A program made the position numbers and the translations under genes. A DNA stretch of 64,000 nucleotides from Maribellus sp. YY47 (lineage in GTDB: Bacteria > Bacteroidota > Bacteroidia > Bacteroidales > Prolixibacteraceae), in assembly GCF_023111095.1 (NCBI RefSeq), contig NZ_JALGYW010000002.1, positions 124,001 through 188,000 of the forward strand, written 5' to 3'. Under the pieces are notes generated by a model that did not search any database, had not been told where the DNA came from, and was given only the letters and a program-made list of their open reading frames with translations. Every line of letters begins with the position of its first letter. Positions within the stretch are counted from its first letter, which is position 1. Below, piece after piece: positions 1 to 64,000 of the stretch.

Positions 1-1429
1 AATGTTGCGGAGTGGCATCGGTATTCATTTGCTTTTGCCAACCCGACCAAACCGCGTACATCTTTCCTACGTGTTCAAACACAGTCATGTCGATGGCCCA
101 GATATTTTTTGAAATATCGGCAGGATTATCACCGGTATTCAGCATCCCCATATCTTCATATTCACTAAAAACATCGGCTGTTTTGGAGCGCAAAACACCT
201 GTTCGCTGATGAACGAAGGGTGGTCCCGAAACGCCGGCTGCATAATAAACGTACCAGTGTCCGTCGATAAAATGAATCTCGGGAGCCCAAATACAGGATT
301 TGTTCCAGCCTGTATCAGGAGCACGCCATATTTCGCGTGTTTCACCGCGTTGGGTCATCAGCTTCGAACGCGACACTTTTATTCCGTTGTTGGCCGAAAA
401 ACAATAAATGTAATCGTCGCCCTGTTTTACCATCCACGGATCGGCACCGTTCCAAACCGGGTTGGTAAATGTACTTTTCACTTTTTCATGCTGATTTTCG
501 AGTGTCGGTGTAAGTATATCATCATCAATTTTCATGATGGTTTTTCCGTCTTTCTCCTCAAATAAAACTTTCGCAATGTGCATCGTTCGCGGATGAATTT
601 CGGTTTCGCTGTTGTGCGCATGAAAAACAATCCGAAGCTGTCCCTCTTTATCCTTAAACATGGCGCTGTGTCCCACTCCGACAAGATTCCCTGGCTTTTG
701 GAGAATCGAGTTGTTTTCGTATTTCTTCCAGGGCCCTGTTACCTTGTCGGCAGTAGCAAAACCGACACCGTAAAACGGACTCTCGTAACTGTTGGCCGAA
801 TACGTCATGTAATAGGTCCCGTTGTGCTTCGTAACAAAAGCCCCCTCATTTACACGCGGCCATACTTCTTCCCAGGGCTGCGAAACATGGATGCATTTTC
901 TGATGCTTTCCGGTTTGATGTTCAACAGATCATCTTCAAGTTCGGCCACACAGATGTTCAGTCCATCGTCGAAGCGATCGAAAAACAGATAAGCTTTTCC
1001 GTCGTCGTCAATAAAAAGTGAATTATCGATACACTTTTCATCTTCAAGCATCGGTTTCCGGACATCCTGCTTAAACGGCCCCAGCGGACTGTCGGCAGTA
1101 GCCACGCAAATGTGCTCCGCTGCCGAATAGTACATGTAAAATTTCCCGTTTACCTGATACACTTCAGGCGCCCAGAACCAATGGTCAGACCAAACGTCGT
1201 CCTTGTGAAGCGCAAGTCCGTCAGCAGCTTCAGCCGGAATTTTCCATGTTTTCAGATCATCAGAAACAAAAACAGCAATACCGTCTTTGGCATGAGTGCC
1301 GTAAGCGTAGTATTTTCCGTCATATAGCATGATAAACGGATCGCCAAAAGGGACGCGTGACTGTCCCTTTGCCGATTCAGTTAAGTGGCCTGTTACCACT
1401 ATCAGAAAAATCAATATCAATTTTCTCAT
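1..1429 (-). CDS. Tandem GH43 glycoside hydrolase (3' end cut by window edge)
   Basis: I translated this by hand from the ATG at 1427-1429; the frame stays open to base 1, so about 476 codons are visible and the C-terminus is missing. An N-terminal signal peptide (MRKLILIFLIVVTG) is followed by a five-bladed propeller GH43 domain at about residues 25-300. It has the usual acid triad: D30 in GDPF as base, D136 in CIDNSLF and E195 in VNEGAF as acid. A second GH43-like domain starts at about 321 (TNPVWNGADPW, then WAPEIHF near 381). GH43 enzymes are mainly beta-xylosidases and alpha-arabinofuranosidases, so this protein probably trims pentose decorations in the periplasm or at the surface. It is the last visible gene of the PUL, 40 bp after the preceding stop. 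The substrate is inferred only. Confidence 0.85.
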   Translation of the reverse strand, partial: MRKLILIFLIVVTGHLTESAKGQSRVPFGDPFIMLYDGKYYAYGTHAKDGIAVFVSDDLKTWKIPAEAADGLALHKDDVWSDHWFWAPEVYQVNGKFYMYYSAAEHICVATADSPLGPFKQDVRKPMLEDEKCIDNSLFIDDDGKAYLFFDRFDDGLNICVAELEDDLLNIKPESIRKCIHVSQPWEEVWPRVNEGAFVTKHNGTYYMTYSANSYESPFYGVGFATADKVTGPWKKYENNSILQKPGNLVGVGHSAMFKDKEGQLRIVFHAHNSETEIHPRTMHIAKVLFEEKDGKTIMKIDDDILTPTLENQHEKVKSTFTNPVWNGADPWMVKQGDDYIYCFSANNGIKVSRSKLMTQRGETREIWRAPDTGWNKSCIWAPEIHFIDGHWYVYYAAGVSGPPFVHQRTGVLRSKTADVFSEYEDMGMLNTGDNPADISKNIWAIDMTVFEHVGKMYAVWSGWQKQMNTDATPQH

Positions 1430-1469
1430 TTCGAAAACATTTCGAGATTGGAAAAACAAGCTGCTGAGT

Positions 1470-3974
1470 TTATTTTTCCAGCATCTTAATAAAGTAACCG
1501 CCAACTACCGAGCGAGCTTGAAAACCAACCTGAGTAGCAGTTGGTGTTTCATACCAGTCAGACATCGGAACGCGGTCGGGTGTTTCGTTTACATACAAAT
1601 ACACAGGATCGATGAATTTTTGGAAAGTCTCTGTGTCATCCGCCAAAGTAGCTGTCCAAACAATCCAGTCTGATTTTGTATAAGTTCTGCGGTTATCTAG
1701 TGGCAAACCGTATGTGTTTTGTTTGGTCAGGTAATAGGCAATTTCTGTTTGTGCTACTTCTTCCGGGAAAATATTCAGATCAAGCAATTTATCCCAAACC
1801 AGGTTGTACTTCTGGCTCCATGTTCCGGGCTGATCGAAAGTTAAACGATAGTGGTCTCCATCGTTCGCCATTTTTACCCATTCCTGCGCCATCTGTTTAG
1901 CTTGCGTGGTATATTTCTCAGCAATATCGGTTTTCCCCAGCATTTCGGCCAGTTTCCCGTAACCGGCAATTCCCATAATGGCTTTTACCGAGAGATTTAC
2001 ATTGTGTGCAAAGTGGCCTGCAAAGTCGTCGGTACAAAGCTGGTTTTCAGGATCCAGACCATTCTCCAACAGATAATTCGCCCATATTGTCAGTACATCC
2101 CAGTGTTTTGCAGCGTACTCAGCATTTCCTTCTACAGCTGCAATGGCAGTTGTCAGAATCAACATGTTCCCGGATTCTTCCACTGGCATGTCGCCACCAT
2201 AGGTTTGTCCGTTAGCTTTCGGATATGTACCCACATCGTGCGCAGCAAAAGGTTTCGCCCATTTTCCACTTTCAGAATAATAGAAAATAGGATTGAGCAT
2301 TCCTTTTAACAGCTCCGGATTGTATTTCAGGAACAAAGGAGCCGATGGATAAGTAACATCAACGGTTCCGATTGAACCATTGCTGAAGTTCTCTTTTGAA
2401 AGGAAAAGCGTGTTGCCTTCGGTATCTTTTACCAGTTTGTGTGCGGCAATCGACTGACGATAAGCGAGCAAACAAAGACGGGCATAATTTTCGCCACCGG
2501 CAGCCAGTGCTTCCTCGTAAATTTTTGCATCGGCGGCATCGCAACGATCCATGATGCTTTGGTAATCTTTTGCAGCTGAAGTCAGCGCCTGATCAAAGCT
2601 TACCTGCCCTTCTTTTGTCCACCAGGCTTTCAGGTTGGTTTCGAAATACTGAATCGATTCAATGTCATCGTAAGCCAGCATCACAAAACCAGAAGCAGGT
2701 TTAGCTGAAACTTTTCCGATGGCATCAGCACAAGCCAGCACCGGCATCGAATTCGACATTACAGCCGTAATTTTTTTCTGTGCACTTGCAATTTTACCAT
2801 TTTCTGCAAAGGCTTTTTTCATGCCTGAAAAATCACCGATTGCAATTGTTTTATTAGTCGCTTCCTGAGAGGCGAGGTAAAAATATCCCCAGTCGATACG
2901 CACATTATCGCCTTTCTTCTGCAAAATGGGTTGCCCGGTGGTTCCTGTTTTGGCAAAGCTGATATTTCCGGTTTTGCCTGTTGTAACTTCCACTTCCTGG
3001 TTTGGTTCGTTCACCGCCCACTCAGGTGTTGTTTCAAAATAAACTTCCACATCATGAGATTGTCCATCGGTTGAAACCACTTCGTAGTTGATGTAATTTA
3101 CCGGACGTGAAAGCAGATCCAGATCGTCCATCAATAAAGGCGAAACAAACTCAACCTGCAAATCCACCGGACCACAGGTAAAATCGTATTTGGTTTGCGT
3201 AGCTGTAATTTTCACACTGTTTTGAACGGCAGTTTGCGCAAAAACAGGTTTTTCATCGCTTTCCTTGAAAATGCCAAAATCGACATAAGCCAAACCGCCA
3301 CGATCCCAACAGTGGGCAGCAATTGTATTTTTACCGTCAGCGTTTAACAAGCTTTTGTCAAGTTTCAACACCACATTACTTTTGGCGCGATTTCCTGTAT
3401 TGATAATTTCTTTTCCGTTCAGGTACAATTCAAAATCGTCGTCGTGCGAATAGATCAGATACAGTTCGCTGTCGCTGTTTATAGCCGGCAAAGTAAATTC
3501 ACGGCGCACCCAAATATGAGGTGTTGTCCACGCGGTACTGGTTTCGCCCGAGTTAGGTGTACCAAAAGCAGCCTTTCCGCTTTCCCACGACGCATCGTTA
3601 AAACCTGGTTTTTCCCAGCCAGAGGCAGGCTCTTTGGTCACATACTTTCCGTCCCAGGCTTCGTATTTGGCACTTGGCAAAACAGGCTGAAGCGGAATTT
3701 CTTCTTTCCCGAGGAAACGATAGGTCTGACCATCAACACGAACAGCGCCGATCAATGAATGATTTTTACCTGTCCAGTGTTTTACCGGCGTATCAAACAA
3801 CTGGTCAGAAGTTGACCACGCACTGGTATAAGGATCGACCGTAATCAAAGGGTAAGCGGGAGCTCTGAAGCTCACTCCCTGCTCAATTTTAGCAGGTGTT
3901 GCGGCCGGCTGGCAGCTCTGAAAAAATACACCTGCCAGTATCAAAGCAAAACAATAGAAAAATATTTTGTTCAT
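1470..3974 (-). CDS. DUF4965/DUF5127/DUF1793 (glutaminase A-like) lipoprotein
   Basis: The ORF is open from 4067, but the likely start is the ATG at 3974 (834 aa), because it begins a lipoprotein signal peptide ending LAGVFFQSC; the 31 upstream residues have no signal character. The family layout is recognisable: an N-terminal DUF4964-like segment (ITVDPYTSAWS, then a TPVKHWTGK motif), DUF5127, DUF4965 and the alpha/alpha-barrel DUF1793 region (motifs near DNRRTYTKSDW and a C-terminal YFIKML). A galactose-binding-like beta domain with the motifs WVRREF and HDDDFELYLNG is inserted near the N-terminus. Fungal relatives are called glutaminase A, but Bacteroidota members sit in glycan loci and their reaction is not settled. 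The PUL context favours a role on glycans or glycoproteins. A 444-bp gap separates it from the upstream EEP gene. Confidence 0.8.
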   Translation of the reverse strand: MNKIFFYCFALILAGVFFQSCQPAATPAKIEQGVSFRAPAYPLITVDPYTSAWSTSDQLFDTPVKHWTGKNHSLIGAVRVDGQTYRFLGKEEIPLQPVLPSAKYEAWDGKYVTKEPASGWEKPGFNDASWESGKAAFGTPNSGETSTAWTTPHIWVRREFTLPAINSDSELYLIYSHDDDFELYLNGKEIINTGNRAKSNVVLKLDKSLLNADGKNTIAAHCWDRGGLAYVDFGIFKESDEKPVFAQTAVQNSVKITATQTKYDFTCGPVDLQVEFVSPLLMDDLDLLSRPVNYINYEVVSTDGQSHDVEVYFETTPEWAVNEPNQEVEVTTGKTGNISFAKTGTTGQPILQKKGDNVRIDWGYFYLASQEATNKTIAIGDFSGMKKAFAENGKIASAQKKITAVMSNSMPVLACADAIGKVSAKPASGFVMLAYDDIESIQYFETNLKAWWTKEGQVSFDQALTSAAKDYQSIMDRCDAADAKIYEEALAAGGENYARLCLLAYRQSIAAHKLVKDTEGNTLFLSKENFSNGSIGTVDVTYPSAPLFLKYNPELLKGMLNPIFYYSESGKWAKPFAAHDVGTYPKANGQTYGGDMPVEESGNMLILTTAIAAVEGNAEYAAKHWDVLTIWANYLLENGLDPENQLCTDDFAGHFAHNVNLSVKAIMGIAGYGKLAEMLGKTDIAEKYTTQAKQMAQEWVKMANDGDHYRLTFDQPGTWSQKYNLVWDKLLDLNIFPEEVAQTEIAYYLTKQNTYGLPLDNRRTYTKSDWIVWTATLADDTETFQKFIDPVYLYVNETPDRVPMSDWYETPTATQVGFQARSVVGGYFIKMLEK

Positions 3975-4418
3975 TTTTTTTGAATGATTTACAGGAAGAA
4001 AACTCAGCTTTAACTTCCCTGTTGAATTAATACTCGATCGTGGAATCAAAATGTTGGATTGTTTCATAATTATTAGATTCTGTTGGTTATTTTCTGGTTA
4101 AAAACGGCTAATCAGTTATCAACTACCGACTTCCGGCACCTCACTCTTTCAACCTGACAGACAGCATATTGAAATACCGCTTCCACCGTGAAAGATTGTT
4201 GGTATAGGTTATAAACTTTTCTCTTCAGGAAAACAGAATTATACAGATTCCGTTATTCTTGCTTTTTTAGGTTCCCCAAACATACAATAATGTTCTTAAA
4301 AGCTGCTATTTAAGCACATAATCCGTTAGGGGCGATACCTACTTTTTATGTATATGCCAGAGCCGATTCGCTTTCACCAAAGATTGCTGATAAACAACCC
4401 GGCTCCGGTTCTTAAATT
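3975..4418. other. Intergenic gap inside the PUL, possible internal promoter
   Basis: This 444-bp non-coding stretch lies between the EEP gene and the DUF4965 gene, both on the minus strand. It is AT-rich, has no convincing ORF, and is much longer than the other gaps in the locus except 9945-10158. The only signal I see is a TAnnTTTG-type element at 4277-4284, which suggests the last two genes may have their own transcript. Confidence 0.5.
4277..4284 (-). promoter_or_regulatory. Candidate -7 element (TATGTTTG)
   Basis: On the minus strand the sequence is TATGTTTG, a match to the Bacteroidota -7 consensus TAnnTTTG. No clear TTTG -33 box sits 19-21 bp upstream, and the implied leader of about 300 nt is long, so this is a weak call. 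It would drive the DUF4965 and GH43 genes. Confidence 0.3.
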
Positions 4419-5339
4419 CTATTCATCAAAACTCAAAACCACTTTTACCGGGAAATGGTCGGACGGAGTTCGGGCCACATATTTTCGCAGCGACACTTCC
4501 TGCGGAAAATTTCCTGATTTTTCCGATTTACTCTCGGCAATTTCGGTCCGGTAAGTATCGGTTAAAACCCCGTAGCGTTCCACTGTAAAATCGGGGCTTA
4601 CAAACACGTGATCGATCCGGCTGTCAGTAAACATATCGGGTTTAAAATTATTGAAGGTGCCGTTTAAAGCATACTTCACTTGGGCTGCCAGGTATGAATC
4701 TTTCAGCAAATCAGAACTTTCCAGAACCGCATAATTCGGACTGTGCTGATCTACATTGAAGTCGCCGGTCAGAATCACCGGCTTGTTGTCACACATTTCG
4801 GTGATTTTCTTCAGAACCAGTTTTGCACTGTTTTTTCGGGCCTCCACCCCAATGTGATCCATGTGCAGGTTGAAAAAGTAAAACTCAAACCCGGATTTGA
4901 CATCCTTAAATTTTGCCCAGGTACAAATCCGCGGCAAAGCAGCATCCCAGCCTTTGTTGGGCCGGTCGGTCACTTCCGACAACCAGAAATGACCAGATTC
5001 CAAAGCTTTAAACTTTTCTTTCTGATAAAAGATGGGTGCGTACTCGCCCTTTGTTTTACCATCGTCGCGGCCAACGCCAACATAATTGTATTCGGGAAGT
5101 CCGGCCAGCATATCCAGTAACTGATCGTGCAAAACTTCCTGCGCCCCGAAAATCTGAAAATCGTTAAAGCGAATCAAATCGCAGATCACCGGGCAACGCT
5201 GTTTCCAGCCGTTTCCATTTACTGAATCGGAAGAATTATGGTAACGAATATTAAACGACGCTACCGTTAGTTCTTCAGCTTTTAAAACCTGGATTCCGGC
5301 AAAAACAAACACCAAAAACACCAATATAATTCGTTTCAT
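4419..5339 (-). CDS. Endonuclease/exonuclease/phosphatase (EEP) family protein
   Basis: This 306-aa protein has a signal peptide (MKRIILVFLVFVFAG) and a full DNase I-like EEP fold: N30 in SFNIR, E68 in GAQEV as metal ligand, the LTGDFN motif, IDHVF and a C-terminal SDH motif (D294, H295) for catalysis. Family members hydrolyse phosphodiesters or phosphomonoesters in nucleic acids, lipids or sugars. In characterised yeast-mannan PULs of Bacteroides an exported EEP member removes phosphate from mannosyl groups, and its place here between GH92 and GH76 genes favours a similar mannoside phosphatase. An exported nuclease remains possible. It lies 53 bp after the GH92 gene and is probably in the same operon. 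Confidence 0.85.
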   Translation of the reverse strand: MKRIILVFLVFVFAGIQVLKAEELTVASFNIRYHNSSDSVNGNGWKQRCPVICDLIRFNDFQIFGAQEVLHDQLLDMLAGLPEYNYVGVGRDDGKTKGEYAPIFYQKEKFKALESGHFWLSEVTDRPNKGWDAALPRICTWAKFKDVKSGFEFYFFNLHMDHIGVEARKNSAKLVLKKITEMCDNKPVILTGDFNVDQHSPNYAVLESSDLLKDSYLAAQVKYALNGTFNNFKPDMFTDSRIDHVFVSPDFTVERYGVLTDTYRTEIAESKSEKSGNFPQEVSLRKYVARTPSDHFPVKVVLSFDE

Positions 5340-5392
5340 TTTTTAATTTTTATGAGCTAATATCCTGTAAAGGTGGAAATAATTTTCTGTGA

Positions 5393-7675
5393 TCACTTTT
5401 CATTTGAAAAAGAATACGGAAAATCTTTTTTCTCCACACCCCTGTTTTTATTCGGTGTTGAACTCATTTTAAAATTGATCACGGCTCCTTTCATCAAATC
5501 TTCGTGTGTCAGGTAGTTTTTGGTATAATTCTTCCCGTTCAGCTTCATTTCCGAAATGTATCGGTTCCCTTTTGAATTATTCCCGGCTTCAATCGAAATT
5601 TCCTTTCCGTTTTCAAGCTCGATTTTTACCGACTTAAACAAAGGTGATCCCAGGATGTACTCGTTGCTTCCCGGGCAAACCGAATAAAATCCAAGCGCCG
5701 AAAAAACATACCAAGCCGATGTTTGACCGTTGTCCTCGTCGCCGCAGTAGCCATCGGGAGTAGCAGCATAGAGTTTATCCATGATTTCGCGTGCCCAGTA
5801 CTGCGCTTTCCATGGTTCTCCTGCATAATTGTACATGTAAACCATGTGCTGAATAGGTTGGTTTCCGTGCGCGTACTGTCCCATGTCCATCACCTGCATT
5901 TCGCGCATTTCGTGAATCATACCACGGCTTTTCATGCCCTCCGATCCGGGAATAATGAAAACAGAATCGAGCATATTTACAAATTCCTTTTCGCCACCCA
6001 TCAAATCGATCAATCCCTTTGGATCGTGAAATACCGACCACGAATAATGCCAGCTGTTTCCTTCGGTAAAATCGCGGCTCCAGTCGGTAGGTGCAAACGA
6101 ATCGGAGAAAGAACCATCGGCAGCGCGTCCGGCCATCAATTTACGTTTTGCGTTGTAAACATTTTTGTAGTTCATGGCACGCTGCGCATAAATTCCGATC
6201 TCACTTTCGGGTTTGTTCAGCGCTTTTCCAAGGCGGTAAATGGTCCAGTCGTCGTAAGCATATTCCAACGTACGGGCCACGTTTTGGCTGATTCCCATAT
6301 CGTTCGGAATATAGCCGTATTGATTGTATTGCTCGTAACCGGTTCTGCCCGAAGCTGCTACAGTTGGATGCACATTGTTGGCTCCGTGTTTCAATGCCTC
6401 CCAAAGCGTTTCAATATCGTAACCACGCAAGCCTTTCAGGTAAGCATCGGCAACAACAGAAGCAGAGTTATTTCCCACCATAATGTTGCGGTGCCCCGGA
6501 CTAGCCCATTCAGGAAGAAAACCACTTTCCTTGTACGCATTTACGAGGCCTTCCTGCATTTTCTGGTTCTCCGAAGGATAAACAAAATTCAGGAAAGGGA
6601 ACAAACTGCGGAACGTATCCCAAAAGCCGGTGTCGGTAAACATGTAGCCAGGTAAAACTTTGCCATTGTAAGGGCTATAATGAATTACGTTTCCGCTGGC
6701 ATCGATCTCCGAAAGATTTCGCGGAAACAAAACAGTGCGATACAGATTGGAATAAAAGGTACGCAGGTTGTCGATGTTGTCATCTTCTACTTTAATTCGT
6801 CCCAGCACTTCGTTCCAGCGGGCTTTTCCTTTGGCAGCAATTTTATCCAAATCGTCGTTGCCCAGCTCTTTCAGGTTTAGCATCGCCTGTTCTTCACTGA
6901 TAAATGAGGAAGCCACCCGTGCATTCACCTGCTCGTTATTTGTGGTTGAAAAACCAATAATGGCACCGGCATGATTACCTTCAAATTCCTTTTCACCCTT
7001 CGTAATTTTGCCGTCTTTTACAGCAGCAAAATAAGTAAATGGCTTATCGAAAACGATAACAAAATAGTTCCTAAAATTATCAGGCACACCGCCGCTGTTT
7101 CGGGTTGTGTAACCTACAATCTTGTTTTCTTCGGGAATGATTTTCACATACGAACCGCGGTCGAAAGCATCGGTTACTACAAAAGAGTTTTTGCTGTCGG
7201 GGAAAGTAAAACGAAACATGGCTGCACGTTCTGTCGGTGCAATTTCTGTTGTTACATCCACATCGGCCAGGTAAACACTGTAGTAATACGGTTTGGCCAC
7301 TTCCGCCTTGTGCGAAAACCAGCTGGCACGCTCGTCTTCGTTAAAAACAGGTTCGCCGGTTAGCGGCATAATCGAAAACTGACCGTAATCGTTCATCCAT
7401 GGACTGGGCTGATGCGTTTGCTTGAATCCCCTGATTTTATCATCGGTATATTTGTACATCCAACCATCCCCCATTTTACCGGTTTGTGGCGACCAGAAGT
7501 TCATTCCCCAGGGCAAAGCTGTTGCCGGGTAAGTGTTTCCGGTTGAAAGTTCATACTTAGAATTCGTCCCCACCAGCGTACTTACATAGCTAACGGGATC
7601 AAAAGTCTGTGCGCTCAGCTTCAGGATAAAGCTGCAAAAAAGCAACGCACTTAAAAATCCAATTTTTTTAACCAT
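5393..7675 (-). CDS. GH92 family alpha-mannosidase
   Basis: A 760-aa exported protein with a type I signal peptide (cleavage after KLSAQ). The N-terminal beta-sandwich starts at VSYVSTLVGT and carries the family motif GMNFWSPQTG. The (alpha/alpha)6 domain holds EGNSWHYSW, a HGNQP motif and D646-E647-D648 in DEDNGQTSAW, the acidic calcium and base site of GH92. GH92 enzymes are calcium-dependent exo-alpha-mannosidases acting on alpha-1,2, 1,3, 1,4 or 1,6 linkages; the linkage cannot be read from sequence. The length is normal for the family. Together with GH76 it makes an endo/exo pair for alpha-mannan. It sits 67 bp downstream of the unassigned lipoprotein gene. Confidence 0.93.
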   Translation of the reverse strand: MVKKIGFLSALLFCSFILKLSAQTFDPVSYVSTLVGTNSKYELSTGNTYPATALPWGMNFWSPQTGKMGDGWMYKYTDDKIRGFKQTHQPSPWMNDYGQFSIMPLTGEPVFNEDERASWFSHKAEVAKPYYYSVYLADVDVTTEIAPTERAAMFRFTFPDSKNSFVVTDAFDRGSYVKIIPEENKIVGYTTRNSGGVPDNFRNYFVIVFDKPFTYFAAVKDGKITKGEKEFEGNHAGAIIGFSTTNNEQVNARVASSFISEEQAMLNLKELGNDDLDKIAAKGKARWNEVLGRIKVEDDNIDNLRTFYSNLYRTVLFPRNLSEIDASGNVIHYSPYNGKVLPGYMFTDTGFWDTFRSLFPFLNFVYPSENQKMQEGLVNAYKESGFLPEWASPGHRNIMVGNNSASVVADAYLKGLRGYDIETLWEALKHGANNVHPTVAASGRTGYEQYNQYGYIPNDMGISQNVARTLEYAYDDWTIYRLGKALNKPESEIGIYAQRAMNYKNVYNAKRKLMAGRAADGSFSDSFAPTDWSRDFTEGNSWHYSWSVFHDPKGLIDLMGGEKEFVNMLDSVFIIPGSEGMKSRGMIHEMREMQVMDMGQYAHGNQPIQHMVYMYNYAGEPWKAQYWAREIMDKLYAATPDGYCGDEDNGQTSAWYVFSALGFYSVCPGSNEYILGSPLFKSVKIELENGKEISIEAGNNSKGNRYISEMKLNGKNYTKNYLTHEDLMKGAVINFKMSSTPNKNRGVEKKDFPYSFSNEK

Positions 7676-7742
7676 CTTCTGTCTTCTCTTTATATCGTTT
7701 TTAATTTCAATTTATTTCTGATTCTCAATCCTATTAAGAAAG

Positions 7743-9944
7743 TTACCAACTCAACTTTACATGCACTCCATCCGGATTGTTTTCAAAACTCAGGAAGCAG
7801 GTTTTGCTGGCTTCATCCCACGAAGTATCTGCTTGTAAAAGATTACCGCTTGCATCCTTTACCTCCATTTTAACCGGTTTTTCGGGTAACAACACGCGCA
7901 TCACGTTGGTCGTATTCAAAGGACTTTTGGCCACAAACGAATAGTCATTTGATGTTCTGTTTTCGTCGTACACCCTGGCAGCAGTGGCCAGCACTTGCGG
8001 AGTTTCCGAATCTTCTACACTTCCGATATTGAACAGAAACGCCTGCTCACCGGAATTCACCTGTTTTTCATCCAAAACAGGAATTTCAGGATCAAACAGA
8101 TCGATCAGTTTTCCTTTGATCGTATACGGAGTTTGATCCGCATTTTCATCGACAACTGAAATAAGTTCATATGGTCCTCGTGTGAGTGCAAAAGAGTTTT
8201 TAAACTCAAGATCGCTGTCGGTTTCTTCTTTATACAAAGTATTTACGGTACTTATAAATTCGCTGTCGTTGTTTTCCTGCAGCACAAATTCCTTTGGATC
8301 GTTGCGTAGAATGCAAACTTTTCCTTTGCCGTGTTCAAACTCACCAGCCTTAAATGGTGCTTCCAAACCCATTTTCAAGAACAGGTCTTCGGAGGGCGCT
8401 TTAAAGTTATTTCCATTGGTATTCCACCACTCCTGTACACTCTGAAAAGCATCCTCGTCGCGGCCGCAGTACACCAGCACTCCGCCGTTTTTCACCCATT
8501 CGGCAATGTGGTCGTGTGCTGACTGGTCCATCGGTTTCATATTGGAATACGACATGATCAGCACTTTCACATCTTTCCATGTTTTTGCGAACGAAACGTT
8601 TTCGATATGAACGGTTTTTAGCGGAACGCCACGCTTTAAAAGGGGAAGTGCCTGCCCGTAAAAATTAGAGAGCTGCGGATCTTCATAACCGTTGTGCGTT
8701 GGGAAACGCTGGAACATCAGCGAATTCGACATCAACACTCCGATTCCCTGTGAACCGCTTACTTTGTTTTCCGACAAAGGCATGTTGTTCAGGGTGTTGA
8801 TCATTACCTGCATTTGTGTGGAATAAAAACGCGGAATACGTTCTTTCTCTTCGCTGTTGGCGCTGGTGCGGTAATAACCCTGGTAAATACGGTTGGGCCA
8901 AGGCATAACTTCGTAATCTGCAATCATCGGATACAAAAGCTGAGCTGTAAAAGTAGCCTGATAGTTCTTTTTGTAATCAGTCCAGTCGCGCGGCCAGTCC
9001 TCAATCGGGTCAGTCAGGAAAAACATTTTTCTTCCGGTGGGCGCAGTCATCGATTCCATGGAACCGTATTCCAGAAAGGCGGTTTCAAACACACGCTCTT
9101 TGGCTTTGCCGTTAAAATAGTTGGGTTCGCGCGAAGTGCCGGTCCAAACCTGGGCAATATAACCATCCACGCAAGGCAATGAAGCAAGGCTGGCTTCCGG
9201 GCTCACGATTTGCCACTGCGAATAATTTACCAGCGAATGCGTGGGAACGTAACAACGAACATTCATGCCTTTACTTTTCCCGTATTCTTTGGCGTAAGTA
9301 AAACATTCGTTCAAAGCCCTGTAGTATAGATGATATTTAAGTTTATTTGATAAATATGTATTCTCGGGAGACTCATGCTGAGGCCGCCAGTCGAATCCGT
9401 AATATTCTTTCCATTCCCGTTTAAAGGCATCGCTGTACCCCGAACGGGCCCAGAATTCGGGCTCTTCGAGAAAGATTGCATCAATACCTGCATCAATCAC
9501 GCGTTTAATCACTTTCTCCTTCATGTATTTTATGAAATTCATGGAAGGAATGATGTAGGGAACCATGTGACCATGCCAAATGGTGTCTCCACGTTGGGTT
9601 ACCTGCCCTTCGTCGAGATGCCATTTCCCGTCCCACTCGCCGGTAAAATAATCCTGGTATTCCCCCCAGGCAATCCCGGTCATAAAATGCGTGGTGTATC
9701 CACGGTCGCGCCACGACTGCACGCGTTCTTCGAAAGTCATGTTTCCTTTCTCGTGGTGGTCTTTTACGCTGTAAACAATTGCTACGTCTGCCCGCACATC
9801 GATGACGGGTTTCCACGGATTGGAAGTTTGAAAAGCTGTTTTCTCTTTGGGTTGATCAGGTTTCTTTTCTTCTTTTACCGAAGGCTGAGAACAAGCCTGA
9901 AAGATCAGTGCCGGCAAAAGGAAAAATAAGATCGATTTTCGCAT
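7743..9944 (-). CDS. Lipoprotein with TIM-barrel-like and GATase-like regions, function unknown
   Basis: The ORF is open from 10007, but the ATG at 9944 (733 aa) starts a clean lipoprotein signal with C18 in IFQAC and is preferred. Residues about 45-400 look like a clan A-type (beta/alpha)8 hydrolase barrel: WRDRGYTTHFM, a strand ending FLEEPEFW (E160, E161, E163) and the later strand YIAQVW. Residues about 400-500 resemble the Rossmann/GATase-like middle domain of GH42-type enzymes (VLIMSYSNM, then GGVLVYCGRD). A beta-rich C-terminal part follows. I cannot assign a named GH family. Its place between the DUF3823 and GH92 genes suggests a surface glycan hydrolase. E160, E161 and E163 are candidate catalytic residues by position only. 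Confidence 0.7.
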   Translation of the reverse strand: MRKSILFFLLPALIFQACSQPSVKEEKKPDQPKEKTAFQTSNPWKPVIDVRADVAIVYSVKDHHEKGNMTFEERVQSWRDRGYTTHFMTGIAWGEYQDYFTGEWDGKWHLDEGQVTQRGDTIWHGHMVPYIIPSMNFIKYMKEKVIKRVIDAGIDAIFLEEPEFWARSGYSDAFKREWKEYYGFDWRPQHESPENTYLSNKLKYHLYYRALNECFTYAKEYGKSKGMNVRCYVPTHSLVNYSQWQIVSPEASLASLPCVDGYIAQVWTGTSREPNYFNGKAKERVFETAFLEYGSMESMTAPTGRKMFFLTDPIEDWPRDWTDYKKNYQATFTAQLLYPMIADYEVMPWPNRIYQGYYRTSANSEEKERIPRFYSTQMQVMINTLNNMPLSENKVSGSQGIGVLMSNSLMFQRFPTHNGYEDPQLSNFYGQALPLLKRGVPLKTVHIENVSFAKTWKDVKVLIMSYSNMKPMDQSAHDHIAEWVKNGGVLVYCGRDEDAFQSVQEWWNTNGNNFKAPSEDLFLKMGLEAPFKAGEFEHGKGKVCILRNDPKEFVLQENNDSEFISTVNTLYKEETDSDLEFKNSFALTRGPYELISVVDENADQTPYTIKGKLIDLFDPEIPVLDEKQVNSGEQAFLFNIGSVEDSETPQVLATAARVYDENRTSNDYSFVAKSPLNTTNVMRVLLPEKPVKMEVKDASGNLLQADTSWDEASKTCFLSFENNPDGVHVKLSW

Positions 9945-10158
9945 TGGTATAGGTATTTTTGTCAAATGAATAAAATCATCCCTACTAAGATAAGCAGGGA
10001 TGACCAATTACAATAATCTATGATTCGCTTTCGGATGTTTATCCGATCAGCTTAATTAAAAATGAGTTCTCTGATTTTCAAAAACCAGATTCCTGTTCCA
10101 ATTTATTTGTGGTTTTAAAGCCACCCCCAAAACCGGTGACCTTAAACCACTTTCTTCC
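9945..10158. other. Intergenic gap after the DUF3823 gene
   Basis: A 214-bp gap between the Sus-type transport genes and the hydrolase genes. It contains AT-rich sequence and short imperfect palindromes but no ORF. It may hold a processing site or attenuator that separates the levels of transport and enzyme genes; I see no definite signal. Confidence 0.3.
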
Positions 10159-10974
10159 CTAAGGAATCATCACTTCTTTTGCTTCGTTGTAGTTCCATCT
10201 TCTGGTACCGCTTCCTTTCGGAGTATCGAAATTAATACGAGCGGCTGCACGGATAAATACGATTCTTCCTTCCGGAATTGTTCCGTTTGATTCGATGGTG
10301 ACGGTTTCTCCTAACAATGAACTGAATGCCGAACCTGAATATTCAATTTTGCTTGACCAGCGCTCGTCGCGGGCGCGGTAACCAACACTTGAAGAATAGC
10401 TCACAAAAAGCTGAATGTCGGTAACATTCAGGAAACTACTGTTGTAGCCGCCCATCGGTTCAATTTTGGCCTGGAAATCTGCCTCTGAAACCGCACGGGT
10501 AACACGCACTTTGGCTGTAATTTTCCCATTGCTTACCGTTGGTTCTTCTACCCATTCAATTTTCAGGAAAGGCTGCACTTCGAATCTTACTTTTGTAACA
10601 CCTTCAATATCCAGCGTTTGAGTTTCATCGGCGAGCGGAACTCCGCGTTCATCTTCACGAAGCAGCGGAATAAAAGGTCCGTCGATGAGAACGTTGTAGG
10701 TACCTTTAAACAATTTTGTGTTCTGGAATGTACCATCAGCCATGGCGTAGAAATCCGGATTGTGCGTTACATTGTCGCCCCAGCTGAGTTCGGTTAAACG
10801 TACACGGATACCTTCACTTCCCTGATCGGTAAGTACGGGTTCGCCGGTTGCTGCATCCACTACTTCACCTTGCAGAGTTTCTGCGGGTTCATCATAGTTA
10901 TCCATCTCAAAGATGCTGCACGAGCTAAAAGCAAACAACACAACCGATAATATATAAAATCCTATTTTTTTCAT
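10159..10974 (-). CDS. DUF3823 domain lipoprotein
   Basis: A 271-aa lipoprotein (signal ends FAFSSC, C19). The N-terminal half is an immunoglobulin-like or carboxypeptidase-regulatory-like sandwich (LQGEVVDAATGEPV; GTFQNTKLFKGTYNV), and the rest matches the DUF3823 C-terminal domain (VRFEVQPFLKIEW). Such proteins are typically encoded right after SusD and are surface-anchored partners of the SusCD complex, probably glycan-binding. Here the gene starts 35 bp after the SusD stop, so the two are almost certainly cotranscribed. Confidence 0.88.
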   Translation of the reverse strand: MKKIGFYILSVVLFAFSSCSIFEMDNYDEPAETLQGEVVDAATGEPVLTDQGSEGIRVRLTELSWGDNVTHNPDFYAMADGTFQNTKLFKGTYNVLIDGPFIPLLREDERGVPLADETQTLDIEGVTKVRFEVQPFLKIEWVEEPTVSNGKITAKVRVTRAVSEADFQAKIEPMGGYNSSFLNVTDIQLFVSYSSSVGYRARDERWSSKIEYSGSAFSSLLGETVTIESNGTIPEGRIVFIRAAARINFDTPKGSGTRRWNYNEAKEVMIP

Positions 10975-11009
10975 TTTCGATGTTCTTAATTGTTATTAAA
11001 CATTACTTA

Positions 11010-13067
11010 TTACCTGTTCGGTTGCTGATCAATTACCGGACTCTTCGTTACTTCACCACCCGGAATTGCAAAATAGTAATCAACAATATTGTATTCGAAC
11101 GTTTTCAGACTTACCCATTGGAAACGGGCATCGAAGAAATATTTTCCGGTTTCGGTTGAGAAGAACGGGTACAGACCGCGGAAACGGTAACGGGCATTGT
11201 TACTAAATGCATCTTTGTCTCTTTGCTCTCCCCAGAAACCGTCACGTCCTTCGTAGTGCTGAACTCTCCAGCGACGCAGGTCCCATTTTGTTTTGTGCTC
11301 CAGTGCTAGCTCTTTACGACGCTCTTTGCGAACGATGTTACGACTGGCTACATCTGAAGTAATGTTGCTGGTCAGTAATGTTGCTCCGGCACGCTCGCGA
11401 ATGTCGTTAACAGCGTCGGTAGCAACCTGCAACATGTTCGATCCGTCAGGCGATACTTCACCCGCCAACGACAATTCAACAGCTGCTTCCGCGGCATTCA
11501 GCAACACTTCAGCATAGCGCATCAGAACAAACGGTTGATCTGATTTACCTTCACCAGCTTCAAACGAAGGATCGGGATTCAAATATTTACGACCATACAA
11601 ACCGGTTAAACAACCTTCTCCGTTATCATAGAAAGGACCGTTAGCTCCGGCAGCTGTCATTTGAGCACCGTTGTATTCTACAGTTTCCTGGCTGTTACCT
11701 TCTCTCGGGCTTAAGTAAAGCGATTTCGGAGCCTGTTTGTAAGCATCCAGGTTTTGGTAACGGGTTTCAGCAGTTTGGTATGAATAATCATTAAACAGCG
11801 GCTGAACCGGACCTGCACCGGTATAAACTCCCGCACGGATCTCAATTTCTTTTCCTTTGAACATAGTACCCGGAAAAATTACATAGGCACGTAAACGAGG
11901 TTCAGCATCTTTGAAAAGATCTGTTGGGTTATCGTACATCAGGTAATTTCCGTTGGTGTTTGACGACCCGTCAGTTACTCTTAGTGTGCCGTCTTCGTAG
12001 CGATCAAAACCATCGTACAACTCCAGGAAATCAAGTGTTGGACAAGTTCCGGAAGCCAGAGGTGCTTTGAAAATAAACGGAGCGCTGTAGGCATCGTATC
12101 CGTGTGCTAAAGTAGGATAAGAATATTCTCTTACGTAAATATTTTCAGGGCTGGTCAGATCGCTGAACATATCTACCATATTTTGAGCCTGAGCATCAGG
12201 ATCGTTTGCTGCCCATTTTTTCATGTAAAGCGAATAATTACCACTTCTCATTACTTCCTGTGCAGCCAGGTACGCTTCTTTAAAGTATTTTTTAGAAGCT
12301 GACTCCCATGCGTCATCAGCAAAACCAATTACGCGAACACCTGTTTTCTCACCAAAACCGGTCAAACGACCTGTAACAGTTTCGTTGTATTTGGCAATGC
12401 TACCGGCATACAACATTGCTTCCGATTTAAATGACAATGCTACGTATTTGTTCGAGTATCCACTTTTAGGGCTGGTGGGTTGCAATAATTCTGCAGCCAT
12501 GTCGAAATCGGCCAGTACCTGATCCCAGGTTTCTTCTTCGGTTGCACGCGGCACTTCCAGTTCATCCTGATCTGCCGGATAAGGAATTACTTTTGTTACC
12601 AGCGGCACACCGCCAAAACGACGGGCCATTGCGTAAAATACGGTTGCACGCACAAAATAAGCTTCGCCCAAATAATGATTATAGGTTACTTCCGGAAATG
12701 AATTTTTATACTCCGGCAATGTTTCGAGCAGATAGTTGGCATCACGTAACAAAGTGAATGCTTTTCCCCAGTAAGGAGTGCGTTCGCTGGTAAAAGCAGA
12801 ACAAATTCCGTCGCGGTTCAGCGCCTCTCCGGTTCCTTCAATACCCAGAGCACCCAGCCAGGAGTTAAATTCAACTCCCCATTGAGCCATGTATTTGAAA
12901 TCTTCGAAAGGCATGTTACTGTACATCCGGGCCATGTAAATTTCCATCCCCGATTCAGTAGTCAGCAAATCATCGTCGCTAATGATGTTTTTGGGCGGAA
13001 TATCCAAGTCCGTACATGCGGAGAAGAACAATAAGCCGATCAGCGATAATATATATATTCTTTTCAT
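11010..13067 (-). CDS. RagB/SusD family outer-membrane lipoprotein
   Basis: A 685-aa lipoprotein (signal ends FFSAC, C18) with the all-helical SusD fold: an N-terminal TPR scaffold including EAYFVRATVFYAMARRFGG and VPYP-type motifs, a central region, and the SusD C-terminal signature (FVLMRYAEVLLNAAEAA; VRKERRKELALEHKTKWDLRRW). SusD proteins lid the SusC barrel on the cell surface and bind oligosaccharides for import. At 685 aa it is longer than the usual 500-600, with extra loops in the middle third. It follows SusC by 109 bp; that gap contains a perfect inverted repeat at 13109-13126. Confidence 0.95.
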   Translation of the reverse strand: MKRIYILSLIGLLFFSACTDLDIPPKNIISDDDLLTTESGMEIYMARMYSNMPFEDFKYMAQWGVEFNSWLGALGIEGTGEALNRDGICSAFTSERTPYWGKAFTLLRDANYLLETLPEYKNSFPEVTYNHYLGEAYFVRATVFYAMARRFGGVPLVTKVIPYPADQDELEVPRATEEETWDQVLADFDMAAELLQPTSPKSGYSNKYVALSFKSEAMLYAGSIAKYNETVTGRLTGFGEKTGVRVIGFADDAWESASKKYFKEAYLAAQEVMRSGNYSLYMKKWAANDPDAQAQNMVDMFSDLTSPENIYVREYSYPTLAHGYDAYSAPFIFKAPLASGTCPTLDFLELYDGFDRYEDGTLRVTDGSSNTNGNYLMYDNPTDLFKDAEPRLRAYVIFPGTMFKGKEIEIRAGVYTGAGPVQPLFNDYSYQTAETRYQNLDAYKQAPKSLYLSPREGNSQETVEYNGAQMTAAGANGPFYDNGEGCLTGLYGRKYLNPDPSFEAGEGKSDQPFVLMRYAEVLLNAAEAAVELSLAGEVSPDGSNMLQVATDAVNDIRERAGATLLTSNITSDVASRNIVRKERRKELALEHKTKWDLRRWRVQHYEGRDGFWGEQRDKDAFSNNARYRFRGLYPFFSTETGKYFFDARFQWVSLKTFEYNIVDYYFAIPGGEVTKSPVIDQQPNR

Positions 13068-13108
13068 TCGTTTATAATTGTTTATTTTTATGGTAACTCA
13101 TGTAACTC

Positions 13109-13126
13109 GTCCCGAGCACTCGGGAC
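13109..13126. repeat. Short palindrome between susC and susD (GTCCCGAG-CA-CTCGGGAC)
   Basis: An 8-bp perfect stem with a 2-base loop in the susC-susD gap, flanked by ACTCGT on both sides. The same TCCCGA/TCGGGA core returns at 54988-55005, so this looks like a dispersed palindrome family. In the mRNA it would form a stable hairpin that may stabilise the susC 3' end or lower readthrough; no U-run follows. Confidence 0.6.
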
Positions 13127-13176
13127 TCGTTTCATTTTGTAATCAAATTATGATTCATAAGTTCTTACAATAATTT

Positions 13177-16100
13177 TTAAAACGTTGCTGAAACGCCTAA
13201 CGTGAAAGTTTTGCTAAGCGGATACATTCGTCCCAAATCATCATCCGGATGTTCCGGATCTACAAATTTCACCCCGGTAATGGTAAACAGGTTATAAGCA
13301 TTGGCAAACACACGCAGATTCATTGATGGTAAGGCTTTTACCGTTGGCAGCGTGTAACCTAATTCAACGCTTTTCAAACGAAGGTAAGCTGTACTTACAC
13401 GGTTGAATTCTGAATTACTACGCGGATAGTTTCCGGTGTAACCGTAATAGCCACTCACCCATTCAGTTTCCGGATCGTAAGGATCAGCAGTTGGATCAAC
13501 CGGGTGCCAGCGATCGAGGTATTGAACCAGTGTACCACCACCGTTGCTACCCCAGATCGAGTAAAGCGGTTCTTTGTATTCCATTGAACCCAGTGCCGAT
13601 CCCTGGAAAAGCAGGTTCATGTCAAAATTTTTGTACGAACATTCGTAGTTCAAACTGAAGTTCAGCCACGGAGTCTGGTCGTAAGCAATCGGATGTTCAT
13701 CCAAACCGTCGATCTGACCGTCGCCGTTCCAGTCCAGATATTTGTAATCGCCCGGAAGGACGTTTCTTTCTTTGTATAATGAGTACGACCAGATATCGTC
13801 CCAGTTTTCAAAGCGACCGGCTGATTCATAACCAAATACAACTCCCTGGTAACGGTTGGTAAGATTGTCGTTACGCCACTGGTCGTAAGAGTTTCCGTAG
13901 GGCCCTTTTTCTGACGCAGTCATATATTTCTGACGGGTGATGGTTCCAATCGCTTTTACTTTGTATTGGAAATCGCCAATTTTATTTCGGTGAGAAAGTT
14001 CGAGATCCATACCGTAGTGACGGTCGCTATCCAGGTTTTCACGGGGAGCAGTAGCACCAACAACTGTAGGCAAATCGCCTGAACGACGGGCGAAACGGCC
14101 TTTTCTGCGACGATCGAAATAATCGAAAGAAAAGCCAAACAAACCATCCCAACCTTCAAAATCAACACCGAGGTCAAGCGTATGAGCAGTAAACCATGTA
14201 ATCAACTCGTTGGGCAATGCCAATGTTGAAACACCGTAAACAAACTCACTTCCAAACATATAACCCGGTGCATATTGGTTATAATATCCCTTTTCAGCGT
14301 TACCGCTCACAGCCGGATAAGTATAACCTGTTGCCCAATCGTATTGTAATTCACCATCGTCTCCCAGCACACCGTAACTGGCACGAAGCTTCAACTGATC
14401 AACAAACGACAAAGCTGAAACCGACTGAAAGAAAGATTCTTCCGATACACGCCAACCTACCGAAGCAGATGGGAAAAATCCCCATTGGTGACCTTTTGCA
14501 AACTTCGATGAACCGTCGTAACGGAACTGCACTTCGGCAATGTAACGATCAGCAAAGGCATAATTTGCTCTTCCGATCAATGCTGAGTTGGCAAGTTCGT
14601 AGATGTCATTCAAGCCACTTTGCATTCCGCCAAGCTGGTTTTCATCCACACCGGCAAAAAGATATTCCATACCAAAAGCCAGGTCACGTTGTGCATAAAA
14701 GTTATCACCGGTACGTTTCTGAGTTTCCCAACCCAAAAGTCCGCTTACTTTATGAAGATCATCGAAAGTATTGTTGTAGTTCAAAATGAATTGTCCCAAA
14801 ACCTGTTGTTTGCTGTACATCTCGCGACGAATCTGGTTGGGCGAACTTGAATTATACAATTTGGAATCGTAAGAATCTGTCAGCGGATTGTAAGCATACT
14901 GATAGTATTCTTTCCGGTAAATGTTGTTGTCGTCTTTGCGGTAGTCGTAACTAACCAAAGCTTTAGCCGATAAACCTTTCAAGGCTGACGACAATGTGCC
15001 AAAATCAAAATTCAACGCAGCTGAAGACTGAAAATATTTCTGGTTGTATTTACGGTAACCGGAAATATCAGAAGTCATTTTTGCCACTGTGTTTTCTTCC
15101 AGATCAAGGCCTTCGTAGTTTAGCATGGTGTTATCCGGATCGGCATAAGCAGGGTACAACACCCCTTGACGCCAGTAGTTACGGATAATATCCACTGGAC
15201 TTGAATAAGGATTATTACGTTGATCGTTGATACCGCTTAAGTTCAGATCAAGTTTCAATCCCTTTGCAATTTCAGTGCTGATGTTTGAACGCAGGTTGTA
15301 TTTATCGTAATTCAAATCACCTGACTTGAAGAAACCTTCCTGGTAAAAATATCCCATTGCAACGTAATACTGTGTTTTGTTCGTTCCACCGGTAATACTG
15401 ATATCATGCTGAGTTTGCGGCGAGTAATCAGAGAATAGCAGCGATGTCCAATCGGTAGTTCTGCGTGTTCCGTTGCGGTAGTCCTCAAAATCCTGTTCAT
15501 CATAAATGATGTTTCCACCATTGATGTTATTCATGGCCCTTTCGTTGTACAAGGTCATGGTTTCAAATGCATCAGCCAATACAGGCATTCCTGAAGGTTT
15601 CTGGAAAGTGAAAGAACCATTGTAAGAAACGGTTGTCTTCCCGTCGGTTGATCCTTTTTTGGTAGTAACCAGAACAACACCGTTTGCAGCACGCACCCCG
15701 TAAATAGCTGCAGAAGCATCTTTCAGTACCGATATATCTTCAATATCGTTAGAATTAAGGCGCTGAAACTCTGCTGTTGTACGTGGTACGCCATCAATTA
15801 CAACGAGCGGTGAACCTAAACCACGGATGTCGAAGTTGTTGTTAAACGCACCTGGTTCTGCACTTTTCTGCCACACTCGCACACCGGCAATTCTACCTGC
15901 CAACATGTTTTGCGGGTTTTCGTTTTTGGTTTGGCGCATTTCCTCACCTTTCACCCCGGCCACTGATCCGGTTAAAGTAACTTTCTTCTGTGTACCGTAA
16001 CCCACAATCACTACCTCATCAAGGCTTTGGGCATCAACTTCAAGTACAATATTAATTTTTGAACGAGAGTTAACGGCTTCTTCTTTTGTTGTATACCCCA

Positions 16101-16347
16101 GAAACTGAAATACCAGCATAGCATTTTGCGGTACATCAAGGGAATATTCTCCGCTAATATTCGTAATAGTTCCTACCGTGGTATTTTTAACAGCCACAGT
16201 CGCTCCAACAATCGGTTCGTTATTGTTATCTGTAACAATACCCGATACCGTGATATTTTGCGCCCATGAAGAAAAGGGCATAAAAATCACGATGAACACA
16301 ATCAGACGCAAAAACTGCGTAACTTTTGTATATCGACTTTGTATCAT
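13177..16347 (-). CDS. SusC/RagA family TonB-linked outer-membrane receptor
   Basis: A 1056-aa receptor. After the signal peptide (cleavage near SSWAQ) comes an N-terminal carboxypeptidase-regulatory-like domain (VSGIVTDNNNEPIVGA), the conserved DEVVIVGYG TonB-box region with TQKKVTLTGS, the plug (VVIDGVPR; ISVLKDASAAIYG; ANGVVLVTTKKG) and a 22-strand barrel ending in an aromatic residue (GVSATF), as expected for BAM-dependent assembly. It imports oligosaccharides with SusD using TonB energy. It lies 21 bp downstream of the GH76 gene. The length is normal for the family. Confidence 0.96.
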   Translation of the reverse strand: MIQSRYTKVTQFLRLIVFIVIFMPFSSWAQNITVSGIVTDNNNEPIVGATVAVKNTTVGTITNISGEYSLDVPQNAMLVFQFLGYTTKEEAVNSRSKINIVLEVDAQSLDEVVIVGYGTQKKVTLTGSVAGVKGEEMRQTKNENPQNMLAGRIAGVRVWQKSAEPGAFNNNFDIRGLGSPLVVIDGVPRTTAEFQRLNSNDIEDISVLKDASAAIYGVRAANGVVLVTTKKGSTDGKTTVSYNGSFTFQKPSGMPVLADAFETMTLYNERAMNNINGGNIIYDEQDFEDYRNGTRRTTDWTSLLFSDYSPQTQHDISITGGTNKTQYYVAMGYFYQEGFFKSGDLNYDKYNLRSNISTEIAKGLKLDLNLSGINDQRNNPYSSPVDIIRNYWRQGVLYPAYADPDNTMLNYEGLDLEENTVAKMTSDISGYRKYNQKYFQSSAALNFDFGTLSSALKGLSAKALVSYDYRKDDNNIYRKEYYQYAYNPLTDSYDSKLYNSSSPNQIRREMYSKQQVLGQFILNYNNTFDDLHKVSGLLGWETQKRTGDNFYAQRDLAFGMEYLFAGVDENQLGGMQSGLNDIYELANSALIGRANYAFADRYIAEVQFRYDGSSKFAKGHQWGFFPSASVGWRVSEESFFQSVSALSFVDQLKLRASYGVLGDDGELQYDWATGYTYPAVSGNAEKGYYNQYAPGYMFGSEFVYGVSTLALPNELITWFTAHTLDLGVDFEGWDGLFGFSFDYFDRRRKGRFARRSGDLPTVVGATAPRENLDSDRHYGMDLELSHRNKIGDFQYKVKAIGTITRQKYMTASEKGPYGNSYDQWRNDNLTNRYQGVVFGYESAGRFENWDDIWSYSLYKERNVLPGDYKYLDWNGDGQIDGLDEHPIAYDQTPWLNFSLNYECSYKNFDMNLLFQGSALGSMEYKEPLYSIWGSNGGGTLVQYLDRWHPVDPTADPYDPETEWVSGYYGYTGNYPRSNSEFNRVSTAYLRLKSVELGYTLPTVKALPSMNLRVFANAYNLFTITGVKFVDPEHPDDDLGRMYPLSKTFTLGVSATF

Positions 16348-16368
16348 AAGAATAAATGTTATTTGGTT

Positions 16369-17817
16369 TTATTTTTCCAGTTCATATCGTGCCAAAACCG
16401 CATACTCGGCTGCAAATGCGAAGTTGAACATCGCTTCGGTTTTGTTCTTCGAATTATCGTAACTCCAGCCAACCAGTAAGTTTGTTGGAAGGAAGCCGTT
16501 GTAAACGAAGTTGTCGTATCCGTAATCAAGGTTTTTCTGAAAGCTTTCAATGTACTCGCCTACATTTTCGTAAGCAGGATAAACATCCACGTAACCACGC
16601 ATCATTACACCGTTGAACCAGTTTCTGAAACCGCTGATATCATAAGAATAGTATCCCGGCTTCGTGCTGCCCAGCACAGCGAAATAGCTGAAACTTGCAT
16701 TCGACAATTTCGTGGCATCGTCCAGGTACAAATCGTCTCCGGTAACCTGAAACAAATCGGCAGCACCTGAAAGCATTGTCCCGGTGTTGTAAGTAATAGC
16801 CGGCCCAACACGATCACGACAAGTAATTCCTTTTCGGTAGGTTACTCCGTCAATCACTTCTGTTTGAGGATTTCCGGGAGCACAACCACCCATCATATCG
16901 TCATAAACACCATCAGAACGCAACAAATATTTCTTTTGCCAGTCATAAATTTTTTTGGCAAAATCCAGGTAATAGTCGCTTTTTTTCATCTGTACGGTTT
17001 TGCGTGTTTGCTTATCCGTAGCATCGATGTAACGATAGGTCAATTCGTCGCTTTTGTCTTTGTACAATTCATAGAGCCATACAAGCGGACTTACCATTGG
17101 TCCGTTACTGCACGAATGTTTTGTAACGTAACCCGGGCCCCAGGTTATACCTCCGATCTCGTCACCGTTGGCATCGCGGGTGCAATCCCATCCGTCAAGA
17201 ACATACTCCGTCAGGTATTCTGCGGTTTGCAAGTACTCGTTGTTGCCGGTTAGTTTATAAGCTTCGATAAGTTCACGAACCAACCACATTTGATCGTCAT
17301 AAACGTTTTCAATTCCTTCCACTTTAGCTGATCCTTTGGAAGATCCACGATTTACACCGTATACCGACCATTCTTTTGTCTGTGTATAGGAAACCAGTTC
17401 GAAAGTTCCGAGGTAGTACGCTGCGTTGTCGTACAGTTTGTAAAGCAACTCAGTGTAACGATTGAAATTCTGGTCATAAAGCTTGGATTCTCCACTGGCT
17501 TTTTCAGCTTTAAGTCCATGAAGTATAGCATTTACAGCTTCAATTGCACTGGTATACATCCAAATACTTCCCTTTTCCTCCGAACGAACGCCTGTGTAAG
17601 GATTGTAATAACGGGCCATAGCCATCCCATCTCCAGTGAAATGGGAAGCCACAGCAGCATCCGTCAGTTCCATAGCCCGAACAAGATTCTGTTCTGAAAG
17701 ACTAAGCTCGCCAACCGGCGGGTTGACAGGATCGTCGTCAGATCCCGTTTTGCTACAGGCAATTGTAATTAAAGGGATAAGGCAAGCAATAACAATTATT
17801 GTGCGAAAAAATCTCAT
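16369..17817 (-). CDS. GH76 family endo-alpha-1,6-mannanase-like lipoprotein
   Basis: A 482-aa lipoprotein (signal ends PLITIAC, C21). The (alpha/alpha)6 domain carries the GH76 signature YDDQMW with the paired aspartates D174 and D175 that act as nucleophile and acid/base in characterised members. Further motifs are WMYTSAIEA and GGCAPG. GH76 enzymes cut alpha-1,6-mannan backbones, and surface members start yeast-mannan breakdown. Lipidation and a spacer rich in Asp and Pro after the cysteine (DDDPVNPP) fit an outer-membrane surface location. It is encoded 11 bp after the leading lipoprotein gene and 21 bp before susC. Confidence 0.9.
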   Translation of the reverse strand: MRFFRTIIVIACLIPLITIACSKTGSDDDPVNPPVGELSLSEQNLVRAMELTDAAVASHFTGDGMAMARYYNPYTGVRSEEKGSIWMYTSAIEAVNAILHGLKAEKASGESKLYDQNFNRYTELLYKLYDNAAYYLGTFELVSYTQTKEWSVYGVNRGSSKGSAKVEGIENVYDDQMWLVRELIEAYKLTGNNEYLQTAEYLTEYVLDGWDCTRDANGDEIGGITWGPGYVTKHSCSNGPMVSPLVWLYELYKDKSDELTYRYIDATDKQTRKTVQMKKSDYYLDFAKKIYDWQKKYLLRSDGVYDDMMGGCAPGNPQTEVIDGVTYRKGITCRDRVGPAITYNTGTMLSGAADLFQVTGDDLYLDDATKLSNASFSYFAVLGSTKPGYYSYDISGFRNWFNGVMMRGYVDVYPAYENVGEYIESFQKNLDYGYDNFVYNGFLPTNLLVGWSYDNSKNKTEAMFNFAFAAEYAVLARYELEK

Positions 17818-17828
17818 TATATTATTTT

Positions 17829-19661
17829 TTAGTTCAAGTCAATAGTGTGGATAACCAGTTTGTTTTCGCCGGTATTGGCAGCACCGTTGTATACACCGAG
17901 GACGATGGTTACATTTTCGCCATTAAACTGCGACAAGTCGTATACAAACGAAGCATATCCTTCAGGATTACCGGCTCCACCGTCTCCGTGTTTGAATTTC
18001 CAGCAACCATCGTTGGCGGCACTTGCTTCCTGTGCAGTATTCGACTGCGGGGTAAGATGAGTAACCGTACCATTGTCCTGAATGGCTGTAATTTTGAAGA
18101 AAGTATAGTTGCTTCCGAAATTTCGTGTACTGAAAGTCAGCTGATTGTGACCCGAAGCAATCGAAAATTTCGCATATAGATATGATTCAGGCACCTTTGT
18201 ATCCACATCAGGTGTGTTACGTGTTTTGATAATGTAACCTTCAGAAGGGAACACTTCAGGGTCTTTTCTGAGCGGAACAAACGACCATTCAGCACCAACA
18301 TGGGCAACATCGCGCCAAGCATGATAAGCCACCGGGTATCCGTCTGACATGCTAACATTTCTTCCGGCACTGATAGGGCTAATGCCTGTGAATGAAGATT
18401 TTATATGAGGCATAGTAGAACGTGCCGTTTCAATCGACAGTTTCCAACCATCAACAACATCGGTACCCGGCAGCCAATCCCAGTTTTCTACTTTGCGATC
18501 AGCAAAACGGATAGCACGCAATACAAGTTGTTTCCAGTAATCGCCGGTTTGCTGACGGTAAATACCAACTGCGATGATCACTTCTTTTCCAACGTAATCA
18601 CTTAAATCGAAATCAAAATCGGTATAGTTGCCAGAGCCCCATGTTTTTGTATCTCCAACTTTAACGGCTGTTGGCTGTGCTGCAGAAAGGTCAATAACCT
18701 GTACACCGAAATAAGCTGGACTCGCTTCGTCTGCATTGTGCGTACGAATTCTGAGAGACATGATCTTGTTGTCTTCCGTGATCAATTTACTTCCGTAGGT
18801 GTAAGAATCGAACACATCAAGATCGGCAGGATTGCTGCGTTGATCTTCATCATTGCGAATACGCAAAGTAGTTCCTTCCCACTGTTCTTCCCAGTTACCC
18901 CAGAAAGTAAGTGAACACATATAGTCGCAGGCCCAGTCCCAGTGAGGATATGCATCAGCATTACCACCTCCGCGGTATTCGTTGTAGTACCATTTATCAG
19001 CACCCGAAAGATCGTCGGCAGTCAGGCCACGCAGTAATTCCTGTCCACCCATCTGAACATCCAGGCTAACTACACCGTCAACAAAATCATCTTTTACAAT
19101 TGCTTTGGTGATGGTTACATAATTTGCTTTTGTAAATGTGATGGTATAATCAGCAGCAACCATGTTTCCGATTTCGTATTTTCCGTCAGAACCACTTGTA
19201 GCAGAACCAGCCGGACCAACGCTAACAGTTACATCGGCAAGAGGTGTTCCGCCGTTTTTGGCATCGATAATAGTACCGGTAATTTTTGCAGAAGCGTTTA
19301 CCAGGGTCGCATTCGCGGCTACCACTTTATTGGCATCGAATTTTTCGGCGGTAACCGTTACGCTCACTGTTAACCAACCTTCTTTTGAGAATTTCACCGC
19401 ATGGGTTTTCATCGACACATTGTCAGCGGTATATGTTCCATCTGTACCGCTGGTTACCGTAATATCTTCTTCATTAACTCCCGAGATTGTAACGGTAACA
19501 TCCGAAACCGGAGTTCCGTCAGCATCGGTCACAGTGCCGACCACTGTACCGAAGCCGATATTTCCAGACTCGTCATCGTCCTGGCAGGAATTTACAGAGA
19601 ACAGAACTGTCCCCATTAAAGCAACGAACACAAAGGATCGTAAGATTTTAATTAGTTTCAT
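17829..19661 (-). CDS. Putative surface glycan-binding lipoprotein with two Ig-like repeats
   Basis: The ORF is open from 19724, but the ATG at 19661 (610 aa) begins the lipoprotein signal ending FSVNSC (C26) and is preferred. Two carboxypeptidase-regulatory-like repeats follow (VVGTVTDADGTPVSDVTV and ITGTIIDAKNGGTPLADVTV, about 80 residues each), a tandem stalk that lifts the rest from the membrane. The C-terminal 350 residues are beta-rich with many Trp and Asp (PHWDWACDYMC; FADRKVENWDW) and look like two jelly-roll carbohydrate-binding modules; an LRIR motif recurs. No catalytic motif is visible. As the first PUL gene, with GH76 11 bp downstream, it is probably the substrate-capturing protein. 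No named family is assigned to the C-terminal modules. Confidence 0.75.
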   Translation of the reverse strand: MKLIKILRSFVFVALMGTVLFSVNSCQDDDESGNIGFGTVVGTVTDADGTPVSDVTVTISGVNEEDITVTSGTDGTYTADNVSMKTHAVKFSKEGWLTVSVTVTAEKFDANKVVAANATLVNASAKITGTIIDAKNGGTPLADVTVSVGPAGSATSGSDGKYEIGNMVAADYTITFTKANYVTITKAIVKDDFVDGVVSLDVQMGGQELLRGLTADDLSGADKWYYNEYRGGGNADAYPHWDWACDYMCSLTFWGNWEEQWEGTTLRIRNDEDQRSNPADLDVFDSYTYGSKLITEDNKIMSLRIRTHNADEASPAYFGVQVIDLSAAQPTAVKVGDTKTWGSGNYTDFDFDLSDYVGKEVIIAVGIYRQQTGDYWKQLVLRAIRFADRKVENWDWLPGTDVVDGWKLSIETARSTMPHIKSSFTGISPISAGRNVSMSDGYPVAYHAWRDVAHVGAEWSFVPLRKDPEVFPSEGYIIKTRNTPDVDTKVPESYLYAKFSIASGHNQLTFSTRNFGSNYTFFKITAIQDNGTVTHLTPQSNTAQEASAANDGCWKFKHGDGGAGNPEGYASFVYDLSQFNGENVTIVLGVYNGAANTGENKLVIHTIDLN

Positions 19662-19772
19662 TGTAAGAATTACATTTAATAAGTTAAAAACACTGTTCAG
19701 TTCATTCGAACCTATTTGTTTCATTATGAATAGCAGTTCACAATCTGCACATGCTTTTTTTTAGAATTGCCG

Positions 19773-19780
19773 CAAATGTT
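19773..19780 (-). promoter_or_regulatory. Candidate -7 element of the PUL promoter (AACATTTG)
   Basis: On the minus strand AACATTTG matches the TAnnTTTG -7 consensus at seven of eight positions. It lies about 110 bp upstream of the first PUL gene, and the -33 position would fall on the phased repeats at 19791-19821, the layout expected for an activator that contacts the promoter directly. Confidence 0.35.
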
Positions 19781-19790
19781 GGAGAGGACT

Positions 19791-19821
19791 GGTTAAAATA
19801 TGGGTTAAAACAGGGTTAATT
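19791..19821. promoter_or_regulatory. Three phased direct repeats, candidate PUL operator
   Basis: GGTTAAAA at 19791-19798, GGTTAAAA at 19803-19810 and GGTTAATT at 19814-19821 are spaced 12 and 11 bp start to start, so they fall on nearly the same face of the helix. They lie in the divergent spacer between the PUL operon and the winged-helix regulator gene. OmpR-type winged helices usually bind direct repeats with about 10-11 bp pitch, so this is the best candidate site for the neighbouring regulator. Confidence 0.5.
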
Positions 19822-19902
19822 TTCAGAAAATATTATTAATCATTCCGGTAATTTCCAATTTATCCGGATGGAACAACTGTAACATTTTTGACCAGAATTG
19901 CA

Positions 19903-19936
19903 TTTTGTTGCCGCTGATAGAATTTTAATATCTTTA
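19903..19936 (+). promoter_or_regulatory. Candidate promoter of the regulator gene
   Basis: TTTTG at 19903-19907 is followed after 21 bp by TATCTTTA at 19929-19936, close to the Bacteroidota -33/-7 pattern TTTG and TAnnTTTG. The implied start near 19942 gives a 5' leader of about 75 nt before the ATG at 20018. Confidence 0.5.
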
Positions 19937-20017
19937 CCCCACAATTACATTTTCAAAACCGAAATTTTAATATTTCAACAGAGGAAATGTTCGGGATTTT
20001 AGGGGAATTTAAAAGCT

Positions 20018-22528
20018 ATGCTGACATCAATTAAACTGTACATACTCTTATTGTTTACTCTTCTCAGTGTTCAAAAATCATTCTTGGGAGGCTTAAAGTT
20101 TAGCGGAGGAGAACAACCCATTGACAAGAGAACCTCCTACGATGTCTTTGGTAACAATGCTGTAGCTTTTTCTGACTCCTTTAATATTGAATTTGGCTTA
20201 GCGCTTTACCCCACTAACCCGATCGGATATATTATCCGAATCAAAAACACTGAAAACAACAGGATATACAATCTCTTTTACGACGGGCAGGGCAGCAACC
20301 TTTCCTTCAAGTTTAACGAGGAAGGGAAAAGTAACCTGATCACCGCCAACATGGACAAGGAGGAACTCTTGAATATGAACTGGTTCAAAATGAAACTTTC
20401 GTTCGATCTGAAAAACGATTCCATTAAGTTGACCATTCATAACAAAACATTTTCCATAGGCCATGCCGATCTTCCCGATCCGTACTATCCTGTTGTACTT
20501 TTTGGGAAAAGCGACTTTATTATCGATGTTCCAACTTTTGCCATTAAAGATCTTTCGATAGGAAATAAAGAGAAATATATGTTTCCGCTAAACGAAAATG
20601 AAGGGAATGTAGTCCACGACGATAAAGGGAAAGATGTGGGAATAGTGTCCAACCCGGAATGGCTTATTAACGACGCTTATCATTGGAGATATCAAACATC
20701 CTTTAAATCAAAATCCGTAGCCGGTGCGAACTATAACCCGGACAAAAAGGAGATTTACTATTTTAACCGCGACTCTCTAATTATTTATAACGTAAGATCG
20801 AACAACACCCAAACGCAAACATTTGAAGAGAAATGCCCCGTTGAGCTTATTTTAGGGACCAACTTCCTTGAACCGACCAACAATAAATTGTACTCCTACG
20901 AAGTATTCTTTGAAGACACCGCTTACAAAGGTGCCACTGTCGCCAGCCTGAATCTGGATACGTACAAGTGGACCGGTGAAAGTCAGGATCAATTACCTAC
21001 TCAGCTGCATCATCACGGCTCTTATTTTGATTCATCGACCGGAAAGTACACGATATTCGGTGGTTTTGGAAGTATGCATTACTGCAGGAGTTTTTTCTCG
21101 TATGATTTGAACGACAAAACATGGAATAAACTTGACGAATTCTCCGGCGATTTTCTGTCTCCCCGCTATTTTTCATCAGTAGGGTATCTCAAAAAGACCA
21201 ACTCTATTTACATTTTTGGAGGTATGGGAAACGAATCGGGCGAACAAATTGTTGGACGAAAATATTACTACGATCTCTACCAGGTTGATTTAACGACACG
21301 AAACATTTCAAAACGCTGGAAAATTCAGTGGGATAAAGATAACGTGGTTCCGGTTAGAGGAATGGTGATATTGGATGATTCCTGTTTTTATACCTTATGC
21401 TACCCGGAACATTTTTCTGCCTCTTTCCTGAAATTGTACCGTTTTTCACTGGCCGATGGCAGTTATGAGATTTTGGGAGACTCCATTCCAATCCGCTCTG
21501 ACAAGATTACAACCAATGCCAATATCTATTACGATGCAGGCCTTAATAATTTATACGCCACTGTTCAGGAGTTTGATGACGATATTTCATCTACGCTAAA
21601 AGTTTATTCTTTGGCGTTTCCCCCCATTACCGCACAAGAATTAAAAAGCTTTTCAAAAGGTAAGAACAACAATACAAGCACTTTTTTACTGGTAATAATT
21701 GCCGGATGTGCTGCCGGAGCCGGCTATCTTTTGTATAAAAAACGAAAACATAATGTCACCCAGGAAGATGTTTCAACATTAACTGAGCCTGAAAAAGAAG
21801 TTAAAATAAAAACCACATCGAAGGCGAATGCAATCTATCTGTTTGGCGATTTTGAGGTACGCGACCGAAGAAACAAGGATATAACTTACATGTTCAGTGC
21901 AAAACTCAAACAAACATTTTGTCTGATCATGCAGTATAGTGCGGAAGGCGATGGAATCACTTCTCAGCGTCTAAGCGATGTTTTATGGCCGGGCAGACCC
22001 ACCGATAAGGTTAAAAACTCACGGGGAGTTACCATCAATCATTTGCGAAAAGTACTGGAAGAGCTGGATGGAATTGAATTAATTTACGAGAAAGGCTGTT
22101 TTAAGATTGTAGCTAACCCAGCACTGTATTGTGATTACACCCGGTGTATTGAGATAATTTCTGCTGAAAATGTGGAAGAATACAGAGATGAATTGGTGTC
22201 GATTGTTGTTCGTGGAAAGTTTTTGAAATCGTCCGATCATCAGCTTTACGATACCTTTAAAGAGACCGTTGAACAAAAGCTGGAACCGGTATTATTAATT
22301 GAGTTGGGTAAATGCTTCGAGGCAGAATTTTACCAGACAACCGTTAGCATTGCTGATGCAATATTTAGTATCGACCCATTGAATGATGTTGCATTGGCTT
22401 ATTTGATCAAGGCCATGCAAAGGATGAAAATGAATGAAGAAGCACAAATCAGGTATCAATCATTTGTTATTGAATACAAGAAAATAATGGGGAATAAATA
22501 CCCGCATTCGTACCAAAATCTAAGCTAA
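20018..22528 (+). CDS. Membrane-spanning regulator: LamG-like and Kelch sensor, TM helix, winged helix, TPR tail
   Basis: An 836-aa protein, divergent from the PUL. Residues 1-24 are a signal peptide or N-terminal anchor; about 30-180 resemble a concanavalin/LamG jelly roll (SFNIEFGLALYP; WFKMKLSFDL); about 225-540 are Kelch-like propeller repeats (YTIFGGFG at 344-351, IYIFGGMGN at 397-405). A single transmembrane helix spans about 556-573, followed by a basic KKRKH stop-transfer. The cytoplasmic part has an OmpR/BTAD-type winged helix at about 605-700 (LFGDFEVRDR; LSDVLWPGR; SRGVTINHLRKVL) and a helical TPR-like tail at 740-836. I infer that it senses a glycan in the periplasm and controls the adjacent PUL directly, without kinase or anti-sigma partner. 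Its exact ligand is unknown. Confidence 0.82.
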   Translation: MLTSIKLYILLLFTLLSVQKSFLGGLKFSGGEQPIDKRTSYDVFGNNAVAFSDSFNIEFGLALYPTNPIGYIIRIKNTENNRIYNLFYDGQGSNLSFKFNEEGKSNLITANMDKEELLNMNWFKMKLSFDLKNDSIKLTIHNKTFSIGHADLPDPYYPVVLFGKSDFIIDVPTFAIKDLSIGNKEKYMFPLNENEGNVVHDDKGKDVGIVSNPEWLINDAYHWRYQTSFKSKSVAGANYNPDKKEIYYFNRDSLIIYNVRSNNTQTQTFEEKCPVELILGTNFLEPTNNKLYSYEVFFEDTAYKGATVASLNLDTYKWTGESQDQLPTQLHHHGSYFDSSTGKYTIFGGFGSMHYCRSFFSYDLNDKTWNKLDEFSGDFLSPRYFSSVGYLKKTNSIYIFGGMGNESGEQIVGRKYYYDLYQVDLTTRNISKRWKIQWDKDNVVPVRGMVILDDSCFYTLCYPEHFSASFLKLYRFSLADGSYEILGDSIPIRSDKITTNANIYYDAGLNNLYATVQEFDDDISSTLKVYSLAFPPITAQELKSFSKGKNNNTSTFLLVIIAGCAAGAGYLLYKKRKHNVTQEDVSTLTEPEKEVKIKTTSKANAIYLFGDFEVRDRRNKDITYMFSAKLKQTFCLIMQYSAEGDGITSQRLSDVLWPGRPTDKVKNSRGVTINHLRKVLEELDGIELIYEKGCFKIVANPALYCDYTRCIEIISAENVEEYRDELVSIVVRGKFLKSSDHQLYDTFKETVEQKLEPVLLIELGKCFEAEFYQTTVSIADAIFSIDPLNDVALAYLIKAMQRMKMNEEAQIRYQSFVIEYKKIMGNKYPHSYQNLS

Positions 22529-22634
22529 CCTGGCTTTACGTCGTTTTTCCGGAAACCAATTTTGAATAACGAATGTCTGTAGAGCGAGTCTGTCTTTCTC
22601 ATTTACAGTCTCCTAATTTCAGAAACACTATTTC

Positions 22635-23819
22635 TTAAAGCTCACTTGAAAGATGCTTCATTCTTACCGCCTCTGCAGGACAAATTACAAAGCAGGCTCC
22701 GCAGCCGTTACATTTATCGTGATTGATCACAGGCAGCGCATCGTATGGCCCGTGAATGTCAATTTTGATCGCATTGTACTTACAGGCAACTTTGCAGCGG
22801 TCACACTCTTTGTTTTGCGTGAGCAGACAATTCTGCGGCAAAATCTCTGCAAGGCCTATTTTTAGCATACCTTTGGCTTCTGTATCAAATAAAGTAATCG
22901 CTCCGCTCGGACAAACCTGGCTGCACAAATTGCAGTCTTCGAGGCAATACCCCTTTTCAAAGCTAATTTCAGGAATCATCCAACTTACTGCATCCTCTGC
23001 ATCTTTATGATGAATGAGTATACTTGAAGGACAGGTTTTGATACAACTTCCACAACGCACACACAGAAAGTCAAAATACTTCTTCGGAACAGAACCGGGC
23101 GGACGAAAATAAGGTTTCGTTTCCCCTTTGAGTAGTTTGGGAATAAACAGCCCGGAAACCAACCCAAACCCTGAAGCCAAAAATAGTCGCCGACCTCCAA
23201 AAGAAACGGATGCCGTTTTCCGATCTCCTTTCATTTGCGTCACCATGAATTCTTTGATCCGGTAAACTTCATCCTGAAGACCGCCCAACGGGCAAAGTTT
23301 TGTACACCAAATGCCGGGCACAAACAGGTGGATTAGGAGCAATACCGGAAATCCCGCCAGCGAGATGATAACAACAAGCGACGAACTGTGGGAAAAGGCT
23401 CCGAAGAAACCATTAAAAATAGCTGTCGGATCAAGAACAGCGAATACAGGAAAGCCAAGAATTGCGCCAGCTAATGAAAAAATTGCCAACCACTTGCCTA
23501 TTGACGGAATCTTTTTTATTCTATTCTTTTTGCCGCTATTGAATGATGATGCCCAATCGCATGCCAATCCTACCGGACAAAGCTTCCGACAAAACCAACG
23601 CTTTTTGACGATCACAAAAACAAGAACGACAAGGCCGGCAAGATTAAGGAAAACAACGGACTTCAAGCCGAATATCGAGTTCAGCAGGATAAAAGGACTC
23701 AACCATGCATAAAATCCCGTCAATTCTTTCCATCCCAGAGGCAAAGCCAACAGCAAAGCCAGCAAGGCAGACACCTGTCTGAAACGTAGCCGTTTGAATA
23801 TTTCCCCTAGCCTAACCAT
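22635..23819 (-). CDS. NapH-NapG-like membrane polyferredoxin fusion
   Basis: A 394-aa protein. Residues 1-195 form a NapH/NosR-like membrane domain with about four helices and two CxxxCP cluster motifs (CRKLCPVG at 77-84, CTKLCPLG at 172-179). Residues 208-230 (GRRLFLASGFGLVSG, R210 and R211) look like an internal twin-arginine signal, as at the start of NapG. Residues 250-394 carry ferredoxin motifs: CVRCGSCIKTCP, CLEDCNLCSQVCP, a CDRCKVAC set and CNGCGACFVICP, enough for about four 4Fe-4S clusters, probably periplasmic. It should pass electrons between the quinone pool and an exported enzyme. It overlaps the upstream FAD oxidoreductase gene by 13 bp, so the two are translationally coupled and probably form one complex. 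Confidence 0.82.
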   Translation of the reverse strand: MVRLGEIFKRLRFRQVSALLALLLALPLGWKELTGFYAWLSPFILLNSIFGLKSVVFLNLAGLVVLVFVIVKKRWFCRKLCPVGLACDWASSFNSGKKNRIKKIPSIGKWLAIFSLAGAILGFPVFAVLDPTAIFNGFFGAFSHSSSLVVIISLAGFPVLLLIHLFVPGIWCTKLCPLGGLQDEVYRIKEFMVTQMKGDRKTASVSFGGRRLFLASGFGLVSGLFIPKLLKGETKPYFRPPGSVPKKYFDFLCVRCGSCIKTCPSSILIHHKDAEDAVSWMIPEISFEKGYCLEDCNLCSQVCPSGAITLFDTEAKGMLKIGLAEILPQNCLLTQNKECDRCKVACKYNAIKIDIHGPYDALPVINHDKCNGCGACFVICPAEAVRMKHLSSEL

Positions 23820-25156
23820 ACATTCTGTTCCACCAACAATTTTCTCAATTTAGAGATGTCGAGGTTTCTCACCGCCTGCCGCTCTCTAACGGCCAAACCT
23901 GCTGCCGCTCCTGCCCCGTGCCCGGTTATCAGACAGGTTCCGATAATCCGGGTGTCTTCAACCAGTTCTCTTTCGAAACTAAAACACCGACCGGCAACCA
24001 GCAGGTTTTCCGTCTTTTTGGGAATAAGAGAACGAAGCGGAATCTGCCAGTAAGGCCGTTCCCGTTTGCGTACCTTTTTGCCCTTGTAAAGCATGGTGGT
24101 CCAGGCACCGCTGATGCCAATAACATCATCAAAATTCCTAAAGGTCATGGTGTCTTCCAGCGTCAGTTTGTATTCTGCATCAACAATACGCGACATTCTT
24201 ACCCCAAGCTGTGAAGCCGTATCGAGTAAGAAAACTTCTTCGTGACCGGGTGTCTGACGAATCTTCTGTACATTTTCCCATACCTGGCGCCGATAATCCA
24301 TTTGAAGGCGTGAAAGGTTCAACATGTCGACACCATCCTGGTTGTCTTCTCCGTGCATATTTACCCAGTTCACACTCTGAATCGGCGTTTCTCCTCCGAT
24401 ATCCATTTTTACGTAGCCGCTTTTTGTCTTATCGATCCGGTCCACATTTCCGAGGCGGTGAACCAACCCAATGTGATATTTCATCTCATCATACTGTTCG
24501 CCTGCCCAATGAAAGATATCGCCGTCGCCTGTACAGTCGATAACAACTTTGGCCAAAACAGCCATCCTTCCCGACTTGCTTTCGATAAAAACACCTTTTA
24601 ACTCGTTGCCTTCCATGATGACATTTGCCCCCCAGGTGTGGTAAAGCATTTTAACACCGGCATCCCTGATCATTTCATCCAGCACATATTTAGCCGCTTC
24701 CGGATCAACAACCGGGTTTATTTCATGGATGGCCATTCCCATATCTGCCAGTCGTTTGGCCATTTCGCCTCCAAGTCCATGAATGACCTGCTTCGTTTGC
24801 TGGTTTTTATCCACTGCATGCGTAGACAACAGCGGCAAAACAAGACCTCCTGTCCATAATCCCCCCAGGTGATTATAGCGTTCCACCAGGTACGTTTCAG
24901 CTCCGGCACGACTGGCTGCAATAGCAGCTGCAACCCCTGCAGGGCCGCCTCCAACCACCAAAACATCTGTTTCGGCAAGTATCGGAATTTGTCGGGCAGG
25001 TTCTGTAATGGATGCACCACTTAAGGGTGAATTTCCGGGGTTATCGGCTTGTCTTTCGTTGGTTTGTGCAGGTTCAATTTTTCGGATACATCCGGCGCCA
25101 AAAGTTAAAGCGCTTCCTGCTACCAGTGCATGGGTTAAAAAGCTACGTCTTTTCAT
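23807..25156 (-). CDS. Tat-exported FAD-dependent oxidoreductase
   Basis: A 449-aa protein with a twin-arginine-like leader (MKRRSFLTHALVAGSALTFG) that also has a possible lipobox (FGAGC, C23). The FAD-binding Rossmann motif is VLVVGGGPAGVAAA, followed by ERYNHLGG; VVIDCTGDGD and a C-terminal RIIGTCLITGHGAGAAAGLA complete the FAD_oxidored (PF12831-type) fold. The substrate of this large family is usually unknown. Its stop overlaps the start of the NapHG-like polyferredoxin, which suggests membrane electron transfer to or from this flavoenzyme. Whether the leader is cleaved by Lsp or by signal peptidase I is not decidable here. Confidence 0.85.
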   Translation of the reverse strand: MKRRSFLTHALVAGSALTFGAGCIRKIEPAQTNERQADNPGNSPLSGASITEPARQIPILAETDVLVVGGGPAGVAAAIAASRAGAETYLVERYNHLGGLWTGGLVLPLLSTHAVDKNQQTKQVIHGLGGEMAKRLADMGMAIHEINPVVDPEAAKYVLDEMIRDAGVKMLYHTWGANVIMEGNELKGVFIESKSGRMAVLAKVVIDCTGDGDIFHWAGEQYDEMKYHIGLVHRLGNVDRIDKTKSGYVKMDIGGETPIQSVNWVNMHGEDNQDGVDMLNLSRLQMDYRRQVWENVQKIRQTPGHEEVFLLDTASQLGVRMSRIVDAEYKLTLEDTMTFRNFDDVIGISGAWTTMLYKGKKVRKRERPYWQIPLRSLIPKKTENLLVAGRCFSFERELVEDTRIIGTCLITGHGAGAAAGLAVRERQAVRNLDISKLRKLLVEQNVWLG

Positions 25157-25389
25157 TGAATTGGTTTTTTAGGTCAAGTTCGTTTTTTTCTAGTCGGATA
25201 AATCATGACTCTCCGGCAAAACAGGTTCATTCGATTAACGCTAAAGCATCTGTCGTTTACTTGCTAATTCATCCTGTGAAAACTAACAGTTTATAAAATT
25301 ATATTTATTTATGTTTGAAAGGCCTTCCTGCCAAGCTTTTTTGGTGATTAATGCTGCAACAATATGGAATCAAAACTCCTATTTAAATG

Positions 25390-25443
25390 ATAAGGTTAGT
25401 TCGGATTAAAAAGAAAATCTTCTAAAAACCAAACTAACCTTAT
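25390..25443. repeat. 12-bp perfect inverted repeat with 30-bp spacer
   Basis: ATAAGGTTAGTT at 25390-25401 pairs perfectly with AACTAACCTTAT at 25432-25443. The 30-bp spacer is A-rich. It could be an operator with two half sites or a large mRNA hairpin in the leader of the FAD oxidoreductase operon. No transposase or target duplication is visible, so I do not call it a mobile element. Confidence 0.6.
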
Positions 25444-25459
25444 GCTGAATTTATTACAA

Positions 25460-25477
25460 ATTCGGACTATACCGAAT
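25460..25477 (-). terminator. Weak hairpin after the aldolase gene
   Basis: ATTCGG and CCGAAT form a perfect 6-bp stem with a 6-base loop, 32 bp past the aldolase stop on the minus strand. The following sequence (TTGTAATAAATT) is T/A-rich but lacks a solid U-run, so terminator function is only possible. Confidence 0.35.
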
Positions 25478-25509
25478 GCCTTTAAAACTTTTATCCGATG
25501 TCAAATCAA

Positions 25510-26805
25510 TTACGAAAGAAACTTCTTCCGAAGAGCTTCCACCTGCCGGTCGTTAATGGGAACAAGCTTTCCAAGCGATGCGCCCATGGTAAGCGACTTC
25601 GCACTAAACTCGGCCACTTCCAGCCGGTCAAACGTTCCGAGTAACTTATCACCGGTAACCAACACCGAGTCGTTGTTGATGATCACTGCCGGCGTATTTA
25701 CTGACAAAGTATTCAAAATGGCCTCCTGCCCTGCGAAATGCGAACCAAAAGGCATATTGGGAATGTCCTGCAAAAAGATCCAGCTTTCTGGAATGGTACG
25801 AACATCCATTTTCTCGCCGGTAACACTGTAGGCCATCAAATACGGGCTTTGTGTCAGAATGATGGAATTAACATGAGGATTGCGTTTGTAGATTTCCTGG
25901 TGCAGCCAGGTAGAGCGGCTTGGAATTTTGCCGGGCTCCCGTTTTCCGTCTTTAATCTGAACGATATCCTCCATCTGAATATCCCAACGCGCAACATTGG
26001 GCGGTGTAATCAGAAAATCGTTTCCGCGCCAGCGAACCGACACCGTTCCGTAGGAGCTAATCATCAATCCCTGATCGCAGGCACGCAGCACTATGCGCCG
26101 AATTTGCTCACGAATGGCTCGTTCGTCTGATGGATATTCCACCTCCTCCATCTCGGGTAACAGACGAGGGATCTGGCTTTCAAACTCATTGATTTGTTCG
26201 TCGGTCAGGTAATTGGGTGTCCCAATCGTACTTCCGTTAATCAAGGTTCGGGCACAAAATTCCATCGTTTCAAAACGCTGGTAGGCATCACTCAAATCGC
26301 TTCCTCCAACCACGGTTCCATGGTTTTCCATGATCACCGAGTTAAATCCCTTGTAAAATTCGCGGGCTATTACTTCACCCAGTTCTTCACTGCCCGGCAA
26401 TTCGTAAGGCGCATAGCCAATGGGGCCACAAACATGTTTTGCCTGTGGAATTACATTCGTATTCGGAATTTCGCGAACAATGCTAAACGATACCAGCGCC
26501 GGCGGGTGCGCATGGATAACCGCTTTTATGTCGGGACGGCTTTTGTATATCGCTATATGAAACGGATATTCAGAAGAAGGTTTGTGTCGTCCTTCAATCG
26601 TTCCATCGCTTTTTACACAAACAATATCTGTTGGCCGCAATGTTCCTTTGTCGATGGCAGAGGGTGTTACCCAAACATCCCCGTTTTCATCAATAATCGA
26701 AATATTTCCGCCCGAAGTAGTGGTTAAGCCACTTCGGTATATCTTGTCGATGATCATCGTGATCTGGTCACGCGGATGCATCCATTTCGTATTAAGCTTC
26801 CTCAT
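25510..26805 (-). CDS. Tandem class II aldolase/adducin domain protein, second domain degenerate
   Basis: A 431-aa protein with two class II aldolase/adducin domains. The first (about 12-205) has the complete zinc and catalytic set: E79 in SSEYPFH, H98 and H100 in IHAHPP, and H162 in ENHGTV, with the phosphate-binding SGGNIS at 31-36. The second (about 228-425) has the same fold and order, but the aligned residues are S298, L317, Q319 and D379, so it cannot bind zinc in this way. Family members cleave or epimerise sugar phosphates such as L-fuculose-1-P, L-rhamnulose-1-P and L-ribulose-5-P; the substrate is unknown here. Single-domain members are about 210-230 aa, so this is a duplication with a possibly structural second half. 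No signal peptide, so cytoplasmic. Confidence 0.85.
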   Translation of the reverse strand: MRKLNTKWMHPRDQITMIIDKIYRSGLTTTSGGNISIIDENGDVWVTPSAIDKGTLRPTDIVCVKSDGTIEGRHKPSSEYPFHIAIYKSRPDIKAVIHAHPPALVSFSIVREIPNTNVIPQAKHVCGPIGYAPYELPGSEELGEVIAREFYKGFNSVIMENHGTVVGGSDLSDAYQRFETMEFCARTLINGSTIGTPNYLTDEQINEFESQIPRLLPEMEEVEYPSDERAIREQIRRIVLRACDQGLMISSYGTVSVRWRGNDFLITPPNVARWDIQMEDIVQIKDGKREPGKIPSRSTWLHQEIYKRNPHVNSIILTQSPYLMAYSVTGEKMDVRTIPESWIFLQDIPNMPFGSHFAGQEAILNTLSVNTPAVIINNDSVLVTGDKLLGTFDRLEVAEFSAKSLTMGASLGKLVPINDRQVEALRKKFLS

Positions 26806-26837
26806 TTCGTCGTAATTTTTAAATGACTGTTATGGTA

Positions 26838-26845
26838 CAAATTTA
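26838..26845 (-). promoter_or_regulatory. Candidate -7 element of the aldolase gene (TAAATTTG)
   Basis: A perfect match to TAnnTTTG on the minus strand, giving an implied leader of about 25 nt before the ATG at 26805. No strong TTTG -33 box is present. Confidence 0.45.
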
Positions 26846-27278
26846 TAGGGTACGAAGCGAATTATTATCCTGTAATGACCTGTTTCTCATATGGGGCACT
26901 CTTTCTCTTACATTTTAAATGAATCTTCAACGCGCCAGGTTATTATGATTAACACCGCTTCCGGATTTACCACTTACCTTCCCTTTTTTTAGCCTATTCT
27001 GTATTTTCATTATAATTTTTCTTATTGTAAAATGCCGTTTCCGGGGATCAAAAAAAGGCCATTTTTAATAAACTAGACAACAATACATTACATGGAAACA
27101 CGAGAGAATTAACGTGTAAAATTTGCATATACCAAAGGTTACAGCTACATTTGAGTCATACAACACGAGTTCTTTAAATAGATTAAGATACGGTCCGCAT
27201 TAATTCAAAGATTGGTAAACTCAACAGAAAAAATTAAACCGAGAACGCTCTTTATGGTTGCTAAAACAGGCCTTGTAG

Positions 27279-27294
27279 TCCGTCTGCTGACGGA
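27279..27294. repeat. Dispersed palindrome (TCCGTC-TGCT-GACGGA)
   Basis: A 6-bp stem with loop TGCT. It matches the perfect palindrome TCCGTCAGCTGACGGA at 36127-36142 at 15 of 16 positions. Both copies lie in intergenic DNA, which suggests a dispersed repeat family rather than chance. Confidence 0.6.
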
Positions 27295-27339
27295 TGAGTC
27301 TTCTGACCGATGGAAGTTTGATCAACCGGGCACTCAAAT

Positions 27340-27352
27340 CCTGTTATACAGG
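27340..27352 (-). terminator. Small hairpin after lnt (CCTGT-TAT-ACAGG)
   Basis: A perfect 5-bp stem with a 3-base loop, about 40 bp past the lnt stop on the minus strand. Without a following U-run it is a weak terminator candidate. Confidence 0.3.
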
Positions 27353-27392
27353 GGTTTTACGCAAAATGAATTGATGCGGATTTTTTTTGTAC

Positions 27393-28985
27393 CTAGCGGA
27401 ACCGTTTGACCACCAAAAGCAACACCAGCAATACACTTGTAAATAAAGCCACACGCGCAATGTAGTCGCCGTGTTTGACATAGAATGTGAGTTCTTTGTT
27501 GGTATTCACTGTTCCTGAAATGGCAGCTTCCTGCCACCACGGAGTGGGTTGACTCACCTCTCCGCGCTGATTGATAAAACACGAAATACCTGTATTCGCC
27601 GACCTTGCAATACTTCGGCGGGTTTCGACGGCCCGCAAGCGTGCAAACGACATGTGCTGCTTGTAGCCCGGTGTATTCTTCCACCAACCGTCGTTCGTGA
27701 TAATAAAAATAAGCTCAGCGCCTTTCTTTACATAGTCAGAAACGTATTCGCCAAACACCGATTCGTAGCAAATTACAGGAGCCACGCGTGTTCCGTCGGC
27801 AGAAACGAAATTACTCGCCTCTTTTTGCCGCCCCAAACTCCCGGTGGTTCCGCCAATATTGATCACAATGTCGCGGATAAAACCCAGGTATTTCATAAAC
27901 GGCATTTTTTCGACTCCCACTACCAGCTTCGATTTGTGGTACACCTGCTCATTGCCGTTCCGATCCAGAAAAATAGCCGTATTAAAACGATCGTAAGTCA
28001 TACCATCGCTCGATGTTCGTGCAGTCAGCGTTGCTTCTGCCTTGCTGTTGTATATTTTAAACGAAGAAACACCAAATAAAAGCTCAGCCCGGGGATAATT
28101 ATTCATAAAATTCTTCATATCGCGCACAAAGCCGTTTGTCTGCAAATTTCCTTCATTCCAGTAGCCGGGATTTTCAAAAACGGTTTCGGGGCCAACAATA
28201 AAATCGGTATTGTTATCGGAAACACTGGCGGCCAGTTTCAGGAAATTCTCCTTCTTTTGGATCTCTGCCCGCATATCGTATTCTTCTGAATAGGGATCAA
28301 CATTGGGCTGCACAATGGTTACCTGTTTCGGGTTATTTTGCTCGGTGTAGTTTGAATAGATAATAACCGAAAGCAACACAGGAAGCACAACCGCCACTGC
28401 AATGCTCACCAACGAAACAATTTTCTCGCGTTTGGCACTTCTTTCCTGCAACTGAACCAGCAATTTAAAGATCAGCACATTCAACAACAGCACCCAAAGC
28501 GTACCACCAAAAGTTCCGGTAAATTCGTACCACTGAATGATCTTAACATCGTTAGCAAAACCATTGCCCAGCTGCAGCCAGGGCCATTCGATATCCCAGT
28601 GAAAATGGAAATATTCAAACGAAATCCAAAATACTGTCAGACAAATATACCCCAGGTTCGAGCGAAATCTTCGGCGGGCAACATGAGCCAGCCAAAGCAC
28701 CAACGACATCAGAAATGAATTGGTGATAATGGCCATGGCCGCACCAACGGCAGTCGCATGTAAAATCCACCAGGTTGTGAGAATATTCCAGGTAAAAACA
28801 GTTAAAAAGGCATGTCCCCAGAACGACACACTCCGATACTCCTCTTTTCGGTCAACAAAATATTTATCGACAGCAAAGAGCGGAAGGAATGCGATAAAGA
28901 GGATCCAACCGGGAAATCCCAGCCAGGCAAGACTTAACAAAACACCGGAAAAAAGCGATAACAATAAGCGTTGAGTGCGTTTCAT
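27393..28985 (-). CDS. lnt: Apolipoprotein N-acyltransferase
   Basis: A 530-aa inner-membrane protein with about seven N-terminal hydrophobic helices and a C-terminal carbon-nitrogen hydrolase (nitrilase) domain. The catalytic triad is visible: Glu in VGPETVFE, Lys in HKSKLVVGVEKMP and Cys in VICYESVFG. It adds the third acyl chain to lipoproteins, the last step before Lol sorting, and this window encodes many lipoproteins. The length is normal. The gene lies 8 bp downstream of the metallophosphatase gene, in the same transcription unit as the split 5'-nucleotidase pair. Confidence 0.94.
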   Translation of the reverse strand: MKRTQRLLLSLFSGVLLSLAWLGFPGWILFIAFLPLFAVDKYFVDRKEEYRSVSFWGHAFLTVFTWNILTTWWILHATAVGAAMAIITNSFLMSLVLWLAHVARRRFRSNLGYICLTVFWISFEYFHFHWDIEWPWLQLGNGFANDVKIIQWYEFTGTFGGTLWVLLLNVLIFKLLVQLQERSAKREKIVSLVSIAVAVVLPVLLSVIIYSNYTEQNNPKQVTIVQPNVDPYSEEYDMRAEIQKKENFLKLAASVSDNNTDFIVGPETVFENPGYWNEGNLQTNGFVRDMKNFMNNYPRAELLFGVSSFKIYNSKAEATLTARTSSDGMTYDRFNTAIFLDRNGNEQVYHKSKLVVGVEKMPFMKYLGFIRDIVINIGGTTGSLGRQKEASNFVSADGTRVAPVICYESVFGEYVSDYVKKGAELIFIITNDGWWKNTPGYKQHMSFARLRAVETRRSIARSANTGISCFINQRGEVSQPTPWWQEAAISGTVNTNKELTFYVKHGDYIARVALFTSVLLVLLLVVKRFR

Positions 28986-28993
28986 TGGTTGAT

Positions 28994-29908
28994 TTATGAT
29001 TCAAGGTTTTTAGAAATGATCTGCTTTTTTTGCTTTTTATTGCGGTCGAACACAAAATCAATTTTCCCAACCATTAATCCACCCCACCAGGCCTGGTTTA
29101 CAATCACCGGCTCTCCGGCTTTGTTTTTCTCCACCAATGGTTCTTCGAGATAAGTATGTGTATGGCCGCCAATAATCAGGTCAGTCATAGACGTTTCGGC
29201 AGCCAGCACCATATCGCTCACTTTATTGTTTTTGTATTGAAACCCGATATGCGACAAACAAATCACCAGGTCGCATTTCTTTTCGTGTTTCAGAAACGAC
29301 TCCATTTCAAGCGCCACCTGAAGCGGATCGTGATAAACGGTATTTCCGAAATTCCTTTTACTCACCAGTCCGTCGAGTTCAACTCCCACGGCATAAACGC
29401 CAATCTTAATTCCCTTGCGGGTAAATATCTTATAGCGGTCGAATTTGCCGTTTAAAAGCGTGTCTGAAAAATCGTAATTCGAATTAATAATCGGGAACTT
29501 TGCATTGGGTAGTGGGTCGTAAATTCCTTTTAAACCATTGTCGAACTCGTGATTACCAATTGTTCCCAAATCGTAGCCGACAGCGCTCATCACCTTCAGC
29601 ATCAGTTCACCTTTATAATAGTTGAAATACGGCGTTCCCTGAAACATATCACCGGCATCGAGCAAAAGCGTATTGGGATTTTCGGCCCGTTGTCGCTTTA
29701 CCAATTCTGAAATACGCGCCAGCCCGCCTTTGTTGGCATAACGTTCGTTGCTGTCGCTAAAGGGTTCGATGTGGCAATGCATATCGTTGGTGTGCAGAAT
29801 CGAGATCGTAACAAAATCATCGCTGGCCAGCAATTCGAAGGGGGTAAGTCCAAAACCAATCCCCACCGATCCTGCAGCTATGTTTCGCATAAAATGTCGT
29901 CTATTCAT
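28994..29908 (-). CDS. 5'-nucleotidase-type metallophosphatase (catalytic half of a split UshA)
   Basis: The start is the ATG at 29908 (304 aa), with GGAGG seven bases upstream; the ATG at 29923 would overlap that ribosome site. The leader MNRRHFMRNIAAGSVGIGFG is twin-arginine-like. The calcineurin-like domain has HTNDMHCHIEPF, LLDAGDMFQGTP, GNHEFDNG and GGHTHTYLEEP, all metal-ligand motifs of UshA/YfkN enzymes, which hydrolyse nucleotides or UDP-sugars outside the cytoplasm. The usual C-terminal substrate-specificity domain is absent and is encoded by the upstream gene, which it overlaps by 8 bp. lnt follows after 8 bp. Confidence 0.9.
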   Translation of the reverse strand: MNRRHFMRNIAAGSVGIGFGLTPFELLASDDFVTISILHTNDMHCHIEPFSDSNERYANKGGLARISELVKRQRAENPNTLLLDAGDMFQGTPYFNYYKGELMLKVMSAVGYDLGTIGNHEFDNGLKGIYDPLPNAKFPIINSNYDFSDTLLNGKFDRYKIFTRKGIKIGVYAVGVELDGLVSKRNFGNTVYHDPLQVALEMESFLKHEKKCDLVICLSHIGFQYKNNKVSDMVLAAETSMTDLIIGGHTHTYLEEPLVEKNKAGEPVIVNQAWWGGLMVGKIDFVFDRNKKQKKQIISKNLES

Positions 29909-30671
29909 TACTAATCCTCCCATCCAGTGTTACATGTATTGTTTCGTGGTTCTTTTGTTTGGCTTCCAGGTTCTGAATAATCAGTTCCCGAATCAACAAA
30001 CCGGTGGTTTTATAATCGAGGCGTTGTTTCAGCACTTCCAGTCCATCGCCGCCACCGGCCACGTAATCGTTGGTGACCAGCCAGTAGGCTTTCCCGGCAT
30101 CAAAATCCTGCCCTCCGATTTTTATATCCACCGCTTTTCCGTCCGAAATTTTTAAGCGAACGCCTCCCACGCTGTCGCCCCCCTTCCGGGCAATGTAATC
30201 CAGAAACTCCTTCATAGTGTTACCGTCGAGTTTCAAATACACCAGTTCGTTTTCAAACGGCATCAGCTCGTAGACTTTTCCTACAGTAATATCGCCTTTG
30301 GGCAACGATGTTCTGATTCCTCCGTAATTGAAGAACGATACCGACGGCACTATGTTTTCCGTCTGGGCCAGCTCTGTTTTGCCGGCTTCTTCGAGCAAAA
30401 GATCGCCCAGAAAATTCGTCAGCAAACTTTCGGGTTTATCTTTCTCCATTTCCGATTCGGAATAAGAAATCACGCGGTTCATGTCTTTATCGAGCAGATT
30501 TTTGTAAGGAAGATAAAGACGAATGATGTTGCTGTCCAGCGGATTTGTGGCCTCCGCTACCGGAATGTTCCTTGTCTCTGTTCCGGTTTGAACCAGGGGA
30601 GCCCTACAGGATATAATGACAGCAAGTAAAGTTATTAACAGAGTGTGGCTGATAGAATGTCGCATAAACAA
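29901..30671 (-). CDS. 5'-nucleotidase C-terminal domain lipoprotein (specificity half of a split UshA)
   Basis: A 256-aa lipoprotein (signal ends AVIISC). It contains only the UshA-type C-terminal domain: ESLLTNFLGDLLLE, FFNYGGIRTSLPKGDITVGK, the ELMPFEN loop and the base-stacking region YWLVTNDYVAGGGDG. In ordinary 5'-nucleotidases this domain binds the nucleoside and follows the metallophosphatase on one chain. Here it is a separate protein encoded upstream and coupled by an 8-bp overlap, so the pair probably forms a two-chain enzyme. ATG at 30671 or 30665 are both possible starts. Confidence 0.9.
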   Translation of the reverse strand: MFMRHSISHTLLITLLAVIISCRAPLVQTGTETRNIPVAEATNPLDSNIIRLYLPYKNLLDKDMNRVISYSESEMEKDKPESLLTNFLGDLLLEEAGKTELAQTENIVPSVSFFNYGGIRTSLPKGDITVGKVYELMPFENELVYLKLDGNTMKEFLDYIARKGGDSVGGVRLKISDGKAVDIKIGGQDFDAGKAYWLVTNDYVAGGGDGLEVLKQRLDYKTTGLLIRELIIQNLEAKQKNHETIHVTLDGRISNE

Positions 30672-30712
30672 AAGAAATTTATGTGCGTTACCTTTATTTT
30701 AGCATGAAACTC

Positions 30713-30725
30713 GTTTACTGTAAAC
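30713..30725. promoter_or_regulatory. 13-bp palindrome in a divergent spacer (GTTTAC-T-GTAAAC)
   Basis: A perfect odd palindrome in the 69-bp spacer between the split nucleotidase operon and the amidase gene. Its size and place are those of a small dimeric regulator's operator. No matching regulator gene is near. Confidence 0.4.
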
Positions 30726-30740
30726 AGAAATAAACTTGAT

Positions 30741-31793
30741 ATGTTTAAGGCAAACTTACATATAAAATCACTTGTAAAGGTTATCTATTTAATAATTTTG
30801 GCTACCGTTTTTTGGGGCCAGCCAGCCTCTGCACAGACCAAGGAAGTAGTGGCAGAAAAAGGCGACGGTATTTTCCGTTTGCTCAAACGTTACGGGCTTC
30901 CGGCAGCTGATTACATGCAGGATTTTATCACACTGAACAAGGACGCGCTGGGGAAAGACAATACGCTGATAGCCGGGGCAAAATACAAGCTTCCGGACAC
31001 AGCAAACACAGTAAGCGATGTTCCGGATCAACCGGTGGCAGCAAAAACGGGTTTACGAACCGAACGGCACGAAATATTTGGCAAGAAATACGAAAATGTG
31101 GTCATCGAGAGCGAACAGTTAAAGGGAGCTGTTTACTACCTGATGTCGGGTCACGGTGGGCCAGATCCGGGAGCGCTGGGCAAATACAACAACCACCTGG
31201 TAGCCGAAGACGAATATGCTTACGATGTTACGCTCAGACTGGCACGAAACCTGATTTCGGAAGGGGCAACAGTTTACATGATCACCATCGATCCCAACGA
31301 CGGTATCCGCGACGACAGCTACCTGAAAGTGGACAAAGACGAGGTTTGCTACCCCCGGCTTACTATTCCGCTCAATCAAATCAAGCGTCTTAACCAACGT
31401 TCTGATGCGGTAAATAAGCTTTATGTGAAAAACAAGGGAGCTTTTCAGCGTATGGTGGCCATTCATGTCGATTCGCGCAGCAGGGCCGAAAATATCGATG
31501 TGTTTTTCTACCACGATAAACGCAGCGAAACCGGAGAAAAAGCCGCCAAAATATTGCAGCAAACTTTTGCCCGGAAATACCAGGAACACCAGCCCGGACG
31601 TGGATATGGAGGAACCGTATCGGAAAGAAACCTGTATGTGGTAAAAAATACCTACCCGCCGGCAGTGTACATCGAGTTGGGCAATGTCAACCATCAGCGC
31701 GATATTCAACGTCTGATTATTTCGGCTAACCGTCAGGCACTGGCCAACTGGTTGTACGAAGGACTTGTTCAGGATTTTAAGACCAACAAGTAG
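30741..31793 (+). CDS. N-acetylmuramoyl-L-alanine amidase (amidase_3) with LysM-like N-terminus
   Basis: A 350-aa exported protein (signal cleavage near PASAQ). Residues about 34-86 resemble a LysM-type peptidoglycan-binding module (GDGIFRLLKRYGL; LIAGAKYKLP). Residues about 128-345 form the zinc amidase_3 domain: H138 in LMSGHGGPDPG, acidic ligand in LVAEDEY, His in VAIHVDSR and the catalytic Glu in VYIELGNVNH. It cleaves the amide bond between MurNAc and the stem peptide, in cell separation or wall recycling. It is transcribed alone from a divergent spacer. Confidence 0.9.
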   Translation: MFKANLHIKSLVKVIYLIILATVFWGQPASAQTKEVVAEKGDGIFRLLKRYGLPAADYMQDFITLNKDALGKDNTLIAGAKYKLPDTANTVSDVPDQPVAAKTGLRTERHEIFGKKYENVVIESEQLKGAVYYLMSGHGGPDPGALGKYNNHLVAEDEYAYDVTLRLARNLISEGATVYMITIDPNDGIRDDSYLKVDKDEVCYPRLTIPLNQIKRLNQRSDAVNKLYVKNKGAFQRMVAIHVDSRSRAENIDVFFYHDKRSETGEKAAKILQQTFARKYQEHQPGRGYGGTVSERNLYVVKNTYPPAVYIELGNVNHQRDIQRLIISANRQALANWLYEGLVQDFKTNK

Positions 31794-31890
31794 AACTTCA
31801 CTTTTGGAAAATATTCTCAGGCAATAAATTCGATTTAATCATGATTACCGAAAGTTATTCTTCTTACTTTTAAGGTAGAAAATTAACACC

Positions 31891-33321
31891 ATGGCTAAAT
31901 CATATCTGCTCCTGCTTATTGGATTTGTTCTGATGACAGCATGCACTCAAACCTCCACCGAGAAAAATCAGCCCAATTTCCTTTTTATTTTTGCGGATGA
32001 TCTTACTTATGAAGGCATCCATCGACTTGGAAACGACGAAGTAATTACGCCCAACCTCGATAAATTAACCGAAACGGGAGTAACCTTTACCCACTCGTAC
32101 AACATGGGAGGCTGGAACGGCGCAGTTTGTATCGCCAGCCGGGCCATGCTGAACACCGGGCGATACCTTTGGAGAGCAAAGTCGGCGCAAAGTAATTATC
32201 CGCAAATGAAAAATCAGGGGCAGTTCTGGAGTTTGCTTCTGGAAAAAGCGGGGTACGAAACCTACATGACCGGGAAATGGCATGTAGCCATACCTGCCGA
32301 CAGCCTGATTATGCACGTAAGAGACATTCGCCCGGGAATGCCCAAAAGTGTTCCGGAAGCCTACAACCGTCCGCTTTCCCCGTCGGATACCACCTGGTTG
32401 CCATGGTACACGCAATACGGCGGCTACTGGGAAGGTGGAAAACACTGGAGCGAAGTGGTGGGCGATAATGCCATTGATTTCCTGAATATGGCCAAAGTGA
32501 GTACAAAGCCCTTTTTTATGTACCTCGCCTTTAATGCACCCCACGATCCGCGCCAGTCACCCAAAAAGTATGTGGACATGTATCCGCTGGAGAACATCAA
32601 AGTTCCTGAAAATTACCTGGAATTGTATCCCTACAAAGACAGCATCGGCTGCGGCCCCGACCTCCGCGATGAAAGACTGGCGCCGTTTCCAAGAACCGAG
32701 TACTCGATAAAAACACACCGGCAGGAATACTATGCCATTATTTCGCACATGGATGAACAGGTTGGGCGAATTATCGCTCATTTAAAAGAAACCGGCCAGG
32801 ACAAAAACACCTATATTCTTTTTAGCGCCGACCACGGGCTTTCGGTGGGGCATCATGGCCTGGTTGGAAAACAAAACATGTTCGATCCCAGCATGCGGGT
32901 TCCGTTGATCGTGGTTGGTCCGGATATCCCGGGAAATGAGAAACGCGACATGCAGGTTTATCTTCAGGATATCATGGCAACCACCCTGGATCTGGCCGGA
33001 ATTGAAAAACCGGAATACATTGATTTTAATAGTCTGATGCCCTTTATCAATGCTGAGAATGATGCAGGGAACGAAGTTTACGGCGCTTATATCGACTTAC
33101 AACGAATGATTCGAACCGACCGGTACAAACTGATCGTGTACCCGCGCGTTCCGAAAATCCTGTTGTTTGATCTTGAAAACGATCCGCTCGAAACCATTGA
33201 TTTATCGGATCAACCGGAATTCAGCGAAATAAAAATGCAACTTATTTCCCAACTAAAAGATCAGCAAAAACGGATGGAAGATCCCCTGGATTTACACGCT
33301 TATTTTCCTGATTTGTTCTGA
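31891..33321 (+). CDS. S1-family sulfatase lipoprotein
   Basis: A 476-aa lipoprotein (signal ends VLMTAC, C18). It has the sulfatase N-terminal metal motif FIFADD (D36, D37) and the formylglycine sequence CIASRAMLNTGR with C80, a CxAxR variant of CxPSR that needs a formylglycine-generating enzyme, plus TGKWH, APHDPR and SADHGLSVGHHG. It hydrolyses sulfate esters, probably on a carbohydrate; the S1 subfamily and substrate cannot be told. It is not next to PUL genes and its upstream gap is short (97 bp), so its partner genes may lie elsewhere. Confidence 0.9.
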   Translation: MAKSYLLLLIGFVLMTACTQTSTEKNQPNFLFIFADDLTYEGIHRLGNDEVITPNLDKLTETGVTFTHSYNMGGWNGAVCIASRAMLNTGRYLWRAKSAQSNYPQMKNQGQFWSLLLEKAGYETYMTGKWHVAIPADSLIMHVRDIRPGMPKSVPEAYNRPLSPSDTTWLPWYTQYGGYWEGGKHWSEVVGDNAIDFLNMAKVSTKPFFMYLAFNAPHDPRQSPKKYVDMYPLENIKVPENYLELYPYKDSIGCGPDLRDERLAPFPRTEYSIKTHRQEYYAIISHMDEQVGRIIAHLKETGQDKNTYILFSADHGLSVGHHGLVGKQNMFDPSMRVPLIVVGPDIPGNEKRDMQVYLQDIMATTLDLAGIEKPEYIDFNSLMPFINAENDAGNEVYGAYIDLQRMIRTDRYKLIVYPRVPKILLFDLENDPLETIDLSDQPEFSEIKMQLISQLKDQQKRMEDPLDLHAYFPDLF

Positions 33322-33366
33322 AACAAAGTAAACCCATATCGACACAGGTTGTTTCTATGAACAAAT

Positions 33367-33744
33367 ATGAGACACGAAAAAAACATAATTCTTTTTGATG
33401 GCGTGTGTAATTTATGCAACCGATCGATTGACTTTTTGCTAAAAAGGGATAAGCAGAATCTGTTTTACTATGTTTCCCTCCAGTCGGATGAAGGCAAAAA
33501 ACTAATTGATCGGTATAGAATACCAAAAGAAACAGATTCGGTCATTCTGATCAAAAACGGGAAAGTTTTTACGGAATCGAATGCCGTCGTTGAAATCGGA
33601 AGAATGTTGCCTTTTCCGTGGAACGGAGCAGTAGTTTTAAAAGCTATACCGCAAGCCTGCAGAGACGGGGTTTACCAATGGATTTCGCGCAACCGTTACC
33701 GGTGGTTTGGGAAACGTACAAGCTGCAGGATTATCCAAAACTGA
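33367..33744 (+). CDS. DCC-family thiol-disulfide oxidoreductase-like protein (DUF393)
   Basis: A 125-aa cytoplasmic protein. The family signature DxxCxxC is present as DGVCNLC (after ILF), followed by the thioredoxin-like RIPKETDSVILI and a C-terminal WISRNRYRWFGK. The redox role in this family is presumed rather than shown. It ends 14 bp inside the convergent DUF4924 gene. Confidence 0.85.
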   Translation: MRHEKNIILFDGVCNLCNRSIDFLLKRDKQNLFYYVSLQSDEGKKLIDRYRIPKETDSVILIKNGKVFTESNAVVEIGRMLPFPWNGAVVLKAIPQACRDGVYQWISRNRYRWFGKRTSCRIIQN

Positions 33745-34273
33745 ATTCATCGTTTTCAAAGTCGCGGTAAAGTTTTGATAATTCACCCATCCACTTACTG
33801 ATTCGTTGAATAGCTTCTGTGGTATCGAGCGAGATTTCCTTTTTTTGCATTCGTAACAACAAGAATCCATAAACCGCTGTAATGCCAATCTCGACGTCGC
33901 TTTGAGCTGTGGGGTTTTTCTGACTGAGTTCCCGGATCAGGCCTGCAACCGTTTGGAAAGTTTGCACATATGCCGGTTCCTTCTTCGTTTCCATAAGTTT
34001 CAGATGAAACTCGTTTACATCGCTTATCAGGTTTTTCAGAAACTGCAGGTGCCCTTTTTCCCTGATCTGCTCGCGCTCCATCATCAAAATCAGGTTGGCA
34101 TACCAATCTGTGATCGCAGCCTTTGTTTTGTCGTCGGCTTTATAGCTGCTTACCAGGCGCTGCTCTATCTGGTTCATGTCAAGTTTGAACGCTCTGATTA
34201 AATCTTCCACCTGGTAGAGGTACAAAATGTACTCTACTATATTTTCTTTCCTTTTTTGTTTGGCTACCAGCAT
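33731..34273 (-). CDS. DUF4924 family protein
   Basis: A 180-aa, all-helical cytoplasmic protein matching the Bacteroidota DUF4924 family (NIVEYILYLYQVEDLIRAF; VYGFLLLRMQKKEIS). No catalytic motif or membrane segment is visible and the function is unknown. It overlaps the convergent DCC gene by 14 bp at its 3' end. Confidence 0.8.
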   Translation of the reverse strand: MLVAKQKRKENIVEYILYLYQVEDLIRAFKLDMNQIEQRLVSSYKADDKTKAAITDWYANLILMMEREQIREKGHLQFLKNLISDVNEFHLKLMETKKEPAYVQTFQTVAGLIRELSQKNPTAQSDVEIGITAVYGFLLLRMQKKEISLDTTEAIQRISKWMGELSKLYRDFENDEFSFG

Positions 34274-34280
34274 AACTTAA

Positions 34281-34337
34281 GTTTAAAGTTCAGTGTTCAA
34301 AGTTTAGAGTTCAGCGTTTCAGTGTTCAAAGTTCAGA
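34281..34337. repeat. Degenerate tandem repeat of about 14 bp (GTTCAAAGTTCAGA type)
   Basis: About four units of a T/A-rich 14-bp repeat directly upstream of the DUF4924 gene. The adjoining 34380-34420 stretch repeats GCATT. Slippage-type minisatellite DNA; it makes copy-number variation likely between strains. Confidence 0.6.
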
Positions 34338-34430
34338 CTACTGTGATGCCGTATTACCGAAAAGCTCATGGTTCGCAGCTAATTTTAGCATTCTGGCATT
34401 TATGCATTCAAGCATTCTCTCTCCCTCAAT

Positions 34431-34476
34431 CCTTCAGTCCCTCGAGCCTTCAGCTCTTAATCCTTCAGCTCTTAAT
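34431..34476. repeat. Tandem repeat of 15 bp (CCTTCAGCTCTTAAT)
   Basis: Three units, two identical at 34447-34461 and 34462-34476 and one diverged at 34431-34446. The last unit runs into the stop codon of the S4-protein gene, whose stop is at 34472-34474, so the repeat defines that gene's 3' end. Confidence 0.65.
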
Positions 34477-34864
34477 CCTCCTCATCCCACCAGTCAAAGA
34501 ATTCGTCCAGATCGCGCCGGTCTTTCTTTGTAGGGCGGCCGGTCCCCTTGTCGCGTACGCTCCAGCGCATATGTTTCTGCATTTCGATCAGGTCGAGCTC
34601 TTCCTGTGGTGTAATGTCTTCAGCAAAATCGAAAACAAGCTTGGCTCCCATGCGTTTCTCCGTCAGGTCGAGCACCTTAAAAGACCGGGTAATCGGTGAT
34701 TTGCGGACCTTAACGGTTTCACCTTTGTGGATTTCGCGCGAAGGTTTTACGTGCTGGTCACCCACCGAAACCTGTCCTTTCCGGCATGCTTCGGTAGCCT
34801 GACTACGGGTTTTAAATATCCGTACAGCCCATAACCATTTGTCTATTCTCACGCCTGCTGCCAC
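34472..34864 (-). CDS. S4-domain RNA-binding protein (Hsp15-like)
   Basis: A 130-aa protein with an N-terminal S4 domain (VRIDKWLWAVRIFKTRSQATEAC; VSVGDQHVKPSREIHKGETVKV) and a basic, then acidic C-terminus (GRPTKKDRRDLDEFFDWWDEED). Hsp15-type proteins bind 50S subunits carrying stalled peptidyl-tRNA. Its position directly after pth (5-bp gap) suits a joint role with peptidyl-tRNA hydrolase in rescue. Confidence 0.88.
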   Translation of the reverse strand: MAAGVRIDKWLWAVRIFKTRSQATEACRKGQVSVGDQHVKPSREIHKGETVKVRKSPITRSFKVLDLTEKRMGAKLVFDFAEDITPQEELDLIEMQKHMRWSVRDKGTGRPTKKDRRDLDEFFDWWDEED

Positions 34865-34869
34865 ACCTG

Positions 34870-35433
34870 TTATTTTTTGTTGTAAACATTCATAGTACGA
34901 TCCACCCCGATTGTTCCAAAACTCTGAATAATTTCAATACAATCGTTGAATTTAAAAGGAAGTTCTTTTAGCTCCTCCTTGCCCCACTCCCCTAAAACGT
35001 AATCTACCTGGAAACCTTTTGGAAAATCATCGCCGATTCCAAATCGCAGGCGTGCATAATCGTTGCGTCCCAACACCTGGTTGATATTTTCAAGCCCGTT
35101 ATGACCGCCAGCACCACCTTTGGAGCGTACCCGAATGGTTCCGAAAGGCAAGGCCAGATCGTCGACCAAAACGAGCAGATTTTTAATATCGATGTTTTCC
35201 TTTTGCATCCAGTAATTTACGGCCCGTCCACTCAGGTTCATGTAAGTGGTGGGTTTCAGTAATACAAAAGTCCGGCCCTTGAACTTGTATTCAGCTACAA
35301 ATCCGTAACGGCTATCGTTAAAACTAATATTGGACGCCTCAGCGAGTGCGTCCAATATTTGAAAGCCAATATTATGGCGAGTATTTTTGTATTCTGGTCC
35401 TATATTACCGAGACCGGCAATTAAGTACTTCAC
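34870..35433 (-). CDS. pth: Aminoacyl-tRNA (peptidyl-tRNA) hydrolase
   Basis: A 187-aa enzyme of normal length that recycles peptidyl-tRNA dropped by ribosomes. Family motifs are clear: LIAGLGNIGPEYKNTRHNIGF with the catalytic His in the NTRHN motif, FVLLKPTTYMNLSG, and VDDLALPFGTIRVRSKGGAGGHNGL. It lies 18 bp after rplY and 5 bp before the S4 protein gene, an arrangement seen widely in Bacteroidota. Confidence 0.96.
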   Translation of the reverse strand: MKYLIAGLGNIGPEYKNTRHNIGFQILDALAEASNISFNDSRYGFVAEYKFKGRTFVLLKPTTYMNLSGRAVNYWMQKENIDIKNLLVLVDDLALPFGTIRVRSKGGAGGHNGLENINQVLGRNDYARLRFGIGDDFPKGFQVDYVLGEWGKEELKELPFKFNDCIEIIQSFGTIGVDRTMNVYNKK

Positions 35434-35451
35434 ACAATAATCTTTAAAGGT

Positions 35452-36087
35452 TTATTCTTCGCTTGCAGGAGCTTCTTCTGAAGTTTCTTCTTCTTCATCA
35501 TCATCATCTGCAACCGCCAATGCAGCACCGGCAGCTGATCTTGCAGCCCTTGTCATTGCAACGCTAACAATAACGTTTGACTTAGGATCAAGGAATTCAA
35601 CTTTATCCGATTTCAGGTCGGCAACTTTAATACTTTGTCCCAATCCTAATTTGGTAACGTCGATATCGATCGTATCAGGCAGGTCAGTAGAAAGCGCTTT
35701 TACTTTCAAACGACGCAGGTTGGTGTTCAGTTTACCCCCAACTCTGATACCTTTAGCGTGACCAGAGATTTTAACAGGAACAGCCACTTTAATTGGCTTG
35801 TCTTCTGCAATCTGAAGGAAATCGACATGTAGAATAACTTCTTCTACCGGATGCCATTGAATATCCTGCATGATTGCTTTGTAGCTTTTGCCATCAATTT
35901 CAAGGTCAATCAAAAATACGTTAGGCGTATAAATCAACTGACGCATTTCTGCGAAATCAACTGAGAAGTGAATTGGAGTCTCGCCACCGTACAATACAGC
36001 AGGAGCTTTCTCTTCTGCGCGAAGTTTTTTAGCATCTTTTTTACCCAGGGAAGTACGCAAATCCCCTTTAATAACAACTGATTTCAT
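35452..36087 (-). CDS. rplY: 50S ribosomal protein L25/Ctc
   Basis: A 211-aa CTC-type L25: an N-terminal 5S rRNA-binding domain (KGDLRTSLGKKDAKKLR; VLYGG) and a C-terminal TL5-like beta domain (DLPDTIDIDVTKLGLGQSIKVADL), ending in a highly acidic tail of about 20 residues. It binds 5S rRNA in the central protuberance of the ribosome. It heads the rplY-pth-S4 operon. Its leader contains a 16-bp palindrome. Confidence 0.95.
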   Translation of the reverse strand: MKSVVIKGDLRTSLGKKDAKKLRAEEKAPAVLYGGETPIHFSVDFAEMRQLIYTPNVFLIDLEIDGKSYKAIMQDIQWHPVEEVILHVDFLQIAEDKPIKVAVPVKISGHAKGIRVGGKLNTNLRRLKVKALSTDLPDTIDIDVTKLGLGQSIKVADLKSDKVEFLDPKSNVIVSVAMTRAARSAAGAALAVADDDDEEEETSEEAPASEE

Positions 36088-36126
36088 TTTTAATAATTTA
36101 CGTTAATAATTATGGTACTCAGTCCT

Positions 36127-36142
36127 TCCGTCAGCTGACGGA
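36127..36142. repeat. Perfect 16-bp palindrome TCCGTCAGCTGACGGA
   Basis: A perfect palindrome about 40 bp upstream of the rplY start. A near copy is at 27279-27294. In RNA it gives a strong hairpin in the presumed rplY leader, so it may also affect translation. Confidence 0.65.
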
Positions 36143-36189
36143 CAAACAGCATGCATAACTATATGCCTCTGCTTTCGGAAAAAGCGGTG

Positions 36190-36197
36190 CAAAAATA
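36190..36197 (-). promoter_or_regulatory. Candidate -7 element of rplY (TATTTTTG)
   Basis: A perfect TAnnTTTG match on the minus strand just after the prs stop codon. It implies a leader of about 95 nt that includes the palindrome at 36127-36142. The -33 region is not clear. Confidence 0.4.
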
Positions 36198-36201
36198 AAA
36201 A

Positions 36202-37137
36202 TTATTTATAATATAACGAACTTATTGACTGATTTTTATACACCCTGCGAATAGCTTCGGCAAAGGCATCGGCAGTTGAGATGTATTTGATCTTACTGCT
36301 TCCGGCTTTGGGCTTAATCGAATCGGTAAAATACACTTCTTCCAGCTCCGATTTTTCAATGCGCTCAACCGCAGGCCCTGAAAGCACACCGTGAGCTGCA
36401 AAAGCCCTTACTGTACGAGCACCTTCCTTTTTCATCAGGTTGGCAGCCTTGGTGATGGTTCCCGCAGTATCAATGATATCGTCCACAATAATCACATCCT
36501 TGCCTTTTACTTCACCGATCAAAGTCATATTGCCCACTTCATTCGGACGTGCACGAGTTTTATGACAAATCACGATACCCGTTTCCAGCATTTTTGCATA
36601 GGTATTGGCACGTTTGGTTCCACCCACATCGGGCGAAGCAATCACTACATCTTTCAGTCCCATTTTTTCGATAAAAGGAACAAACAAAGTGGATGCATAT
36701 AAATGATCGACCGGGACATTAAAAAATCCCTGAATTTGGTCAGCATGCAAATCCATGGTTATCAACCGATCGACACCTGCAGTAGAAAGCAGGTCGGCCA
36801 CTAATTTGGCGCCAATCGAAACCCGGGGCTTATCTTTGCGGTCCTGACGTGCATATCCGAAATACGGAACAACTGCAATTACTTTATACGCGCTGGCCCT
36901 TTTGGCAGCATCAACCATTAGCAACAATTCCAACAAATTATCGGCTGTTGGCGGAGTTGACTGAACGATAAAAACATGTGAACCGCGAATGGTTTCCTCG
37001 TAACAGGGTTCAAACTCGCCATCGGCAAATACCGGGCACGACGAATGTCCCAAATCAACATCCAGACTGTCGCAAATTTTTTCAGTTAAGTATCGGGTGG
37101 CTCTTCCTGTGAAAATTTTTAGTGGGTGATTTTTCAT
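36202..37137 (-). CDS. prs: Ribose-phosphate pyrophosphokinase
   Basis: A 311-aa class I PRPP synthetase of normal length that makes PRPP from ribose 5-phosphate and ATP. Motifs seen: FADGEFEPCYEETIRGSHVFIVQST, the flexible-loop region FGYARQDRKDKPR, metal-binding TMDLHADQIQGFF, and the PRPP-loop VIIVDDIIDTAGTI. It supplies nucleotide, His and Trp synthesis. It is followed by rplY after 114 bp. Confidence 0.96.
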   Translation of the reverse strand: MKNHPLKIFTGRATRYLTEKICDSLDVDLGHSSCPVFADGEFEPCYEETIRGSHVFIVQSTPPTADNLLELLLMVDAAKRASAYKVIAVVPYFGYARQDRKDKPRVSIGAKLVADLLSTAGVDRLITMDLHADQIQGFFNVPVDHLYASTLFVPFIEKMGLKDVVIASPDVGGTKRANTYAKMLETGIVICHKTRARPNEVGNMTLIGEVKGKDVIIVDDIIDTAGTITKAANLMKKEGARTVRAFAAHGVLSGPAVERIEKSELEEVYFTDSIKPKAGSSKIKYISTADAFAEAIRRVYKNQSISSLYYK

Positions 37138-37178
37138 TCCCTATAGTTTTTTATTTGAATCCGATTAGGAATATGCCG

Positions 37179-37186
37179 CAAATTTA
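37179..37186 (-). promoter_or_regulatory. Candidate -7 element of prs (TAAATTTG)
   Basis: A perfect TAnnTTTG match on the minus strand about 42 bp upstream of the prs start, giving a leader of about 35 nt. No clear -33 TTTG is present. Confidence 0.45.
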
Positions 37187-37248
37187 TAACTTTCACTCCA
37201 AACTGTTGACTAAAGAAACAGATTTAGAAAGCTGACAAATTACAAATC

Positions 37249-37845
37249 TCAGGCATTCTTGTTTACATGATCAATATAAGTTAGTATCTCTTCCTTACCG
37301 AGTCCGGTCTCCGACGATGACACCATGTAATGAGGCATCACCTCCCAGCTCTCAAACATTTTTTCTTCATAAGCTTTCAGATTATTCTCCAGCTCAACGG
37401 GTTTTAGCTTATCCGATTTTGTAAATACAATGCTGAACGGAATCTGACTAACGCCGAGCCATTCCATAAAATCGAGGTCGACTTTTTGTGCCGGATGACG
37501 CGAATCAATCAGCACAAACAGGCAATACAGGTTTTCCCGTTTCAGGATGTAATTCCGGAGCATTTTTTCCCATTTCAGGCGTTCGGCTTTTGGAACCTGT
37601 GCGTATCCATATCCGGGCAGGTCGACCAGGTACCATTCCTTATCAATCAGAAAATGATTGATCAACCGGGTTTTCCCGGGTTTGCCCGAGGTTTTGGCCA
37701 GTGTTTTTTTGTTGGTCAGCATATTAATCAAAGAAGACTTACCCACATTTGAACGGCCAATAAAAGCATACTCCGGCCGATCGGCTGCCGGACATTTTTC
37801 GACATCAGTATTGCTTACAATAAACTGAGCTTCTTTGATCTCCAT
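37249..37845 (-). CDS. engB: Ribosome biogenesis GTPase YsxC/EngB
   Basis: A 198-aa GTPase with G1 [10 protein letters not shown]3 DLPGYGYA and G4 TKSDK motifs in the usual order for the YihA/EngB family, which takes part in 50S subunit assembly. Length and motifs are complete. It lies 41 bp downstream of manA. Confidence 0.95.
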
Positions 37846-37886
37846 AGAAAATAATTGAATGAATACTTAAGTTATGAATTTTTCTG

Positions 37887-38870
37887 CTACTTAATGTACA
37901 CTTCAAGCAGTTTCACTTTTTTTGATTTTGGTTTTAACTGTATCGATTCGAGGCTGGCCGGAATTAAAACGGTCTCTCCCATTTCAACACTTTCGCTTCC
38001 GCCTTCTGTTACAATTTCAAAACATCCTTCCAGGGTCATGTAAATTACAAACGAATCGAAGGAATTGTAATCTTTATCCAGATCGCGGTCAAACTCAACA
38101 ATATTGGTCGTAAAATACGGGCAACTCACCAACTCTACGGCCTGGTTCAGTTCGGTATTGTATTTTGTTTTGTACTCGCTCGAATAAGAATAATCAATCG
38201 CATCGAGGGCCAGTTCGGTGTGCAATTCGCGTTCGTTCCCTTTGTCGTCTTTTCGGTTGTAATCAAAAATCCGATAGGTTACATCCGATGTTTGCTGAAT
38301 TTCGGCCACCAGGCATCCTTTACCAATTGCGTGTACACGCCCAGCCGGAACAAAAAAAACATCGCCCACCTCGGCTTTGTCGTAATGAAGTATATCAGTT
38401 AGCTTGCCCGAATTGACGTATTCAAGGTACTTTTCACGATCCACGGGCTGATTAAAACCGGAGTTGATCAAAGCGCCATCGGCGGCACCGGCTACGTACC
38501 ACATTTCGGTTTTCCCGTAGGCATTGTGCCTTTCTTTCGATAGTTTATCGTTGGGATGAACCTGGATGGAAAGATCGTCCTGGGCATCGATGAATTTGAT
38601 CAGCAGGGGAAATTCCTGTCCGAATTTTTCATATACTTTATCGCCCACCAGGTCGCCCATATATATTTCAACAATCTCGTTCAGGTCGTTTCCTTCCAGA
38701 AAACCATTGCTTACCACCGAAATATTTCCTTCAACACCCGAAATTTCCCAGCTTTCGCCACAATTGGGCAAATTGCCGTAATCTTTGTTCAGGATGGTGC
38801 GCATACGGTCGCCGCCCCAAATCTTTTCGTGAAATATCGGTTTGAATTTTATGGGATATAAACTGCTCAT
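37887..38870 (-). CDS. manA: Mannose-6-phosphate isomerase, class I
   Basis: A 327-aa zinc cupin enzyme that interconverts mannose 6-phosphate and fructose 6-phosphate. Zinc-binding motifs are IQVHPNDK and the KTEMWYV loop; PAGRVHAIGKGCLVAEIQQ carries the conserved active-site region. It would feed mannose released by the PUL at 1-20 kb into glycolysis, although it lies 17 kb away among housekeeping genes and is also needed for GDP-mannose synthesis. Confidence 0.93.
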   Translation of the reverse strand: MSSLYPIKFKPIFHEKIWGGDRMRTILNKDYGNLPNCGESWEISGVEGNISVVSNGFLEGNDLNEIVEIYMGDLVGDKVYEKFGQEFPLLIKFIDAQDDLSIQVHPNDKLSKERHNAYGKTEMWYVAGAADGALINSGFNQPVDREKYLEYVNSGKLTDILHYDKAEVGDVFFVPAGRVHAIGKGCLVAEIQQTSDVTYRIFDYNRKDDKGNERELHTELALDAIDYSYSSEYKTKYNTELNQAVELVSCPYFTTNIVEFDRDLDKDYNSFDSFVIYMTLEGCFEIVTEGGSESVEMGETVLIPASLESIQLKPKSKKVKLLEVYIK

Positions 38871-38929
38871 GTATTCTCGTTTTTTGGATGATTAACCAAA
38901 TTCGGCAAATCCGGATTAAAATGCAAAAA

Positions 38930-39229
38930 TCAGAAATTGAAATCGACAGCAGCCCGGGCTTCCACAACTTCACGGGCAAAATCAGTGACTTTCACATGTT
39001 CGGGATGTACTGCATAACTATTCAGATCTTCAATACTTTCGAAATGTGTAATCAATGCCAGGTCGAAGCTTTTTGCCTCCAGTTCGTAGTTTTCGCCTAC
39101 CTCGATGTGTTTCAATACATCAATCTTTCCTTTGAGTCCCAATAACATCGACTTGAACTTTTCGATGATCAGAACCTTCTCTTTTGCAGGACAGGCTTTC
39201 AGTTTAAAAAGAACGACATGATTAATCAT
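38930..39229 (-). CDS. Dabb (stress-responsive A/B barrel) family protein
   Basis: A 99-aa protein beginning MINHVVLFKLKA, the typical start of the Dabb ferredoxin-like dimeric barrel, with later motifs FDLALITHFESIEDLNSYAVHPEHV. Family members range from stress proteins to small cyclases; the role here is unknown. Divergent from udk. Confidence 0.88.
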   Translation of the reverse strand: MINHVVLFKLKACPAKEKVLIIEKFKSMLLGLKGKIDVLKHIEVGENYELEAKSFDLALITHFESIEDLNSYAVHPEHVKVTDFAREVVEARAAVDFNF

Positions 39230-39343
39230 TGCTGTCTATTTTTTGTAAATTGTGCTTTTAATGCTGCGAAATTAGTGTTTTCTTAGCACAAAAAATTAAT
39301 CTTTCCGTAGTGTTTTGGAAAGATAACAATTAATTAGAGGACC

Positions 39344-39958
39344 ATGCTGATCATTGGTATCGCCGGAGGAACCGGATCGGGAAAAACAACAGTTGTTCGA
39401 AAAATATGCGAACAATTCTCAAAAGACGAAGTTGCGGTGCTTTCGCACGATTCTTATTATTTCGACAACAGTCATTTACCTCTTGAGGAAAGACGCAAAA
39501 AGAATTTTGACCATCCCGACGCAATCGAATTCGACCTGATGATTGAACATGTGAAAGAACTGAAGGCCGGACAAGCGATTGAAGAACCGGTATATTCGTT
39601 TATTACCTGCACCCGGCAGGAGGAAACCCACAAAGTAAATCCCAGACAGGTACTGATTATCGAAGGAATATTGTGCCTCACCAATGAAGCCTTGCGTAAT
39701 TTAATGGACATCAAGGTGTATGTGGATTGCGATTCCGACGTTCGCCTCGCCCGGGTAATTCACCGCGATATTAAAGAACGGGGCCGTGACGTGGAACAGG
39801 TGCTTACACGCTATCACCACACCGTTCGTCCGAGCCATTTACAGTTTATCGAACCCTCTAAAAGGTATGCCGATATTATTATTCCTCAGGGAGGGAAAAA
39901 TAGGATCGCCATACAAATCCTGACAAATCATATTCTGCAAACACTAAATAATCAGTGA
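39344..39958 (+). CDS. udk: Uridine kinase
   Basis: A 204-aa P-loop kinase: Walker A GGTGSGKTT near the N-terminus, SHDSYYF, FDHPDAIEFD, and RHDIKERGRD-type lid (HRDIKERGRD). It phosphorylates uridine and cytidine in pyrimidine salvage. Its TGA stop overlaps the ATG of the next gene by one base (TGATG), so translation is coupled. Confidence 0.94.
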   Translation: MLIIGIAGGTGSGKTTVVRKICEQFSKDEVAVLSHDSYYFDNSHLPLEERRKKNFDHPDAIEFDLMIEHVKELKAGQAIEEPVYSFITCTRQEETHKVNPRQVLIIEGILCLTNEALRNLMDIKVYVDCDSDVRLARVIHRDIKERGRDVEQVLTRYHHTVRPSHLQFIEPSKRYADIIIPQGGKNRIAIQILTNHILQTLNNQ

Positions 39959-40680
39959 TGTTACACAATATAAACATCGAAGATATTCTATTCATCGATA
40001 TCGAAACGGTGCCTCTTGCACCCGAGTACACTGAACTTACCGAACGCTGGAAAGAATTATGGGAACATAAAATGCAGTTTCAGATCAGCGCCGGCGAACC
40101 TGCCGATGCCTTGTATGAACGAGCGGGGATTTATGCCGAGTTCGGACGAATTGTGTGTATTTCTACGGGCTATGTGGTTCAGAAAAAAGGAGAACCACAT
40201 TTTAGGGTGAAATCGTTTTACGATGAAGACGAAAAACTGCTGATTCAGAATTTTTTCAATGCCCTGCATCGTTTTTCCAAGGCAGGAAAACGCAGGCTTT
40301 GCGCCCACAACGGACAGGAATTTGATTTCCCTTACATCGCACGCCGGGCCCTGGTTAACAACATCAATCTACCAAAAGTGCTCGATATTGCGGGAGCAAA
40401 ACCCTGGGAAGTAAAAGACATTTTGATCGACACGCTTCAGTTGTGGAAATTTGGCGATTACAAGCATTATACTTCATTGTCATTACTTTGTGAACTCTTT
40501 AACATTCCAACACCCAAAGACGATATTGACGGAAGTCAGGTGGCTAAAGTGTACTGGGAAGACAAAGACCTTGACCGTATTATCATGTATTGCGAAAAAG
40601 ATACCTTAGCCGTAGCCAATCTTTTACTGAAATACAAAGGCGATCCGATTATCCCGTTCGAAAACCTTGAAAGCGTTTAA
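39958..40680 (+). CDS. Predicted 3'-5' exonuclease, PolB-like (DNA_pol_B_exo2)
   Basis: A 240-aa DEDD-type exonuclease. The ExoI motif is FIDIETVPL, the ExoII region is HNGQEFDFPYIARRAL and the ExoIII region lies in YCEKDTLAVANLLL. The ATG at 39958 is preferred over the GTG at 39955 because it gives the classic TGATG overlap with udk. It ends 4 bp inside the convergent S1/P1 nuclease gene. Family members are thought to act in DNA repair; the substrate is unknown. Confidence 0.87.
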   Translation: MLHNINIEDILFIDIETVPLAPEYTELTERWKELWEHKMQFQISAGEPADALYERAGIYAEFGRIVCISTGYVVQKKGEPHFRVKSFYDEDEKLLIQNFFNALHRFSKAGKRRLCAHNGQEFDFPYIARRALVNNINLPKVLDIAGAKPWEVKDILIDTLQLWKFGDYKHYTSLSLLCELFNIPTPKDDIDGSQVAKVYWEDKDLDRIIMYCEKDTLAVANLLLKYKGDPIIPFENLESV

Positions 40681-41474
40681 ATATCTTTCATTATTTTATT
40701 CAGAACATTTCCCAACCGGTAACCGGCTTTTTGAATCTGTTTAAAAACAACAGGGCTAAACTGGTAATAATAAGGGTATCCGTAATTTTTGTCGCCCAGA
40801 TTATCATAGATCATTTGGGTACACGCATGGGTTTCATCAATCCATTGGGTAACGGAAGCATCCCAAAGCGTGGTTAACTCTGTTGCTGTTGGTTGTCCGG
40901 CAAAACGAGAAAGTTCGGTATAACTCAAACGGCTGTAGTCGATCATGTCTTCGTCCCACAGGTAGTGCAGGTTGGTGTCTTTTTTAAACCATTTCACGTC
41001 TACTTTATTCCCGCCCAAATCTTCGGCCAGTCCCACATGCATGGGCTGATGTGCATCTCCTACCAGGTGAATAATAAATTTCAGGGCAGCAGCTCTTTCC
41101 TCAACCGAAGCGTTGGTATCTTTTACCCGGGCCACCATTTCATCAAAAACCGTAACGAGATCGCCTCGTTCGTTTACTTTCGCCTCCAAATACTTTTCAT
41201 CGAATCCCATGTTTACGTAATGAGGCAATCGGGCAAGCGGGTTTTCACGCTCCGAACGCACATCATCCGCATAGGTGGCATACAAAGGCAGATAACTGTC
41301 GCCCAGTATTTTTTCAATTTTCTTTTTCGTGCTTTTATTCAGTTGATGGTAGGCAATTTCGGCAATTGCCCGATGACCGGTACTTCCCCATGCGCCTGCC
41401 TGCTGCCAACCCAATACGAATAAAACTACGACAATGATATGGTATTTTGCATTCACGATCTTTTGTGCCTTCAT
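40677..41474 (-). CDS. Exported S1/P1-type nuclease
   Basis: A 265-aa exported protein. The signal peptide ends at AGA, leaving Trp as mature residue 1 (WGSTGHRAIAEIA), which is the zinc-ligand N-terminus of S1/P1 enzymes. Other zinc motifs are YATYADDVR, LPHYVNM, FIIHLVGDAHQPMHVG and GGNKVDVKW with LHYLWDEDMI. Such nucleases degrade single-stranded DNA and RNA and can remove 3'-phosphates, probably for nutrient recovery in the periplasm. Confidence 0.92.
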   Translation of the reverse strand: MKAQKIVNAKYHIIVVVLFVLGWQQAGAWGSTGHRAIAEIAYHQLNKSTKKKIEKILGDSYLPLYATYADDVRSERENPLARLPHYVNMGFDEKYLEAKVNERGDLVTVFDEMVARVKDTNASVEERAAALKFIIHLVGDAHQPMHVGLAEDLGGNKVDVKWFKKDTNLHYLWDEDMIDYSRLSYTELSRFAGQPTATELTTLWDASVTQWIDETHACTQMIYDNLGDKNYGYPYYYQFSPVVFKQIQKAGYRLGNVLNKIMKDI

Positions 41475-41589
41475 GATTTCTTCCTTTATATTTATCTATT
41501 AGTCAAATAATCCATTTTATCCTACAAATCAGCCCTTCTAACTTACTGACAATTAAAATACACTATCATTCAATGGGAAAACAAAACGT

Positions 41590-41894
41590 TTAGTTTAACG
41601 TAATGTTCTCAATCGGGTAATTTTTCCACATCTCGTTATGAAACTGCACCGGTACCATCGAATCGCCGGGAGCTTCTCCCATCCGTACCTCGACCAGATT
41701 CTCGCCCTGAATCACATCCAGAAACTGACCGTTTTTTTTCCGGCAGCCGCAAATCGATATCCGCAGTCAACCACTCCTCCGATGTTTTGGGTGGAAAATA
41801 GATTGAATCTTGTTAAGAAGAAGTGTCTTCATCTTTTGAACTGGAAACCCAGCTCATAATTATAAAAAAGATCAAGATCCAATTTTTTATTCAT
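41590..41894 (-). pseudogene. Broken gene remnant with stop codon and two homopolymer frameshifts
   Basis: No intact ORF covers this stretch, but three frames joined read as one short protein. ATG at 41894 begins a signal-like sequence once one A is dropped from an A6 run (MNKNWILIFFIIMSWVSSS), followed by an in-frame TAA. The frame then continues QDSIYFPPKTSEEWLTADID and shifts at an A8 run (forward T-run at about 41732-41739) to NGQFLDVIQGENLVEVRMG, ending at TAA 41590-41592 after PIENITLN. Its amino-acid use is protein-like throughout. The family is not recognised. Decay of a small exported protein is the simplest reading; sequencing errors in the two homopolymers could explain the shifts but not the TAA. 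Confidence 0.55.
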
Positions 41895-41969
41895 ACCAAA
41901 GGATTTTGGTTCGGATGATAAAATACAAAACGCAGGCCCTGAGGGAAACCGGAATAACAACTGAAAAAA

Positions 41970-42431
41970 TCAGAATTTCATCATGCGATCGATATCGCGT
42001 TTGGCATCTTTTTCTTTCAAAGTCTCGCGTTTATCGTACATTCGCTTACCGCGCGCCAGCGCTATTTCCAGTTTGGCTAATCCGCGTTCGTTCACAAACA
42101 TTTTTACCGGAATAATGGTAAACCCCGACTCTTTTACCTTCTTGGCCAGCTTATCCAACTCTTTCCGACTAAGAAGTAACTTGCGGTCGCGCTTGGCGAT
42201 GTGATTGTTACAGGTTCCCAGTTCGTATTCGGCAATGTGCAGGTTGATCACATACAACTCGTTGCGCACAAACTGGCAGTACGAATCGGTTAAATTCACC
42301 TTCCCGCCCCGGATTGATTTTATCTCGGTCCCCACCAGTTTCATACCCGCGACAAAGCGCTCCACCAATTCGTATTCGAACGTGGCTTTCTTGTTTTTGA
42401 AACTAATATTTTGCTTTGGTGCGTGCGCCAT
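41970..42431 (-). CDS. smpB: SsrA-binding protein
   Basis: A 153-aa SmpB of normal length, partner of tmRNA in trans-translation. Motifs: [49 protein letters not shown], and a basic C-terminal tail ([21 protein letters not shown]). No tmRNA gene is recognised nearby in this window. It starts 13 bp after the Yip1 gene's stop. Confidence 0.96.
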
Positions 42432-42444
42432 TTACAATTCAGAT

Positions 42445-43014
42445 TTAATAATATGCATTCAGCAATTTCGACAAAAAAACACTTAAAAAACTGAATACAA
42501 AAAAGTTAACCACTATGGTTATTAATATATAACTGTTTTCCTTGTTGTCGGGAAAAGTAAGCAACTCGCGTGCCCCCACCCAAAACAGGTAAAAACTGTA
42601 CACTCCCAATATATCCAGAACATACAAAAACGGGAACATTCCGGTGAGCATTGATACCAACAGAATAGGCGTTATGGAATAAACAACCAGTTTCCGGGCA
42701 ACCGCCGCGTTCTTTTCTCCGCCAAAGGTTTTCATCAACTCGGTGGTGAAAAACACCCCCAGGAAATACATCAGAATAAAAAGAACAATTTCGCGCAAGG
42801 CCTTTAACAAGGGGTACTCAATAAAAAAATCGACTCGCCTGAAAAACTCACCAATAAATACAGCTACCGCCACCGCCAGCAAAATCGGTAACATATATGT
42901 GAGCCATAATTTTGCGCCACTCTCCTTGTTGTCCTTTTGTGCCTGCCAGAATTCCTTTGGAGTAAACAGCAGTTCTTTTACCTCGGCAATTATGTTTGAT
43001 AATGAGAATTCCAT
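42445..43014 (-). CDS. Yip1/DUF1282-type membrane protein
   Basis: A 189-aa protein with about five transmembrane segments after an amphipathic N-terminus (ELLFTPKEFWQAQ), the usual beginning of bacterial Yip1 domain proteins. Function is unknown. It is encoded 13 bp upstream of smpB and probably cotranscribed. Confidence 0.8.
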   Translation of the reverse strand: MEFSLSNIIAEVKELLFTPKEFWQAQKDNKESGAKLWLTYMLPILLAVAVAVFIGEFFRRVDFFIEYPLLKALREIVLFILMYFLGVFFTTELMKTFGGEKNAAVARKLVVYSITPILLVSMLTGMFPFLYVLDILGVYSFYLFWVGARELLTFPDNKENSYILITIVVNFFVFSFLSVFLSKLLNAYY

Positions 43015-43169
43015 CCCTGAAAATTTGCAGCAAAATTACACTTTCTATCAAATTTAGGAAATTTTTCAGTCGCGAGTAATAAGCGTCTTACACACTGGTA
43101 ATACTAATAAATAAAAGAACTCCTGCCAAGCATAAAATCGGCAGTTAATTTTTACTGCCAACCGCCTGA

Positions 43170-45203
43170 TCATGATTTTTTCAGTTCCCGCCTCCGTTCC
43201 TGCAAAATATTCTGCAGGGCAAACATTTCGTCGCGTAAACGAGCAGCCTCTATGAAATCGAGTTCTTTGGCTGCCGCTTTCATTTGCTTTTGCGTTTTTT
43301 CGATGGCTTTTTCCAATCCGTCGATACTCATGTACTGCACAACCGGATCGGCGGCAATATCGGGTTGCCCCATACCTCCGTCGTACTGAGGCTGTTTGTC
43401 GCTGCGGTATTCGTAACCAATAATTTCGCGGGTGGGTTTCACGATCGCTTTGGGCGTGATATTATTCTCTTCGTTGTATTTCAACTGTTTCTCGCGTCGA
43501 TAATTGGTCGAATCAATGGTTCGTTTCATCGAATCGGTGATCTTATCGGCATACATAATCACCATCCCGTTAAGGTTACGCGCCGCACGCCCCGCAGTTT
43601 GCGTAAGCGATCGTTCCGACCTAAGAAATCCTTCCTTGTCAGCATCCAGAATAGCCACCAGCGAAACTTCGGGCAGGTCAAGTCCTTCTCTCAAAAGGTT
43701 GATCCCCACCAGAACGTCGAACTGGCCTTTCCGCAGTTGCTCCATAATTTCGATGCGCTCCATTGTATCCACGTCCGAGTGAATATAACGGGTTTTCACG
43801 CCCATATTCAAGAGGTATTTCGAAAGTTCTTCGGCCATTCGTTTGGTCAGCGTTGTCACCAACACCCTTTCTTCCCTTTCAATTCTGAGGTTAATTTCGT
43901 GCATCAGGTCGTCAATCTGGTTGGCACTGGGCCGTACATCGATAATCGGATCGAGCAACCCGGTGGGACGAATGATCTGTTCCACCACCACACCTTCACT
44001 TTTTACCAGTTCGTAATCGGCTGGGGTCGCACTCACATAAATCACCTGGTTCACGAGGTTTTCAAACTCTTCAAAACGCAAGGGCCGGTTATCGATTGCC
44101 GCCGGCAACCGGAAGCCAAATTCCACCAGGTTTACTTTGCGCGAATTATCACCTCCGTACATCGCCCGAATCTGGGGAATGGTAACATGGCTCTCGTCAA
44201 TCACGGTAAGAAAATCATCGGGAAAATAATCCAGCAAACAGAAAGGCCGCGTACCTGCTGCCCGTCCATCGAAATAACGCGAGTAGTTCTCGATGCCCGG
44301 ACAATACCCCAGTTCGCGCATCATTTCCATGTCGTATTCGGTGCGTTCCAGTATCCGTTTGGCTTCAAGCGGCTTACCCACTTCCTTGAAAAATTCCACC
44401 TGTTTCACCAAATCATCCTGAATCTGATGAATAGCCGATTTCATGCGGTCTTTGGTGGTCACAAAAATATTGGCCGGGTAAATCGTTACCTGATCCAGGC
44501 TCTCAATTGTCAAACCATCGGCGGGATCGAAACTGCTGATCTCCTCAATTTCATCTCCCCAGAACGTAATGCGGTAGGCCACATCGGCATAAGCCGGATA
44601 GATATCCACATTATCGCCACGCACCCGAAAGTTACCGCGTTCAAATTCAGCTTCGCTGCGCGAGTACAAGGCATCTACCAGTTGCCTGAGCATTGCGTTT
44701 CGCGAAACTTTCTCGCCTACTGCCAAAGCAGTGATATTGCCATGAAAATCTTCCGGGTTACCAATACCGTACAAACACGACACCGACGACACCACAATCA
44801 CATCGCGCCGCCCTGAAAGAAGTGCAGAAGTAGCACTCAACCTGAGTTTCTCAATGTCTTTGTTGATGGAAAGGTCTTTTTCGATGTAAGTCCCCGTGGT
44901 GGGAATATAAGCTTCGGGCTGATAATAATCGTAATACGAAACAAAATATTCCACCGCGTTTTTCGGAAAAAACTGTTTCATTTCGCTGTACAACTGTGCC
45001 GCCAGCGTTTTATTATGACTCAGAACAAGGGTTGGTTTCTTTACTCTTTCAATCACATTGGCAACCGTAAACGTTTTTCCCGACCCGGTAACACCGAGTA
45101 AAGTCTGAAAACGTTCTCCGCCGGTAATTCCTTCTGTTAACTGAGCAATTGCTTCAGGCTGATCACCAGTTGGCTGATAATCTGATACAATCTTAAAATC
45201 CAT
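43170..45203 (-). CDS. uvrB: Excinuclease ABC subunit B
   Basis: A 677-aa DNA-repair helicase of normal length. Visible are Walker A GVTGSGKT, the beta-hairpin region SYYDYYQPEAYIP, DESHVTIPQ in the DEAD-like motif, helicase motif VLVGINLLREGLD, QTAGRAARN and the C-terminal UVR domain that binds UvrA/UvrC (MKAAAKELDFIEAARLRDEM). UvrB verifies lesions in nucleotide excision repair. Confidence 0.97.
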   Translation of the reverse strand: MDFKIVSDYQPTGDQPEAIAQLTEGITGGERFQTLLGVTGSGKTFTVANVIERVKKPTLVLSHNKTLAAQLYSEMKQFFPKNAVEYFVSYYDYYQPEAYIPTTGTYIEKDLSINKDIEKLRLSATSALLSGRRDVIVVSSVSCLYGIGNPEDFHGNITALAVGEKVSRNAMLRQLVDALYSRSEAEFERGNFRVRGDNVDIYPAYADVAYRITFWGDEIEEISSFDPADGLTIESLDQVTIYPANIFVTTKDRMKSAIHQIQDDLVKQVEFFKEVGKPLEAKRILERTEYDMEMMRELGYCPGIENYSRYFDGRAAGTRPFCLLDYFPDDFLTVIDESHVTIPQIRAMYGGDNSRKVNLVEFGFRLPAAIDNRPLRFEEFENLVNQVIYVSATPADYELVKSEGVVVEQIIRPTGLLDPIIDVRPSANQIDDLMHEINLRIEREERVLVTTLTKRMAEELSKYLLNMGVKTRYIHSDVDTMERIEIMEQLRKGQFDVLVGINLLREGLDLPEVSLVAILDADKEGFLRSERSLTQTAGRAARNLNGMVIMYADKITDSMKRTIDSTNYRREKQLKYNEENNITPKAIVKPTREIIGYEYRSDKQPQYDGGMGQPDIAADPVVQYMSIDGLEKAIEKTQKQMKAAAKELDFIEAARLRDEMFALQNILQERRRELKKS

Positions 45204-45484
45204 CCTGCAATATTACAAATTGATTTGCAGAATCACTTCACCGTTATTTTAGAATGATTTTATCAGCAATAGATGTGAACATCAAATGTTCGTTTTTGTG
45301 AAAAGCTAAAAAGAATTTCGACTCTTTCGGAATGATGCCGGGAAAGTTCGACTTTTATTGCAGTAGCCGGCCTAAACGGCAACTACCAACACTAGTTTTC
45401 CTTTAAAACAACTGAGAAGAAAGAGGCAAGAAAAAAATCCTCACAACTTTTATTAAAAAAATTGGAATTTAATGGATTTGCAGA
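45204..45484. other. Intergenic region upstream of uvrB
   Basis: 281 bp with no ORF. It contains a GAACAT-CAA-ATGTTC hairpin at 45277-45291 and an imperfect stem at about 45321-45350. No confident promoter or LexA-like box was recognised. Confidence 0.4.
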
Positions 45485-46093
45485 CTAAGCGATGCTGAAA
45501 TCCATTTCGTAATATTCATTTACATCGGTAACCATCATACCGGCAGTTCGTGCTGCCTGCATGCCGGGTTTGCCGTCTTCAAACACATGGCAAAATTCAG
45601 GAGCCACGCCCATTTGCTCTGCACATTTCAGAAAAGTTTCGGGGTGTGGTTTCGGATGTTGAACATCGTCGGCCGATACCAAAACATCAACGTACTTTTC
45701 AATTCCTATAATTTCAAGTGTTTTCTCGGCCAGCCGGCGATAACCTCCGGTGCCAATGGCAATGGGTAATTTTCCGTGGTATTTTTTCAACAATTCCACT
45801 ACGGGTTCAACCGGTTTCATCTTACTCATCAGTGTCTCATATTCCGCCTCTTTTTGGTGCCCCACCTTTTCGGGCTCCATTTGAACACCAAAAACTTCGT
45901 TATAGCGGGCAATGGTTTCAACTGCAGGAACGCCAGCCAACGACATAAAAAAGTCGGGTTTCAAATCGACATTGTAATCTTTCAATACACTTCGAAACGC
46001 CAGGTAGTGAATCGGCATATTGTCGGCCAATGTTCCGTCCAGGTCAAAAATAAGCGCCTTTGCGTTGGGATGAATGTCCAGTTTACGATCCAT
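45485..46093 (-). CDS. HAD-family sugar-phosphate phosphatase/phosphoglucomutase-like protein
   Basis: A 202-aa HAD enzyme with motif I FDLDGTLADN (two Asp), motif II GTGGYRR and motif III/IV region KPHPETFLKCAEQMG...FEDGKPGMQAA. The helical cap after motif I (PIHYLAFRSVL) fits the beta-phosphoglucomutase/YqaB group, which act on small sugar phosphates. The exact substrate is unknown. Confidence 0.87.
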   Translation of the reverse strand: MDRKLDIHPNAKALIFDLDGTLADNMPIHYLAFRSVLKDYNVDLKPDFFMSLAGVPAVETIARYNEVFGVQMEPEKVGHQKEAEYETLMSKMKPVEPVVELLKKYHGKLPIAIGTGGYRRLAEKTLEIIGIEKYVDVLVSADDVQHPKPHPETFLKCAEQMGVAPEFCHVFEDGKPGMQAARTAGMMVTDVNEYYEMDFSIA

Positions 46094-46200
46094 GTTTTAT
46101 TTTTTGAAAACACGAAAATAAACTTTTCGCAAACGGTGAGCGATAGTGCTTTAACATTTCAGAAAAATTTTAAACTTTGTTCCTCTTAACTTAACATTCA

Positions 46201-46620
46201 ATGAACGAAGTATTTTTGTACACTTTCCCGCAATGGATTGTATTTGCAGCCCTTTTTGTTATCATATACGGATGGGTGGAAGGTAAAAAAGTTTTCCGGC
46301 TCACAGGTGACGGAATTTTCATTCTCCTGGGAATTTTTGCCCTCGTCGTGTTGCTGGGCGATCACCTGGCGGCCGCACACTATTTAAGTCCCGAAGAAGT
46401 AGCCCGGGAAGAGCTTGATGAAGTCATCACCAACGAAATCCCGATTCAAGCCCGCTTACTCCCCGCTTACTGGAGCTTTTTATTTACCGGACTCCTGGCT
46501 GTTCCGACGCTGATACTCGACTGGACCAACAAAAAATTAGCCCGTACCATGATGGTCGTTACCGGACTGGTGGCGCTGCTGGGTTTCTTTGTGGTAGTTG
46601 CAGCATTGCGCGCGGTATAA
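46201..46620 (+). CDS. Four-helix membrane protein, function unknown
   Basis: A 139-aa protein with hydrophobic helices at about 9-28, 38-57, 89-106 and 113-137 and a charged loop between the second and third (PEEVAREELDEV). I do not recognise a family. It lies 25 bp upstream of the DUF4440-like lipoprotein gene, likely in one transcript. Confidence 0.7.
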   Translation: MNEVFLYTFPQWIVFAALFVIIYGWVEGKKVFRLTGDGIFILLGIFALVVLLGDHLAAAHYLSPEEVAREELDEVITNEIPIQARLLPAYWSFLFTGLLAVPTLILDWTNKKLARTMMVVTGLVALLGFFVVVAALRAV

Positions 46621-46645
46621 ATCGCCATAAAAAAAAACAGCAGCT

Positions 46646-47101
46646 ATGAAATTCACCATAAAACTACTTTCGCTGGGCATTTTCGCCGGTCTTTTCGGAT
46701 GTGAAACTCCGTCTCCCAAAGGAAATCCGGAACAATGGAAGCAGGAGATTTTAAAGGCAGAACAGGATTTTGCGGCTTTGGCTGCCCAAGAGGGAATTCC
46801 GGCCGCTTTTGCAACTTATGCCGCTGACGATGCAGTACTGATGCGAAACAATCAACTGATCAAAGGCAAGGAAGAGCTGCAAAAAAGCTTTGCCCATTCT
46901 CCCGCAAAATCACCCAACATAACACTAACCTGGACACCTGACTTTGTGGATGTATCCAACTCCGGCGATTTAGGATACACCTATGGAAAATACATTTACA
47001 CCGTTATCGACTCGATGGGTGTTGCCCAACACGATACGGGTATTTTTCACACCGTATGGAAAAGGCAGGCCGACGGCAACTGGCGCTTTGTTTGGGATTA
47101 A
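46646..47101 (+). CDS. DUF4440/SnoaL-like lipoprotein
   Basis: A 151-aa lipoprotein (signal ends AGLFGC). The rest is an NTF2-like cone fold of the DUF4440 type: ILKAEQDFAALAAQEGIPAAF, YAADDAVLMRNNQLIKGKEEL, GDLGYTYGKY, and the terminal WKRQADGNWRFVWD. These proteins bind small molecules or act as simple enzymes; the role is unknown. It ends 5 bp before the convergent ABC ATPase gene. Confidence 0.85.
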   Translation: MKFTIKLLSLGIFAGLFGCETPSPKGNPEQWKQEILKAEQDFAALAAQEGIPAAFATYAADDAVLMRNNQLIKGKEELQKSFAHSPAKSPNITLTWTPDFVDVSNSGDLGYTYGKYIYTVIDSMGVAQHDTGIFHTVWKRQADGNWRFVWD

Positions 47102-47106
47102 TTGAA

Positions 47107-47793
47107 TTATTTCCGGTTCTCCACCGGAAAATCTTCCTGAACCAGTCCGTCCACTAATTTTACAATGCGCGTTCCGTATTGTGCATTTTCTTTGGAGTGT
47201 GTTACCTGGATAATCGTCATTCCCTCTTCGTTGAGTTTCTTCAACAGTTTCATGATCATTTCGCCCTGTTCTGAATGAAGATTGCCGGTTGGCTCGTCGG
47301 CAAGCAATAACTTCGGATTTCCGATAATGGCGCGCGCAATGGCCACCAACTGTTGTTGTCCGCCGGAAAGCTGGCTTGGGAACAAATCCTTTTTCGCTAC
47401 AATATTGAAGCGGTCGAGCAAATCGGCCACCAGCGCTTTTCGCTCCTTCCCCTTTACACCGCGATAAACCAGTGGTGTTTCGATGTTTTCATAAACATTC
47501 AATTCATCAATCAGATGAAAAGCCTGAAAAATAAAACCAATGTGGCTGCGGTGATACTGCACCTTTTGTTTTTCCTTTATCCGGTGTGCAGGCTCGTCCC
47601 AGAAATAATACTCTCCCGCACTTGCTTCATCCAGCAACCCGATAATATTCAGTAAAGTAGACTTGCCGGCTCCGCTGGGCCCCATTATCGAAACAAATTC
47701 GCCTTGTTTTACTTCAAGGTTAACGCCTTTTAAAATAAATGTCCGCTGGAAACGCGAATCGTAGTATTTGTCGATGTTTTTTAGTTGGATCAT
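47107..47793 (-). CDS. ABC transporter ATP-binding protein (MacB/LolD type)
   Basis: A 228-aa ATPase: Walker [11 protein letters not shown]-loop region FIFQAFHLI, signature LSGGQQQ and Walker B LLADEPTG. It matches the group that pairs with FtsX/MacB permeases, several of which are encoded just downstream in the transcription direction of this cluster. It follows the 796-aa permease in genome order but on the same strand lies downstream of it, 213 bp apart, across dispersed repeats. Confidence 0.92.
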
Positions 47794-47896
47794 AATTGTA
47801 CGGAACTTTGATGTTTTTGATTTTAGATTGACTTTGATTTTTTATTCATCTCGTGAACCTTTGCCGGAATTCGGGTAAGCTGCCAACCGTTATTCC

Positions 47897-47921
47897 CCCC
47901 TAAATCCCCTGAAGGCGACTT
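47897..47921. repeat. 25-bp dispersed repeat, copy 1
   Basis: This 25-bp sequence (core CCCCTAAATCCCCTG) recurs at 52348-52372 with two mismatches. Both copies sit in spacers of the permease cluster. Such C-rich spacer repeats are common in Bacteroidota genomes. Confidence 0.6.
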
Positions 47922-47975
47922 CCGAGATGTACTATTTATTATCTTTTTAATTTATTCATTTTCTGCTCCTTACAG

Positions 47976-48005
47976 CCCTCTCCCTCCGGGGAAGTTAGAG
48001 GGGGT
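47976..48005. repeat. C-rich imperfect hairpin at a permease 3' end
   Basis: CCCTCT and AGAGGG arms with inner CTCC/GGGG pairing lie immediately after the stop of the 796-aa permease gene. It resembles the dispersed C-rich spacer repeats and could protect the mRNA 3' end. Confidence 0.5.
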
Positions 48006-48006
48006 T

Positions 48007-50397
48007 TTACTCATACCGCAGTGCCTCCACAGGATTTCGCGTAGCCGCTTTCCACGACTGAACCGATACAGTCAGCAAAGCAATCCCTAAAGCAAGCGCT
48101 CCGGCAAGCGCGAATATCCACCAGCTTAATCCGGTCTTGTAGGCAAAGTTTTCAAGCCACTTGTCCATCGCCAGCCAGGCCAGCGGAGTCGCAATTACAA
48201 AGGCAATAATCACCCACTTCACAAAACTTCGGTTTAGCATCGCTAGAATCTCACTTACCTGAGCTCCATTCACCTTGCGGATGCCAATCTCTTTAACGCG
48301 TTGTTGCGCTACCAGCAACGAAATCCCCAGCAGTCCCATCGAGCTGATAAAAATGGAAATGATAGTAAAAATAGTCAGCAGTCGCGCCTGCAATAACTCT
48401 GTACGGTAAACATTGCGGTACATGGCGCCAACGTGCTCGTGCGAAAACGGATAAGCCGGAAACAGTTCTTTCCAAACCGATTGGATATCAGCAAGCGCTG
48501 TCTCACGCATTCCGGGTTGATACGAAACCACAAAATTAAGTAGCCACAACTTGTCGCGTTTAAACATTACCAATGGCTCCACCCGCTTTTTTATACTCGA
48601 AAGATGAAAATCGTTGACCACCCCGATAATTTTTCCTTCGGGTAACTGAATGGGCGTACCGGGAGAAAATAGTTTGAAATTTTTCCCGATAATCTGGCTG
48701 GCATCATCATAGTTTAGCAGGTGCATCGCAGTTTCATTGATGATGTACTCACCCGATCCTTCAACATCGGCATTGCTTTCCGTGAAGTTCTTTCCGGCCA
48801 GAAATTCGAGATTAAAAATACTGGCAAACGAATAATCACAGGGAAAAACGCCGATCCTGTTCTGACTCTCCTCAGTAGGCGGCTCATGCCCTTCCAGTTC
48901 ATAGCCAAACTGATCATTCGCTTCCCCGCCGGGAGGTTCCATCATTGCCGAAACCGATTCTATGGTTGGATGTTTTAGCAGTTCTTCTTTGAACAGTTCA
49001 AATTTTTGCTGAACACTGGCATGCACCGATTCAAAACAAATCAGGTTGTCGTCCTTAGGTGTCATGGAGTTGGAAAGTGCATAATGCGTTTGCCGCGAAA
49101 TTACGATGACGGCAGCAATAAGAACAATCGCAAAAGTATATTGACTGATGATAATCCCACGGTTAATGGTTATTTTATTGCGATGAAAAAGATTTCTGCT
49201 TGGACGGTAAATTTTCCCGATGCTTTGTCTTAAAACAGGTTGAAGCCCGGCCAGGATTCCCAGAAAGCTAAATACAATAACCACCAGTATCACAAGTACC
49301 GAATTCGTGTGGAAGAGGTTCATGCCAAAGTATTTCGCGATAACAGCGTTGACAGGGACGGAAATAAGAAAAGCGATTATTATGGAAGCCAGCACGATAA
49401 AAACACTTTCAGCTGCAAAATATCTCAGGTTAATGTGAGGCGTGGAGCCGAGTACGCGATTGATGGCAATAAAGTTGGTATTAAAACCTGACATTCCCAG
49501 GTTCAGACTGGCATAGTTGCTCATTGAAATTAACAGCAAAATCAAGGCAGCAACCGACAGCACATAAATGTTCGTCATGTTACCATTGGCTTCAATTTCA
49601 CGAAGCTTATCCGAATGCAAATGAATGGCTGTAATTTTCTGCAGGTAGGCTTTTGTTTCAATTTCGTCCTCTTTCCTGTCGCTTATTTTTGCTAAAAATT
49701 CGGCGTAACCGGCTTCAATGTTTTTGGGATTGGCATTTGGTTTTAACAACAGGTAAGTAAATGCCCACCAGCTGATTTCTCCCCGGGCAGGCGTTGTAAG
49801 CAATTCGGGATGGAAATGACTGTTTTGCGGAAAATCCTTCATCACTCCTTTTACTGTGAAGTCAGTTTGTTCGCCATAAAACTGCCCGGCAGGTAACGAG
49901 ATTGTTTTTCCGATCGGATCGGCATTTCCAAATACTTTTTGCGCAAACGATTTGGTGATCACCATCGAACCCGGCGATTCCAACACAGAATTCTTGTCGC
50001 CCACCAGCAACGTGGCATCAAAAACCCGGAAAAAAGTGCTGTCGCAAACAAAAGCTTCGTTAATCGAATAATACTGTTCGTTGTGCATTACCACACCACC
50101 TCTCATGGGAGCCAGCCTTACATAAGTTTCTATCTCGGGAAAAGTAGCCGCCAGATCAGGAATTTGTTCCGAGTTGTAAATTCGGGCAAAATGGTTGTTT
50201 CCAAACATCGATGAATTTGTAGTGGTAAACCTGAGAATACGGTCGGCTTTGGAATGGAAAGCATCGTAAGTAAGTTCGTTTTTCAGAAAAAGGGCAATAA
50301 ACAAAATGCCACTTAGTCCAAGCGCCAAACCCAGCACCTTTATAAAATTCAGAAACGGACGTTTTTTAAAATTTCGAATTACAAACCGGAGCAACAT
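48007..50397 (-). CDS. MacB-like/FtsX ABC permease, paralogue 1
   Basis: A 796-aa membrane protein: N-terminal helix (about 20-40), a MacB-type periplasmic domain, three helices with FtsX domain 1 (about 275-395), a second helix and periplasmic domain, and FtsX domain 2 (about 675-790) with the TM-loop motif KEIGIRKVNGA. It ends NPVEALRYE like its three paralogues. Proteins of this kind work with a MacB-type ATPase in mechanotransmission (export or membrane-stress functions) and do not themselves form a substrate channel through the membrane. Substrate unknown. It lies upstream of the ATPase gene at 47107-47793. Confidence 0.9.
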   Translation of the reverse strand: MLLRFVIRNFKKRPFLNFIKVLGLALGLSGILFIALFLKNELTYDAFHSKADRILRFTTTNSSMFGNNHFARIYNSEQIPDLAATFPEIETYVRLAPMRGGVVMHNEQYYSINEAFVCDSTFFRVFDATLLVGDKNSVLESPGSMVITKSFAQKVFGNADPIGKTISLPAGQFYGEQTDFTVKGVMKDFPQNSHFHPELLTTPARGEISWWAFTYLLLKPNANPKNIEAGYAEFLAKISDRKEDEIETKAYLQKITAIHLHSDKLREIEANGNMTNIYVLSVAALILLLISMSNYASLNLGMSGFNTNFIAINRVLGSTPHINLRYFAAESVFIVLASIIIAFLISVPVNAVIAKYFGMNLFHTNSVLVILVVIVFSFLGILAGLQPVLRQSIGKIYRPSRNLFHRNKITINRGIIISQYTFAIVLIAAVIVISRQTHYALSNSMTPKDDNLICFESVHASVQQKFELFKEELLKHPTIESVSAMMEPPGGEANDQFGYELEGHEPPTEESQNRIGVFPCDYSFASIFNLEFLAGKNFTESNADVEGSGEYIINETAMHLLNYDDASQIIGKNFKLFSPGTPIQLPEGKIIGVVNDFHLSSIKKRVEPLVMFKRDKLWLLNFVVSYQPGMRETALADIQSVWKELFPAYPFSHEHVGAMYRNVYRTELLQARLLTIFTIISIFISSMGLLGISLLVAQQRVKEIGIRKVNGAQVSEILAMLNRSFVKWVIIAFVIATPLAWLAMDKWLENFAYKTGLSWWIFALAGALALGIALLTVSVQSWKAATRNPVEALRYE

Positions 50398-51063
50398 AAA
50401 TTTTGTTTTTAGTATTTGGAACGGTGCTATTTACTGTTTTCTGACAGTAAACTGTACCATTCACCACCCACAGCATTTACCCCTAAGATATCAAAAAAGC
50501 ACTTCAAGCCTTCCCTGATTGGAGTTACGCCATCGCAGTTTTTTTCTTTCCGCGGATTAGGTCAAAAGCAATGCCCTTTTAACGAGCAACTGACTATCAG
50601 CGCATTTCGCAAAAACCGACAAACAGTTGTGTCCATTTTTTTGACATGCCGTGTATAAATATTTGTCAAAGCGCTACTCCTGAAAAACAAAAGGGCAAAT
50701 CCGTTATGAAATGTTTGAACCTCCTTTAAAACATGGTCACAACGATCTGCCCTTTAAAGAATTTCTGAGTAATAAACTCCAAATGTTGTGGGAGTAATAT
50801 TATTCTCTGTTTTCTGATTGATGACAACTCGGTCAAAATAGTCTCCGGCTTCGAGACCCACTTTAATCCCAGATGCATGACAATGAAAAAGGTTGCGTTT
50901 GAAACTCTTTTTTAAGGATTTTTTATGAATAATAATAGTCAACAAGGGTACTACGTAATTTCAGTTTCCAGTTCACACTCAGCTAACCTTGGGCGCTTTT
51001 ATCGATCATTAACCCGTAATTTGAGTCCGATCTCCTATTTTTAACGATTCAAACCAACAAGAT
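50398..51063. other. 666-bp gap with an imperfect inverted repeat and coding-like scraps
   Basis: No confident gene lies between the permease at 48007 and the M24 gene. At 50690-50755 an imperfect inverted repeat (arms about 16 bp) overlaps a plus-strand frame of 35 codons that reads FEPPLKHGHNDLPFKE before a stop at 50795-50797; HGHNDLP resembles the metal motif of M19 dipeptidases. A minus-strand 63-codon frame at 50754-50945 shows no known features. I read this as decayed DNA. Confidence 0.4.
50690..50755. repeat. Imperfect inverted repeat of about 16 bp
   Basis: AAAGGGCAAATCCGTT at 50690-50705 pairs with AACGATCTGCCCTTT at 50741-50755 with one mismatch and one bulge; a nested ATGTTT/AAACAT pair lies inside. 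The whole could fold into a long cruciform. Origin unknown. Confidence 0.5.
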
Positions 51064-52257
51064 ATGATTGAAAAAGTACCTGCATCGGAGTTGAAAATGC
51101 GCATGAAAAAGTTCCGGGAAGTAATGGATGCCCAACATCCGGACTGGCAAATGGCTGTGGTTTTCAGCAAAATAAACCTGTTGTATTTTACAGGTTCCAT
51201 GCCGGAAGGGATGCTGGTGATTGTGCGTGAAAAAGATGCAATACTGTGGGCTCGTCGCGGGTACGAACGTTGTTTGGTGGAATCGGAATTTCAAATTATA
51301 AAACCGATGCCGAGTTACCGGGTTGCCGCAGAAGACTACCCGAAACTTCCTGCAGAAGTCTACCTTGAAACTGAGTTTGTTCCGCTGGCTATGTTTCAAC
51401 GGTTTCAGAAATATTTCTCATTCAATTCGTATAAATCGCTCGATTTTCAGATTGCGCAAACCCGTGCTGTTAAAAGTAACTGGGAAATTGCCTGCATCGA
51501 AAAGGCTGCCGCAATTCACCAGGTTGTACTCGAAGAACGTGTTCCGGAATTGTTGCGCGAAGGCATGACTGAGGCCGATCTGGCGGCTGAAATGTACCCG
51601 ATTATGGTAAAGGAAGGGCACCAGGGAAGCGTGCGTTTTGGTATGCACGATACGGAAATGGCCCTGGGTCAACTGGGATTTGGAGACAGTTCGTTGTACC
51701 CCACCAGTTTTGATGGCCCCGGAGGAAACCTGGGAGCGAATCCGGCGGTTCCGAGTTTTGGAAACCGAAACAGAGAGTTGACAAAAGGCAGTCTTGTTTT
51801 TGTGGATGTGGCTGTGGCTGTGAACGGTTATCACTCGGATAAAACCATGACATATATGTTTGGCGAGGCACTGCCACGGGAGGTTCAGGCCTACCACAAA
51901 CAATGTGTTGAAATACAAAACCGGGTGGCCGAAATGCTGCAGCCAGGCAATGTTCCTGAAACGATTTATGAAACAATAATGAGTGGGCTTAGTCCCGATT
52001 TTCTGAAAAATTTTATGGGTTATGGCAACCGGCAGGTAAAATTCTTGGGGCATGGTATTGGCCTGACTATCGATGAATACCCGGTACTGGCTGCAGGTTT
52101 TAAAGCTCCGCTCGAAGAAAATATGGTTTTTGCAGTTGAACCCAAAAAAGGAATCGAAGGCGTTGGAATGGTCGGAATCGAAAATACTTTTGTGGTTACT
52201 CCCAACGGAGGTCGTTGTATAACCGGCACCAGCCCCGGCTTAATTTTGGTGGATTAG
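51064..52257 (+). CDS. M24 family peptidase (Xaa-Pro aminopeptidase/dipeptidase-like)
   Basis: A 397-aa cytoplasmic protein with a creatinase-type N-terminal domain (about 5-140) and an M24 pita-bread domain. All five metal ligands are visible: Asp in VFVDVAVA, Asp in GYHSDKT, His in FLGHGIGL, Glu in AVEPKK and Glu in GIENTF. It should remove N-terminal residues next to proline or cleave Xaa-Pro dipeptides. It lies alone on the plus strand inside the minus-strand permease cluster, so it was probably inserted between permease duplicates. Confidence 0.9.
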   Translation: MIEKVPASELKMRMKKFREVMDAQHPDWQMAVVFSKINLLYFTGSMPEGMLVIVREKDAILWARRGYERCLVESEFQIIKPMPSYRVAAEDYPKLPAEVYLETEFVPLAMFQRFQKYFSFNSYKSLDFQIAQTRAVKSNWEIACIEKAAAIHQVVLEERVPELLREGMTEADLAAEMYPIMVKEGHQGSVRFGMHDTEMALGQLGFGDSSLYPTSFDGPGGNLGANPAVPSFGNRNRELTKGSLVFVDVAVAVNGYHSDKTMTYMFGEALPREVQAYHKQCVEIQNRVAEMLQPGNVPETIYETIMSGLSPDFLKNFMGYGNRQVKFLGHGIGLTIDEYPVLAAGFKAPLEENMVFAVEPKKGIEGVGMVGIENTFVVTPNGGRCITGTSPGLILVD

Positions 52258-52485
52258 TCCTGAAAAACACGGACAGGTTTTCAATACTGTAATTTATTTT
52301 CCAGCATTGCAAGAATGGATCTTTGGATTGTTTTGCCGGAGCTCTTGCCCCTAAATCCCCTGCAGGGGACTTTGGCACATCTTCGATTGGCCTTTTGTTT
52401 TTGTAATTGAACTTTCATTTCCTTCATAAATCTTTATCAATGCGCTCTCCCTTAAGGCTCTTCAGGGCTTTGGGGCAAAACCAAA
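52258..52485. other. Spacer with dispersed repeats between M24 gene and permease 2
   Basis: 228 bp of non-coding sequence between convergent genes. It contains copy 2 of the 25-bp repeat (52348-52372) and a CTCCCTTAAGGCTCTTCAGGG-like imperfect palindrome near 52445. Confidence 0.5.
52348..52372. repeat. 25-bp dispersed repeat, copy 2
   Basis: Matches 47897-47921 at 23 of 25 positions. This copy contains the palindrome CCCCTGCAGGGG. Confidence 0.6.
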
Positions 52486-54915
52486 TTACTCGTACCTTAA
52501 AGCCTCAACAGGATTTCGCGTAGCCGCCCGCCAGCTTTGCCAGCTAACGGTTAACAAAGCAATTCCCAAAGCCAATAACCCGGCCAGCGCAAATATCCAC
52601 CAGCTTAGTTCGGTTTTGCAGGCAAAATTTTCAAGCCATTTACTCATGGCGTACCAGGCAATGGGTGTGGCAATTACAAAGGCAATAGCTACCCACATAA
52701 CAAAGTCTTTATTCAGCATGGTAAGTATTTCAGTGATTCTGGCGCCGTTTACTTTGCGGATGCCGATTTCTTTTACCCGGGCTAACGAAATAAGCCAGGC
52801 AATGGAAAACAGGTTGATAACACTGATAAAAATGGCCACCACAATAAACAAACGGAATATTTTTACCAGTTGAATTTCCTTATCAAACTGCCGGTTATAA
52901 TAATCCTCAATAATTAAATATTCGAAAGGATAATTGGGGAAGGTGTTGCTAAATTTGGCTTTTATAAAGGGAATAACCGAAGCAAAATCGGCGCTGGCAA
53001 GTTTTACAGAGTAATTTCCCCAAATCATATTTTCGGTCCAGTTGATCAGCACCATGGGTTTGTGGCTCTCTTTTGCATTGCTAAAATCCACATTCTCGGC
53101 AACTCCAATTACGGTCACCTCGAACTTTTGCATGCCACTTTCGTCTTCCATTTTAATGGCTCTTCCGATGGCCTCTTCGGGATTTTGGAAGCCAAGATAT
53201 TGTAATCCGGCACGATTGATAATACACGAATTGTTTGAGGCAGAAGCGCCCTTTTCCAGGAAATTCGTTCCGGCCAAAAGCGGAATATTGTAGTTGCGTA
53301 TAAAATTGTCGTCGGCAACAATAAGCGCGGCCTTACCTCCTTTTCCGGTCAGCTTTTCGGTAAAATTAAAATTGTAGGCCGACAGATCTCCCGGAACTAC
53401 GTTCGAACTAGAAAATCCCAGTATCGCACTATTACTTAATAGTTCTTCTTCAAAAGCCTGCAGGTTATTAATTCGCTGCGATGTTTTTCGTAGATTTTTA
53501 GGAACCTTAATCACCAGGGTATTTTTCACGTCAAAACCTTTGTCTTTATCCATCAAAAAATTCACCTGCTTACTAACGCCGGCAACTCCGGCCATGATGG
53601 CAATAATAATAACAAACTGAGCCACAACAATTACCTGCCGAAAAGAAAGCCCCCTGGAAACCGGTTTATATCTTAACTTCAGCAAATCGAGACCATTGAA
53701 ACGGTTAATCATTAGCGCCGGAACAATTCCGCCGATTAACAGGCTGATTGCAATGATTGAAAATAAAGTGGCCAGAAATAGCGGGCTTACAAACACCGGC
53801 CGAAGCATTATTCCGAACTGGTTTTGCATTACCGGAACAAGCATCCAGCCGATGGACATCGAAATAAAAACGGCTAAAAAGTGAATAATCAGCGATTCGG
53901 AAAGCGAAGCCCACAGAATTTCGGCACGTGTGGCCCCGTTTATTTTTTTGATTCCCGTTTTTTTGGCCGAGTTAATCAATCGCGAAAAAGCAAACTGAAT
54001 GTAATTGAATCCCGAAGCACAAAGAATCAGCAAACCAATTACAAAAATGAGCGTAACGTATTCCGCCCGCGAATTGGTCTCCAATTCATTTTTCATTTCC
54101 GAATACAGATGAATTTCATTCAGCGGCTGGAGATGATAAATATGCTTAACATTGCTTTTTTCGAATTGCAACTTTTTATTTTCTGCAACAATCTCATTTA
54201 CTCCCGATTCAATCTGACTTACATCTGCATTTTTGTCCAGCTTCAGGTAGGTATAAAATCCGGTTTCGCCCCATTGGGCTTTTGCCGGCGGCGGCAGGTG
54301 CATGTCGTCGTGAAACGACAGTAAAACCTCTGCATTAAAATGTGCCTGTGCCGGGATATCTTTAAAAACGCCTTCAATGGTATATTCAAAAACCGGATAT
54401 TTAAATAAAATCTGCCCTACAGGATTGGCATTACCGAAATATTTTTTTGCAGTACTTTCAGAAATAACTGCCGTATAAGGCCGGGTTAAAACCTCTGATT
54501 TATTCCCTTGTATTAATGCAATTGAAAACACATCGAGGAAACCGGCAGAAGCATGATAAACATGCGTATTGGTGAAGATCTCGTCGCCAATTTTATATTG
54601 CGGGTTGTTTGTTCTGGTAAGATAACCAGCTGCCACAACCTGTGGGTATTTCTCTTTTAAGGTGGCCGCCACACCGCGTTCGCATTGCGGAATTGAAATA
54701 CTCAATTCGTTTCCGCTGTAAATATCGGTGCTGACCCTGTAAATTTGTTGGTTGTCGGGAAATACACGATCAAATCCTCTTTCATAAAAAACATACCCCG
54801 ATACTAGAATAAAGGTAACCAAACCGATACAAAGAGAAAGCAACAGAAAAGCCGAGTTTTTTATCTCGCGACTTAAGTTCCGGAACGCGATTTTCAGGTG
54901 ATAAAATTGTCTCAT
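52486..54915 (-). CDS. MacB-like/FtsX ABC permease, paralogue 2
   Basis: An 809-aa paralogue with the same layout: N-terminal TM (about 20-40), large periplasmic domain, FtsX domain 1 (about 275-400), a second periplasmic domain (about 430-660) and FtsX domain 2 ending NPVEALRYE. The loop motif is KEIGIRKVNGA. It shares a 47-bp identical tract near its 3' end with paralogue 3. The gene lies 96 bp downstream of paralogue 3. Substrate unknown. Confidence 0.9.
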   Translation of the reverse strand: MRQFYHLKIAFRNLSREIKNSAFLLLSLCIGLVTFILVSGYVFYERGFDRVFPDNQQIYRVSTDIYSGNELSISIPQCERGVAATLKEKYPQVVAAGYLTRTNNPQYKIGDEIFTNTHVYHASAGFLDVFSIALIQGNKSEVLTRPYTAVISESTAKKYFGNANPVGQILFKYPVFEYTIEGVFKDIPAQAHFNAEVLLSFHDDMHLPPPAKAQWGETGFYTYLKLDKNADVSQIESGVNEIVAENKKLQFEKSNVKHIYHLQPLNEIHLYSEMKNELETNSRAEYVTLIFVIGLLILCASGFNYIQFAFSRLINSAKKTGIKKINGATRAEILWASLSESLIIHFLAVFISMSIGWMLVPVMQNQFGIMLRPVFVSPLFLATLFSIIAISLLIGGIVPALMINRFNGLDLLKLRYKPVSRGLSFRQVIVVAQFVIIIAIMAGVAGVSKQVNFLMDKDKGFDVKNTLVIKVPKNLRKTSQRINNLQAFEEELLSNSAILGFSSSNVVPGDLSAYNFNFTEKLTGKGGKAALIVADDNFIRNYNIPLLAGTNFLEKGASASNNSCIINRAGLQYLGFQNPEEAIGRAIKMEDESGMQKFEVTVIGVAENVDFSNAKESHKPMVLINWTENMIWGNYSVKLASADFASVIPFIKAKFSNTFPNYPFEYLIIEDYYNRQFDKEIQLVKIFRLFIVVAIFISVINLFSIAWLISLARVKEIGIRKVNGARITEILTMLNKDFVMWVAIAFVIATPIAWYAMSKWLENFACKTELSWWIFALAGLLALGIALLTVSWQSWRAATRNPVEALRYE

Positions 54916-54987
54916 TTTCGATTTGATTTTAGTTGTTCTTTTTTGTTTAATTCTAGTCGTATAGTTATCTGCGCAGAAAGCTTCGCC

Positions 54988-55005
54988 CCCGATGCTTCGA
55001 TCGGG
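54988..55005. repeat. Short palindrome CCCGAT-GCTTCG-ATCGGG
   Basis: A 6-bp perfect stem with a 6-base loop in the spacer between paralogues 3 and 2. It shares the TCCCGA/TCGGGA core with 13109-13126. Confidence 0.55.
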
Positions 55006-55011
55006 ATTTCG

Positions 55012-57345
55012 TCACTCATACCTGAGTGCCTCAACAGGATTCCGCGTTGCCGCCCGCCAGCTTTGCCAGCTAACGGTTAACAAAGCAATTCCCAATGCCA
55101 GCACTCCGGCCAGTGCAAATATCCACCAGCTTAACGTGGTTTTATAGGCAAAGTTTTCGAGCCATTTGTTCATGGCGTAATACGCAATGGGTGTGGCCAC
55201 AACAAAAGCAATGGCCACCCATTTCACAAAGTCTTTATTTAGCATGGCGAGAATTTCAGAGATTTTTGCGCCGTTTACTTTTCGGATGCCGATTTCTTTG
55301 GTGCGGTTCAGGCTAATCAGAAAAATCTGCCCGAGAATGCCCATACAGGTGAGTACAATGGCAATAAGCGAGAAAAACGTAATGGACTTTGCCAGCTTGT
55401 CTTCTTTGGCATACATCGCCTGAAACTGGCTGTCGTAAAAAGTAAATTCCATGGGGTCGTCGGGCAGCATGTTTTTCCACACATTCCGCACTTCGTCCAT
55501 TTGCTTCCCAACATTGCCGGGAGTTAAACGCAGCGAAAGTGTGTTAAACCCGCGCTCCGGTTCATAAATAAGCGCTACCGGCGTCATCCCCGAATGCAGC
55601 GATTCAACATGGAAGTTATTTACCTCTCCCACCACATTGTAGCCCCCGTCGCGGCCGTTATTGTATTTTTTATCCTGAATGGTTTCCCAGCCAAATCGTT
55701 TTCTCGCGGCCTCGTTCATCATACAGGCATGGTTTTTATCACCTTCCAAAAAATTCCGTCCATTTAGCAGCTGAATGCCAAATGTTTCAAGGAAATCATC
55801 CGAAACATACACACAGTTCACCATAAACTCGTCTCCTTCCACACCGCTTCCCATCGACATGTTAATATGCCCGGGATATCCATTGCTCAATGTACTACCT
55901 GCAACAAACGGAAGCTTTGTTACTTCGTTTTTCAATGCTTCGGGGCGCTCAAACAGGAAAGGCAGTTCGATCCTAACAAGGTGCTCGTCCGTAAAACCCA
56001 GGTCGTAATGCTTTACATACTGCAGTTGTTTGAAAATAAGCATCACAACTGCAATCAGCGCAATGGAAACGGTAAGCTGAAACGTAAGCATGGCTTGCTT
56101 GGCCAGTTGTTTACCGGTGCGTTTCCGGCCTCCCAACAGAAAGTCGGTGATGTTGAACCGCGACAAAACATAGAGGGGTGCCAGGCTGTTGAGCAAAATA
56201 ATCCCGGCGATTGTGGCTGCAAATACAGGCAACAGCTGGTGAAAGTTAACATCGGCCAGGTAAACATTCCGGCCAAAAAGCAGCGGAGAGAAAGGTAAAA
56301 GAACGGCAGCCAGCATCACGGAGATTGCCAGTGCAATAAAAATTCCGAACGAAACTTCGATCAGCGAATCCACCAGAAGATGCATTTTACCTGCCCCGTT
56401 GGTTTTGTTGATTCCGATTTCCTTTAGCTTCGCATATTGCATGGAAACTGTGTAATTGAGGTAATTAATACTGGAAAGCAGGATGATAAGTATGGCGATC
56501 GACAGAAAAACGATTAGCATTTTTGTGTTGCCTTTCGTGTGCGCATCGGTCCATCCAAGCTCCAAGTCAGAAAGATAAATGTCGGCCAGATTTTGCAGGG
56601 CCAAACTGTCGGTTGATGCATTGAATTGCGGGATGGTCTGGTTTAGTTTTTCAGCAAGTAGATCGGAGTTGACTCCGTTTTTTAGCAAAACAAAATGCTC
56701 GGCAGGATAAATACACACCCCGTTGTTGCATTCCTGGGCCATCTGAAATTCTTTGTTATCGCTGTTTAAAAGCAATTCGGCCCTGAAACTTGAATTGCGG
56801 GGCAAATCTTTCATGACAGCTGTTACAGTGGCCGTAAAAAATTCTTCTTTTACGGTTCGTCCCAGTGGATTCTTATCGCCAAAAAGCTTTTTTGCCACCG
56901 ATTCACTTATTACTGCCGAGTTAATTTGCGAAAAAGGTTCTTCTTCCAGGCTGGACAAAACTTCTACCGAAAAGACATCGAAAAAGCGGTTGTTTGTGGA
57001 AACCACGTATTCAATCCGGCTATAATTTTTTGTTTCGGAATCTTTCAAGGTAATAGGATAATAAGAAAGTCCCATCGGGCAAGTAGCTTCAATATCCGGG
57101 TAGTTTTCAGAAAGTGCCTTATTTAGTTTATAATCGAGCCCTGAACGGCCTTCTTTTGCATCGAACACCCGGAATACATTTTGGTAATTGGTAAAATGCG
57201 TATTCACATTGTGTTCGGCATTGTAAAACAGCCCGATAAGAATACAGGCCGTAAACCCAATGGCAAATCCACCAATAATCAACGATGAGTACAAGGTATT
57301 TTTTAAGAAGTTCCTGATGGCCAGTTTTATTTTAAATCGAATCAT
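55012..57345 (-). CDS. MacB-like/FtsX ABC permease, paralogue 3
   Basis: A 777-aa paralogue. TM segments, the FtsX domain 1 region (about 270-395), TM at about 415-435, a periplasmic domain, and FtsX domain 2 (about 655-770) with KEIGIRKVNGA and the terminal NPVEALRYE are all present. Its 3' end shares 47 identical bases with paralogue 2, although the rest of the proteins differs strongly. It lies 94 bp downstream of paralogue 4. Substrate unknown. Confidence 0.9.
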   Translation of the reverse strand: MIRFKIKLAIRNFLKNTLYSSLIIGGFAIGFTACILIGLFYNAEHNVNTHFTNYQNVFRVFDAKEGRSGLDYKLNKALSENYPDIEATCPMGLSYYPITLKDSETKNYSRIEYVVSTNNRFFDVFSVEVLSSLEEEPFSQINSAVISESVAKKLFGDKNPLGRTVKEEFFTATVTAVMKDLPRNSSFRAELLLNSDNKEFQMAQECNNGVCIYPAEHFVLLKNGVNSDLLAEKLNQTIPQFNASTDSLALQNLADIYLSDLELGWTDAHTKGNTKMLIVFLSIAILIILLSSINYLNYTVSMQYAKLKEIGINKTNGAGKMHLLVDSLIEVSFGIFIALAISVMLAAVLLPFSPLLFGRNVYLADVNFHQLLPVFAATIAGIILLNSLAPLYVLSRFNITDFLLGGRKRTGKQLAKQAMLTFQLTVSIALIAVVMLIFKQLQYVKHYDLGFTDEHLVRIELPFLFERPEALKNEVTKLPFVAGSTLSNGYPGHINMSMGSGVEGDEFMVNCVYVSDDFLETFGIQLLNGRNFLEGDKNHACMMNEAARKRFGWETIQDKKYNNGRDGGYNVVGEVNNFHVESLHSGMTPVALIYEPERGFNTLSLRLTPGNVGKQMDEVRNVWKNMLPDDPMEFTFYDSQFQAMYAKEDKLAKSITFFSLIAIVLTCMGILGQIFLISLNRTKEIGIRKVNGAKISEILAMLNKDFVKWVAIAFVVATPIAYYAMNKWLENFAYKTTLSWWIFALAGVLALGIALLTVSWQSWRAATRNPVEALRYE

Positions 57346-57386
57346 AATTCACTACTAGTTTTGATACCTGCTAATGTTTAAGCTTA

Positions 57387-57408
57387 TTATTCATACCGCA
57401 ATGCTTCC
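57387..57408 (-). pseudogene. Vestige of a permease 3' end (EALRYE-stop)
   Basis: On the minus strand the bases read GAA GCA TTG CGG TAT GAA TAA, that is EALRYE and stop, the same end as all four permeases. It lies 32 bp past the real stop of paralogue 4. This looks like the scar of a deleted or recombined fifth copy. Confidence 0.5.
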
Positions 57409-57439
57409 CTCCACGAGCAGTCGGGATCTTCGCTCTCCT

Positions 57440-59839
57440 CTATTCATACCGCAAAGCTTCCATAGGATTCCGGTTGGCTGTGCGTGTATAATTAATCGCA
57501 GCAATTAAAGCTACCAACAGCAATACAAACAGACTGCACAGCACAAAAATCCCCCAGTGCAGATCGATTTTGGCAGCAAAGTTCTGCATCCATTTGTCCG
57601 ATGTCCACCAGGCCCCCACCAAGCCTAAAAGCACTGCCGGAAATGCAATAAATTCCAGGTCGGAAATAAAACTCCGCAAAATATCGGCAAGATTTGCACC
57701 TGCGATTCTTCTGATAGCAAGCTCCTTACGTCTGCGTGCCGCTTCGTTGGAAGTATAGCCCAGCAAGCCAATAACCGTAATCAGCAGGATGATTGCATTT
57801 CCGGCCATCATCGCATTCCGAAAGCCTTGCTCGGCTTGGTAGCTGTGGCGTTGTTCCAGTTCAAGGCTTTTTACCACGGCATCCTGATACGGAAGAAAGC
57901 GGTTAAAAATGCCGGTAATTTTTTTCAGCATTCCTGCCTCCGCCGTTTCGCTGGCTTTTACCAGAATGTAAAAGGAGAACGACGGACGCTCGGCTCTTAT
58001 TTGTTTAAATTTCTCTTCTGGATAGTAGAAGAATACGGAAGGTCGCGAATCAGGATCGGTAATTGTTTGAACAATAAAATCGGGGAACACCCCACGGATG
58101 GTTGTTTCGCCATGCTCACTGATATTTACCTGTTCGCCTATCACATTCTGCCAGCCGTTAAAAGCTTTCAGTTTCCCAGCCCCTTTTTCACTGATAAGCA
58201 CGTCGTTGGCAACTGCATTCTGTGGCGAGAAGTTTTCTCCGTGCGTTACCGGAATATTTAAAATCGAAAGATAATTTTCATCCACAAAATAGAAGTCGGC
58301 CACATTAAAAAGCTCTTTTTCGCCATCGGCCGAATTGACATTATTCCCTGCTGCTCCTTCAATCGGCACTCCGCAGCCGAGCCCCACTTTTTCAATTCCG
58401 GGAACTGAACGCAATTCATTTAATACAGTTGAAATTTTGCCAGCATCCATACCACTGGTTGAGGCATAATAAACTCCGCGGGTGTTGTAGCCATGATCGG
58501 CCGTTATTACACTGTTGTATTGCATGCTCACAATCATCAGCATGGTCAGGATAAAAGAGGCGCCAATAAACTGAAACGAAAGCAATACCAGCTTCCATTT
58601 GTTTCTTTTTTGCTGATAGTTGCGGAAAGCTGTTGCCACCGGGATGCGGGAGAAAAAGCGCCCCGGCAAATAGCTGGTTAAAACCACCAGCAATACAATC
58701 AGTAAAAGCAAAGGCCAGATAACAATGGGATTTACAACCGAAACAAGTTTATGCCCCAGTTGCGCCTCGGCCAAAGGTTTGATCAGCAGGATAATTAGTA
58801 CCGCCCCCAGCGCCGAGAGCAGGAACAGCACAAAAGTCTCGGAGAAAATAAGTTGCTGCAGGTTCCGGGATTCGGCCCCGCAGGTTTTGTGAATGGCCGA
58901 GCTTTTGGCACGTTTTATCAACGCACTCAGTGTTAAAAGGGTGTAGTTCATCAGCGATACAAAAAGTACCGCAAAAGCAATGGTGGCGAGGATAAGAATC
59001 ATATCGCGCATCCCACCGGAATATAATTTTTTAATGGGTTTGAAAGAATACGTCAATACTACTCCGCCCTGCTGTTGTTCCAACTCTTCAATGTTCTGGT
59101 ACTTTACCTGCATTTTACGAACCGCAGGGGCCAGACTTTCCGGCTTTATTCCCGGAGCCAGTTTTACAGCAGCGTAATAACGGTCGTTTCCCAGCCAGTT
59201 GGTAGAACCATCCCACGAGAAAAACCGTCCGGTGGAAACCATTGAAATAAGCACATCGTATTGGTAGTTTGTATTTTCCGGCAATTCTTCAAAAATGCCT
59301 GCAATGGTAAGTTTTCGTCCCGGGTATTCTTTTAGTTCAATGATTTTCCCAACTACTTCTCCCCCCATTTCTGAGGCAATTTTGTTCGACACCATGCAAG
59401 TCATCGGACGCTGAAGTATCTCCTGCGGATTTCCGCTTATTACCGGCCGGGGAAGAACATCGAACAAAAACTCATCAGCCAGCGAGAAACTTGCCTGATA
59501 GCTTTTTTTATCCTCGGTATAAAAAACGGATGAGCCAATGCTATTAAGGCGCGTAGCCGCTTCAATGCCAGAAACTTCGGCTTTCATTCCCGGAGCCACT
59601 GCCCCGCTCACCCGAAAGTAACTCTCCATTTTATCCGAAGATTTATCGCTTATAAAGTTTTCGTGTACGATGTAAATACGGTTGGCATCGGGGTAAAAAC
59701 TATCGAAGCTGTAATAATACAGCACCTCTGACAATAGCAAAACACCAAACGCCAGGCCGGCAGTTAAGGAAATGATACGGGTAGTGGTGTGTTCACCTTT
59801 TCGAAACAACCTTCGAATTGCGAGTTTAAAAAAGTTCAT
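57440..59839 (-). CDS. MacB-like/FtsX ABC permease, paralogue 4
   Basis: A 799-aa paralogue that is the most diverged of the four: the FtsX loop reads KELAIRRIAGA in place of KEIGIRKVNGA, and it ends NPMEALRYE. The layout of N-terminal TM, periplasmic domain, FtsX domain 1 (about 275-395), TM, second periplasmic domain and FtsX domain 2 is kept. It is encoded 162 bp after the ATPase of the tripartite system and is the best candidate partner for it. Confidence 0.9.
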   Translation of the reverse strand: MNFFKLAIRRLFRKGEHTTTRIISLTAGLAFGVLLLSEVLYYYSFDSFYPDANRIYIVHENFISDKSSDKMESYFRVSGAVAPGMKAEVSGIEAATRLNSIGSSVFYTEDKKSYQASFSLADEFLFDVLPRPVISGNPQEILQRPMTCMVSNKIASEMGGEVVGKIIELKEYPGRKLTIAGIFEELPENTNYQYDVLISMVSTGRFFSWDGSTNWLGNDRYYAAVKLAPGIKPESLAPAVRKMQVKYQNIEELEQQQGGVVLTYSFKPIKKLYSGGMRDMILILATIAFAVLFVSLMNYTLLTLSALIKRAKSSAIHKTCGAESRNLQQLIFSETFVLFLLSALGAVLIILLIKPLAEAQLGHKLVSVVNPIVIWPLLLLIVLLVVLTSYLPGRFFSRIPVATAFRNYQQKRNKWKLVLLSFQFIGASFILTMLMIVSMQYNSVITADHGYNTRGVYYASTSGMDAGKISTVLNELRSVPGIEKVGLGCGVPIEGAAGNNVNSADGEKELFNVADFYFVDENYLSILNIPVTHGENFSPQNAVANDVLISEKGAGKLKAFNGWQNVIGEQVNISEHGETTIRGVFPDFIVQTITDPDSRPSVFFYYPEEKFKQIRAERPSFSFYILVKASETAEAGMLKKITGIFNRFLPYQDAVVKSLELEQRHSYQAEQGFRNAMMAGNAIILLITVIGLLGYTSNEAARRRKELAIRRIAGANLADILRSFISDLEFIAFPAVLLGLVGAWWTSDKWMQNFAAKIDLHWGIFVLCSLFVLLLVALIAAINYTRTANRNPMEALRYE

Positions 59840-60001
59840 TCTATGCGGTTACAATTAATTTTTCTGCGAATAGACAGTACCTATAAATTCCCGATTTAAT
59901 ATCTGCCTGCTATTACTACATGTACTAGCCCGGGAATTCTCTTCATTGTTTTGTTTTCAGCTTTGAGGCAGTGGAATAAAATATCCACAATATCAGGCTT
60001 C

Positions 60002-60697
60002 CTAAAGTATCTCAGCCATCCTTTCGTTTACATTTTCAGTGAGTACTTCGCCATCAAACAGGTTAATTACGCGATGAGCAAAACCGGCATCGTGCATCGA
60101 GTGGGTAACCATAATTATGGTGGTTCCTTCGCGATTAAGTTCTGTTAACAGGTTCATGACTTCGAGGCCGTTTTTAGAATCGAGGTTCCCGGTTGGCTCA
60201 TCGGCGAGTATCAGCTTTGGATTGGCAACTACCGCACGCCCAATGGCAACACGTTGCTGCTGACCGCCTGAAAGCTGCTGCGGAAAATGTTTGGCCCGGT
60301 GCCCGATTTTCATACGTTCCAAAACCGCGTTTACCATATCCTTTCGCTCACTGGCTTTCTTTTTCAGGTAAATCAGGGGCAGTTCTACATTTTCGAAAAC
60401 AGTTAGTTCGTCAATCAGGTTAAAGCTCTGAAATACAAAGCCAATGTTTCCTTTGCGCATTTGTGTGCGCTGACGCTCTTTGTACGCGCCTACTTCGGTG
60501 CCATCAAAAAAATAATTGCCACCGCTCGGATTGTCTAATAAGCCAATGATGTTCAGCAGGGTGGATTTCCCGCAACCCGACGGTCCCATAATGGCTACAA
60601 ATTCGCCCGATTTAACCTGGATGTCAACTTCGTTTAAAGCGAATGTTTCTACTTCCTCGGTTCGGAAGATTTTTGTTAGTTTTTCTGTTTTAATCAT
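60002..60697 (-). CDS. ABC transporter ATP-binding protein (MacB/LolD type)
   Basis: A 231-aa ATPase with Walker A GPSGCGKST, Q-loop FVFQSFNLI, signature LSGGQQQR and Walker B LILADEPTG. It is encoded 23 bp after the HlyD-type adaptor and upstream of the permease paralogues, so it is the motor of the TolC-HlyD-permease export unit. It is a close relative of the ATPase at 47107-47793. Confidence 0.94.
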   Translation of the reverse strand: MIKTEKLTKIFRTEEVETFALNEVDIQVKSGEFVAIMGPSGCGKSTLLNIIGLLDNPSGGNYFFDGTEVGAYKERQRTQMRKGNIGFVFQSFNLIDELTVFENVELPLIYLKKKASERKDMVNAVLERMKIGHRAKHFPQQLSGGQQQRVAIGRAVVANPKLILADEPTGNLDSKNGLEVMNLLTELNREGTTIIMVTHSMHDAGFAHRVINLFDGEVLTENVNERMAEIL

Positions 60698-60720
60698 CTT
60701 ATTGTTTTAGTGAAGTTTTT

Positions 60721-61977
60721 CTATTTTAAAATCAACTTATCGTTATCGCCAAACAGATCGTATCCTGAAGTTATTACTTTTTCGCCGGGCTCTAGGCCCT
60801 CCAGCACCTCGTAGTACTTCGGATTTTTACGCCCGATACGGATGGAGCGCTTGGTGGCAAAACTCCCCGACGGATCAACCACATAAATCCACTGGCCTCC
60901 GGTACTGTTAAAGAATCCGCCCAAACTTACCAGTGTTGATTGCTCGGGCTGTCCCAACTGCAAATTGATGTAGTAGGTCTGCCCGGTGCGGATATTATCC
61001 GGCCGTTCGCCTGAAAAGACGAGGTCAATTTTAAATTGTGAATTCCGCACCTCGGGATACACCTTTTTCACCACCATGTTGAATATTTTTCCCTGACGCT
61101 CGATGGTTGCCGATAGGTTTCGTTTTACCCGGTCGATGTAATGTTCATCAATCATTGCTTCCACTTTGTAGTCGGTCAATACGTTTATTTGGCCAATTCG
61201 CTGTCCTTTCCCGATGCTTTGCCCGATTTCGGCATCCAGCATTCCCAACTGCCCGTCAACCGGGGCTTTTACATTCAGGTTATCGAGTCGTTCATACACC
61301 AGATCGAGCGTAAGCTGCATCTTTCTCAGATCCTGCTCCAGCTGGATCATTTCGCTGGCACGAATCATGGAATCGTTGTCGGCTTTTTGCCGGTTAATCT
61401 CCTGCATCTGCAGGGCATATCCATAATCTTCTTTTGCCTGCAGAAAATTTTCCTTTGAAACCAGCTCATCGTCATACAGTGCTTTCTGCTGTTCGAAATT
61501 CCGTTTCTTTTTTATGATTTCGTACTCCGAATTTAACAAATTACGTTTCGACTCAATTCGCTGGGTTTCAAAATTTATTCGCGTTTGCCGTAACATGTTT
61601 TGTTTTTGCGCCAGGTTCGATTCGCTGTTCATGATGTTCTCGTACAAGGTTCGGTTTTCCAGCACCAGAATCACGTCTCCCTTTTTCACCATGGCACCTT
61701 CTTCAATCAGGCGTTCTTTTACCTGCCCGCCTTCCTCGGCATCGAGGTAAATGGTGGATATGGGCTGAACGGTGCCGTTAGTTCTGACGTAATCGTCGAA
61801 ATTCCCCTGCGCCACTTCTTCAATTGTAATCTTCCCGGGATCTACTTTTAACGAAGAAACTCCGGAGCTCATTATTAATTTTACGATCAGAAAGATAAAA
61901 ACAAGCGTTCCAACCGCATAAGCAATATGTTTTGGTCTGATGCCTTTCTTCTTCTCTATTTTTCGATCCATTGCCAT
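60721..61977 (-). CDS. HlyD/MacA-type periplasmic adaptor
   Basis: A 418-aa membrane fusion protein: one N-terminal helix (about 18-38), a lipoyl-like half motif, a long coiled-coil hairpin (about 105-225, rich in Q, E, N and M), the second lipoyl half (VDGQLGMLDAEIGQSIGKGQRIG), a beta-barrel domain and a C-terminal membrane-proximal domain ending in a MacA-type fold (LEGLEPGEKVITSGYDLFGDNDKL). It joins the inner-membrane permease/ATPase to TolC. Encoded between tolC-like and ATPase genes. Confidence 0.93.
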   Translation of the reverse strand: MAMDRKIEKKKGIRPKHIAYAVGTLVFIFLIVKLIMSSGVSSLKVDPGKITIEEVAQGNFDDYVRTNGTVQPISTIYLDAEEGGQVKERLIEEGAMVKKGDVILVLENRTLYENIMNSESNLAQKQNMLRQTRINFETQRIESKRNLLNSEYEIIKKKRNFEQQKALYDDELVSKENFLQAKEDYGYALQMQEINRQKADNDSMIRASEMIQLEQDLRKMQLTLDLVYERLDNLNVKAPVDGQLGMLDAEIGQSIGKGQRIGQINVLTDYKVEAMIDEHYIDRVKRNLSATIERQGKIFNMVVKKVYPEVRNSQFKIDLVFSGERPDNIRTGQTYYINLQLGQPEQSTLVSLGGFFNSTGGQWIYVVDPSGSFATKRSIRIGRKNPKYYEVLEGLEPGEKVITSGYDLFGDNDKLILK

Positions 61978-62017
61978 AGCTGCACTATTTTTTCAGAATA
62001 ATCATTTAGTTTATCGT

Positions 62018-63376
62018 TTACGGAAGAAAGCCAAATACCGGTTTTCCGAGGTAAACATCCATTGTTTTTTGCTTTATCGTGTATTGTAGTTTTGTTCTCA
62101 GCAAGTCGCTTTTTGCCTGGGCCATAATGTTTTTCGAATCGTACAGTTCGATGACACTGATCAGTCCCTGCGCCAGTTTTTTTTCTGCCGCATCGTACGC
62201 AACCTGTGCAAAATCTACCTGTTTTACCAGTTGATTGTATTCGGCCCAAAAAGATTCCAACTCCTGAGCATTTTGTGTGATCTCGTTTAAAAGTTGCTGC
62301 GAAGTCTTTACCAGTTCGGTTTGCGCCCGCAAATAGTTTAGTCGGGCCTGCTTCACATCCGACCGCAATCCAAAGCGCTGAAAAACGGGAATATTCAACG
62401 AAAGTCCCACCGACTGACTGGCATTATTATCCAATTGATTGCGCAACGATTCCGTATTATCCTTGCCTTTCAGTTTCGCATAATACGACGAATAACTGCC
62501 CGACATGGTCAAACTGGGCCACAAGCCTCCTTTGGCAATCGAAAGATTTTTTTGTGCGGCCTGTTTGCGCAATTCTCCGGCTCTAATTGTAGGATAAAAA
62601 TCCAAAGCACCGGAATAAATATCCGAAGCTGGCCTTGATTCGGTACTCGCCGGAATCATATCGGGAGAAAGTAAATCAATCTTAAAATCGCCCTCCGGAT
62701 TAAGGTTCATCGCCTGTTTCAGATTAAGCACTGCTGTTTTGTAGAAATTCTGCGTTTGAATCAGTGTCAGTTCTTCTTTTGCCAGGCGCGATTCCATCTC
62801 CAGCAGGTCAGACTTTGCCTTTAATCCCAAATCGACCTGCTTTTGTGTTTGTCTGAGATTCATTTCCGACAACTCTTTTTGCTCCTTTACAATTTCCATC
62901 AGTCCATTGTAATAGACGGCGTTGTAATAGGCCTCCATCACCGAAAATGCGAGATCATACTTTTGCATTTTTTCATCTTCCATTCCGGCGAGATAATTCA
63001 TTTTGCGGAACGAAATGGTATTCTGACGGGTAAATCCTCTGAAGATATCAATCCCGCTGTAAAAACCCACATTGCTATATACCTGGCTGGTATTAATGTA
63101 TTCGTAGGTATCGTAATCGAGCGACTTCCCAAAATAATTGGAACCGCTCATACCAATGGAAACATAAGGTAAAAGGTTACGTTTCGACTGGTTCAGGCTT
63201 TCCCTGTTTATTTCATTTTGAATGTCACTTTTTTTGACATCCAGATTGTTGGAAACCGCATATTGAATACATTCCCCGAGTGTCCATTCTTTCTGAGAAA
63301 AAACACTTTGACTTGACAATAAAATAAGTACAATAAGTATGTATAGAATAATCTTCATGCTGAAAAATCGTTTCAT
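62018..63376 (-). CDS. TolC-family outer-membrane efflux protein
   Basis: The frame is open from 63598, but the 74 extra residues have no signal character and the promoter candidate lies inside them, so the start is taken as the ATG at 63376 (452 aa); 63358 is also possible and gives the signal peptide MKIILYILIVLILLSS directly. The mature protein begins KEWTLGECIQYAVSNNLDVK, typical of TolC, and has two long helical repeats (QTQKQVDLGLKAKSDLLEME; AAEKKLAQGLISVIELYDSK). It makes the outer-membrane duct of the efflux unit encoded downstream. Confidence 0.92.
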   Translation of the reverse strand: MKRFFSMKIILYILIVLILLSSQSVFSQKEWTLGECIQYAVSNNLDVKKSDIQNEINRESLNQSKRNLLPYVSIGMSGSNYFGKSLDYDTYEYINTSQVYSNVGFYSGIDIFRGFTRQNTISFRKMNYLAGMEDEKMQKYDLAFSVMEAYYNAVYYNGLMEIVKEQKELSEMNLRQTQKQVDLGLKAKSDLLEMESRLAKEELTLIQTQNFYKTAVLNLKQAMNLNPEGDFKIDLLSPDMIPASTESRPASDIYSGALDFYPTIRAGELRKQAAQKNLSIAKGGLWPSLTMSGSYSSYYAKLKGKDNTESLRNQLDNNASQSVGLSLNIPVFQRFGLRSDVKQARLNYLRAQTELVKTSQQLLNEITQNAQELESFWAEYNQLVKQVDFAQVAYDAAEKKLAQGLISVIELYDSKNIMAQAKSDLLRTKLQYTIKQKTMDVYLGKPVFGFLP

Positions 63377-63406
63377 CGGCCGATTGTATGCCAAAAAGAA
63401 TGCCAC

Positions 63407-63441
63407 CAAACATAAAACACTATAAAACAGCACATAACAAA
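63407..63441 (-). promoter_or_regulatory. Candidate promoter of the efflux operon
   Basis: On the minus strand TTTG (63438-63441) and TATGTTTG (63407-63414) are 23 bp apart; the spacing is slightly longer than the usual 19-21. A start near 63400 fits the TolC-type ATG at 63376. Confidence 0.4.
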
Positions 63442-63619
63442 AAACGAAATACGACCAACCTTCAAAAAATGTATAATTAATGGACAAGAAGGTGTAAAAT
63501 ATTTTTACAAAACATTGTACTTCAATTGTGCCGGAACGATCCGATTGAAACCAATTGACCTTTGCCTCCTCAGTTACTGACCGATATAATTGTTTCAACT
63601 TCAGAAAACTTAAGTCTGG

Positions 63620-63654
63620 TTTAAACCATCAATTCTGATGATTCGTTATCTTTG
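63620..63654 (+). promoter_or_regulatory. Candidate promoter of dcp (TATCTTTG)
   Basis: TATCTTTG at 63647-63654 is a perfect TAnnTTTG match; a TTTAAA stretch lies at the -33 distance. The implied leader is about 49 nt. Confidence 0.5.
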
Positions 63655-63708
63655 ACCGATTTAATCTGATCAACAGTTGTCACACTTTAAAGACATCAAA
63701 ACGAATTT

Positions 63709-64000
63709 ATGCAGATGAAAAAGATTTTTTATTTACCAGTTATGCTGCTGACCTTGATGACCGCATGCGGCCCGAATCAGCAGGAAAAAAACAATGATTC
63801 CATGCAAAGTAATCCATTATTACGTGAAAGCAGTTTGCCCTTTGGCGCTCCTGATTTTACTCAGCTGAAAAATGAAGATTTCAAGCCGGCCATTGAACAG
63901 GGGATGAAAGAACAAATGGCCGAAATTGAAGCCATTGCCAACAACGCTGAGCCGGCAACTTTCGAAAATACATTGGTTGCCCTCGAAAAAAGCGGGCAAA
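63709..64000 (+). CDS. dcp: M3 peptidyl-dipeptidase Dcp-like lipoprotein (5' part only)
   Basis: Translated by hand from ATG 63709 (or 63715, MKKIFYL); the frame is open to the window end. A lipoprotein signal (TLMTAC) is followed by NPLLRESSLPFGAPDFTQL and FKPAIEQGMKEQMAEIEAIA, a sequence typical of the N-terminus of M3A zinc oligopeptidases of the Dcp type. The catalytic HExxH lies outside the window. It would trim dipeptides from peptides in the periplasm. Confidence 0.82.
   Translation, partial: MQMKKIFYLPVMLLTLMTACGPNQQEKNNDSMQSNPLLRESSLPFGAPDFTQLKNEDFKPAIEQGMKEQMAEIEAIANNAEPATFENTLVALEKSGQ

Follow-up and report, generated by a model that had tools for sequence, protein, structure and literature searches.

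The window analysed here, a stretch of 64,000 nucleotides from Maribellus sp. YY47 (contig NZ_JALGYW010000002.1, positions 124,001 to 188,000), contains at 20018-22528 on the plus strand a single intact open reading frame for a protein of 836 amino acid residues. According to domain searches and structure models, the protein consists of an all-beta domain, a Kelch propeller, a transmembrane (TM) helix and a C-terminal tail with the predicted make-up of a SARP-type winged helix (wHTH) and BTAD domain. Divergent from it, as a preliminary description of this DNA had stated, lies a PUL on the minus strand. The first PUL gene (17829-19724) codes for a 631-aa CarboxypepD_reg protein (Pfam). It is followed by genes for a GH76 protein of the alpha-mannanase family (16369-17817; PF03663, 2e-18), SusC (13177-16347; TIGR04056, 5e-247), SusD (11010-13067; PF07980, 1e-35), a DUF3823 protein (10159-10974; PF12866), a conserved protein of about 753 aa without a Pfam or NCBIfam match (7743-10007) and a GH92 protein of the alpha-mannosidase family (5393-7675; PF07971, 2e-169).

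The regulator gene and the divergent PUL are separated by a gap of 293 bp. A pattern search located in it an operator-like array in which GGTTA occurs three times as a direct repeat, at spacings of 12 and 11 bp (19791-19818, plus strand). Past the array, sequence inspection revealed an inverted copy at 19835-19841 on the minus strand, which reads ATTAATC on the plus strand. The box AACATTTG stands on the PUL strand (19773-19780, minus strand); 10 bp separate it from the last repeat. The -7 consensus of Bacteroidota is TAnnTTTG; we take the box to be close to it and call it -7-like for this likeness. The array covers the -33 region of the PUL promoter. In the 5.04-Mb genome of strain YY47, the exact array pattern has a single match, located in this gap.

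Sensor half and membrane topology

The protein starts with a hydrophobic, signal-peptide-like stretch of about residues 1-24 (20018-20089, plus strand like all features of this gene; hydropathy), in which a typical cleavage motif was not seen by eye. The following domain, about residues 26-215 (20093-20662), is all-beta: the AF2 model shows strands throughout these approximately 190 leading residues. Next comes a Kelch propeller of about residues 224-540 (20687-21637; Pfam, Foldseek). The Kelch-like repeats recognized in the preliminary description were confirmed by a match to the Kelch model PF24681 that exceeds the cut-off of the model (E = 1.8e-15), and the same model was matched in 67 of 67 relatives (Pfam, E<=0.1). 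The AF2 model of the sensor half (residues 22-545) has a pLDDT of 93.0, and Kelch propellers were its top matches in the PDB among the best 50 of 441 Foldseek matches at E<=0.001. A fold match of this model to the sialidase NanB was set aside as support (TM 0.27, rmsd 21).

The LamG-like domain initially assigned to the outer part was not confirmed. Laminin-G models were touched by 2 of the 67 relatives with a best E of 0.08 (Pfam), an earlier Pfam scan of relatives had yielded 2 of 21 (best E 0.053), and when the profile of the N-terminal domain was compared with LamG domains from sister proteins, the probability was 1.9%. On these Pfam and profile results, the LamG label was rejected as a claim for the window protein; a resemblance remains unproven.

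The single TM helix comprises residues 554-572 (21677-21733; hydropathy) and is directly followed by the residues KKRK. Topology and signal peptides were read with a crude hydropathy cut-off in 41 members of the family: a hydrophobic segment stands immediately N-terminal to the tail module in all 41, and an N-terminal hydrophobic stretch exceeds the cut-off in 26, the window protein included. By hydropathy, the Kelch part is not cytoplasmic, and the sensor is predicted to be periplasmic. Neither Pfam nor NCBIfam reported a kinase, receiver, sigma, anti-sigma or AraC domain in the window protein. A single TM helix, an exported Kelch part and the lack of a kinase, receiver or anti-sigma part had all been proposed before and agree with these results.

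The C-terminal module and its family

The tail comprises a predicted winged helix (about residues 604-699, 21827-22114) and a BTAD-type helical part (about residues 706-835, 22133-22522). Residues 590-836 were modelled by AF2 from an input of 68 sequences with a pLDDT of 93.7. AfsR and EmbR were the sole PDB entries found for the tail model by Foldseek at E<=0.001, with six chains, a probability of 1.00 and TM values between 0.56 and 0.63 relative to the model. When the C-termini of 68 relatives were compared with Pfam one by one (E<=0.1), BTAD was matched in 20 (best 5.5e-6) and Trans_reg_C in 7 (best 3e-4). The window tail by itself scored below the curated Pfam cut-off for BTAD (E 0.051; 14.4 bits vs 22.1), and for the full-length window protein a wHTH match was absent from the Pfam results. 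The tail profile did not find the OmpR winged helices of the YY47 genome at E<=10, and a profile-profile comparison with them gave 49%; against solved structures, the one match of the tail profile below E 0.01 was to designed TPR proteins only. The sequence evidence for a winged helix, taken alone, is weak, and for this reason the fold comparison was needed. The AfsR-like order, with a BTAD-type helical domain after the winged helix, is present in the window protein by fold, and by sequence at the level of the whole family only. In the 68 aligned tails, K77, R80 and R88 are invariant, and N, R and G residues are conserved around the third helix. On the basis of the model, we assign the window tail to the SARP type, with BTAD behind the winged helix. 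The preliminary description had named an OmpR/BTAD-type winged helix at 605-700 with a TPR-like tail; the winged helix and the helical tail are backed by AF2, Foldseek and family-wide profiles, while the SARP-type wHTH-BTAD takes the place of a bare OmpR domain.

Four members of the family are encoded in the YY47 genome (genome search), and one or more in 33 of 61 genomes (YY47 and related genomes). In a phylum sample to be read as a lower bound, with seven candidates scored for most genomes, the tail profile was matched in at least 23 of 395 genomes at E<=1e-6; several of these 23 matches have other architectures. A search of named genomes, of which the best 80 of 95 results were retained, yielded 78 loci in Maribellus, Draconibacterium, Labilibaculum, Dysgonomonas, Bacteroides, Alistipes, Sphingobacterium, Algoriphagus, Echinicola, Chryseolinea and other genera. 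Three main groups were distinguished: Kelch class Ia, which includes the window protein; Kelch class Ib, whose members are 24-26% identical to the window protein; and a LamG-sensor group, in which Laminin_G_3 is found in the outer part of 17 of 17 members (E<=0.1). Since the LamG-sensor group bears the same tail as the Kelch classes, the sensor varies and the tail is constant.

Other arrangements occur as well. Short wHTH-BTAD proteins are encoded in some genomes, for example at the loci L193 (364 aa) and L194 (271 aa). At L194 (G362:C1:1160500-1179500, 7349-11073), the gene for an 869-aa membrane member is followed by that for the 271-aa protein, which has no TM segment, and the space separating these two regulator genes contains GRTTA arrays, suggesting a regulatory cascade. 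The 963-aa protein at L205 (G432:C1:355000-374000, 7281-10172) shows the reversed order, with a wHTH-BTAD-like part at residues 8-222, a hydrophobic segment near residue 316 and a long C-terminal part; a SusC gene is located nearby.

Kelch-class homologues across Bacteroidota stand mostly at alpha-mannan PULs. In class Ia, SusC/D genes are present within 10 kb of the regulator at 51 of 62 loci, GH76 or GH92 genes at 53 and either kind at 58; the loci without a PUL gene at this distance are L097, L099, L103 and L113. In class Ib, PUL genes lie within 10 kb at 14 of 15 loci, SusC is the divergent neighbour at 14 and GH92 is found within 10 kb at 11. The YY47 genome holds 41 SusC genes over the cut-off in 5.04 Mb, so that, by our estimate, no more than about one random position in five would have a SusC gene 10 kb away or nearer. 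The divergence of the regulators correlates with that of SusC, with a Mantel r of 0.41 for 43 class-Ia loci and 0.71 for 57 Kelch loci (0 of 2000 permutations each), both values being uncorrected for shared species descent. The approximately 753-aa protein encoded at 7743-10007 in the window occurs within 10 kb of the regulator at 41 of the 62 class-Ia loci and is a candidate new component of mannan PULs.

In the LamG-sensor group, SusC/D was found within 10 kb at 1 of 17 loci despite the same or related genomes, a count that includes some short contigs and uses SusC/SusD models built from Kelch-class neighbours. This count and a non-PUL operon at locus L057 led to the rejection of the statement that every homologue regulates a PUL. 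The linkage foreseen for the homologues thus holds for the Kelch classes, and the superfamily is wider than PULs. At L057 (G000:C48:28500-48400, 12422-18225), the only locus of the LamG class with Pfam annotation, a LamG-sensor regulator is divergent from an operon for a NapC-cytochrome/FGE-sulfatase fusion, a GFO_IDH_MocA protein, a GT2 and a PMT-like protein. Genes of similar size stand beside other main LamG-class members. In a third group (L058, L075 and L077; L058 at G000:C11:53500-73400, 11310-16010), the regulator gene is followed by genes for a GFO_IDH_MocA protein and a 3-keto-disaccharide hydrolase/HEAT protein of approximately 1130 aa, neighbours that suggest a 3-keto-sugar pathway.

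The operator-like array across loci

The pattern GRTTA-N6-7-GRTTA-N6-7-GRTTA was searched in 79 loci with 1.66 Mb of sequence, the window included. It gave 54 matches, corresponding to 47 arrays in 43 of the 79 loci, all of them between open reading frames; three Markov simulations gave 0 matches. A reversed control pattern had 48 matches in about 266 Mb, summed among the matches listed, from which about 0.3 matches are expected in 1.66 Mb. By our count, 41 of the 47 arrays adjoin a labelled PUL gene and lie on the strand opposite to that gene. Where the PUL gene is downstream on the plus strand (L112, L113, L115 and L117), the array is accordingly on the minus strand. The remaining six arrays are those of L099, L127, L128, L134 and L139 (two); among these, the arrays of L099 and L139 do not adjoin a labelled PUL gene. 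In 35 of the 47 cases, the array is followed at a distance of 17-20 nt by the inverted element TAAYC. For 22 of 47 arrays, TTTG is found on the PUL strand at a distance of 12-20 nt beyond the last repeat; two windows of similar size further along contain it in 2 and 4 of 47 cases. With TTTG, CTTG, TTTA or TTGT the count at 12-20 nt rises to 41 of 47, the two control values referring to TTTG alone.

A loose form of the repeat pattern was rejected as a genome-wide marker: it is present in 42 of 61 relatives and in 142 of 395 phylum genomes, and many of its genome-wide matches are short tandem repeats of coding look. Since the pattern is this common elsewhere (142 of 395 genomes), position and spacing carry weight rather than presence.

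At 21 class-Ia loci the array was absent from the stretch first fetched, often because the PUL ran past the end of the stretch. Whole genomes were searched for 19 of these loci (all except L091 and L103). In 17 of the 19, the array was located directly upstream of the first PUL gene, that of the CarboxypepD_reg protein, on the contig of the regulator but beyond the locus in 14 genomes and on another contig in 3; among the 19, no array near the PUL was found at L083 and L137. Some of the 19 genomes hold further, unrelated matches to the pattern.

The exact pattern was found in none of the 15 class-Ib loci; their gaps contain conserved TTAAT or ATTAA words 10-11 bp apart. The gaps of the main LamG group contain conserved TTA words in steps of 11 and about 22-23 bp. 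By eye, no array was evident in the gaps of L058, L075 and L077 of the LamG class, and these three were excluded from the self-spacing test. In all three groups (Ia, Ib and LamG), a lag of 11 was the strongest self-spacing of TTA, GTTA and TTAA. The TTA counts at lag 11 were 73 vs 32.7 simulated, 31 vs 10.4 and 50 vs 10.1 (36, 11 and 14 gaps, respectively).

A 2024 paper on AfsR describes SARP promoters in which direct repeats are 11 or 22 bp apart and 8 bp separate the 3' repeat from the -10 element (PMC10936776), and a review gives classical SARP sites as 11-bp (PMC10972967). The predicted site in the window, with its direct repeats next to the -7-like box, has this layout. Because the tail matches AfsR and EmbR and the repeats have the 11-bp spacing of SARP promoters, fold and operator layout agree independently.

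Mode of action and relation to known regulators

Domain make-up, hydropathy topology, the SARP fold match, genomic linkage and the conserved array with SARP-like spacing were computed in this analysis. With a probability of about three in four, the window protein is a membrane-tethered one-component activator of the SARP type, with a periplasmic sensor and with tails that sit on the 11-bp repeats and recruit the polymerase to the divergent PUL. The periplasmic all-beta/Kelch region probably senses alpha-mannan-derived oligosaccharides, a ligand suggested by the GH76 and GH92 neighbours. Once a mannan fragment is bound, the single TM helix would relay the signal and bring or orient the tails together. 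We infer that the tails bind the array and that they activate rather than repress: after this ligand-driven pairing or reorientation, two or more (two or three) tails would be lined up next to each other along the 11-bp direct repeats (19791-19818). Placed at the -33 region, 10 bp from the -7-like box, they would recruit RNA polymerase to the divergent PUL.

Topology alone is compatible with either sign of control, and a protein bound to repeats that cover the -33 region could also block the promoter. Yet the position of the array corresponds to that described for SARP activators in the AfsR paper (PMC10936776), and we consider it unlikely that the protein acts as a repressor released by the ligand, or is freed by proteolysis, in place of a tethered activator. 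Somewhat less probable still is a membrane-bound regulator that leaves the array to another protein, such as a soluble SARP-type factor, and itself acts elsewhere or by protein contact. The short wHTH-BTAD proteins at L193 and L194 would fit such a reader, as would the genomes whose array is distant from the regulator, be it on the regulator's contig (14) or on another one (3). On the other hand, the spacing of the array suits the SARP fold of the protein itself, arrays with this period also occur in the divergent gaps of two further classes of the superfamily, and the single match of the YY47 genome falls in the gap of this very protein. It is very improbable, finally, that the C-terminal module has lost DNA binding and that the protein travels with the PUL as a component of the envelope with a sugar-binding or mutarotase-like function. 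Such a role would accord with the weak wHTH scores of single sequences and with a weak Pfam match of the window protein to the Kelch family of the NANM epimerase, which is under the family cut-off (E 6e-4). The high-confidence SARP fold, the invariant K77, R80 and R88 with the conserved residues around the third helix, and the retention of the tail in sister proteins with a different outer part argue against it.

The proposed tethered SARP-type activator can be compared with several known systems. SARPs, activators of antibiotic genes, are soluble proteins with an N-terminal SARP module. The window protein shares with SARPs such as AfsR, DnrI and ActII-ORF4, and with their fold relative EmbR, the wHTH-BTAD fold and direct repeats 11 or 22 bp apart near a -10/-7 box. 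Unlike theirs, its module is placed at the C-terminus, after a Kelch sensor and a TM helix, occurs in Bacteroidota at PULs and has marginal sequence similarity. Regulators of the ToxR/CadC type have an N-terminal winged helix, a C-terminal periplasmic sensor and no known BTAD. As in these, one TM helix joins sensor and winged helix, but the domain order of the window protein is reversed.

SusR-like proteins are described as membrane-anchored regulators, with SusR sensing maltose in the periplasm, and their predicted boxes have centres 67 or 77 bp apart (PMC3878776). Membrane anchoring, periplasmic sensing and control of SusC/SusD loci would be common to both, whereas the window array has a period of 11-12 bp. 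SusR-like proteins are marked by a DNA-binding domain at the C-terminus that is homologous to SusR; the tail profile had no match at E<=10 to one DUF6377 protein of the YY47 genome, which we take to be SusR-like. Both kinds of membrane PUL regulator, SusR-like and SARP-type, may coexist in this genome. The DUF6377 protein, of 560 aa at L229 (G000:C9; DUF6377 at 81699-82463), adjoins a SusC gene. For alpha-mannan, loci of Bacteroides thetaiotaomicron are reported to encode HTCSs (BT2628, BT3786), and the HTCS sites given in the same source come as a pair, each of 16 bp, with 5 bp in between (PMC3878776). The window protein resembles HTCSs in its large periplasmic sensor, its predicted control of a PUL and, for these two, the same predicted substrate; it differs in the lack of kinase, receiver and AraC domains and in the layout of its site. 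In a 2024 review on hemicellulase genes, HTCSs, ECF-sigma/anti-sigma pairs and catabolite repression are listed as the common systems (PMC10766802).

A distinct class of one-component transmembrane PUL regulators, as inferred in the preliminary description, is supported by the winged helix, the PUL linkage, the hydropathy and the array, and none of the three outcomes named there as refuting it was obtained. As an idea, PUL regulation by a one-component membrane protein has a precedent, because SusR-like proteins are already described as membrane-anchored (PMC3878776); the variant here would be a SARP tail on a membrane one-component sensor. A Kelch or SARP-type PUL regulator was not found in the literature searched, whose coverage excluded preprints and most subscription journals, and the absence of such a regulator from print is weakly tested. 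It is quite likely that these proteins form a so far undescribed superfamily of SARP regulators in Bacteroidota: tethered to the membrane, they would share a wHTH-BTAD tail and differ in outer sensors that can be exchanged (Kelch, LamG and others), and each class would read a TTA array of its own with an 11-bp period. Its Kelch class, specialised for alpha-mannan, would add another type of PUL switch anchored in the membrane to the SusR-like proteins and HTCSs. A SARP DNA-binding module appears here as a membrane-bound sugar switch in another phylum, together with a predicted operator. This provides a regulator and predicted binding sites for PULs where annotation of HTCS, ECF-sigma or SusR would find none, and a kinase-free sensor design in one chain, whose outer domain appears to be naturally exchanged.
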